Source: an uncultured Eubacterium sp. (GTDB lineage Bacteria > Bacillota > Clostridia > Lachnospirales > Lachnospiraceae). Taken from it: a DNA stretch of 32,866 nt. Made by a program: the position numbers and the translations under genes. Shown in pieces: positions 1-32,866 of the stretch; the first letter of the stretch is position 1; each line of letters opens with the position of its first letter. The DNA is taken from assembly GCA_947385105.1 (NCBI GenBank), contig CANDJR010000005.1, forward strand, positions 1-32,866. Direction: 5' to 3'. The notes under the pieces are model-generated. The model was given only the letters and a program-made list of their open reading frames with translations, searched no databases and was not told the origin of the DNA.

Positions 1-14
1 CCCCACTTCAGGTC

Positions 15-47
15 ACACTCTTTCCCTACACGACGCTCTTCCGATCT
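15..47. other. Illumina TruSeq adapter contamination
   Basis: These 33 bases match the Illumina read-1 adapter, ending in the diagnostic GCTCTTCCGATCT. They are library sequence, not genome. Read on the minus strand they append the peptide GRASCRERV to the first gene, a well-known adapter-translation signature. The 14 bases before it (1-14) cannot be trusted as contiguous genome either. Confidence 0.98.
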
Positions 48-615
48 CATCTACTGCAATACCATCTGTTGCATATTCTCTTTTTTGTCCCTCTGAATCC
101 TTGATTCTTTCATACATTTTCTGTCTTTTTTTTACGACGTCGTATACTTTTCCATAATTTGAAGCCAAAGTGTACATCTTTCCGATCTGTTTTGGTTGTT
201 TGATTGGTTCTGCACCGTCATCAGCTGCTTTTGAATCATCTGTGATGGATTGATCCTGGGAAACTGCTTGATCACGGAAAGCTTCTTGATCCTGGAAAGC
301 TTCTTGATCTTGTATCGCATCTTCCTGCCTGCCGTCATTGTTGCTTTGCTGAATGTTGGCATCACTGTAGAAAGCAACTGTGCATAATCCAAAGCACAGG
401 CACAAGCATGCAGCTGCTGCCGCATACCTGGATTGTTTCCACCGCTGCGGGAAACGATGCGGCTTCTTTTGGCTTCTTACTCCTTTTTTATCAAATTCTC
501 TCCCCTCTGTCTGCTGCTGTATCCGTTCTTTAACAGCTTGCGGCTGTAACTGTTCTGGCACGTCGATACTGCTTGCAGATTCTTCAATTTTCTCTAACAT
601 GTCACGCTCTCTCAT
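48..615 (-). CDS. Truncated membrane protein beside an ECF sigma factor, probable beta-propeller-family N-terminus
   Basis: This is the 5' part (about 189 codons) of a gene cut off by the contig end and adapter. The ATG at 615 is preceded by an AGGAGG ribosome site. Residues 1-60 are a charged cytoplasmic segment and residues 63-82 form one membrane helix. Then comes a Gln/Asp-rich stretch with four 6-residue repeats of QDQEAF type, and a YGKVYDVVKK segment. That layout resembles the start of clostridial secreted beta-propeller (PF09826-like) proteins, which often sit beside ECF sigma factors. The propeller itself lies outside the window, so the family is an inference. It lies 82 bp downstream of the sigma gene and could be a membrane partner or anti-sigma factor. 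No zinc anti-sigma motif is visible. Confidence 0.6.
250..321 (-). repeat. Four tandem 18-bp in-frame repeats
   Basis: Four consecutive 18-bp units related to TTGATCCTGGAAAGCTTC (plus-strand sense) begin at 250, 268, 286 and 304. In the minus-strand gene they encode the QDQEAF-like hexapeptides just outside the membrane helix. The unit is a multiple of three, so changes in copy number would keep the frame. Confidence 0.85.
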
Positions 616-697
616 ACAGATCTCCTCCTACTCGATTTTATACCATTATCTGCACTGTTCTTTTACTCCTTTGTTTACACCCTGCGTTGCTACTGCA

Positions 698-1216
698 TTA
701 TTTCCATTTTTCCTTCATTCTTTTTAACGCCCGGCTCTCTTTGGAGCGCACTGTATTTTCGTTCATATGTAATTGCTTTGCAATCTCTTTGCTCGTATAT
801 CCTGCAAACAGATGCATGGCAATAATCATACGTTCCTCCTGAGGCAACTCCCAAAACAGCATCCTGATTTGTACGTGTTCTGCAACATCTTTTGAACACA
901 TCTGCTGCGAAATTTGCCCAGATAATTCCTCTGATAATTCTGCCGGGCGCGTTGTGTACTCCTTTAACTTTTTCTTACATTTATTCGAAAGTATCTGAAA
1001 GATCCATCCTTTAAATGCTTCTTTTGACCTGAGCTTTTGAATGGATGCAAATGCATCCATAACTGTATCACTGACTACATCCTGCGCGTCCGCCGGATTT
1101 TTGAGTGTGTAAACTGCAAACCGGTATAAATCCTTATAAATCTCCTCGTATAAGCTAGCAAATGCTTCTACATCCCCACACTTTGCCCGCTGCACCAGAT
1201 CCAGATCTTTTTTCAT
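698..1216 (-). CDS. RNA polymerase sigma factor, ECF (sigma-70 family)
   Basis: At 172 aa this is the usual length for an ECF sigma factor. Residues about 18-85 form sigma region 2 (YEEIYKDLYRFAVY, then a DAQDVVSDT motif and GWIFQILSN). Residues about 115-168 form region 4, with the helix-turn-helix YTSKEIAKQLHMNENTVRS that contacts the -35 element. It would direct core RNA polymerase to a small regulon, probably including itself. The ATG at 1216 has AGGAGG 5 bases upstream. The membrane protein at 48-615 follows in the same direction and is the natural candidate for its regulator. The stimulus cannot be read from the sequence. Confidence 0.92.
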   Translation of the reverse strand: MKKDLDLVQRAKCGDVEAFASLYEEIYKDLYRFAVYTLKNPADAQDVVSDTVMDAFASIQKLRSKEAFKGWIFQILSNKCKKKLKEYTTRPAELSEELSGQISQQMCSKDVAEHVQIRMLFWELPQEERMIIAMHLFAGYTSKEIAKQLHMNENTVRSKESRALKRMKEKWK

Positions 1217-1359
1217 AACTGCCTCCTGTTTCTGCGGCTTGTCAGATCACATTACTTATCTGCACAAAAGCTCCGCTTATACATTCGTGTCACATATGCG
1301 TTTTCATGTATAATAATATAGTGTAACATTTATCTGTTTTTGTTGCAGGAATATTACCT

Positions 1360-1371
1360 TTTGTGCACAAA
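1360..1371. promoter_or_regulatory. 12-bp perfect palindrome upstream of the sigma gene
   Basis: TTTGTGCACAAA is a perfect dyad about 145 bp upstream of the sigma factor start and just past the XRE gene's terminator. It has the size of a small dimeric repressor operator. No clear -35/-10 pair could be fixed nearby, so an operator role is a guess. Confidence 0.3.
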
Positions 1372-1379
1372 GCGCTAAA

Positions 1380-1417
1380 CCCAAATAAAGCAGGAAATCT
1401 TGCTGCTGATTTCCTGC
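1380..1417 (-). terminator. Stem-loop terminator after the XRE regulator
   Basis: GCAGGAAATC (1390-1399) pairs with GATTTCCTGC (1408-1417) across an 8-base loop, giving a 10-bp perfect stem. On the minus strand it is followed by a T-rich TTTATTTGGG tract. It lies about 70 bases past the XRE gene stop and separates that gene from the sigma operon. The T-run is interrupted, so termination may be partial. Confidence 0.6.
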
Positions 1418-1454
1418 ACGCTGTGCTGTATCTTTCCGCTGACTGACTTTGATA

Positions 1455-1500
1455 ATTTACTATTTATTCTTCTATTTATTCTTCTATTTATTCTTCTATC
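1455..1500 (-). repeat. 12-bp tandem repeat that reiterates the 3' end and stop codon of the XRE gene
   Basis: On the minus strand the unit ATAGAAGAATAA occurs three times in a row, with a partial copy after it. The first unit encodes the last residues Ile-Glu-Glu and the stop codon of the XRE regulator. The later units repeat the same codons and in-frame stops in the 3' untranslated region. Confidence 0.85.
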
Positions 1501-1916
1501 ATTTCCGTTTCAACGGTTATTTCTGAGTTATTTCGAACATTTTTACTGGGGCCGGGAAGAACACTGTAACAACTGGCACTCAAAATATTTATCAGTATCA
1601 AGCCCGCCAGTACAATAAGAACTACTTTCCAAATACGGCGTGAACGGCGATTTTTGATTGCGAGCTGCTCGTTTATTTTAGACAGCTGCTCTGCAACATC
1701 ACTGACAGCATTATCTTTTTCAATTTTTTCTCCCAGTAATTCGCTAACAGATACGTCCAATATTTCAGCCAGCCGGATAAGCGTATCGGCGTCTGGAACA
1801 GATAACTCCTTTTCCCACTTGGAAATAGTCTGTCTGACTACATGAAGTCTGGTTGCTAATTCTTCTTGTGAAAAGCCTTTCTGCTTTCTGAGGGTTTTTA
1901 AGTTTTCTCCAAACAT
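1488..1916 (-). CDS. XRE-family DNA-binding regulator with C-terminal membrane anchor
   Basis: This 142-aa protein starts at the ATG at 1916. A 12-codon extension begins with TTG and overlaps the AAAGGAG ribosome site, so I reject it. Residues about 3-60 are a lambda-repressor-like helix-turn-helix (LKTLRKQKGFSQEELA, RQTISKWEKELSVPDADTL), a typical Xre/HTH_3 domain. After a short linker, residues about 91-118 (IWKVVLIVLAGLILINIL) form one transmembrane helix with a small outer tail. Membrane-anchored HTH regulators of this layout are common in Firmicutes. The target is unknown. It is a single-gene unit with its own downstream stem-loop. Confidence 0.88.
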   Translation of the reverse strand: MFGENLKTLRKQKGFSQEELATRLHVVRQTISKWEKELSVPDADTLIRLAEILDVSVSELLGEKIEKDNAVSDVAEQLSKINEQLAIKNRRSRRIWKVVLIVLAGLILINILSASCYSVLPGPSKNVRNNSEITVETEMIEE

Positions 1917-2022
1917 ATGTTCACTACACTCCTTTGCTTTTGATAAATCCAAAGTAACATGTCAGCCTATACACGGCAAGCAACGCAGATTAACAATCGC
2001 GCAACTGTTTATAAAATAGGGC

Positions 2023-2065
2023 AAAAAAGGCGCATGGTTTACGCTACCTAACCCCCATGCGCCTT
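2023..2065 (-). terminator. Rho-independent terminator after the GH13 gene
   Basis: AAGGCGCATGG (2027-2037) and CCATGCGCCTT (2055-2065) form an 11-bp perfect stem. On the minus strand it is followed by a run of six T. It lies 14 bases past the stop codon of the alpha-glycosidase gene. Confidence 0.92.
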
Positions 2066-2078
2066 ACGGATTCTATAT

Positions 2079-4211
2079 TTAATATTCAAACGAATCGTCA
2101 TCGTCTGTTTCTTCTTCCTCACGCACCAGCACAACTGCTGCATACCGCGTTAAGTTTAATTTTAGCCGGCCTTCTTCCACTTGATAAAATACAGGCAGAA
2201 TCGAGTACCCTGTTTCATTTGTAAACATCAGCTGCTTTAACCTGGCCTTCATTGGAATGCCTGCTGTCCATACATACAAGTCAATATTTTTAATCGTATC
2301 CCCATTGTTAATCAGGATAATTAGCTGTTCCTTGCGGTTAAAGCGCGCATAGCACAGCAGATTGTGCTCTCCTAATAAAAACTTTACAGAACCTGTGCGC
2401 AATGCCTCATGTTCTTTATGGATCTTGATCATGTCTTTATGAAACGCAATTAGCTCATGATCCTCCCTGCCCCATGGATATGTCCTCCGGTTGTCTGGAT
2501 CTGTAAACCCGCACATGCCTGCTTCATCTCCATAGTACAACGTCGGTGCACCCGGCCAGGTCATCTGAATGACAACTGCTTCGCGGAATACCCCTTTATT
2601 AACGTCTTCACTGGCTGCGCTTGCACCAAGCGTATCGACACGGCCCACTTTGTGGTTTGTCCTTGTCAGAAAACGGGAATGATCATGATTTGACAGCTGG
2701 TTCATTGCACAATGCAAAGACGGCGTTAAAAATCGGTTCATACAATGATTCATAGAATTTTCAAAATCTGCTGCATTTCCTAATGCATTGCTCTCAAATC
2801 CTTCACTGTGCTTTTCCATGCCTGTTAAAAACCATGTCACAGGCTCCATAAAAGCATCGTAGTTCATAATCGTATCCCATTGGTCGCCCATGAGCCAGCT
2901 TTTTGGATCTCCATAATGCTCCGCTAAAATAATCGCCTGTGGATTTGCCGACTTGACTGCATCACGAAACCTTTTCCAAAATGTATGATTAAATACTTCG
3001 TCATGACCCAGGTCTGCCGCAACATCCAGACGCCAGCCGTCAGCATTATAAGGCGGTGATACCCACTTTCTGCCAATTTCCAATATATATTCACATAATT
3101 TCTCCGAACCTTCATAATTAAGCTTTGGCAGCGTATCGTGATCCCACCAGCCTTCGTAAGTTGTATTATTCGGCCACGCGCCCTGATCCGAAAACTGGAA
3201 GAAATCCTTATAAGGACTTTCCTGTGATACATAAGCCCCTTTTTCATAGCCTTTTTGCAGGTTATATATTTCCTCCCGGTCCATCCACTTATGGAAAGAA
3301 CCGCAGTGATTAAATACTCCGTCTAAAATAACCCGCATCCCGCGGTTATGGATTTCCTGTACTAGTTTAGCAAAAAATTGATTGCTTGCCCTTAAATTTC
3401 TCCGCTCTGTCACACGTTTAATATACTTCTCTGCTTTTTTGTTATCCGTCTCTCCAGGCTCTAACAGTGCCCCGCTGTCTTCAATAATCTTGCCTACATG
3501 CGGATCAATATAATCATAGTCCTGACTGTCGTATTTATGATTCGAGGGCGATACAAACAGTGGATTAAAATATATGACCTCAATCCCCAGCTTTTGCAAA
3601 TAATCCAGCTTTTGGCGCACACCTTCCAAATCGCCGCCGTAAAACTCCGCTACACTAAATGACTCTGGTACTTTCTCCCATAATCCTACTTTTTGGCTAG
3701 TTCCATTAATATAAAAATATTCGTCCGTCTCCACATCATTGGTAGGATCTCCATTGCAGAACCGATCGACCAATATCTGGTACATAACAGCGCCCTTTGC
3801 CCAATCCGGTGTAGAAAATCCAGGTACAATTCGAAAAAAGCATTCCGGCCGGTGTTCCCTGGTAGGGCCGCAATTGTCGTAATTGATCGTCAGCATACCA
3901 TCAGCCACTTTAAAATAATATACAAACGGCTGATCTGTCATCGTCACCGTACAAGCATAATAGTCTAGTCCATCACATGTCTCTACTTTGTGCATTAAAT
4001 AACTCTGATCCCCACTACATAAATGTACTGCATCTACATTATCCTGCTTTGTACGAAAACGAATTGTCACAGCTTCTCCTGCTTTTGGTTCGCATGGCTG
4101 TCTGTAATCCGCCGTACCATCGCTGAACAGCCCCTGTTTAAACAGTACAGGCCGCATCTGCATCATATAGCGGTGTTTCATGTTTAATTCATAGATATGT
4201 TGTTTTTCCAT
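2079..4211 (-). CDS. GH13 alpha-glycosidase (neopullulanase/cyclomaltodextrinase-like)
   Basis: This 710-aa enzyme has no signal peptide and so probably acts in the cytoplasm on maltodextrins or imported oligosaccharides. Residues about 1-130 form a beta-rich N-terminal module as found before the barrel of neopullulanase-type enzymes. The catalytic barrel starts near 140 (AVMYQILVDRF). The four GH13 signatures are present: DGVFNH at 297-302, GWRLDVAAD at 392-400 with the nucleophile Asp396, Glu431 in LAEHYGD as acid/base, and SNHD at 507-510. A beta domain closes the protein, which ends in an acidic tail (EEEETDDDD). The exact specificity (pullulan, cyclodextrin or maltose-forming) cannot be told from sequence. 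It is monocistronic between two terminators. Confidence 0.93.
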   Translation of the reverse strand: MEKQHIYELNMKHRYMMQMRPVLFKQGLFSDGTADYRQPCEPKAGEAVTIRFRTKQDNVDAVHLCSGDQSYLMHKVETCDGLDYYACTVTMTDQPFVYYFKVADGMLTINYDNCGPTREHRPECFFRIVPGFSTPDWAKGAVMYQILVDRFCNGDPTNDVETDEYFYINGTSQKVGLWEKVPESFSVAEFYGGDLEGVRQKLDYLQKLGIEVIYFNPLFVSPSNHKYDSQDYDYIDPHVGKIIEDSGALLEPGETDNKKAEKYIKRVTERRNLRASNQFFAKLVQEIHNRGMRVILDGVFNHCGSFHKWMDREEIYNLQKGYEKGAYVSQESPYKDFFQFSDQGAWPNNTTYEGWWDHDTLPKLNYEGSEKLCEYILEIGRKWVSPPYNADGWRLDVAADLGHDEVFNHTFWKRFRDAVKSANPQAIILAEHYGDPKSWLMGDQWDTIMNYDAFMEPVTWFLTGMEKHSEGFESNALGNAADFENSMNHCMNRFLTPSLHCAMNQLSNHDHSRFLTRTNHKVGRVDTLGASAASEDVNKGVFREAVVIQMTWPGAPTLYYGDEAGMCGFTDPDNRRTYPWGREDHELIAFHKDMIKIHKEHEALRTGSVKFLLGEHNLLCYARFNRKEQLIILINNGDTIKNIDLYVWTAGIPMKARLKQLMFTNETGYSILPVFYQVEEGRLKLNLTRYAAVVLVREEEETDDDDSFEY

Positions 4212-4652
4212 TCCTCAAAGCTCCATCGTTTTGATATTCTTTTTTTGATTTCCCATATTGTTTTTCAACACAAGCACTATGTATACCTGCCTCTTATATG
4301 GATACGCTGTACAAACCGACTCTGTATTAGTATAGACTAAAATGCCAAAATAATCCATAGTTCGTTCCTGTATTTTTTAATTTCCTTAGGAAAACAAAAC
4401 GAAAAAATTTCCAGAAAGTAAAAAAGACAGCTTTCGCTGTCTTTTTTAGGAGAAGGTATTTTTACTATGGGGTATAGCAAAAACTATATAATGTATTGGG
4501 GGGTTTTTACAGTCATTATAATAGCATCTTTCTTCGTATAAGTGTGCACAAACTTCTCTGTTTTAATAATTCTTTTTTATCCAAAATGTACATGGAATTT
4601 TGCACCTGCCTATTTACGAACGAAATATTGCACAGATTATATACTGCCCGTA
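4212..4652 (-). other. 441-bp intergenic region between ftsH and the GH13 gene
   Basis: I see no gene in this AT-rich stretch. It holds one strong terminator (4420-4447) and the untranslated leader of the GH13 gene. There are several A/T-rich hexamers, but I found no convincing -35/-10 pair with normal spacing, so the promoter of the GH13 gene is not assigned. Confidence 0.6.
4420..4447. terminator. Bidirectional rho-independent terminator
   Basis: AAAAAAGACAGC and GCTGTCTTTTTT form a perfect 12-base dyad around a TTTC loop, with an A-run on one side and a T-run on the other. It works in principle on both strands. On the minus strand it ends the long hpt-ftsH transcript about 205 bases past the ftsH stop and insulates the GH13 gene. 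Confidence 0.93.
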
Positions 4653-6500
4653 TTATGATTCTGCCACTGGCAAAGCAACTCCCTCAAACAATGCTTCGAA
4701 TTCATCTCTGCTGATTTTTTCTTTTTCTAACAGCAGCTGCGCACAACTGTGCAGCACATGCTCATATTGACGAATCAGTTCTACTGCTTTTGCGTAGCAT
4801 TCATCAATAATCCGCTTAACTTCCTGGTCAATGATTGTTGCCACATTTTCACCATAGCCCTTTGTATGGGCAAGATCCCTGCCGATAAATACTTCATTAT
4901 CGTCCTCATCATAGCAAATCAGGCCCAGGTTTTCGGACATTCCATATTTCGTTACCATGGCTTTTGCCATTGCAGTCGCCTGCTTGATATCTTGTGATGC
5001 CCCGGTTGTTATGTCATCAAAAATCAATTCCTCAGCCACACGTCCGCCTAAATCGACAACGATCTCCTGCAGCATGCGCCCCTTTGTATGAAACATCTCA
5101 TCCTTTTCTGGCAGCGGCATCGTATATCCGGCAGCACCTGCGCCTGTAGGAATAATCGATACCGAATAAACCGGCCCTACATCCGGCAGTACATGAAATA
5201 AAATCGCATGACCTGCCTCATGGAATGCTGTAATCTTCTTTTCCTTCTCGCTGATAATCCGGCTCTTTTTCTCAGCTCCAATGCCAACCTTTACAAAGGA
5301 ATTTTTAATGTCATCCAAACGGATATATGCGTGATCCGCTTTTGCCGCCCGGATTGCTGCCTCATTCAATAAATTTTCCAGATCAGCTCCTGTAAATCCT
5401 GCTGTCGTCTGGGCAATTTGCTGCAAATCCACATCATCGCTTAACGGTTTATTTTTTGCATGCACATGCAGGATTTCTTCACGACCACCCACATCCGGCC
5501 TGCCGACATGTACTTTGCGGTCAAAGCGTCCTGGACGCATAATTGCCGGATCGAGGATATCTACACGGTTTGTCGCTGCCATCACAATTATACCCTCATT
5601 CACGCCAAATCCATCCATCTCTACAAGCATCTGATTCAGCGTCTGTTCGCGCTCGTCATGACCGCCGCCCATTCCTGTTCCACGCCGTCTTGCAACCGCA
5701 TCAATCTCATCGATAAATACAATACATGGCGCATTCTTCTTTGCATCCTCAAACAAATCACGAACACGGGACGCGCCGACACCGACAAACATCTCCACAA
5801 AGTCCGAACCTGATATGCTAAAAAACGGCACGCCTGCTTCGCCTGCAACTGCTTTTGCCAGTAAAGTTTTTCCTGTTCCCGGAGGCCCAACTAACAAAAC
5901 ACCTTTTGGAATTCGCGCCCCTAATTTTGTATATTTGCCTGGTGCACGCAGGAAATCAACAATTTCCTCTAACTCCTCTTTTTCCTCCTTTAAGCCTGCT
6001 ACTTTTGAAAAATCTACACTCTTATTCTCATCTGTCGTCATCTTAGCACGGCTCTTGCCAAAATTCATCATTTTTGGATTACCACCGCCACCTGCGGACT
6101 GGTTAATGTTATTCATAATAATAAATAAAATAAACATTGCCCCAAAAATAATCAAATATGGCAGCCATGTTGATAACCAGCTGTCCTGCGGAATATTTTT
6201 TAACAAATAATTATGGAATCCTTGTTCCTTTAAATATTCCTGCTCGGCGTTTACATCTGAGACATTGATTTCGCGTCGTTCCGACGAGTGATTGAGTGAT
6301 ACGATTAACGTCCCGCTCGGCGTCTCCGCATTCTGTTCAATAATCACAGATACAACTTTCCCAGCCTCTAAATCCTCCTGGAACTGATAATACGTATACG
6401 TGTCTGTCGTAATAGCTGTTTCACTTAAAAAATACCATATACCGACCACAACCAGCACCAGGATAGCATACAAGATAAAACCTCGATAACCCTTCTTCAA
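4653..6500 (-). CDS. ftsH: ATP-dependent zinc metalloprotease FtsH
   Basis: FtsH is a hexameric membrane AAA+ protease that extracts and degrades misfolded membrane proteins and regulators. This copy has 615 aa, a normal length. Membrane helices lie at about 8-26 and 113-130 with a short outer domain between. The AAA module has Walker A GPPGTGKT (205-212), Walker B IVFIDEID (260-267) and the second region of homology ([21 protein letters not shown] region, 308-328). The protease has the zinc motif HEAGH at 427-431. The start codon is TTG at 6500, supported by AAAGGAGG seven bases upstream, and no ATG fits as well. It is the last gene of the spoIIE-tilS-hpt-ftsH unit, only 14 bases after hpt. 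Confidence 0.97.
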
Positions 6501-6514
6501 GTCACAACCTCCTT

Positions 6515-7039
6515 TTACTCAAATTCTAGTACTCCGATGTAAGGAAGATTTCTGTATTTTTGCGCATAATCCATCCCATACCCTACCACAAACTGATCCG
6601 GAATCTGAAATCCAATATAATCCACAGGCACTTCCACAACACGCCGCTCCGGTTTATCCAAAAGCGTACAAAGTTTCAAGCTTTTCGGATTACGGCTTTG
6701 CAGTTTTTCTAACAACAGTTTCAGTGTCCTGCCGCTGTCTATAATATCCTCAATGACGATGACATTTTTGCCCGCAGCATCCTCAATCAAATCTCTTGTA
6801 ATGTTTACCTGACCGCTGGACTGCGTTCCTGCTCCATAGCTGGACGCTTCAATAAAATCCAATACTACTGGTACTGTAATCCGTTTTGTCAGTTCTGTGC
6901 AAAAGTAAACGCCTCCGCGCAAAATACCAATTGCAAGTACCTCTTCCCCTGCAAAATCCCTGCTGATTTGTTCTGCTATTTCAGCAATCCTTGTTTCTAC
7001 CACTTCTTGTGAAAACAACGTGTGTATGTGCTCACCCAT
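6515..7039 (-). CDS. hpt: Hypoxanthine phosphoribosyltransferase
   Basis: This 174-aa purine-salvage enzyme converts hypoxanthine or guanine plus PRPP into IMP or GMP. The PRPP-binding signature VIVIEDIIDSGRT is at about 93-105, with the acidic pair and loop intact. LRGGVYF near 40-46 is the conserved N-terminal loop. The ATG at 7039 lies inside the end of tilS (8-base overlap), and its ribosome site GGAGG is formed by the last tilS codons, so the two are translationally coupled. The tilS-hpt-ftsH order is a widely conserved Firmicute arrangement. Confidence 0.96.
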   Translation of the reverse strand: MGEHIHTLFSQEVVETRIAEIAEQISRDFAGEEVLAIGILRGGVYFCTELTKRITVPVVLDFIEASSYGAGTQSSGQVNITRDLIEDAAGKNVIVIEDIIDSGRTLKLLLEKLQSRNPKSLKLCTLLDKPERRVVEVPVDYIGFQIPDQFVVGYGMDYAQKYRNLPYIGVLEFE

Positions 7040-8408
7040 CTTCTTTTCCTCCGTAAAATGTGACCTCCAGTATTCTTTTGGTATGTTCTGTAACCTTGTA
7101 ATAGCTGCTGATACGGTACCCTACGATCCACATAATATGCGCCCCGTCCGCTAGCAGCGGAATTTGTCCCCGCTCGTTTGCAGGAATTTTTTCATTTACC
7201 AGAAAATTCTTCAGTTTTTGACGGCATCCACAGTCCCGAATGACCAGGTAGTCGCCTGGCAGCCTGTTCCTAATACAGAAGCCGTTTTTAATCTTATCAT
7301 AATCAAAGCATTTCGTATACTTTTTTTTGGAAATTTGTGGTTTTATTTTTGTATTCCACTCAATTACACGAAAAGAAAACGATGCTTGATCAAAAGCCAT
7401 AGGTTCCTGCCCGGAATTTGCGGCCTGTTCACGAAAAAGCGTAATGCCCTCATACGTACGCAGGGCGGCAACTTGGCAGGGAAACTGTACCTGTTTTCCG
7501 ACCTGGCTGGAAAATAACTTCTGCAATTGTGTAATATGTGTCTTTGTAATGTCTTTTGAACTGCCGCTAAGCTCTGTCATCAAAGCAAGCAGCATTTCCT
7601 TTTGCAGTACAGGATCTGCGCATGCAAACTGCTCTTTTATTATCTGCACACGGCCTTCGCTAATCGGATAAGAACTGCATACGCGCAGTTTTTTTTGTAC
7701 CTGTTGATGCAGATAAGCAGCAACTTCCCGCAAATCTGCTGCTGCCTGATTCATGTGCCAGATCGCACGGCTGTTGACCTGTTCTAAAACCGGCAGGACG
7801 CTGTGGCGGATCTTATTTCTGCTATACTGCATCGATGTGTTAGTAGCATCCTGGCAGTAATCCTGTTTAGCCTTTTTAAGAAAGTCCTCAATTTCCTGCC
7901 TGTCGACTGCCAGCAGCGGTCGGATAATAGGTCCGCGTATTGGCGCAATTCCGGCAAGACCGCGAATTCCAGTCCCTCGTGCCAAATGAAACAACATCGT
8001 TTCTGCATTGTCATTGCTTGTATGGGCAACTGCAATGCGTGCATCCTGATCCTGGTATTGATCTCGTACCTGTTCAAAGAAAGCATAGCGAAGCTGCCTG
8101 CCTGCTTCTTCCAGCCCCATGCCATGCTGCTTTGCATAATCTGGCACATGGCAGTGAAAGACGCGGCACGCAACTTCCTTTTGCCTGCACAAATCCTGGA
8201 CAAATGCCGCATCCGCCATGCTTTCTATGCTCCGAATTCCATGCTCAATGTGCACCACAGAGACAGTATAGCCAAAGATATCCCGAAGCTGTAAAAGCGC
8301 AAGCAGCATACAGACAGAATCCGCGCCGCCAGATACACCTGCGATCACATGACTGCCTGCTTTTACCATATCGTATTTTCTCATATAAGCTTCTATCTTT
8401 TGCAACAT
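7032..8408 (-). CDS. tilS: tRNA(Ile)-lysidine synthase
   Basis: TilS ligates lysine to C34 of the CAU-anticodon isoleucine tRNA, changing its decoding from AUG to AUA. The protein has 458 aa from the ATG at 8408. The PP-loop ATP-pyrophosphatase motif SGGADS is at 26-31, followed by the HIEHGIRS segment. The C-terminal half contains the KIKNGFCIRNRLPGD and GCRQKLKNFLVNEKIP segments typical of the TilS C-terminal domain. An upstream TTG would lengthen it by 11 residues but overlaps the spoIIE stop. The ATG lies 7 bases past that stop, with GGAGG inside the spoIIE end. No tRNA gene is in the window. Confidence 0.94.
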   Translation of the reverse strand: MLQKIEAYMRKYDMVKAGSHVIAGVSGGADSVCMLLALLQLRDIFGYTVSVVHIEHGIRSIESMADAAFVQDLCRQKEVACRVFHCHVPDYAKQHGMGLEEAGRQLRYAFFEQVRDQYQDQDARIAVAHTSNDNAETMLFHLARGTGIRGLAGIAPIRGPIIRPLLAVDRQEIEDFLKKAKQDYCQDATNTSMQYSRNKIRHSVLPVLEQVNSRAIWHMNQAAADLREVAAYLHQQVQKKLRVCSSYPISEGRVQIIKEQFACADPVLQKEMLLALMTELSGSSKDITKTHITQLQKLFSSQVGKQVQFPCQVAALRTYEGITLFREQAANSGQEPMAFDQASFSFRVIEWNTKIKPQISKKKYTKCFDYDKIKNGFCIRNRLPGDYLVIRDCGCRQKLKNFLVNEKIPANERGQIPLLADGAHIMWIVGYRISSYYKVTEHTKRILEVTFYGGKEDG

Positions 8409-8415
8409 TGCCTGC

Positions 8416-10254
8416 CTATTTCCTCCATAACCCACACACAAGAATGGTCATATCATCTCCTGCCCGGCCGCCTGTTTGTTCTAATAAAGCGTCTAAAATA
8501 GCATCCGCCATCTGGCCTGGGTGGCGGCTTGACGACTGCTTTAATACCTCGCACATAGCTGCCTCAGCATCCTTTGTCTGTAGACATTCTAACACACCAT
8601 CCGTTACCATGACAAGGAACTCCCCGTCTTTTAATTGTTTTTTTGTATTTTTGATTTCCATACGGTGTGAAACGCCCACAGGCAAAGAGCACGCTTCCAT
8701 ACACTCTACGCCATCTGCGTGTATGATAAAGGTAGCGGCTGCCCCAATTTTATAAAATTCGCACACGCCTGTATATAAATCAAGGGAACAAATATCCACC
8801 GTTGAGTATAAATCATCCTCTCCACGGATAACCATCGCAGAATTCATCATTTTCAAAGCTGTTTCTTTTGTAAATCCTGCTTCAAGAAATTTTTCCAAAA
8901 GCTCTAATACAAGCTCGCTTTCTTTGCACGCTCTGCTGCCTGAACCCATGCCGTCAGACAGCATCATCACCATCTGCCCATGATCCATTGAAAAAAAGGA
9001 ATAATTATCTCCAGACACTGTATCCCCGTCCTTTACTCTGCGGGCAACCGCATGCGTTTCATGAAAATGCGTATCTTCTTCAAATCTGACAGTTGCGCCC
9101 TGCGGGCTAATCATCGTGCGTTCATCCCGGTGTGGGCACATATTGCGTCCCAGCCCTGCCGAAACTGCACGTGTAAGCTCCCGCATACTAATGCAGCCCG
9201 TCCCCTTTGCGTAAGCATCGCAAGTATACTCCCAGCGTTCGTCCTTGTCTTCATATAAATGGGGTGACTGCACAATCACGCCTCGTTCCTTGGCACGAAA
9301 CTTTACATCTGACAGCTGTTTACGCATCTCGTGCGTCACCTCTACGACCTCGCTGACGCAATCTTCCATTATATAAGCCATGGCATCTAACTGCTGTGCA
9401 ATAATCTCACGATTTTCCAGCAAACGGTTATACCATGCCAGATTCAGCCGGGCTTTTTCAAAAATCCGCACTGCTTCTTGTATTACGGCATCTGTATATG
9501 GACAATATTCTTGCATCTGCACGACAATCTCATGATCCGGCTCCCCGATTCTTTGCAGGGACTGCAGCATATATGCCAAATAAGAAGACATCGGGCTTTC
9601 CTCTCTTTGCCAGCAAAGTGTGCATTGATTGCAGTTAACACACAGACTGCCTGTCAATTCGGACCGCATCCGATCCATTTGGTCGGATGAAAATTCCTTT
9701 TGCACAGAACTCATCTGCGAAAAGATTCTAGATAGCCCATTAAATGAATCCGCATAATTAGCCAGCCGTGTTTCCTGATAATTGCCTGCTTCTTCCTTTT
9801 CTGGCACCAGGCTAAATTGTAAAAAAGAGTCCATCATCCTCGTTCCAAGCATAATGACAGAAAAAACAAAAATTGCTTCTAATACCGCTGTATACCATTT
9901 GATCGGATTGCTGGCTGCAAACAATACACTGGTCATAGACATCATAAACGTAGCGATCGCTGCGGCTGTGGCTGCGCACACTACTGTACACCTGCCTTCC
10001 GCCCACTCAAACAATTTCATTGTCACCAAAATCACCATCAGCGCCATAAAATATTTGATTGCTGCTGTGACTGGTACAAAAAGCACAATCCCTGCCATGA
10101 TTACAGTACTTATCATCCCAAAGGCAGCGTCTGCAAGGCAGGCTGCGGTAAAATACGCTGGTATGAGCGGAAAACATCCCATCCAGGATATCCGGCATAC
10201 CAGGAATCCTCCTAAGTAAAGCATTACCTGTTTTGTACTCACTCTTTTCATCAT
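8416..10254 (-). CDS. spoIIE: Stage II sporulation protein E (PP2C-type phosphatase)
   Basis: SpoIIE is the membrane phosphatase that dephosphorylates the anti-anti-sigma factor SpoIIAA and so activates sigma-F in the forespore. This copy has 612 aa from the ATG at 10254, which has GGAGGAG upstream. An ORF extension to 10329 would run through the promoter -10 box and is rejected. Residues about 10-140 are hydrophobic with roughly four to six membrane helices. A Cys cluster (C205, C208, C211, C214) follows. The phosphatase domain (about 395-612) has SGDNYS (414-419), SDGMGSG (433-439), TDG (551-553) and GDDMT (599-603) metal-binding motifs. It is clearly shorter than the Bacillus protein (about 827 aa, ten helices), mainly in the membrane part. 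Confidence 0.95.
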   Translation of the reverse strand: MMKRVSTKQVMLYLGGFLVCRISWMGCFPLIPAYFTAACLADAAFGMISTVIMAGIVLFVPVTAAIKYFMALMVILVTMKLFEWAEGRCTVVCAATAAAIATFMMSMTSVLFAASNPIKWYTAVLEAIFVFSVIMLGTRMMDSFLQFSLVPEKEEAGNYQETRLANYADSFNGLSRIFSQMSSVQKEFSSDQMDRMRSELTGSLCVNCNQCTLCWQREESPMSSYLAYMLQSLQRIGEPDHEIVVQMQEYCPYTDAVIQEAVRIFEKARLNLAWYNRLLENREIIAQQLDAMAYIMEDCVSEVVEVTHEMRKQLSDVKFRAKERGVIVQSPHLYEDKDERWEYTCDAYAKGTGCISMRELTRAVSAGLGRNMCPHRDERTMISPQGATVRFEEDTHFHETHAVARRVKDGDTVSGDNYSFFSMDHGQMVMMLSDGMGSGSRACKESELVLELLEKFLEAGFTKETALKMMNSAMVIRGEDDLYSTVDICSLDLYTGVCEFYKIGAAATFIIHADGVECMEACSLPVGVSHRMEIKNTKKQLKDGEFLVMVTDGVLECLQTKDAEAAMCEVLKQSSSRHPGQMADAILDALLEQTGGRAGDDMTILVCGLWRK

Positions 10255-10327
10255 CTGGCTTCTCTCCTCCAATTTTACTCTTGTATAAATACTCTTGCAT
10301 AAATACAATTGTATAGATACGACAGCC

Positions 10328-10360
10328 ATTATAAAAAGAGTCCTTTGAAATCTTTGTCAA
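10328..10360 (-). promoter_or_regulatory. spoIIE promoter with 21-bp spacer and Spo0A-box-like site
   Basis: On the minus strand a perfect -35 TTGACA (10355-10360) and a perfect -10 TATAAT (10328-10333) are separated by 21 bp instead of 17. The plus-strand sequence over the -35, TTTGTCAAACCC (10353-10364), matches the Spo0A box TTTGTCRAANNT except at the last base. Long-spacer promoters of this kind, activated by phosphorylated Spo0A, are known for spoIIE and spoIIG in Bacillus subtilis. The start codon of spoIIE lies about 65 bases downstream of the expected transcription start. Confidence 0.8.
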
Positions 10361-10471
10361 ACCCTGTACTCGTTTTTATTTTTTGTTCGCGCTTTTCTCT
10401 GTTCAAATCTGGATTCGAGTCGATTCGAAGCCACTCGTGTTTTTGAACGTCCCTTTACCTGGTTCATCAAA

Positions 10472-10495
10472 CAAAAAAATCCGGCTTTCACCGGA
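10472..10495 (-). terminator. Terminator after divIC
   Basis: TCCGG (10480-10484) pairs with CCGGA (10491-10495), and on the minus strand the stem is followed by seven T. It is about 22 bases past the divIC stop and closes the hup-rqcP-yabP-yabQ-divIC unit ahead of the spoIIE promoter. Confidence 0.85.
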
Positions 10496-10517
10496 CCTCT
10501 TTGTACTGAGCATTCTC

Positions 10518-10814
10518 TTATTGCTCCTTAAATATGATATCATCCTGATACACAAGTCCTAGCTTGCTCTTTGCTGTATCTTCGATGTATTCCTGTGTCT
10601 GTGTGTAAACTTCATAAGCCTCGAGTTCTTTTTGGCGGTTTAATTCTGCCTGCTTTTGCTGCTTTAGGCTTTCCTCCTGTGCAATATACTGCTGATCCTT
10701 CTTATATAGGTTCACAATCTGCACAGACATAATTCCTGCCATTGCAAGAACAATAAGCGTTACACATGCTTTCCCGGATCTGTTTGCCTGTTGGCTACTG
10801 TATCTGTGTCTCAT
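10518..10814 (-). CDS. divIC: Septum formation initiator, DivIC/FtsL-type
   Basis: This 98-aa bitopic protein has a basic N-terminus, one membrane helix (about 16-36) and an extracytoplasmic coiled coil rich in Gln, Lys and Glu (about 40-75). The C-terminal segment EDTAKSKLGLVYQDDIIF is typical of the DivIC/FtsB family, where it contacts the other divisome proteins. The ATG at 10814 has AAGGGG upstream. In Firmicutes divIC commonly sits directly downstream of yabP-yabQ and ahead of spoIIE, as here. FtsL is similar in size, but the neighbourhood favours DivIC. Confidence 0.88.
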   Translation of the reverse strand: MRHRYSSQQANRSGKACVTLIVLAMAGIMSVQIVNLYKKDQQYIAQEESLKQQKQAELNRQKELEAYEVYTQTQEYIEDTAKSKLGLVYQDDIIFKEQ

Positions 10815-10867
10815 GTTAACCCCTTACTCTGCAGCAAGATTAAGGCAAAATGCTGCAGCTGCTACAA

Positions 10868-11365
10868 TTATTTTTTTGTTAATCCTATTTTAATCTCATT
10901 TTGCATTTTTTTCAATCGGTTCTTGCAATATTTTTTTATCTTTCTGCTTTTATTTTGCAGTAAAGTTCCTTTATCTGCAACTGCTTTGCTAGCTTTCCGA
11001 AAGGGTGTGAGGAGAAAATAAGCTGCCTTTTCTACAATATGTATCACTTTTTTCAGGAAACGGACAATATATGGAACTGTATAACGGCTGATCAACTGGT
11101 TGTACAAAAGCATTCCAAGCCCCACGCCTCCAATTGCAAATCCGCGGATTAAGCCGTCATTTTTCTGGTACAGCATTGCAAATGTGGCAAACGCTGTCAT
11201 AATCCAGTAGCACAGATCCTCCAGCGATATCCATAATGTCCTATGCCGGACAATCCCGCGGAAAATCCGCAGGCAGTCATATACAAGGACTAGCAGGATG
11301 CCTAATGCAAAGGACACTGCAAAAAAATCCAGCTCCTGAAAAATATTTTCACTTACCGTATTCAT
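10868..11365 (-). CDS. yabQ: Spore cortex biosynthesis protein YabQ
   Basis: This 165-aa membrane protein has about three N-terminal hydrophobic helices (14-32, 45-65, 72-90) with the conserved ALGILLVLVYDCLRIFRG segment. A Lys/Arg-rich cytoplasmic tail follows (RKIKKYCKNRLKKMQ). YabQ is made in the mother cell, localises to the forespore membrane and is needed for cortex formation in Bacillus. The ATG overlaps the yabP stop in an ATGA arrangement, so the two are translationally coupled. The assignment rests on the family signature plus gene order. Confidence 0.92.
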   Translation of the reverse strand: MNTVSENIFQELDFFAVSFALGILLVLVYDCLRIFRGIVRHRTLWISLEDLCYWIMTAFATFAMLYQKNDGLIRGFAIGGVGLGMLLYNQLISRYTVPYIVRFLKKVIHIVEKAAYFLLTPFRKASKAVADKGTLLQNKSRKIKKYCKNRLKKMQNEIKIGLTKK

Positions 11366-11655
11366 CGGAAGATTCTTCCTAACAGGCTTTCCCCTGTTTT
11401 TTTCATCCCGCCAACGTCAGAGTAAGACAAGCTGTCAATCCTTCCTTCTACATCTACCTCACCTTTTTCCAATGTCAGACGGTTTACATGCAGATCATTT
11501 CCTTTTATCATCAGCATTCCTTGCTCTGTTTCCAGTAAAATCTCCGATACATCAAAAGAAAGCACATCTAATACTCCTGTAAAAGCCGCTGTTTTTCGGT
11601 TTGACAATAAGATCTTATGTGCTTTCGACTGATTTTTTTCCATCCTTTCATCCAT
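11362..11655 (-). CDS. yabP: Sporulation protein YabP
   Basis: This 97-aa soluble protein contains the family features HKILLSNRKTAAFTGVLDVLSFD and ETEQGMLMIKGNDLHVNRLTLEKGEV (abridged here to its ends). The start is the ATG at 11655. An ATG five codons upstream sits on top of the GGAGG ribosome site and is rejected. YabP and YabQ are a mother-cell pair required for, or associated with, spore coat and cortex assembly. It overlaps yabQ by 4 bases. Confidence 0.93.
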   Translation of the reverse strand: MDERMEKNQSKAHKILLSNRKTAAFTGVLDVLSFDVSEILLETEQGMLMIKGNDLHVNRLTLEKGEVDVEGRIDSLSYSDVGGMKKTGESLLGRIFR

Positions 11656-11755
11656 ATACTCTACCTCCATTCTTGTCCCAACGGGCTATAAAAATAGACT
11701 GCGACATCCTCTGCAATAATAAAGTATATGAACCATCGTTCCCTAATATTCCTGT

Positions 11756-11995
11756 TTATAAATATTCAAATAATTCTTTCGCCTGTTCCTTCTTTGTCGT
11801 ATCCTGAATATCCAGCACACGCACCTTTACCGCTTTCGTGCAAAAAGCAATTTCAATGATATCTCCAACCTTCACATGCAAAGAAGCTTTTGCCGGCTTG
11901 CCGTTTACCATAATCCTGCCTGCATCGCATGCTTCGTTCGCTACCGTACGACGTTTAATTAAACGAGATACCTTTAAAAACTTATCTAGCCTCAT
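11756..11995 (-). CDS. rqcP: S4-domain RNA-binding protein RqcP (YabO/HslR family)
   Basis: This 79-aa protein starts MRLDKFLKVSRLIKRR and consists almost entirely of one S4 RNA-binding fold (residues 1-60). In Bacillus RqcP works with RqcH on stalled 50S subunits in ribosome quality control, stabilising the P-site tRNA during alanine tailing. A GTG three codons upstream is a possible alternative start with an AAAGG site. I prefer the ATG because the family begins MRLDK. It sits between hup and yabP, the conserved yabO position. Confidence 0.93.
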   Translation of the reverse strand: MRLDKFLKVSRLIKRRTVANEACDAGRIMVNGKPAKASLHVKVGDIIEIAFCTKAVKVRVLDIQDTTKKEQAKELFEYL

Positions 11996-12029
11996 ATTAC
12001 ACACTCAACCTTTACTTTTTGCCTGTAAG

Positions 12030-12060
12030 TAAAAAGAGCTGTGCTGCCACAGCCCTTTTT
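12030..12060. terminator. Hairpin between hup and rqcP, bidirectional
   Basis: An A-run, the arms GCTGTG and CACAGC around a short loop, and a T-run form a symmetrical terminator 11 bases past the hup stop. It probably ends most hup transcripts, leaving the less abundant downstream genes to read-through. Confidence 0.85.
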
Positions 12061-12070
12061 ACAATTTTCT

Positions 12071-12346
12071 TTATTCATTCACCAAATCTTTTAATGCTTT
12101 TCCTGCTTTAAATTTTGGAGCCTTTGAAGCCGGAATGATCATCTTATCGCCTGTTTGCGGATTTCTGCCTTCTCTGGCTGCCCTTTCTGATACTTCGAAA
12201 GTCCCGAACCCGACTAATTGGATCTTTTCACCTTTCTTCAATTCCTCTGCAACTACATCCGTAAAAGCTTTTAATGCCGCTTCTGCATCTTTTCTGGATA
12301 AGTCAGCTTTATCAGCCATAGCTGCTACTAATTCTGCTTTGTTCAT
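12071..12346 (-). CDS. hup: DNA-binding protein HU
   Basis: This is a standard 91-aa histone-like HU protein. It has helix-turn-helix dimer sequence at 1-40, the core GFGTFEVSERAAREGRNP at 47-64, which begins the DNA-clasping beta arm, and the C-terminal helix. HU bends and compacts DNA as a homodimer. It has a strong own promoter (12423-12451) and an own terminator, in keeping with high expression. The ribosome site is AGGAGG-like just before the ATG. Confidence 0.97.
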   Translation of the reverse strand: MNKAELVAAMADKADLSRKDAEAALKAFTDVVAEELKKGEKIQLVGFGTFEVSERAAREGRNPQTGDKMIIPASKAPKFKAGKALKDLVNE

Positions 12347-12422
12347 TTCAATTCCTCCTGTGGATCAATTAATATTAATATAAGAATCGGAACTTATCTC
12401 CTCCAAAATACTTACGAATATA

Positions 12423-12451
12423 TTTATACTAACTTTTCCAATGTTTGTCAA
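12423..12451 (-). promoter_or_regulatory. Sigma-A promoter of hup
   Basis: On the minus strand TTGACA (12446-12451) and TATAAA (12423-12428) are separated by exactly 17 bp. The start codon of hup is about 75 bases downstream. It is one of the best consensus promoters in the window. Confidence 0.88.
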
Positions 12452-12498
12452 GAAGAAATACCTAGATAGAATGCATTTCATTTGATTCGTAGTAACGA

Positions 12499-14235
12499 TT
12501 AAATCATTTTCTCGATCATATCCAAAACTTGTTTCCCTAAAGAAGCAGATTTATCGTCAGCATCTGCCATTGACGTACCCTTTACGCCAATATAAAATTT
12601 TACTTTTGGTTCTGTGCCAGATGGTCTTACACATACCCACGCATCATTTTCCAATTCATAATACAATACATTGGATGATGGCAGTCCGGTTGGTCTTGTC
12701 TGTCCTGTTACAAAATCCTGGATCGTATCCGTCTTGTAATCTCTTGCTGCCAGAACTTTCAGCCCGCCGATTTCTTTTGGTGCATTTTCACGCAGCGTAT
12801 TCATAATCTCCTGGATTTTTGCCAGTCCTTCAATCCCTTTTAATGTAATGGACTCTACATGATCTTTATAATATCCATAACGCTCGTACATCTGCAGCAT
12901 TGCATCCCACAATGTCATATTTTTTGTCATATAATAAGCTGCTGCTTCACATAACGTCATAGAAGCTACAACCGCATCCTTATCTCTTGCATAAGTGCCT
13001 GTCAAACAGCCATAACTTTCTTCCATACCAAATAAATAAGTGCCTTTGCCTGTATTTTCAAATTCCAGTATTTTTTGGCCGATAAACTTAAATCCGGTCA
13101 GCACTTCTACCAGCTGGATACCATAGTATTTTGCAATCGCATCTGCCATATTTGTTGAAACAATCGAACGGATAAATGCACCGTCTTCCGGCAGCGAGCC
13201 GTTAATCTCCTTGCGCTGTCCAATGACATAATCCCCGATTAAACATCCAGACATATTACCTGTCAACGTATGGTATTCACCCGTCTTAGAATCTTTAACA
13301 TATACGCCAAGCCTGTCCGCATCCGGGTCAGTTGCAAGAATCAAATCTGCATTTACTTTTTTTCCAAGTGCCAGACCTAGTTCGAAGGCTTCTGCTGCTT
13401 CTGGATTTGGGTAGCTTACTGTTGGGAAATTACCATCCGGCAATTCTTGTTCTGGTACCACATACACGTTTTGAAAACCAAGTTCTTTCAGCACACGGCG
13501 TACTGGGATGTTTCCTGTACCATGCAAAGGAGAATATACAATTGTCAGCTTGTCCTTAACTGCATCAATACAATCCTGATGGAGCACAAGACTCTTTAAT
13601 TCTTCGATATAAGGATCGTCAATATCTGCGCCAATTGTCTGATACAGGCCAGCTGCCTTTGCATCTGCCAAAGCCATCGTCTTTACCGTCGCATAATCAG
13701 TTACTTTTTTTACTTCATCCATAATGCCGCTGTCATGAGGCGGTGTAATCTGCGCACCATCCTCCCAATATACTTTATATCCGTTATATTCTGGCGGATT
13801 ATGGCTTGCTGTAATATTAATACCTGCAATGCAGCCAAGCTTGCGGACTGCATAAGACAGCTCTGGTGTTGGGCGCAGGCTTTCAAATACATATGCTTTA
13901 ATACCATTTGCTGCCAGGCATAATGCCGCTTCATCTGCAAATTCCGGCGACATATGTCTGGAATCGTATGCAATTGCTACTCCTTTTGATTCTCCATGTA
14001 CAGACTGAATATAGTTTGCAAGCCCCTGTGTTGCTTTTCTCACCGTATAAATATTCATACGGTTTGTTCCTGCACCGATTACACCGCGCAAGCCAGCTGT
14101 ACCAAATTCTAAATCCATGTAAAAGCGATCTTCGATCTCTTTCTCATTTCCTTCAATTGCCTTTAATTCTGCCTTTGTTTCCGCATCAAAATATGGGTTG
14201 TCCAGCCATTGTTGGTACATTTCTTTGTAATCCAT
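12499..14235 (-). CDS. pgcA: Alpha-phosphoglucomutase (phosphohexomutase superfamily)
   Basis: This 578-aa enzyme interconverts glucose 1-phosphate and glucose 6-phosphate, linking glycolysis with glycogen, UDP-glucose and cell-wall sugar supply. All four catalytic loops are visible. TASHNP holds the phosphoserine (Ser144), DPDADR at 303-308 binds magnesium, GMEESYG is the sugar-binding loop, and RPSGTEPK near the C-terminus binds phosphate. Its length and N-terminal start fit the PgcA-type family rather than the shorter ManB or GlmM types. The ATG at 14235 has GGAGG 7 bases upstream. A phosphomannomutase activity cannot be excluded. Confidence 0.95.
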   Translation of the reverse strand: MDYKEMYQQWLDNPYFDAETKAELKAIEGNEKEIEDRFYMDLEFGTAGLRGVIGAGTNRMNIYTVRKATQGLANYIQSVHGESKGVAIAYDSRHMSPEFADEAALCLAANGIKAYVFESLRPTPELSYAVRKLGCIAGINITASHNPPEYNGYKVYWEDGAQITPPHDSGIMDEVKKVTDYATVKTMALADAKAAGLYQTIGADIDDPYIEELKSLVLHQDCIDAVKDKLTIVYSPLHGTGNIPVRRVLKELGFQNVYVVPEQELPDGNFPTVSYPNPEAAEAFELGLALGKKVNADLILATDPDADRLGVYVKDSKTGEYHTLTGNMSGCLIGDYVIGQRKEINGSLPEDGAFIRSIVSTNMADAIAKYYGIQLVEVLTGFKFIGQKILEFENTGKGTYLFGMEESYGCLTGTYARDKDAVVASMTLCEAAAYYMTKNMTLWDAMLQMYERYGYYKDHVESITLKGIEGLAKIQEIMNTLRENAPKEIGGLKVLAARDYKTDTIQDFVTGQTRPTGLPSSNVLYYELENDAWVCVRPSGTEPKVKFYIGVKGTSMADADDKSASLGKQVLDMIEKMI

Positions 14236-14270
14236 GTTTCATCCTCCAATTCATATATTCGTTTTATTTT

Positions 14271-14304
14271 GAATCAGGCATGCCGGCTCTGGTACGCCTG
14301 AATC
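14271..14304. promoter_or_regulatory. 9-bp perfect stem-loop between the PEGA lipoprotein and pgcA
   Basis: GAATCAGGC (14271-14279) pairs with GCCTGAATC (14296-14304) across 16 bases. It lies 26 bases past the lipoprotein stop in the transcribed direction. The minus-strand side has no proper T-run, so it may be a processing or weak termination site rather than a full terminator. Confidence 0.5.
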
Positions 14305-14329
14305 TTTTCTGGGTATTTCAAGAATTCAT

Positions 14330-15703
14330 TTAATTTGAAGCTGACCCATTATCCCCGCTATTTGATTTTGATTTGTTTAAACGCTCTAAGGAATCTACCA
14401 GATTTGAAAGTGTATCTAAATAATCTGTCGACTTCCCTCCTGTAATAATACTTGCCAAAGAAGAACCCAGCGCTGTATTTGCAAGTGCACTATTGCTGTC
14501 CTTATTTCCCCCTGCCGATGACTGCTGGCCACTTGTATACGAACCAGCCAGTGAGCCTGCCTTTGTGCCTGCTTTGCTCTTATTTCCTGTATTTGAGGAC
14601 GTGCTGTCGCTGTCCTGACTGGATTGCGCCTCATCACTGTTATCTGACGTACGGTCATTTTCCTGGTCTTGTGTATTTTCGTCCACATCGCTAAGTCGGA
14701 TGTCAATCGTAGCTTTCGGTGAATTTACTACCAATTGCTTGGTCCAAAGATCATAACCAGAAGCATAGACGCTCAGCGTGTGTATTCCATACCTTACTTC
14801 CAAAGGCTCTTTTGCGTCAACCTTTTGATTATCTACCATTACAACTGCATCCTCTACCCCGACTTTAAACTTTAACTTACACATCTGCGGGCCTTCGCCT
14901 TTATAATCATTTAAATCAATCGTTGTCGTCTTGCCGCGCCGGATGCGGATCTCACCACTATCTCCATATCCGTCATTTGCCACTGCAAATTCATATACAC
15001 CCTCTGGAATCTCCATCTTCATATCCTTTAGCACAGTAGTATACACCTTTGTGCCTAAGTTCATCCAGCCACCTTCAAACAACTCCGTATTTGTAAGTGC
15101 AAGCGTGCCATGCCCTTCCCGAATGATGATCGAATAAACCGTACGGCCAATGCCATAAAAATCCAAGATGTCCCCATCTCCGATCGCATAGAGATCCGTC
15201 TCCTCACCTTCCGAAAAAACCTTCAAAGTAGACGCATACCGATAATTCGTATCTGCAAGGACGATCCTCTCCTTGTCTGTATCAATCGAATAATTGCCTG
15301 CCTTCTCATAGTCCCAGGTCTGATCTGTAAATGCAATGGCCCCTAACGTATCATTGCTGTTTAACCGTTGAACTGACACCAGCTTTCCCGGCAGAAACTC
15401 CTTACTTAACGTATAGTCGCCATACTTATTAAAAAATTCTGTACCTTCTGTATATTCATAGCAAATTGTCGACGCATCGGTAAGATCCATTAATGTAATC
15501 TGATAGTTATATAAATCATGCTTTACAATTAAAGAAACCCCTCTGTCTGTTTTTTGTTTTTCTTCCTCTTGCTGTAACTCATCCAGTTTTTCCTGCTGCG
15601 CATTTTCGCTCTGTTTGCGGCTGTTTGACGCCGTTTTCCCACAAGCGCTGCATAAAAGCAGACCTGCGCATAAAAGCAGGAGTAATGTAAATGATTTTCT
15701 CAT
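14330..15703 (-). CDS. PEGA-domain lipoprotein with serine/asparagine-rich tail
   Basis: This 457-aa exported lipoprotein has a hydrophobic signal at 5-20 and a lipobox ending in Cys21 (CSAC, with Cys at -3 rather than the usual Leu). A short charged coiled-coil segment (35-52) follows, then a beta-rich body with a SLIVKHDLYNYQITLMDL start. A PEGA domain lies at about 276-337 (FKVGVEDAVVMVDNQKV, GIHTLSVYASGYD). The last 115 residues are low-complexity Ser, Asn, Asp and Gly. PEGA domains are usually surface or wall associated. I do not recognise a specific function. It has its own promoter (15793-15821). Neighbouring cotS may be coincidental. Confidence 0.8.
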   Translation of the reverse strand: MRKSFTLLLLLCAGLLLCSACGKTASNSRKQSENAQQEKLDELQQEEEKQKTDRGVSLIVKHDLYNYQITLMDLTDASTICYEYTEGTEFFNKYGDYTLSKEFLPGKLVSVQRLNSNDTLGAIAFTDQTWDYEKAGNYSIDTDKERIVLADTNYRYASTLKVFSEGEETDLYAIGDGDILDFYGIGRTVYSIIIREGHGTLALTNTELFEGGWMNLGTKVYTTVLKDMKMEIPEGVYEFAVANDGYGDSGEIRIRRGKTTTIDLNDYKGEGPQMCKLKFKVGVEDAVVMVDNQKVDAKEPLEVRYGIHTLSVYASGYDLWTKQLVVNSPKATIDIRLSDVDENTQDQENDRTSDNSDEAQSSQDSDSTSSNTGNKSKAGTKAGSLAGSYTSGQQSSAGGNKDSNSALANTALGSSLASIITGGKSTDYLDTLSNLVDSLERLNKSKSNSGDNGSASN

Positions 15704-15768
15704 ATTGCTTTTATCATCCTCTTTATCCGCCTCTTATTTTCCTCTGTGTCCCTGCAGATATTCCTGTT

Positions 15769-15791
15769 GGAACACCACTTCAGGATGTTCC
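15769..15791. promoter_or_regulatory. Dyad at the transcription start of the PEGA lipoprotein
   Basis: GGAACA and TGTTCC form an inverted repeat with 11 bases between them, directly next to the -10 box. It could be an operator or a 5' hairpin of the mRNA. The half-site spacing does not match a clostridial LexA box (GAAC-N4-GTTC). Confidence 0.35.
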
Positions 15792-15792
15792 T

Positions 15793-15821
15793 ATTATAGC
15801 ATACACCTAACGCACACGCAA
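15793..15821 (-). promoter_or_regulatory. Promoter of the PEGA lipoprotein gene
   Basis: On the minus strand a perfect -10 TATAAT (15793-15798) lies 17 bp from a weak -35 TTGCGT (15816-15821). The gene start is about 85 bases further on. The weak -35 leaves room for an activator. Confidence 0.6.
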
Positions 15822-15881
15822 GCAGTTGCATCGTGTACATACACTTTTCACAAAAGACCGTGTTACTGTCTGCCCATTTTA

Positions 15882-16874
15882 TCAGCTTTTGCAGCTGCGC
15901 TGCTTTAACATCGTTAAAAATGCCATACGCTCTTGTTCCTGCGCACATATTTTTTCCAGCTTTTCACTGTCTCTGTTGTTTGCCCAGCTTTTTTTCGAGT
16001 TAAAATAATGGTTTGCAACTTTCCAAAATTTTTCCGGATATGCAATCCTATCGTAAAATTGTTTGTGCTCCCAAGCAGTCATTTTCCGCACTTTTTCATA
16101 AGTGTGAATCAAGTCCAAACCTAATCCGGTATTCCAGTTATGCTTTTCCATAATCTTACGGAAAAAATGAGCAAAATCACCCACATAAGCATCTTTGCAA
16201 AACCGCTCATAATTAATCATAACTGGGCCATGCACTGTAAAAATCAAATTATGTTGGCTGTAATCTCCATGGCAAATACCAAAGCACCTTTCTTTTGGAA
16301 CCTCACCCATAGCCTGCAGCCTGTTTGTCACTTCCTCTGCCTGATGGATATAACAATCATATTCTGCCAAAAAGCGTGTCTCAAATTCATTTTTCTTTTT
16401 GCGGGATTTTATGTAATTGCGTACTTTATGCAGTTCCCTTGTATGGCGGATATATTCCTGCTGTAAAAAGTCTGGTGTCCTGTTCATAGCACACGGTATT
16501 TCTTCTGTAAATCCAGCTGTCACACAATGAAACTGCGCCAGCCTGCGCACAGCACACAAAATATCCTCCCTGTTTCTTGTATCGCATTCCCTGCCTTCCA
16601 GCCAGGTTCTCATATAATATTTTGTATCATCTATATCTGTAAACAATAATTCCCCTTCCTTTGTAGGTACAATCTGTTCACAGACAATTCCCCGCTCATT
16701 CAAATATTTTAAAAATCGATTTAATAACTCTGCTTTTGCTGCAGAGCCTGAGAACTGTTTTAAGATCTTCCGCCCTCCATCCTGGTCCGTACACAAATAG
16801 GCGCCCCTTCCTTTTTGTATATCAGTAAATTCATATGGATACGCTTCTAAGATAATTTCTGTCCGGTTATACAC
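15882..16874 (-). CDS. CotS-family spore coat protein (aminoglycoside-kinase fold)
   Basis: This 330-aa protein starts at the GTG at 16874, which has GGAGGGG seven bases upstream. A TTG-initiated extension would cover that site. The fold is the APH/choline-kinase type. The N-lobe has a Lys (RKILKQF), the linker is YYMRTWLEG, and the catalytic loop HGDYSQHN is at 202-209. The position of the metal-binding Asp is replaced in VMINYERF, so the protein may be a pseudokinase. CotS is an inner-coat component in Bacillus and the family is typical of spore formers. It follows cca by about 95 bases. Confidence 0.85.
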   Translation of the reverse strand: MYNRTEIILEAYPYEFTDIQKGRGAYLCTDQDGGRKILKQFSGSAAKAELLNRFLKYLNERGIVCEQIVPTKEGELLFTDIDDTKYYMRTWLEGRECDTRNREDILCAVRRLAQFHCVTAGFTEEIPCAMNRTPDFLQQEYIRHTRELHKVRNYIKSRKKKNEFETRFLAEYDCYIHQAEEVTNRLQAMGEVPKERCFGICHGDYSQHNLIFTVHGPVMINYERFCKDAYVGDFAHFFRKIMEKHNWNTGLGLDLIHTYEKVRKMTAWEHKQFYDRIAYPEKFWKVANHYFNSKKSWANNRDSEKLEKICAQEQERMAFLTMLKQRSCKS

Positions 16875-16968
16875 AATAGCACCCCTCCATAAGATGAACA
16901 ATCACGACTTAACGTGTCCATTCATTGTATGAAACAGGGCGCTAAAATATGCTCTCTTTTTCTCTATT

Positions 16969-18306
16969 CTATAAAAATTTACGTGCTTGTGTTAATAAAT
17001 ATGCTCTGTCATTTTTCGCCGGTTCTTCCAGCACTTCTGCAAGCAGACGGTTCAAAATCTCGCCTACCTGTTTTCCCTGTACAGCCCCAAGCTGCAACAG
17101 ATCCCTCCCAGTAACTGCTAGCTGCTTTAAATGCAGACAGTGTCCTTGTGCCAGAATTTTCTCATACATGCTTTCATAAGCATCTACATAGGCCAGCTTT
17201 TCTGCTCGCCGAAAAGCGCTTTGTGCCAAAATATCCGCCCGTTTCACAGCAAAGATTGCCGGATACTGATCCAAGCCGATTTTTTGAATCGTCTTTCGTA
17301 TCCGTACCTCCTCTAATGGCGGATTCTCGTCATGCCACCGTACCAGTGCGCAGACACGCTGGATTGTATTGCCGTCCATTTTTAAGCGCTGCATAATTTT
17401 ACGCGCAATTTCTTCACCTTTTTTTGGATGACCGTAAAAATGGTCAATACCGTCTGAATCTGTCGTCTTGCAGCTTGGCTTGGCAATATCGTGCAGCAGC
17501 ATCGTAAGACGAAGTATTTTATCTTGCGGTGTATGTTCCATACTGTGAATCACATGCTCCCCGACACTATAACAATGATGCATATGGTTTTGCTCTGTCT
17601 GCATCATCTCATCAAACTCAGGAAAAACAACCTTCGTAATGCCAAGTGCATACACATCCCGCATCCGTTCTGGATGCGGCGAAACCAAAAGCTTCACTAA
17701 CTCTGTGCGAACCCTCTCTGCGCTAATTCGATCCAAGTTTGGTGCCAATTGCAAGATTGCCGCTTCTGTTTGTGGTGCGACAGTAAAATTAAGCTGCGCT
17801 GCAAAGCGTACTGCCCGAAGCATTCGAAGCGCGTCCTCTTGAAAACGGCTGGCAGGATTGCCTACACACCGGATCAGTCCGTTGTGCAGATCTTCCATAC
17901 CGCCGAATGCATCAATCAGCCCTTTTGTCTCATTATATGCCATTGCATTAATCGTAAAGTCGCGGCGTTTCAAATCTTCCAATACATCCGGTGTAAATAT
18001 GACTTCCTTTGGATGCCTGTGATCTGTATATTCCCCGTCAATACGATACGTAGTAACCTCAAAGCCTTCTTTTCCCAGCATAACCGTCACCGTGCCATGC
18101 TGCAGCCCCGTATCCACAGTACGTGTAAACAGCTCTTTTACTTGCAAAGGCTTTGCTGATGTCGTAATATCCCAATCCTCCGGCTGCCTGCCCATGAGGC
18201 TGTCCCGGATGCAGCCGCCGACTGCATATGCCTCATAGCCATGTAAAGACAAGTTATCTAAAATAAATTTTACTTTTTCCGGGATTTTTATTTGAATAGC
18301 TGCCAT
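16969..18306 (-). CDS. cca: CCA tRNA nucleotidyltransferase with HD domain
   Basis: This 445-aa enzyme adds or repairs the 3' CCA end of tRNAs. The polymerase-beta-type head has the GG motif at 30-31, the catalytic DWD at 44-46, RRDFTINAMAY at 114-124 and EDALRMLRAVRFA at 157-169. A C-terminal HD domain (LLHDIAKPS, His272-Asp273) suggests additional phosphatase or phosphodiesterase-type activity. A pure poly(A) polymerase is less likely because the organism type needs CCA repair. It follows proS by about 40 bases and may be co-transcribed with it. Confidence 0.95.
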   Translation of the reverse strand: MAAIQIKIPEKVKFILDNLSLHGYEAYAVGGCIRDSLMGRQPEDWDITTSAKPLQVKELFTRTVDTGLQHGTVTVMLGKEGFEVTTYRIDGEYTDHRHPKEVIFTPDVLEDLKRRDFTINAMAYNETKGLIDAFGGMEDLHNGLIRCVGNPASRFQEDALRMLRAVRFAAQLNFTVAPQTEAAILQLAPNLDRISAERVRTELVKLLVSPHPERMRDVYALGITKVVFPEFDEMMQTEQNHMHHCYSVGEHVIHSMEHTPQDKILRLTMLLHDIAKPSCKTTDSDGIDHFYGHPKKGEEIARKIMQRLKMDGNTIQRVCALVRWHDENPPLEEVRIRKTIQKIGLDQYPAIFAVKRADILAQSAFRRAEKLAYVDAYESMYEKILAQGHCLHLKQLAVTGRDLLQLGAVQGKQVGEILNRLLAEVLEEPAKNDRAYLLTQARKFL

Positions 18307-18346
18307 TTGATATCCCTATTCCTGCATTGATATGATACCTTGCGGC

Positions 18347-19783
18347 TTAATAAGCTTTGCCCCAAAATACAAGTTTTTTCGCCGGCTTGCCACAGCAGAC
18401 GCACACATCTGAAATCTGTTCCTGCTGAAACGGCATACAGCGTGAGGTCGCTGTAGTTTCTTCTTTGATCTTCTCCTCACATGCCTGTTCTTCGCACCAC
18501 ATCCCACGGACAAACCCTGGTTTTTGTGCAATTGCCTCCTGAAACTCTTCGTAGTTATGCGCATCACTAATATGGGAATCCCGATGATCTTTTGCACGCT
18601 GATACATATCTGACTGAATGGTATCTAACAGCTCCTGTAAGCGCTGCTGCAATTCGTCAAATGATATTTGGTATTTTTCCCGCGTATCGCGGCGTACAAC
18701 GACGCATTGGCCCTTTTCGATATCTTTTGGCCCGATTTCCACACGTACTGGAATGCCGCGCATTTCCTGCTCTGCAAATTTCCAGCCTGGGCTTTTTTCA
18801 CTGTCGTCTACTTTCACGCGCAGCGTACCTTTGAGAGCTTCATACAATTCATTTGCTTTTTCCAGGACACCTTCCTTTTGCTGCTGGATCGGTACGATCA
18901 TCACCTGGACTGGCGCTATCTGAGGCGGCAGCACTAAACCGGAATTATCTCCATGCACCATAATAATTGCGCCAATTAACCGCGTGCTCAGTCCCCATGA
19001 CGTCTGATGTACATACTGCAGCTGGTTATTTTTGTCTGTAAATTGTATGCCAAACGCTTTTGCAAACCCGTCGCCAAAGTTATGGCTTGTCCCGGACTGC
19101 AGCGCTTTCCCATCATGCATGAGTGCTTCTATCGTATAAGTTGCCTTTGCGCCTGCAAATTTTTCCTTCTCTGTTTTCTGCCCGCGGATTACAGGTATGG
19201 CCAGCACTTCTTCACAAAAATCCGCATACACATTTAACATCTGTTCCGTACGTTCCTGCGCTTCTTGTTCTGTAGCATGTGCTGTATGTCCTTCCTGCCA
19301 TAAAAATTCACGGGAACGCAAAAAAGGACGCGTCTCTTTTTCCCATCTGACAACAGAGCACCACTGGTTATACACCTTTGGCAAGTCACGGTATGACTGA
19401 ATATCATTTTTATAAAAATCGCAAAACAGCGTTTCTGAAGTCGGCCTAACGCAAAGCCTCTCCTGTAGTTGATTCAGTCCCCCATGCGTCACCCATGCCA
19501 CTTCAGGAGCAAATCCTTCTACATGTTCTTTTTCCTTATTTAAAAGGCCCTCTGATATGAACATTGGCATATATACATTCTGAACGCCTGTTTCTTTAAA
19601 GCGCCGATCCAATTCCTGCTGTATATTTTCCCAAATTGCATAACCTGCAGGCTTAAAGATCATGCACCCTTTAATCGAAGAATAATCCATTAACTCAGCT
19701 TTTTTTACAACATCTGTATACCATTGCGCGAAATCATCTTCCATGCTAGTGATTGACTCTACGAGCTTTTTGTCCTTTGCCAT
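18347..19783 (-). CDS. proS: Prolyl-tRNA synthetase, short archaeal/eukaryote type
   Basis: This 478-aa class II synthetase charges proline onto its tRNA. It lacks the large editing insertion of the usual bacterial ProS. Class II motifs include RPTSE (113-117), the motif-2 region [15 protein letters not shown] (146-160) and WQEGHTAH (162-169). The C-terminal domain has a Cys set ([19 protein letters not shown]) and ends in a Tyr, as in the archaeal-type enzymes. The ATG at 19783 has AAAGGAG just upstream. The upstream gap is only 68 bases, too short for a T-box leader. Confidence 0.95.
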
Positions 19784-19851
19784 TGTTTTCTCCTTTTATG
19801 CTTAAATTCCTTTATTTATTGGATTTATTCTAGCGTCATATATTCAGAATG

Positions 19852-20952
19852 TCAAGCACAATACGTAGGAAGGATCGCTAAATATAACTCATAAATTAGA
19901 AATGCCGAAGCAGGCCCTAAAATAACTCCGGATACGCCATACACATGAATCCCGATATAAATCGTCATTAAAACTGCAATCGGCGGAAAACCCAGCTTGT
20001 CACCAATTAGACGCGGTTCTAACAACTGACGGACAAAGCTGCACACAACATATAAAATTCCATAGACTGCTGCTAAAATATAGTTTCCATTTACAATATC
20101 GATAATCATCCATGGCACAAAGATCGTCCCTGTACCAATAAACGGCAGCGCATCGCAAAGTCCAATCCCCACACCAGCTAATAGTGCATAAGGATTCCCT
20201 GTAAAAAATAGTCCAACAACACAAATCAAACTGATAATCACTAAAATTATAATCTGAGCTTTTAAATACATGCCTCCTGCCTGCTTTGTATGCTGTTTCA
20301 TCTGAATTACCAGCCTGCCTGCCGCCGACTGACGGATACAGCCTGTAATTTTGGGATAATCCGTCAGCATCAGCATTGCAGCAATCAGCGACACGAGAAC
20401 GATACTCATAATCGAAAATATTGTTTTCGCATAAGAAACTGAGTTTTTCAGCAAATATGGCAAGGTACTGTCCGAAAATCCGCTTTTAACTTTTTGTTCT
20501 ATTTCTGCAAATAGCATATCTGCTTCTTCCATCTGCATCCCAAAGCTTCTTGTCAGCTTGTCACAGCAGTCATACCAAACACCGCGTACATTCCCTCCAA
20601 TCGTATCTGCATGCTGCACTAAGGCTGCAAGCTGCGTACATACAGCGCGCCCTATAAAAAAGCAGGCGGTTCCTGCTGCTGCCAGCAGGACAGCTACCAT
20701 TACCATAGAAATAAAACTGCGTCCTCTGCCTGTTTTTTTGACTACCCGTTCGACCATCGGGTTTAATATCATGGCAAGCAGTCCGCCGACAAGAAAAGGA
20801 ATTACAACTGGCAGGACATACTTCATCGCGAAATATACCGCCAATGTAATTCCTGTAAATAAAATCACTTTTTTCACATTATCTTTTTCATACCATCTCA
20901 TGAAAAAAGTATGTGTGAAATCCATCAATTTATGTAGCAAAGCATTTGTCAC
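19852..20952 (-). CDS. ytvI: AI-2E-family permease, YtvI-like sporulation membrane protein
   Basis: This 366-aa protein has seven to eight hydrophobic segments. The family's hallmark GVGIGLCDALPFIGTGT precedes a PW segment, and EPRLIGDKLGFPPI comes near the end. The AI-2E superfamily is named for autoinducer export but includes ion and unknown transporters. The YtvI branch is linked to sporulation. The substrate is not deducible. The start is uncertain. The GTG at 20952 overlaps the stop of the RluA gene (GTGA) with no good ribosome site, which suggests coupled re-initiation. An ATG nine codons in is an alternative. Confidence 0.8.
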   Translation of the reverse strand: MTNALLHKLMDFTHTFFMRWYEKDNVKKVILFTGITLAVYFAMKYVLPVVIPFLVGGLLAMILNPMVERVVKKTGRGRSFISMVMVAVLLAAAGTACFFIGRAVCTQLAALVQHADTIGGNVRGVWYDCCDKLTRSFGMQMEEADMLFAEIEQKVKSGFSDSTLPYLLKNSVSYAKTIFSIMSIVLVSLIAAMLMLTDYPKITGCIRQSAAGRLVIQMKQHTKQAGGMYLKAQIIILVIISLICVVGLFFTGNPYALLAGVGIGLCDALPFIGTGTIFVPWMIIDIVNGNYILAAVYGILYVVCSFVRQLLEPRLIGDKLGFPPIAVLMTIYIGIHVYGVSGVILGPASAFLIYELYLAILPTYCA

Positions 20953-21995
20953 TTTTTAGATAAAATGTCAAAGTTTTGCATTGTCTGGAATTGCTGAAAT
21001 AACGCAGCTGTTGGCTTTATATGAAATGTTAATTTATTTTTCTTGATAGGATGTACAAATGCAAGCTCATAGGCGCATAATGCAAGTCCTCCTTGTTCCT
21101 GCATCCCTTTGCATGCTGGATGATATTTAAAGTCGCCTGCAAGCGGTGCACCCATATGTGCCATCTGTACACGTATTTGATGAAACCGCCCTGTTATAAG
21201 TTTTATCTCTACAAGACTGTACACGCTCTTATCATCTGCAGGATTTCCCAGAAAACCTCTTGAAGCTTTCTTTTCATACGTACTCGTTTCTGTACGCAAT
21301 CCTATGCTTTCTTCTTTACTTATATCTGTGTACAATCCTTTACCTTCATCCGCACTGGTATCTATACACAATCCTATGCTTTCTTCCTTACCCGTTTCTG
21401 TACACAATCCTATGCTTTCTTCCTTACCCGTTTCTGTACACAATTTTCTACCTTTATACGTTCTTGTATCTATACTTAATTCTGCATTTTGATGCGTCTT
21501 GGTATCTTCACGAAATCTTTCACTTTCATCCTTACCCAGATCTTCACACAAACCCATGCCATAATCCGTACAAATCCGTGTTTCTAAAACCCGGTACTTC
21601 AGCTGTGCGCGCTTTGCCTGCGGATCATGTGCATCTGTCACATATGCCATCTGCCTGCGGGAATCCTTTTTCACAAAATGTTCCAGTATCCCCTCCTGCT
21701 TTGGCATCGTGCCCTGCGCCACTGCCAGATACTTTTTGGTAAATGCCCCTTTCGCAAGCTGCCTGCTCAATGCAGCGGCTGCTTTGGCATGCTTGGCAAA
21801 TACAAGTATTCCCTCTACCGGCTGATCCAGTCGGTGAATTAGCCCAATATAGGCCTCCTCCTTTTTCCTGCTGCGGTAATTGCAAAGCAGGCTTACCATA
21901 TCCTGCTGTGCGATCTGCCTTGTTTGCGAAGCAATTCCAGCAGGTTTGACACAGACAATGAGATCCGCATCTTCATATAATATTTTAATATCCAT
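20949..21995 (-). CDS. RluA-family rRNA/tRNA pseudouridine synthase with internal repeat insertion
   Basis: The 348-aa protein starts at the ATG at 21995. The reading frame stays open to 22055, but the extension has no start-site support. It has the RluA catalytic motif HRLDQPVEG (54-62 from this start) with the Asp that attacks uridine. The C-terminal core strands SLVEIKLITGRFHQIRVQMAH and GDFKY are also present. Between QLKYRVLE and YSLVEIK most family members have a turn of a few residues. Here about 115 residues are inserted, mostly degenerate 12-residue repeats of IGLCTETGKEES type. All catalytic parts seem intact on either side. The target uridine is unknown. It follows the response regulator by 34 bases and overlaps the next gene. 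Confidence 0.85.
   Translation of the reverse strand: MDIKILYEDADLIVCVKPAGIASQTRQIAQQDMVSLLCNYRSRKKEEAYIGLIHRLDQPVEGILVFAKHAKAAAALSRQLAKGAFTKKYLAVAQGTMPKQEGILEHFVKKDSRRQMAYVTDAHDPQAKRAQLKYRVLETRICTDYGMGLCEDLGKDESERFREDTKTHQNAELSIDTRTYKGRKLCTETGKEESIGLCTETGKEESIGLCIDTSADEGKGLYTDISKEESIGLRTETSTYEKKASRGFLGNPADDKSVYSLVEIKLITGRFHQIRVQMAHMGAPLAGDFKYHPACKGMQEQGGLALCAYELAFVHPIKKNKLTFHIKPTAALFQQFQTMQNFDILSKK
21267..21554 (-). repeat. 36-bp in-frame tandem repeat array inside the RluA gene
   Basis: About eight 36-bp units encode 12-residue repeats with the consensus (I/K)GLCT(E/D)T(G/S)KEES. Two adjacent copies around 21367-21438 are identical at the DNA level, which points to recent duplication. The outer units have diverged. 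The array lies in a loop between two core strands of the pseudouridine synthase fold. Confidence 0.92.
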
Positions 21996-22029
21996 AGCTT
22001 TTTGGCTTATCCTTTTGCTGACGGAATGT

Positions 22030-22719
22030 CTACACCTTAAACCGGTATCCAACACCCCAGATTGTCTCGATATACTGTGGTTTGGCTGTATTAATCTCTA
22101 TTTTTTCCCGAATCTTTTTAATATGCACCGTAACTGTTGCAATATCACCGACAGATTCCATATCCCAGATTTCTTTAAACAACTCTTCTTTTGTAAAAAC
22201 CCGATTTGGATTTTGCGCTAAAAATACAAGCAGGTCAAACTCCTTTGTTGTAAATTGCTTTTCTTCTTCATTGATCCATACACGCCTTGCCGTCTTATCA
22301 ATCCGTATTCCGCGTATTTCCACAATATCGTTTTGCGGCATGCCGCTGCCAATCAGCCGTTCATATCTGGCCAGATGCGCTTTCACCCGCGCAACAAGCT
22401 CACTTGGCGAAAATGGCTTTGTCACATAATCATCTGCACCAAGGCCAAGCCCTCTAATTTTATCAATATCATCCTTTTTGGCTGATACCATAAGAATCGG
22501 CAGATTTTTCTGCTCACGTATCCTTTTACAGACCTCGAAACCATCCATCCCCGGCAGCATCAAATCTAAAATCACCATATTATAATCCGACTCTAACAGC
22601 TTTTTTAGCCCCTTCTCTCCATTTGTTTCAATCGAAACTTCAAAACCGCTAAGCTCCAGGTAATCTTTTTCCAACTCTGCAATTGACATTTCATCTTCAA
22701 TGATTAATATTTTATTCAT
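22030..22719 (-). CDS. OmpR/PhoB-family response regulator
   Basis: This 229-aa protein has a receiver domain with the acidic pocket E8/D9, phospho-acceptor Asp52 (VILDLMLPGMDG), Ser79 and Lys101. A winged-helix DNA-binding domain follows (about 130-229; FTTKEFDLLVFLAQNP, TVTVHIKKIREKI, YIETIWGVGYRF). It is activated by the kinase encoded just upstream, whose 3' end it overlaps by 8 bases. Direct repeats spaced 11 bp ahead of the kinase promoter are a plausible binding site. The signal and regulon are unknown. Confidence 0.95.
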   Translation of the reverse strand: MNKILIIEDEMSIAELEKDYLELSGFEVSIETNGEKGLKKLLESDYNMVILDLMLPGMDGFEVCKRIREQKNLPILMVSAKKDDIDKIRGLGLGADDYVTKPFSPSELVARVKAHLARYERLIGSGMPQNDIVEIRGIRIDKTARRVWINEEEKQFTTKEFDLLVFLAQNPNRVFTKEELFKEIWDMESVGDIATVTVHIKKIREKIEINTAKPQYIETIWGVGYRFKV

Positions 22720-23845
22720 TTGGAACCTCCTGATATTTTCGTATTACAAAATACATCACCGTGCCTGTAAACTCTTTACTGGTTGCCCATATTTTCCCGC
22801 CATGATCTTCAATAATTTTCTTTACGATCGAAAGCCCAATACCGCTCCCTCCGGTTTCCGAATTTCTCGAAGCATCGGTCCGGTAAAAACGGTCAAAAAT
22901 ATACGCCAAATCCTTTTGTGCAATTCCCTTACCATTATCTTCAATTTCTACCTGAATAAAATCACCCACATCTTTGATGCGAATATTAATCTGCCCATAT
23001 TCTTTATCCATATATTTTACAGAATTGCCAATAATATTATCAATCGCCCGTTTCAGCTGTTCCGGATCTGCAATAATGACAACATCATCTGCCGCATAAT
23101 TATAATATGACAAGCGGATATGTTCTGCCTCTAGTCCCAATCCGATTTCTTCTATACAGTCATTAAAATAATCCGCTGCGTTAATCCGGTTAAAATTATA
23201 AGGAATCCGATTCGCATCAATTTTCGAATACAACGTCAGCTCATTTATCAGGCGATCCATATCATTCGCTTTGCTGTATATCGTACGGATATATTTATCA
23301 ACCTTTTCCGGCGTATCCGCCACACCGTCCATAATCCCTTCGACATACCCTTTAATCGCTGTAATCGGCGTCTTTAGATCATGAGAAATATTACTGATCA
23401 GCACACGGTTTTCTTTTTCAGATTCCAGCTTTTCCTCGGCCGTATCTTTGAGCCTTTGACGCATTTCTTCAAAATTCTGACAGAGCCTGCCAATCTCATC
23501 GTTTGTCTCCACTTCAACCGTAAAATCCAGGTTTCCTTCTTTAATATTTTGTGCTGCTTCTTCTAATTTACGTATAGGTGTAACAATGCCCCGATAAATC
23601 CATATTGTGATTGTCAGTCCGGTTATAATTAAAATCATGACAACGCAAAACGCCATATCCTCAAGCAGTACCTGTAACTGTGAAAAATTCATAGGAGTAG
23701 CCAGTGACCCGATATCCAATTCATTTTGGCCGGTTCCTACATTCAGCTGCAGCAGACGAATTACAAAAAACGTAATTGCCGCCAAAAAAATCGGCACAAA
23801 TACAATGAGCAAAAAAGAAATAATCAATCTTGTCTTTAACTTCAT
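22712..23845 (-). CDS. Sensor histidine kinase with HAMP domain
   Basis: The 377-aa protein starts at the ATG at 23845, seven bases after GGAG. The open frame to 24007 crosses a terminator hairpin and is rejected. It has two membrane helices (about 7-32 and 64-84) with only about 30 residues outside the cell. A HAMP domain follows (84-137), then the phospho-acceptor His155 in ISHDLKTP, the N box (DNIIGNS, 269-275) and the glycine boxes IEDNGKG and GGSGIGLS. So small a sensor loop suggests it senses the membrane or works with a partner. The kinase gene precedes its regulator, the reverse of the common order. Confidence 0.95.
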   Translation of the reverse strand: MKLKTRLIISFLLIVFVPIFLAAITFFVIRLLQLNVGTGQNELDIGSLATPMNFSQLQVLLEDMAFCVVMILIITGLTITIWIYRGIVTPIRKLEEAAQNIKEGNLDFTVEVETNDEIGRLCQNFEEMRQRLKDTAEEKLESEKENRVLISNISHDLKTPITAIKGYVEGIMDGVADTPEKVDKYIRTIYSKANDMDRLINELTLYSKIDANRIPYNFNRINAADYFNDCIEEIGLGLEAEHIRLSYYNYAADDVVIIADPEQLKRAIDNIIGNSVKYMDKEYGQINIRIKDVGDFIQVEIEDNGKGIAQKDLAYIFDRFYRTDASRNSETGGSGIGLSIVKKIIEDHGGKIWATSKEFTGTVMYFVIRKYQEVPNE

Positions 23846-23951
23846 AATCATACTCCAATCCAGTAAGCAAGAAGGGAATCTTTTTTCCACCGCCTGCGTG
23901 CACACTATGCGCCGCTGTTTGCAGCATATTTGTCTACTTGAGGCTGCACAT

Positions 23952-23990
23952 AAAAACAGCCGCGCGGCATTCCACATACCGCAGCGGCTG
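23952..23990 (-). terminator. GC-rich hairpin with T-run between metK and the kinase
   Basis: CAGCCGC and GCGGCTG arms with further G-C pairs form a strong stem, followed by TTTTT on the minus strand. It could end metK transcription, about 150 bases past the metK stop. It also lies downstream of the kinase promoter (24025-24030), so it may act as an attenuator in the kinase leader. Confidence 0.8.
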
Positions 23991-24024
23991 GACTTATACG
24001 CAAGCATGCTTTTCGCTTATGCAT

Positions 24025-24030
24025 ATTATA
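24025..24030 (-). promoter_or_regulatory. Extended -10 promoter of the kinase/regulator operon
   Basis: The minus-strand sequence TGATATAAT is a perfect extended -10 element. No good -35 lies at 16-18 bp, which fits an activator-dependent promoter. Direct repeats for a possible activator lie 45-65 bp upstream. Confidence 0.6.
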
Positions 24031-24072
24031 TCATGTAACCAGTATTTTCATATAAAATCTTACAAAAATGTT

Positions 24073-24091
24073 TCTAAATTTTCTCTAAATT
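24073..24091. promoter_or_regulatory. Direct repeats spaced 11 bp, candidate response-regulator site
   Basis: TCTAAATT occurs at 24073-24080 and again at 24084-24091, exactly one helical turn apart. OmpR/PhoB-type regulators bind such tandem repeats head to tail. The repeats sit upstream of the kinase promoter. Binding by the neighbouring regulator is an inference. Confidence 0.5.
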
Positions 24092-24140
24092 CTTAACATT
24101 ACAAAACGTCTAATGGCAAACAGCCTTTTTATAGACTCTT

Positions 24141-25328
24141 TTACAGATAGCCTTTGAGCATTTCTACTTTATCCAGTGCCTCCCAAGGCAGCTTTACATC
24201 TGTCCGCCCAAAATGTCCGTAAGCAGCTGTTGGACGATAAATCGGCCTGCGCAAATCAAGCATCTTTATAATGCCTGCTGGACGCAGATCAAAGTTTTTG
24301 CGTATGATCTCTACTAACTTTTCATCCGCCATTTTCCCAGTACCAAATGTATCTATCATAACAGATGTCGGCTGCGCTACGCCAATCGCATATGAAAGCT
24401 GGATTTCACATTTATCTGCCAATCCGGCAGCTACTATATTTTTTGCAACATAACGTGCTGCATAGGCTGCAGAACGGTCTACTTTCGTACAGTCTTTTCC
24501 GGAAAAAGCGCCGCCGCCATGACGCGCATAACCGCCATATGTATCAACAATAATCTTACGTCCTGTAAGCCCGGCATCTCCATGAGGCCCGCCAATTACA
24601 AACCTGCCTGTTGGATTAATGAAATATTTCGTGTCTGCATCGATTAGTTCTTTTGGCAGTATCGGATCAAAGACATACTTCATAATGTCTGCATGAATCT
24701 GCTCCTGTGTTACCTCTGCGTCATGCTGCGTAGACAGTACAACTGCTTCTAGTCTTTTTGGCTTTCCTAATTCATCATACTCTACCGATACCTGCGTCTT
24801 CCCGTCTGGACGAAGATAAGTAAGCGTCCCATCTTTTCTCACATTTGTTAACTGCAGTGCCAGCTTATGCGCCAGAGAAATCGGATATGGCATATATTCT
24901 TCTGTTTCATTTGTTGCATAACCAAACATCATACCCTGATCGCCTGCACCAATGGCATCCAGTTCTTCTTCTGTCATTTTATTTTCTCTTGCTTCTAACG
25001 CCTTGTCCACGCCCATAGCAATATCTGCTGACTGCTGATCAAGCGCAACAAATACGGCGCATGTATTTCCATCAAATCCAGTCTTGCCGTCATCATAGCC
25101 AATTTCATTTACTGTTTTACGTACAATTGCCGGAATATCTAACTGTGCTTTTGTCGTAATCTCCCCTGTTACCAACACGAACCCTGTACAGCTTGCCGTT
25201 TCACATGCGACACGGCTCATCGGATCTTGCTCCATGCATGCATCCAAAATAGCATCCGACACAGCATCGCACACCTTGTCTGGATGTCCTTCAGTTACTG
25301 ATTCTGAGGTAAATAATAACTTTTCCAT
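24141..25328 (-). CDS. metK: S-adenosylmethionine synthetase
   Basis: This 395-aa enzyme makes S-adenosylmethionine from methionine and ATP. The start is the ATG at 25328 with AAAGGA upstream. The open frame runs on to 25514, but that part is the leader. Key motifs are TEGHPDK (12-18, with His15), [25 protein letters not shown] and GGGAFSGKD, all intact. A SAM-I riboswitch plus terminator in the 5' leader provides feedback control by the product. It is transcribed alone. Confidence 0.98.
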
Positions 25329-25357
25329 ACTTTGTCCTTTCGTTGATTGATTTATTT

Positions 25358-25480
25358 CCGTCAGCTTTGCTGACATACTCCGCCTGGTTTCCGTGTACTT
25401 ATCAAGAAGGATTTCCCTTCTCGTGCGCCGGATACCCGTCAGCTTTGCTGACTTTTTCCGCAGGGTATCCGTGTGCATAA
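25358..25480 (-). repeat. Duplicated 45-bp hairpin element in the metK leader
   Basis: Two copies of a 45-bp unit lie at 25358-25402 and 25436-25480. Each contains the perfect hairpin GTCAGCTTTGCTGAC (25360-25374 and 25438-25452) followed by similar TCCG-rich sequence. The distal copy is also enclosed by CGGATACCC and GGGTATCCG arms (25429-25471). A third hairpin (AGAAGG/CCTTCT) lies between them. It sits between the riboswitch terminator and the metK ribosome site and occupies the only sequence there. Confidence 0.85.
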
Positions 25481-25510
25481 AAAAACAGGTTCGCTTCATA
25501 AGCGGACCTG
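25479..25510 (-). terminator. Riboswitch-controlled terminator of metK
   Basis: CAGGT-CGCTT and AAGCG-ACCTG arms (25486-25510) with a short loop are followed on the minus strand by seven T. It lies 25 bases after the aptamer, in the expression-platform position. Binding of S-adenosylmethionine would favour this terminator. Confidence 0.93.
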
Positions 25511-25534
25511 ACACCTCGGTTAAATCATCAAATC

Positions 25535-25661
25535 CTCTTATTGTTCGATTACTCGCTCAGGCTGGCACCTTCCGCTTTACTGAATATTGCATCCTCGCAA
25601 TCTTCCAGGGGGTTGCCGTGACTTCACAGATCCTATGTATCTCCATCACTCTGAATAAGAG
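25535..25661 (-). ncRNA. SAM-I (S-box) riboswitch aptamer
   Basis: The minus-strand RNA has an 8-bp P1 helix (CTCTTATT, 25654-25661, with AATAAGAG, 25535-25542). It has the conserved GATGGAG, TGAAGTCACGGCAACC and AAGGTGCCA..CCTG core elements of the S-box in the right order. It precedes metK, the classic target, and is followed by an intrinsic terminator, so high SAM should switch metK off. Confidence 0.95.
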
Positions 25662-25706
25662 AAAAACCGTATGCAATTTTTGAATTTTCAAATCTAACTT
25701 AATAGG

Positions 25707-25735
25707 AACATACAACATTTTCATAAAAAAGTCAA
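25707..25735 (-). promoter_or_regulatory. Promoter of the metK riboswitch transcript
   Basis: On the minus strand TTGACT (25730-25735) and TATGTT (25707-25712) are 17 bp apart, about 45 bases upstream of the aptamer. Confidence 0.65.
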
Positions 25736-25750
25736 TGCCAAATTTTATTC

Positions 25751-25861
25751 TTACAGGGCTGTCGCAATAAGGATTGAGTATACAAGATATAGTATTGTTT
25801 TGGAATTAAATCAAACTAAATCTTGTATATATTTTTCTTAGTGCGACAGCTCCTGCTGTAA
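25751..25861. mobile_element. MITE-like long inverted repeat between murA and metK
   Basis: About 100 bp form one long imperfect hairpin. GCTGTCGCA (25758-25766) pairs with TGCGACAGC (25842-25850), and TACAAGAT pairs with ATCTTGTA nearer the loop. The outer ends extend the pairing as TTACAGG and CCTGCTGTAA. No coding capacity is present. The form is that of a non-autonomous miniature element with IS-like terminal repeats. It may also serve as a bidirectional terminator 30 bases past the murA stop. Its parent element is not in the window. Confidence 0.65.
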
Positions 25862-25885
25862 AGAGCACCTGAATTTCCAATAAAT

Positions 25886-27181
25886 TCAACTTACTTTTAA
25901 CTTAAATTTTTGTATTTCTTTTTCGGAATTGACTTTTTCTATCTGTGCTCCCAGCTCATTTAATTTTTTTTCAAAGTCTTCGTAACCGCGTTCGACATAA
26001 TGGATGTTGTCAACTACCGTAACGCCTTCCGCAGCCAGCCCTGCAATGACAAGCGCTGCCCCAGCGCGCAAATCCGGTGCACTAACCCTTGCTCCCATAT
26101 AACCGGATACGCCATTAATAATCGCAATACTGCTTTCTACTTTAATATTAGCGCCCATTCTTGTTAATTCATCTACATAGCGAAATCTATTCTCGAATAT
26201 ACTTTCCGTAACAGTACTTGTGCCCTCTGCGATTCCAAGCAGTACAGACATCTGCGGCTGCATATCTGTCGGAAAACCCGGATATGCAAGCGTCGTTACT
26301 TGTGTATGATGCATTGGTTTGGAAGATACTACCCGTACAGCGTCGTCAAATTCCTCTACTTCACAGCCAACCTCAATCAGCTTAGCTGTCGTAGCCTCTA
26401 AATGCTTTGGAATAACATTTTTTACTGTAACGTCGCCCCTGGTAGCGGCAGCAGCAAACATAAACGTCCCTGCCTCAATTTGATCTGGTATAATAGAATA
26501 TTCTGTTGCATGAAGCTTCTCAACTCCTACAATACGGATCACATCCGTACCCGCACCACGGATATTTGCGCCCATGCTGTTTAAAAAGTTTGCTACATCT
26601 ACGACATGCGGCTCTTTTGCGGCATTTTCAATAATGGTCTTGCCTTCTGCCATCGCAGCAGCCATCATAATGTTAATCGTCGCACCGACAGAGACTTTAT
26701 CCAGATAGATATGTGTCCCTCCTAAATGCGCTGCCTGTGCAATAATCAGCCCGTGTTTGATTTCAACATTTGCACCGAGTGCACGGAATCCTTTCAGATG
26801 CAGATCAATTGGCCTGCTGCCAATATCACATCCTCCTGGGAGCGCCACTTCTGCATGCTTGTATTTGCCAAGCAAAGCACCTAACAGGTAATAAGATGCA
26901 CGTATCCGCTTGATACATTCGTATTCAACACACAGTTCTTGAATCAAAGCGCCATTAATTCTGACCGTATGCTCATCCACACGGTCTATTTTTGCGCCAA
27001 TTCCTTCCATTGCCTCCAAAAGCACATTAATATCACGCACATTTGGAAGATTTTCAATTGTAACTGTTTCATCTGTCATAATAGAAGCTGCTAAAATAGC
27101 AAGTGCAGCATTTTTAGCTCCCCCTATCTCTACTTCACCAACCAGCGGGATCCCACCTTTAATCACATAATACTGTTCCAT
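25886..27181 (-). CDS. murA: UDP-N-acetylglucosamine 1-carboxyvinyltransferase
   Basis: MurA transfers enolpyruvate from PEP to UDP-GlcNAc, the first committed step of peptidoglycan synthesis. The protein has 431 aa. GGAKNAAL holds Lys23 and Asn24. The flexible active-site loop LPGGCDIGSRP carries Cys118, the residue alkylated by fosfomycin, so the enzyme should be fosfomycin sensitive. DMQPQMSVLL and RYVDELTRMGA are further family blocks. Low-GC Firmicutes often have two MurA paralogues, and which one this is cannot be decided. It has an elaborate leader with repeats and three promoter-like pairs. Confidence 0.96.
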   Translation of the reverse strand: MEQYYVIKGGIPLVGEVEIGGAKNAALAILAASIMTDETVTIENLPNVRDINVLLEAMEGIGAKIDRVDEHTVRINGALIQELCVEYECIKRIRASYYLLGALLGKYKHAEVALPGGCDIGSRPIDLHLKGFRALGANVEIKHGLIIAQAAHLGGTHIYLDKVSVGATINIMMAAAMAEGKTIIENAAKEPHVVDVANFLNSMGANIRGAGTDVIRIVGVEKLHATEYSIIPDQIEAGTFMFAAAATRGDVTVKNVIPKHLEATTAKLIEVGCEVEEFDDAVRVVSSKPMHHTQVTTLAYPGFPTDMQPQMSVLLGIAEGTSTVTESIFENRFRYVDELTRMGANIKVESSIAIINGVSGYMGARVSAPDLRAGAALVIAGLAAEGVTVVDNIHYVERGYEDFEKKLNELGAQIEKVNSEKEIQKFKLKVS

Positions 27182-27193
27182 CTCACACCTCTA

Positions 27194-27352
27194 TCTGTCA
27201 ATGCTTTGAATTCCACCATCTATCCATTCGCATCCTTACTGCCTCTTTCGAAAAATATCATCTTTCTGTCAATGCTTCAAATTCTATACAAATGCTTCAA
27301 ATTCTTTTCTTGAGCCTATCGCATCTCTTACTGTTTCTTTCGAAAAATATCA
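27194..27352. repeat. Tandem duplication in the murA leader
   Basis: A unit starting TCTGTCAATGCTT and ending TCGAAAAATATCA occurs at 27194-27260 and again at 27265-27352. The second copy carries an additional internal duplication of about 21 bp (ATGCTTCAAATTC twice). No open reading frame with a start site uses the region. Confidence 0.85.
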
Positions 27353-27377
27353 AATTTCAGAAAATATCAAACAAGTA

Positions 27378-27407
27378 ATTATAGTAGCCCATTTTCCGAT
27401 TTGTCAA
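27378..27407 (-). promoter_or_regulatory. murA promoter 1
   Basis: On the minus strand a perfect TTGACA (27402-27407) and a perfect TATAAT (27378-27383) are 18 bp apart. This is the strongest and most gene-proximal of three stacked promoter-like pairs, about 200 bases ahead of murA. Confidence 0.82.
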
Positions 27408-27420
27408 GTATCCAAATGTA

Positions 27421-27448
27421 ATTATAGCAGATTCTATACTTTTGTAAA
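27421..27448 (-). promoter_or_regulatory. murA promoter 2 (candidate)
   Basis: On the minus strand TTTACA (27443-27448) and TATAAT (27421-27426) are 16 bp apart. It lies directly upstream of promoter 1. Confidence 0.55.
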
Positions 27449-27451
27449 AGC

Positions 27452-27484
27452 ATTATCGTACAAACTATTCAATTTGTCAAAAGT
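27452..27484 (-). promoter_or_regulatory. murA promoter 3 (candidate) with Spo0A-box match
   Basis: On the minus strand TTGACA (27475-27480) and GATAAT (27452-27457) are 17 bp apart. The opposite strand over the -35 reads TTTGTCAAAAGT (27473-27484), a full match to the Spo0A box consensus. Any TTGACAAA -35 partly mimics that box, so the match may be accidental. Confidence 0.5.
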
Positions 27485-27538
27485 AAACCGGATCATCCTT
27501 CTTATTTATGTTATTCTTTTCCTGCCATTTGGTTCCTA

Positions 27539-29302
27539 TCACTGTGCAAACTGGCTGTTATATAGAGTTGCATAAAATCCCTTATTTGCCAACAATTGCT
27601 TGTGAGATCCTTGTTCCATTATTTTGCCGTCGCGCATGACTAAAATGACATCCGCACTTTCAATTGTTGACAGACGGTGTGCCACAATAAAGCTTGTCCT
27701 ACCCTGCATCATAGCTGCAAATGCATTTTGAATTTTCATCTCTGTACGCGTATCAATCGAGGACGTCGCTTCATCCAAAATAAGCATCGGCGGCATACAA
27801 AGCATGACGCGTGCGATACAAAGCAGCTGCTTTTGTCCCTGTGATAAATTCCCTCCATCTTCTGCCACCAATGTGTCATACCCCATTGGCAGACGTTTGA
27901 TAAAGCTGTGCGCATGTGCTGCCTTTGCTGCTGCAATCATTTGTTCTTCCGTAGCATCTGGTTTTCCCATGCAAATATTATCCCGGATCGTACCGCTGCG
28001 CAGCCACGTTTCCTGCAGCACCATGCCATAAGATCCCCGCAGGCTTTTTCGTGTAATCTTACGGATGTCTGTACCGTCTATGTCTATTTCTCCTGCATCC
28101 ACATCATAAAACCGCATCAAAAGGTTAATCATTGTCGTTTTTCCGCATCCGGTAGGCCCTACAATTGCGATTCTCTGTCCATGCTTTACCTTTAAATTAA
28201 AGTCTTCAATTAACTTTTTATCCTCTGAATAAGAAAAAGAGACATGTTGCAAATCCACATTGCCGTCTGCATGATCCAGTACACGTGCGTTCGGCACATC
28301 TGGCACTTGTGCTTCTTCTTCGATAAACGCAAAAATCCGTGCTGCGCATGCCATTGCATTTTGCAGTTCCGTAACCACGCCGGATATCTCATTAAATGGT
28401 TTTGTATATTGGTTCGCATAACTTAAAAAGCAAGCAAGCTGGCCTACGCTCAAGTGCCCATTAATAGCTGCTAAAGCACCAAAAATTCCTACGCCTGTAT
28501 ACACCAGACTATTAACAAACCGTGTTGCTGGGTTTGTAATTGAGGAAAAGAAAATCGCACGCAGCGAATATTTTTCCAAATCCGCATTAATGGCATCAAA
28601 CCGCTCCAGCACCTGTTCTTCCTGTCCAAAAGCCTGAACAACCTTCTGGTTGCCTATCATCTCATCTATAAGCGCAGTCTGCTGTCCCCTGCTTGCAGAC
28701 TGCGCCTGAAACATCTGGTACGTATTTTTGGCAATGAAAGCAGCCACGACAAAAGAAACCGGCGTCACAAGCACTACCACGATCGTAATCTGTACATTGA
28801 CAGATATCATAAAGCAAAGTGTTCCTAATATTGTTAAAACACCCGTAAATAATTGTGTAAATCCCATCAGTAAACCGTCTGCAAACTGATCTACATCCGC
28901 AATCATACGGCTGACAATATCGCCGGCAGCATGTGCATCTAAATATTTTAATGGCAGTCTCTGCAGCTTTTCCATCGCAGCTTCTCGAATATCGCGAATG
29001 ACTTGATAAGTAATCCGGTTATTGATGACATTCATCAGCCACTGTGCTGCTGCTGCCACTGCAATTAAAATTGCCGCTTTTTTAATAATTTCCCATATCC
29101 CTGTAAAATCCACCTGCCCTTTTGCCAAAATCAAATCCACTGCATTCCCAGTCAAAATTGGAAAATAGAGCGTTGCAAAAACGGTAACCGCTGCCAGGCA
29201 AAGTGACAGCAGCACTAACAGACGGTATTGCCGAATATAAGAAAGCACTTTTTTTAAAGTTCTTGTCTGTTTTTTATTCAAGGTTTGATTTATTGCAGAC
29301 AT
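27539..29302 (-). CDS. ABC exporter half-transporter, catalytically competent subunit
   Basis: This 587-aa protein has a six-helix type IV exporter domain (about 25-320) fused to a nucleotide-binding domain. Walker A is GPTGCGKT (382-389), the signature is LSQGQ (486-490), and Walker B ends with the catalytic Glu511 (LILDEATSSID). The switch His542 is present (IVAHRLST). It overlaps the preceding exporter gene by 13 bases, and the two should form a heterodimer. The ATG at 29302 has GGAGGG upstream. Substrates of such pairs range from drugs to lipids and peptides and are not predictable here. Confidence 0.94.
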   Translation of the reverse strand: MSAINQTLNKKQTRTLKKVLSYIRQYRLLVLLSLCLAAVTVFATLYFPILTGNAVDLILAKGQVDFTGIWEIIKKAAILIAVAAAAQWLMNVINNRITYQVIRDIREAAMEKLQRLPLKYLDAHAAGDIVSRMIADVDQFADGLLMGFTQLFTGVLTILGTLCFMISVNVQITIVVVLVTPVSFVVAAFIAKNTYQMFQAQSASRGQQTALIDEMIGNQKVVQAFGQEEQVLERFDAINADLEKYSLRAIFFSSITNPATRFVNSLVYTGVGIFGALAAINGHLSVGQLACFLSYANQYTKPFNEISGVVTELQNAMACAARIFAFIEEEAQVPDVPNARVLDHADGNVDLQHVSFSYSEDKKLIEDFNLKVKHGQRIAIVGPTGCGKTTMINLLMRFYDVDAGEIDIDGTDIRKITRKSLRGSYGMVLQETWLRSGTIRDNICMGKPDATEEQMIAAAKAAHAHSFIKRLPMGYDTLVAEDGGNLSQGQKQLLCIARVMLCMPPMLILDEATSSIDTRTEMKIQNAFAAMMQGRTSFIVAHRLSTIESADVILVMRDGKIMEQGSHKQLLANKGFYATLYNSQFAQ

Positions 29303-31068
29303 AGCGTTCCCTCCTTTCCCTCCGGCTGATTTTGTGATCGAAACTGAGATGCATAGATTTCCTGGTATACATCACATGATTGCAGCAATTGATCATGTGT
29401 GCCAATTCCTGCAATTTCCCCATCATCCAAGACAAGGATACAATCCGCCGTCTGTACAGAAGAAGTACGCTGTGATACAATAAGAATCGTCGGTTCATAG
29501 TCAAGTGCCCGCAGGGACTTGCGAAGCCTTGCATCCGTAGCATAATCAAGCGCACTGGCGCTGTCGTCAAATATTAAAATTTCTGGGCGGCGTACAAGTG
29601 CACGCGCAATCGTAAGCCGTTGCCGCTGGCCACCGGAAAAGTTCTTGCCGCCCTGCTCTACTGGCTCGTCTAATCCCTGTTCCTTTGCAGTAATGACATC
29701 CGATGCCTGCGCCTTTGTTACAGCGTCCTTTAACTGTTCTTCTGATGCCTCTAAACTTCCCCACAGCAGATTTTCCCGGATGGTTCCTTGAAACAGCACT
29801 GCCTTTTGCATCACAATACCTATTTTTTTGCGCAATTTTGCGATATCATAATCTCTGACGTCCTTGCCGTCAATACGTACTGCGCCTTTGGACACGTCAT
29901 AAAAACGCGGGATTAAATGCACAACTGTACTTTTTCCTGAACCAGTTCCTCCGATAATTCCAATGGTCTGACCTTTTTTTATTTGAAAGTTCAAATGAGA
30001 CACCGCATATTCGCCAGATCCATGATACGACATACAAACATCTGAAAATTCAATTTTCGGAACTTCTCCATCCTGTTCCTTCTGTATTTTGCTTTCTGTT
30101 GCAGTTCCCTGCATGGCCTCAATTCCTTCCGGCACATCCAATATATCCGCCACACGCTTTCCGCAAGCAATCGCTTTTGTTACACTTACAATTAAGTTTG
30201 CCAGTTTAATAAGTTCTATCAGTATCTGCGACATATAATTTACTAATGCCACCACTTCGCCCTGAGTCAGATAGCCTGCATCAACGCGCAGCGCTCCGGT
30301 CCAGATTAATATTAACGTTGCAAAATTAATAATGACATAAGTAACCGGGTTTGTCAATGCTGAAATCTTTCCCACATATTGTTGATGTTCATTCAGCATT
30401 TGATTTTTTATCCTGAAGTCACTAATCTCTTTTTCTTCTTTATGAAACGCACGGATCACACGTACGCCAGTTAGGTTTTCCCGTACCTGGGTCGTAATCT
30501 CATCTAATCCGGCCTGTACCTTTTTATACAATGGGATGCTCATGCACATAACGCCAAATACAACAAGTGACAGCAGCGGTATTGTAATGACAAAAATAAC
30601 CGCTGCCTTTACATCCACAGTAAACGCCATCACCATTGCGCCAAATACGATAAACGGAGAACGCAAAAATAAGCGCAGAAATAAGTTCATACCTGCCTGA
30701 ACTTGGTTTATATCGCTTGTCATGCGAGTAATTAATGTCGAAGTGCCAATTTTATCAATATTGGAAAAAGAAAGTTTTTGAATATGGGCAAACATCGTAT
30801 GACGCAGCTTTGTCGCCATGCCAACTGCTGCCTTTGCAGCAAAAAACTGCGCGGTAAGCGAGCATGCCAGCCCTATCAGACCCAGCCCTATCATGACCAT
30901 GCACATTTTTACAACATATCCCCTGTCGCCATTTGCAATGCCTACGTCAATAATTGCTGCCATAACCAAAGGAACAATCAATTCAAAGGTAGCCTCCAGC
31001 ATCTTAAATAAGGGTGCAAGGATGCTTTCTTTTTTATAATCTTTGAGAAAATTTAATAACTTTTTCAT
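29290..31068 (-). CDS. ABC exporter half-transporter, degenerate-site subunit
   Basis: This 592-aa protein starts at the ATG at 31068, which has an AAGGGAAGG site. The membrane domain is at about 15-310 and the nucleotide-binding domain follows. Walker A is GGTGSGKST (373-381) and the signature is FSGGQ (477-481). The catalytic Glu is replaced by Asp502 (IFDDSAS) and the switch His by Gln533 (VSQRTSS). These two substitutions mark the degenerate partner of heterodimeric exporters of the TM287/288 and BmrCD kind. Its intact signature would complete the active site of the partner encoded immediately downstream. Confidence 0.94.
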   Translation of the reverse strand: MKKLLNFLKDYKKESILAPLFKMLEATFELIVPLVMAAIIDVGIANGDRGYVVKMCMVMIGLGLIGLACSLTAQFFAAKAAVGMATKLRHTMFAHIQKLSFSNIDKIGTSTLITRMTSDINQVQAGMNLFLRLFLRSPFIVFGAMVMAFTVDVKAAVIFVITIPLLSLVVFGVMCMSIPLYKKVQAGLDEITTQVRENLTGVRVIRAFHKEEKEISDFRIKNQMLNEHQQYVGKISALTNPVTYVIINFATLILIWTGALRVDAGYLTQGEVVALVNYMSQILIELIKLANLIVSVTKAIACGKRVADILDVPEGIEAMQGTATESKIQKEQDGEVPKIEFSDVCMSYHGSGEYAVSHLNFQIKKGQTIGIIGGTGSGKSTVVHLIPRFYDVSKGAVRIDGKDVRDYDIAKLRKKIGIVMQKAVLFQGTIRENLLWGSLEASEEQLKDAVTKAQASDVITAKEQGLDEPVEQGGKNFSGGQRQRLTIARALVRRPEILIFDDSASALDYATDARLRKSLRALDYEPTILIVSQRTSSVQTADCILVLDDGEIAGIGTHDQLLQSCDVYQEIYASQFRSQNQPEGKEGTLCLQ

Positions 31069-31091
31069 AACCTTCCCTTCACATTTGCAAA

Positions 31092-31124
31092 GAAAGACAG
31101 TACTGCAAACAGTATCTGTCTTTC
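31092..31124. promoter_or_regulatory. Strong hairpin in the leader of the ABC exporter operon
   Basis: GAAAGACAGTACTG pairs with CAGTATCTGTCTTTC with a single bulge and a 4-base loop. It is between the lipoprotein gene and the exporter start. The minus-strand side continues TCTTTCTTTGC, a poor T-run. The plus-strand side has CTCTTTTTT. It may be a weak terminator of the lipoprotein gene or a 5' leader structure. Confidence 0.55.
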
Positions 31125-31199
31125 CCTCTTTTTTATACAGTGTTGTATGCCATATACAAATATCCCTGCTGCACATACTTTGGTTTTATTTCTTATTTC

Positions 31200-32498
31200 T
31201 TATTTTTTTGCCTTATCGTCTTTGCCAGCATTATCTTGTCCTGCACTGTTCGCATCATCCGTTCCTGTCTCAGCATTATCTGCGTCTGTGCCTGCATCGT
31301 CTGTGCTTGTGCCTGCGTCATCCGTTCCTGTCTCAGCATTATCTGCATCTGTGCCTGCATCGTCTGTTCCTGTCCCAGCATTATCTGCATCTGTGCCTGC
31401 ATCGTCTGTTCCTGTTCCGGTATTATTTGCGTCAGTGCCCGCATCGTCTGTCCCTGTTTCTGTTTCCGCTGTTTTCACTGTATATAATTCATCAAAATTA
31501 ACTTTTTCCCACGCATCCTCATGGATAGACCATTTGCAGCTGTCTTTATATTCTTTTAATTTTTCCTCGTATTTATCGTCGCGCCGCTGTGATAAAATCG
31601 ATTCTTTCTTTTTCTCTGCTGCCTCCTTGTCATCCAAAGAATCCATACGAAGTACATAGTAATTTGTTTCTGTCTCTACAACCGCATCTGAAAGCTTTCC
31701 TTCTTTCAGCTTGTCCGCTGCCTGCAGCACAGAGACATCCAGACTTGTTGTATTATCTTCTTCCGTTAAATCTCCGTCCCCATAAGAGCATGTTAAAATC
31801 GTATATTCTCCGGTTTCTGCTGCATCTTCCATATTTTCTGCAGCTGCTTCTAAAAATGCTTCTGCTTTTGCCTTCACATCTTCTTCTGTCTCTTTTTCTG
31901 TATCGCTGTCATTATTTGCTATAGCTTCGTTCACGCCTGGTTTTGCAAAGCTGACATAGCTAAATGTCTTCTGCGCACATTCCTTTGCACTGACATTTGT
32001 ATCAATTTCTGCTTCAATGGCCTTACGCATCTTGGACTGAATCGTCTGAATACGCAGCATTTCTTCTACTGTTTCTTGTGTTGCGCCCATTGTTTTGATC
32101 GCATCTGCGCTATTATCTTCGATAAATTTAGCGGCTGCGTCTGTAATCGCCTTTTTCTCATCTTCTGTCAAGGAAATGTCATAGTCTGCAGTATGTGCGT
32201 CTAATAAATAACAATCCTGCAGGTTTTCCATCACGCTCTTTTTGACAGACTCTGTCATTGTCGTACCATCGCCCGAATCCTGGCTCCACATATCTTCTCC
32301 ATAATAGGACAAAAGATAAGAATCCATCTGCACAGCCTGATATTGCGCCATAAAGTTCGCAAGGCCCATGGAAATATCTTTGCCGTCCAATGTAGCTGCC
32401 GCTGCACTCATATCGATGGACTTGCCGCACCCTGCTGCTGCAAAGGAAGGCAGGATCACTGCGGAAAGTAAGATAACTGCTATTTTCTTTAACTTCAT
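31200..32498 (-). CDS. SurA/PrsA-like peptidyl-prolyl isomerase lipoprotein
   Basis: This 432-aa exported lipoprotein has a signal at 4-20 and a lipobox AAGC with Cys24. Residues about 35-180 form a helical chaperone domain of SurA-N type. A parvulin-like region follows (about 180-300; SVLQAADKLKEGKLSDAVVET-type strand and turn pattern). Such lipoproteins fold secreted proteins outside the membrane. Residues 348-417 are an acidic 14-residue tandem repeat (GTDDAGTDADNAGT type), perhaps a wall-spanning spacer. The parvulin active-site residues are not obvious, so isomerase activity is not assured. The ATG at 32498 has AGGAGG upstream. Confidence 0.85.
   Translation of the reverse strand: MKLKKIAVILLSAVILPSFAAAGCGKSIDMSAAAATLDGKDISMGLANFMAQYQAVQMDSYLLSYYGEDMWSQDSGDGTTMTESVKKSVMENLQDCYLLDAHTADYDISLTEDEKKAITDAAAKFIEDNSADAIKTMGATQETVEEMLRIQTIQSKMRKAIEAEIDTNVSAKECAQKTFSYVSFAKPGVNEAIANNDSDTEKETEEDVKAKAEAFLEAAAENMEDAAETGEYTILTCSYGDGDLTEEDNTTSLDVSVLQAADKLKEGKLSDAVVETETNYYVLRMDSLDDKEAAEKKKESILSQRRDDKYEEKLKEYKDSCKWSIHEDAWEKVNFDELYTVKTAETETGTDDAGTDANNTGTGTDDAGTDADNAGTGTDDAGTDADNAETGTDDAGTSTDDAGTDADNAETGTDDANSAGQDNAGKDDKAKK
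31248..31457 (-). repeat. 42-bp in-frame tandem repeats in the lipoprotein tail
   Basis: Five 42-bp units, each made of two related 21-bp halves, encode GTDDAGT/DADNAGT repeats. Copies are nearly identical at the DNA level, which suggests ongoing expansion or contraction. The resulting tail is strongly acidic. Confidence 0.9.
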
Positions 32499-32514
32499 AA
32501 ATAAAATGCCTCCT

Positions 32515-32573
32515 GAAATTTTCTATTTGGTATAAAATTTTCTATTTGTTACAAAATTTTTTATTTGTTCTGA
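32515..32573. repeat. Three tandem 19-20-bp repeats upstream of the lipoprotein
   Basis: The AT-rich unit AAATTTTCTATTTGTTAC (with small variation) occurs three times directly before the ribosome site of the PrsA-like gene. It makes up most of the mRNA leader next to the start. Confidence 0.85.
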
Positions 32574-32630
32574 TATTTGCTACTTTATACAAGTCCAAAT
32601 ATGCAACGGCCCTCAGCCGTACCTTTTGCT

Positions 32631-32659
32631 ATTATAGTGCAAATATACATTGTCCGCAA
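32631..32659 (-). promoter_or_regulatory. Promoter of the PrsA-like lipoprotein gene
   Basis: On the minus strand a perfect -10 TATAAT (32631-32636) lies 17 bp from TTGCGG (32654-32659). Transcription would start near 32625, giving a leader of about 125 bases that includes the AT-rich repeats. Confidence 0.6.
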
Positions 32660-32696
32660 GAATATTCATTATTTTTTCACAAACATGCTGCCATAG

Positions 32697-32866
32697 CAGT
32701 TACTGTTCACTCCAGGGTTTTGCATTTACTGCAAAATCCGTAAGAACGTGTATCTTCAGCCTTGCGTGAATGCTGTCCTTTGCCGCAGGCAAACTTCCAA
32801 TGGACTGCACTCAGTTACTGTTCACTCCAGGGTTTTGCATTTACTGCAAAACCCGTAAGAACGTGT
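32697..32866. repeat. Two 55-bp direct repeats, 115-bp period, with internal hairpin
   Basis: A 55-bp unit (32697-32751) recurs at 32812-32866 with one substitution, and the contig ends exactly with the second copy. Each copy holds the hairpin GGGTTTTGCA / TGCAAAACCC (the first copy has one mismatch). The 60-bp spacer holds a second hairpin TTTGCC-GCA-GGCAAA. Stopping at a repeat boundary suggests a multi-copy element that broke the assembly. Confidence 0.88.

Follow-up and report, generated by a model that had tools for sequence, protein, structure and literature searches.

A copy of a new hairpin-bearing MITE family, with an internal tandem duplication, lies at an assembly break in an uncultured Eubacterium sp. 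genome

The last 170 bp of the window (the whole stretch of 32,866 nucleotides that was analysed, here contig C5) were found to lie in a copy of a MITE, a non-autonomous DNA transposon, which belongs to a new MITE family and is not a new kind of system. We consider it highly probable (approximately 0.93) that one copy of this MITE, mobilised in trans, was inserted in the 3' end of mfd and then tandemly duplicated, and that the short-read assembly broke in the tandem. The features discussed below are as follows (coordinates of the window, strand, description).

31200..32498, minus strand: SurA-like foldase gene, flanking and not part of the element; together with mfd on contig C96, it fixes the contig order
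32691..32698, no strand: left-hand copy of the target-site duplication (8 bp, CCATAGCA), whose right-hand copy is on C96, just after the element
32697..32811, plus strand: first 115-bp tandem unit, containing the element until its right terminal hairpin begins; the initial CA is target duplication
32699..32713, plus strand: left terminal inverted repeat GTTACTGTTCACTCC
32715..32739, plus strand: hairpin I of unit 1, with one G-T pair
32768..32812, plus strand: hairpin II of unit 1, with an outer stem, the nested tip TTTGCC-GCA-GGCAAA and an 8-nt 3' bulge, CTTCCAAT
32812..32821, plus strand: second occurrence of CAGTTACTGT, the tandem junction; the first occurrence is at 32697-32706
32812..32866, plus strand: beginning of unit 2; the same 55 bp open contig C96, where the element runs on to its right end
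32830..32854, plus strand: hairpin I of unit 2, with a perfect 10-bp stem

The original prediction described two 55-bp copies that differed by one base at a 115-bp period, each with a 10-bp stem, and a spacer with its own hairpin. The two 55-nt copies were confirmed at 32697-32751 and 32812-32866, with 98% identity and a spacing of 115 bp, as was the spacer hairpin at 32768-32812; the stem of copy 2 was perfect (GGGTTTTGCA/TGCAAAACCC), while copy 1 had TGCAAAATCC and one of its pairs was G-T. The contig was also seen to stop exactly at the end of a copy, as had been stated, but both this end and the 55-bp length were set by the assembly, and the copy continues in C96. A comparison of the contigs of the window's own genome (G000; 265 contigs, 94% complete) revealed that the last 55 bp of C5 were the first 55 bp of C96, that this 55-mer had no other occurrence in the assembly, and that the element was completed on C96, where it was followed by the 3' end of mfd. 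Because the end of C5 equals the start of C96 and the conserved mfd-foldase order joins both contigs, the second 55-bp copy is an assembly overlap, and the contig end is an assembly break inside the element, not a biological end. We infer that the overlap probably came from a k = 55 assembly graph; k = 55 as a property of the whole assembly was dropped, since C5/C96 was the sole pair with a 55-bp overlap among the sampled contig tips. The element explains the contig break at this site and probably others in the assembly, and it gives the two contigs their order.

The gene neighbourhood was compared with loci fetched from 12 other genomes of the genus. On C96, mfd was encoded on the reverse strand and contained a TRCF domain; the SurA-like foldase gene on C5, whose Pfam match was slightly under the cut-off, was on the same strand as mfd. 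In 10 of the 12 genomes, mfd was located directly before the foldase gene; the G015 locus showed the foldase alone, and G005 had no clear orthologue. Nine of the ten mfd-foldase gaps had no terminal inverted repeat (TIR) pair and represented empty sites, one of which (G011) had a lone right-end-like match, and the tenth, in G013 (L194), contained a different MITE of approximately 300 bp with an IS4-type end, GTTACTTTTCACACCCAATGTCATT, that had been inserted independently. The ten adjacent gene pairs and the nine gaps without a TIR pair therefore indicated that C5 and C96 are neighbours and that the element was inserted there. CCATAGCA was present on both flanks: on C5 it preceded the left end, and on C96 it followed the right end. 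At positions 119-145 of C96 (L002), the element end gave mfd its last eight codons and stop (GYCSLRSQ-stop), a small change of a host-gene tail by a MITE. Elsewhere in the window, we observed three 19-nt direct repeats (AAATTTTCTATTTGGTATA-like) at 32516-32572, just upstream of the foldase start, and a SAM riboswitch (RF00162, 60.5 bits) on the minus strand at 25535-25661.

The repeat was not confined to this locus. The 55-bp copies of the window had 46 matches in G000, most of them on different contigs, and this number is probably a lower bound, as 40 of 207 first-look candidates were scored. The 15-bp end motif was present at 256 sites with at most one mismatch, compared with 3 sites for the reversed control; because of these two counts, the repeat is not a product of chance. 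The prediction of a multi-copy, structured, interspersed repeat family was thus borne out, and the genome search it had proposed excluded the outcome of only two copies. Its choice of the 115-bp unit as the repeat element did not hold, as the mobile unit is a MITE of approximately 142-148 bp, and the 115-bp tandem represents a single duplication at this locus. The complete element had two forms, form A of approximately 148 bp (the window type) and form B of approximately 133 bp, both of which began with GTTACTGTTCAC and finished with GTGAACAGTAAC; the last unit of the window copy was 142 bp, with a shorter right hairpin. Terminal inverted repeats, GTTACTGTTCACWCC, were present at both ends.

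Flanking 8-mers were identical in 40 of 98 end pairs, which were drawn from G000 and related genomes and included some alternative end pairings of one copy, compared with 0.47 expected from shuffled partners; no other length from 3 to 12 stood out. Seven or more flanking bases matched in 61 of the 98 pairs, and fewer than seven of eight in the other 37, which were decayed copies or wrongly paired ends and weigh against the MITE account. At approximately 133-148 bp, the element was too short for a transposase gene. The characters of a MITE were thus found together: TIRs, a target duplication of fixed length, a short element with no transposase gene, many dispersed copies and empty sites in relatives. 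The dispersed copies with TIRs and an exact 8-bp duplication excluded CRISPR, REP and terminator readings, and no T run followed the hairpins on inspection by eye. Distant TIR pairs were considered as autonomous elements and rejected, as the pairs in L067, L086 and L120, and the 2.1-kb pair in G274, held other genes. Variant copies were also observed. In L069 (303-360), the left end GTTACTGTTCACTCC was present three times at 19-bp spacing; in L003 (G000:C129:3518-3791), a second tandem of the same MITE repeated the element and its 8-bp target at 150-bp spacing; and in L233 (192-252, G274), a 61-bp mini-element contained little beyond the two ends, with AGGGATTC on both flanks. Small derivatives such as this mini-element still carry the 8-bp duplication.

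The 115-bp period arises from a tandem duplication inside one element, between its two CAGTTACTGT motifs. One copy of this 10-bp motif stands at the left end, with a CA supplied by the duplicated target, and the other opens the right terminal hairpin; the two lie 115 bp apart on C5 and on C96 alike. Recombination or slippage between the two motifs yields exactly such a tandem. At least two units were present at this locus, and units 1 and 2 agreed at 114 of 115 positions across C5 and C96. Repeat families do cause breaks of the kind seen here, where the contig ends exactly in the tandem with an exact 55-bp overlap with C96, and the tandem might for that reason be an assembly artefact at a locus that truly has one unit. 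We regard this as very improbable, as the junction between GCACT and CAGTTACTGTTCACTCC must have stood in the reads, and its GCACT is peculiar to the window copy among 45 aligned elements; in addition, the two units differed at one base, and a tandem of a different make was present on C129.

The enzyme that moved the element was considered from its ends. In E. plexicaudatum ASF492, an element of 1,823 bp encoded an IS4-family transposase; its TIRs, which were 32 bp long, began with GTTACTGTTCACACC, and its 8-bp duplication was AATTTCTG. The first 15 bp of this element were the same as the MITE end, and forms A and B had only about these 15 bp in common with it. A fragment of the same IS4-like gene with a similar end was present at a G005 locus. 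Because the 15-bp end is exact, an IS4-like source would be favoured over an IS66-like one; no transposase of either type was found in G000, which counts against each of them as the source. Movement of the same MITEs by an IS66-family transposase is nonetheless a possibility, albeit a somewhat doubtful one. IS66 elements typically produce 8-bp duplications. A 2,314-bp element in G008, whose IS66-like transposase was under the NCBIfam cut-off and over the Pfam cut-off, ended in GTTACTTTTCACACC, with 14 of 15 bases in common with the form-A end, and similar MITEs in G010 and G011 carried the TTTTCACACCCA end of this element. However, the G carried by forms A and B is that of the IS4-like element, for which an 8-bp duplication was observed as well. 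ASF492 also contained two MITEs of 313 bp (L138, 207-519; L139, 224-536) that have the entire 32-bp end of the IS4-like element and, internally, long inverted repeats.

The MITE entered mfd at its 3' end, in the stretch that separates this gene from the foldase gene, and duplicated its 8-bp target. As the ends and duplications suggest, a DDE transposase supplied in trans would bind the 15-bp terminal repeats and integrate the element at 8-bp staggered cuts, and the likeliest source of this enzyme would be an IS4-family element like that of ASF492. After insertion, the copy grew by tandem duplication between the two CAGTTACTGT copies, whose spacing was read directly, presumably through slippage or unequal recombination, and the short-read assembly broke inside the tandem and left the contig with its overlap with C96. 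The hairpins were inherited with the MITE and are not specific to the locus; either selection on the folded strand or mutation that corrects palindromes may maintain them.

Searches with a covariance model of the core (R1) showed that related copies were widespread in the family. At E<=0.001, R1 matched 37 of 250 sampled family genomes (36 of 249 genera), with at least 16 copies per genome in several of them. Of 291 genomes sampled from the class, R1 matched 3 at E<=0.0001, each a member of this family; at this threshold, no match was found in about 281 sampled class genomes outside the family, a number implied by the listing order. The weakest R1 matches (e.g. L224, L230 and L231) lacked clear ends and could be decayed copies or chance matches. 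The copies in other genomes kept the order of hairpin I, linker, bulged hairpin II and right-end hairpin, and many of their ends differed, e.g. GTAACTGTTCAG. With ends picked to maximise the TIR, 13 of 28 loci from other genomes had TIRs of at least 10/12 (one of the 29 loci, L226, was omitted as it lay at a contig edge), and in 8 of these 13 the flanking 8-mers had at least seven matches, compared with 0.62 expected.

The named hosts among the matches listed by a pattern scan were mostly Lachnospiraceae genomes and MAGs, plus E. plexicaudatum ASF492 (G001), in which the TIR coordinates were the same as in G007, a member of the window's genus. NCBI places ASF492 under Eubacteriaceae, and GTDB puts it in Lachnospiraceae, so that Lachnospiraceae is the family name that we infer for the range of the element. 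As insertion markers, the copies of this MITE family are dense in gut Lachnospiraceae, the defined-flora strain ASF492 among them.

The recurring architecture consisted of hairpin I, a CGTAAGAA linker, a bulged hairpin II and a right-end hairpin, with many compensatory changes and two length forms in G000; the covariation check of the stems that had been proposed originally thus gave a positive result. Elements for the first alignment (A1, MAFFT) were gathered by sequence or end motif, and 101 distinct element-like strings were reduced to 84 with clear orientation and size, to 51 non-redundant strings and, after omission of 6 with an extra end motif in their ends, to 45. In A1, 96.9% of hairpin I cells were paired, and 7 of the 10 pairs showed changes at both positions. 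The covariation score of the whole structure in A1 was reached by none of 500 shuffles, and slid versions scored at most 0.065, compared with 0.197. The inner stem of hairpin II was paired in 64.1% of A1 cells, a low value that we attribute, by eye, to a shifted register of the short form in the alignment. In 21 long-form elements (A2, the A1 set with 22 short-form rows, L101:384 and L131:3283 omitted; A3 kept 19 of the 21), 97.5% of hairpin II cells were paired, and 5 of the 11 outer and 3 of the 6 inner pairs had changed on both sides. For A2, 106 of 500 shuffles attained the value for further pair types, and none attained those of the other measures. A further alignment (A6) of 30 elements consisted of 24 of the 29 covariance-model loci from other genomes (L220, L224, L226, L230 and L231 omitted) and 6 earlier elements; both-side changes were found in 25 of its 27 pairs, a count less neutral than those from A1 and A2, as most A6 elements were found by a model that rewards pairing, and 86.9% of its cells paired, compared with 66.0% in shuffles. 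The fold energies of two cores were 5.84 and 2.78 sd below those of shuffles.

Three readings of the fold remain: selection on RNA, selection on single-stranded DNA and palindrome-correcting mutation. The strong covariation and the low fold energies would suit an element that is primarily a functional RNA, regulatory or processing, with mobility secondary and its RNA fold kept by selection. The departures from pairing lean weakly in the same direction, as G-U events exceeded A-C events (45 vs 18 in model-fitted alignments; 30 vs 17 as a sum over overlapping MAFFT alignments), but the excess was weak in the MAFFT alignments. We nevertheless find a primary role as RNA unlikely. There was no Rfam match, the orientation relative to co-directional genes was not clear (21 vs 12), and the window copy was antisense to its neighbouring genes. 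Nor did the element show a preference for gene context once intergenic length was counted: a first count of 23 divergent cases out of 61, compared with 32 of 265 background pairs, suggested a preference that was dropped when the intergenic-length baseline predicted 17.6 divergent cases for the 23 of 62 observed (p = 0.16). Against the same baseline, convergent cases numbered 6 vs 10.6 expected (p = 0.13).

Template switching is a known mechanism for the correction of quasi-palindromes, and it is conceivable, though not probable, that the compensatory changes arose through such mutation in imperfect palindromes and not through selection on the fold. The A-C departures, which were also common, are as expected on DNA; however, the part order, the loop letters and the 3' bulge (CTTCCAAT-like) were kept across genera, for which palindrome correction alone is insufficient. 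A broader idea, which we hold to be rather unlikely, is that the heritable core might be the fold and not the sequence: a three-hairpin scaffold would have spread through one family while its stem letters and ends (GTTACTGTTCAC, GTTACTTTTCAC and GTAACTGTTCAG) changed, would have been moved by more than one transposase family, and would act as a folded strand in transposition or in survival in host transcripts. The covarying fold leads to a testable general question, namely whether selection on the folded strand or mutation within palindromes maintains the hairpins of bacterial MITEs.

To place the element among known systems, we compared it with described repeats and RNA families. None of the Rfam 15 covariance models matched it, which excluded a known RNA gene, and a literature search, with most subscription journals outside its reach, found no paper that described it; both results agree with the prediction of an undescribed family. 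ERIC and RUP are short intergenic MITE-like repeats that fold; the window element resembles them in being short, folding and MITE-like, a likeness by description only, and their hosts and sequences are different. ERIC and RUP are named in PMC3049150, which describes the BOX elements of Streptococcus pneumoniae as dispersed, folded, modular and MITE-like, with inner modules in tandem in variable number and TIRs likened to those of a resident IS. In PMC2266710 (Table 1), the IS4 family shows 7-10 bp duplications in several subgroups. A congener's element with an IS4-family transposase has the same first 15 bp as our element, whereas the latter is a MITE with no transposase and its end, GTTACTGTTCAC, fits by eye no subgroup end signature listed in that paper. 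BrickBuilt of Porphyromonas gingivalis (PMC4596501) is a MITE that contains a tandem repeat, has predicted stem-loops and lacks an Rfam match, all of which our element shares. In contrast to BrickBuilt, with its 23-nt unit in one species, the unit here is 115 bp, with relatives in many genera and compensatory changes. The element is likewise a dispersed, folded, modular, tandem-bearing MITE as described for BOX in PMC3049150, a likeness by description of make-up; the host is different, and whereas BOX is built as boxA-boxB(n)-boxC, the tandem here duplicates most of the element, at one locus. BOX and BrickBuilt are the nearest in make-up, and what merits the attention of a specialist is the covarying architecture that these elements keep across genera.
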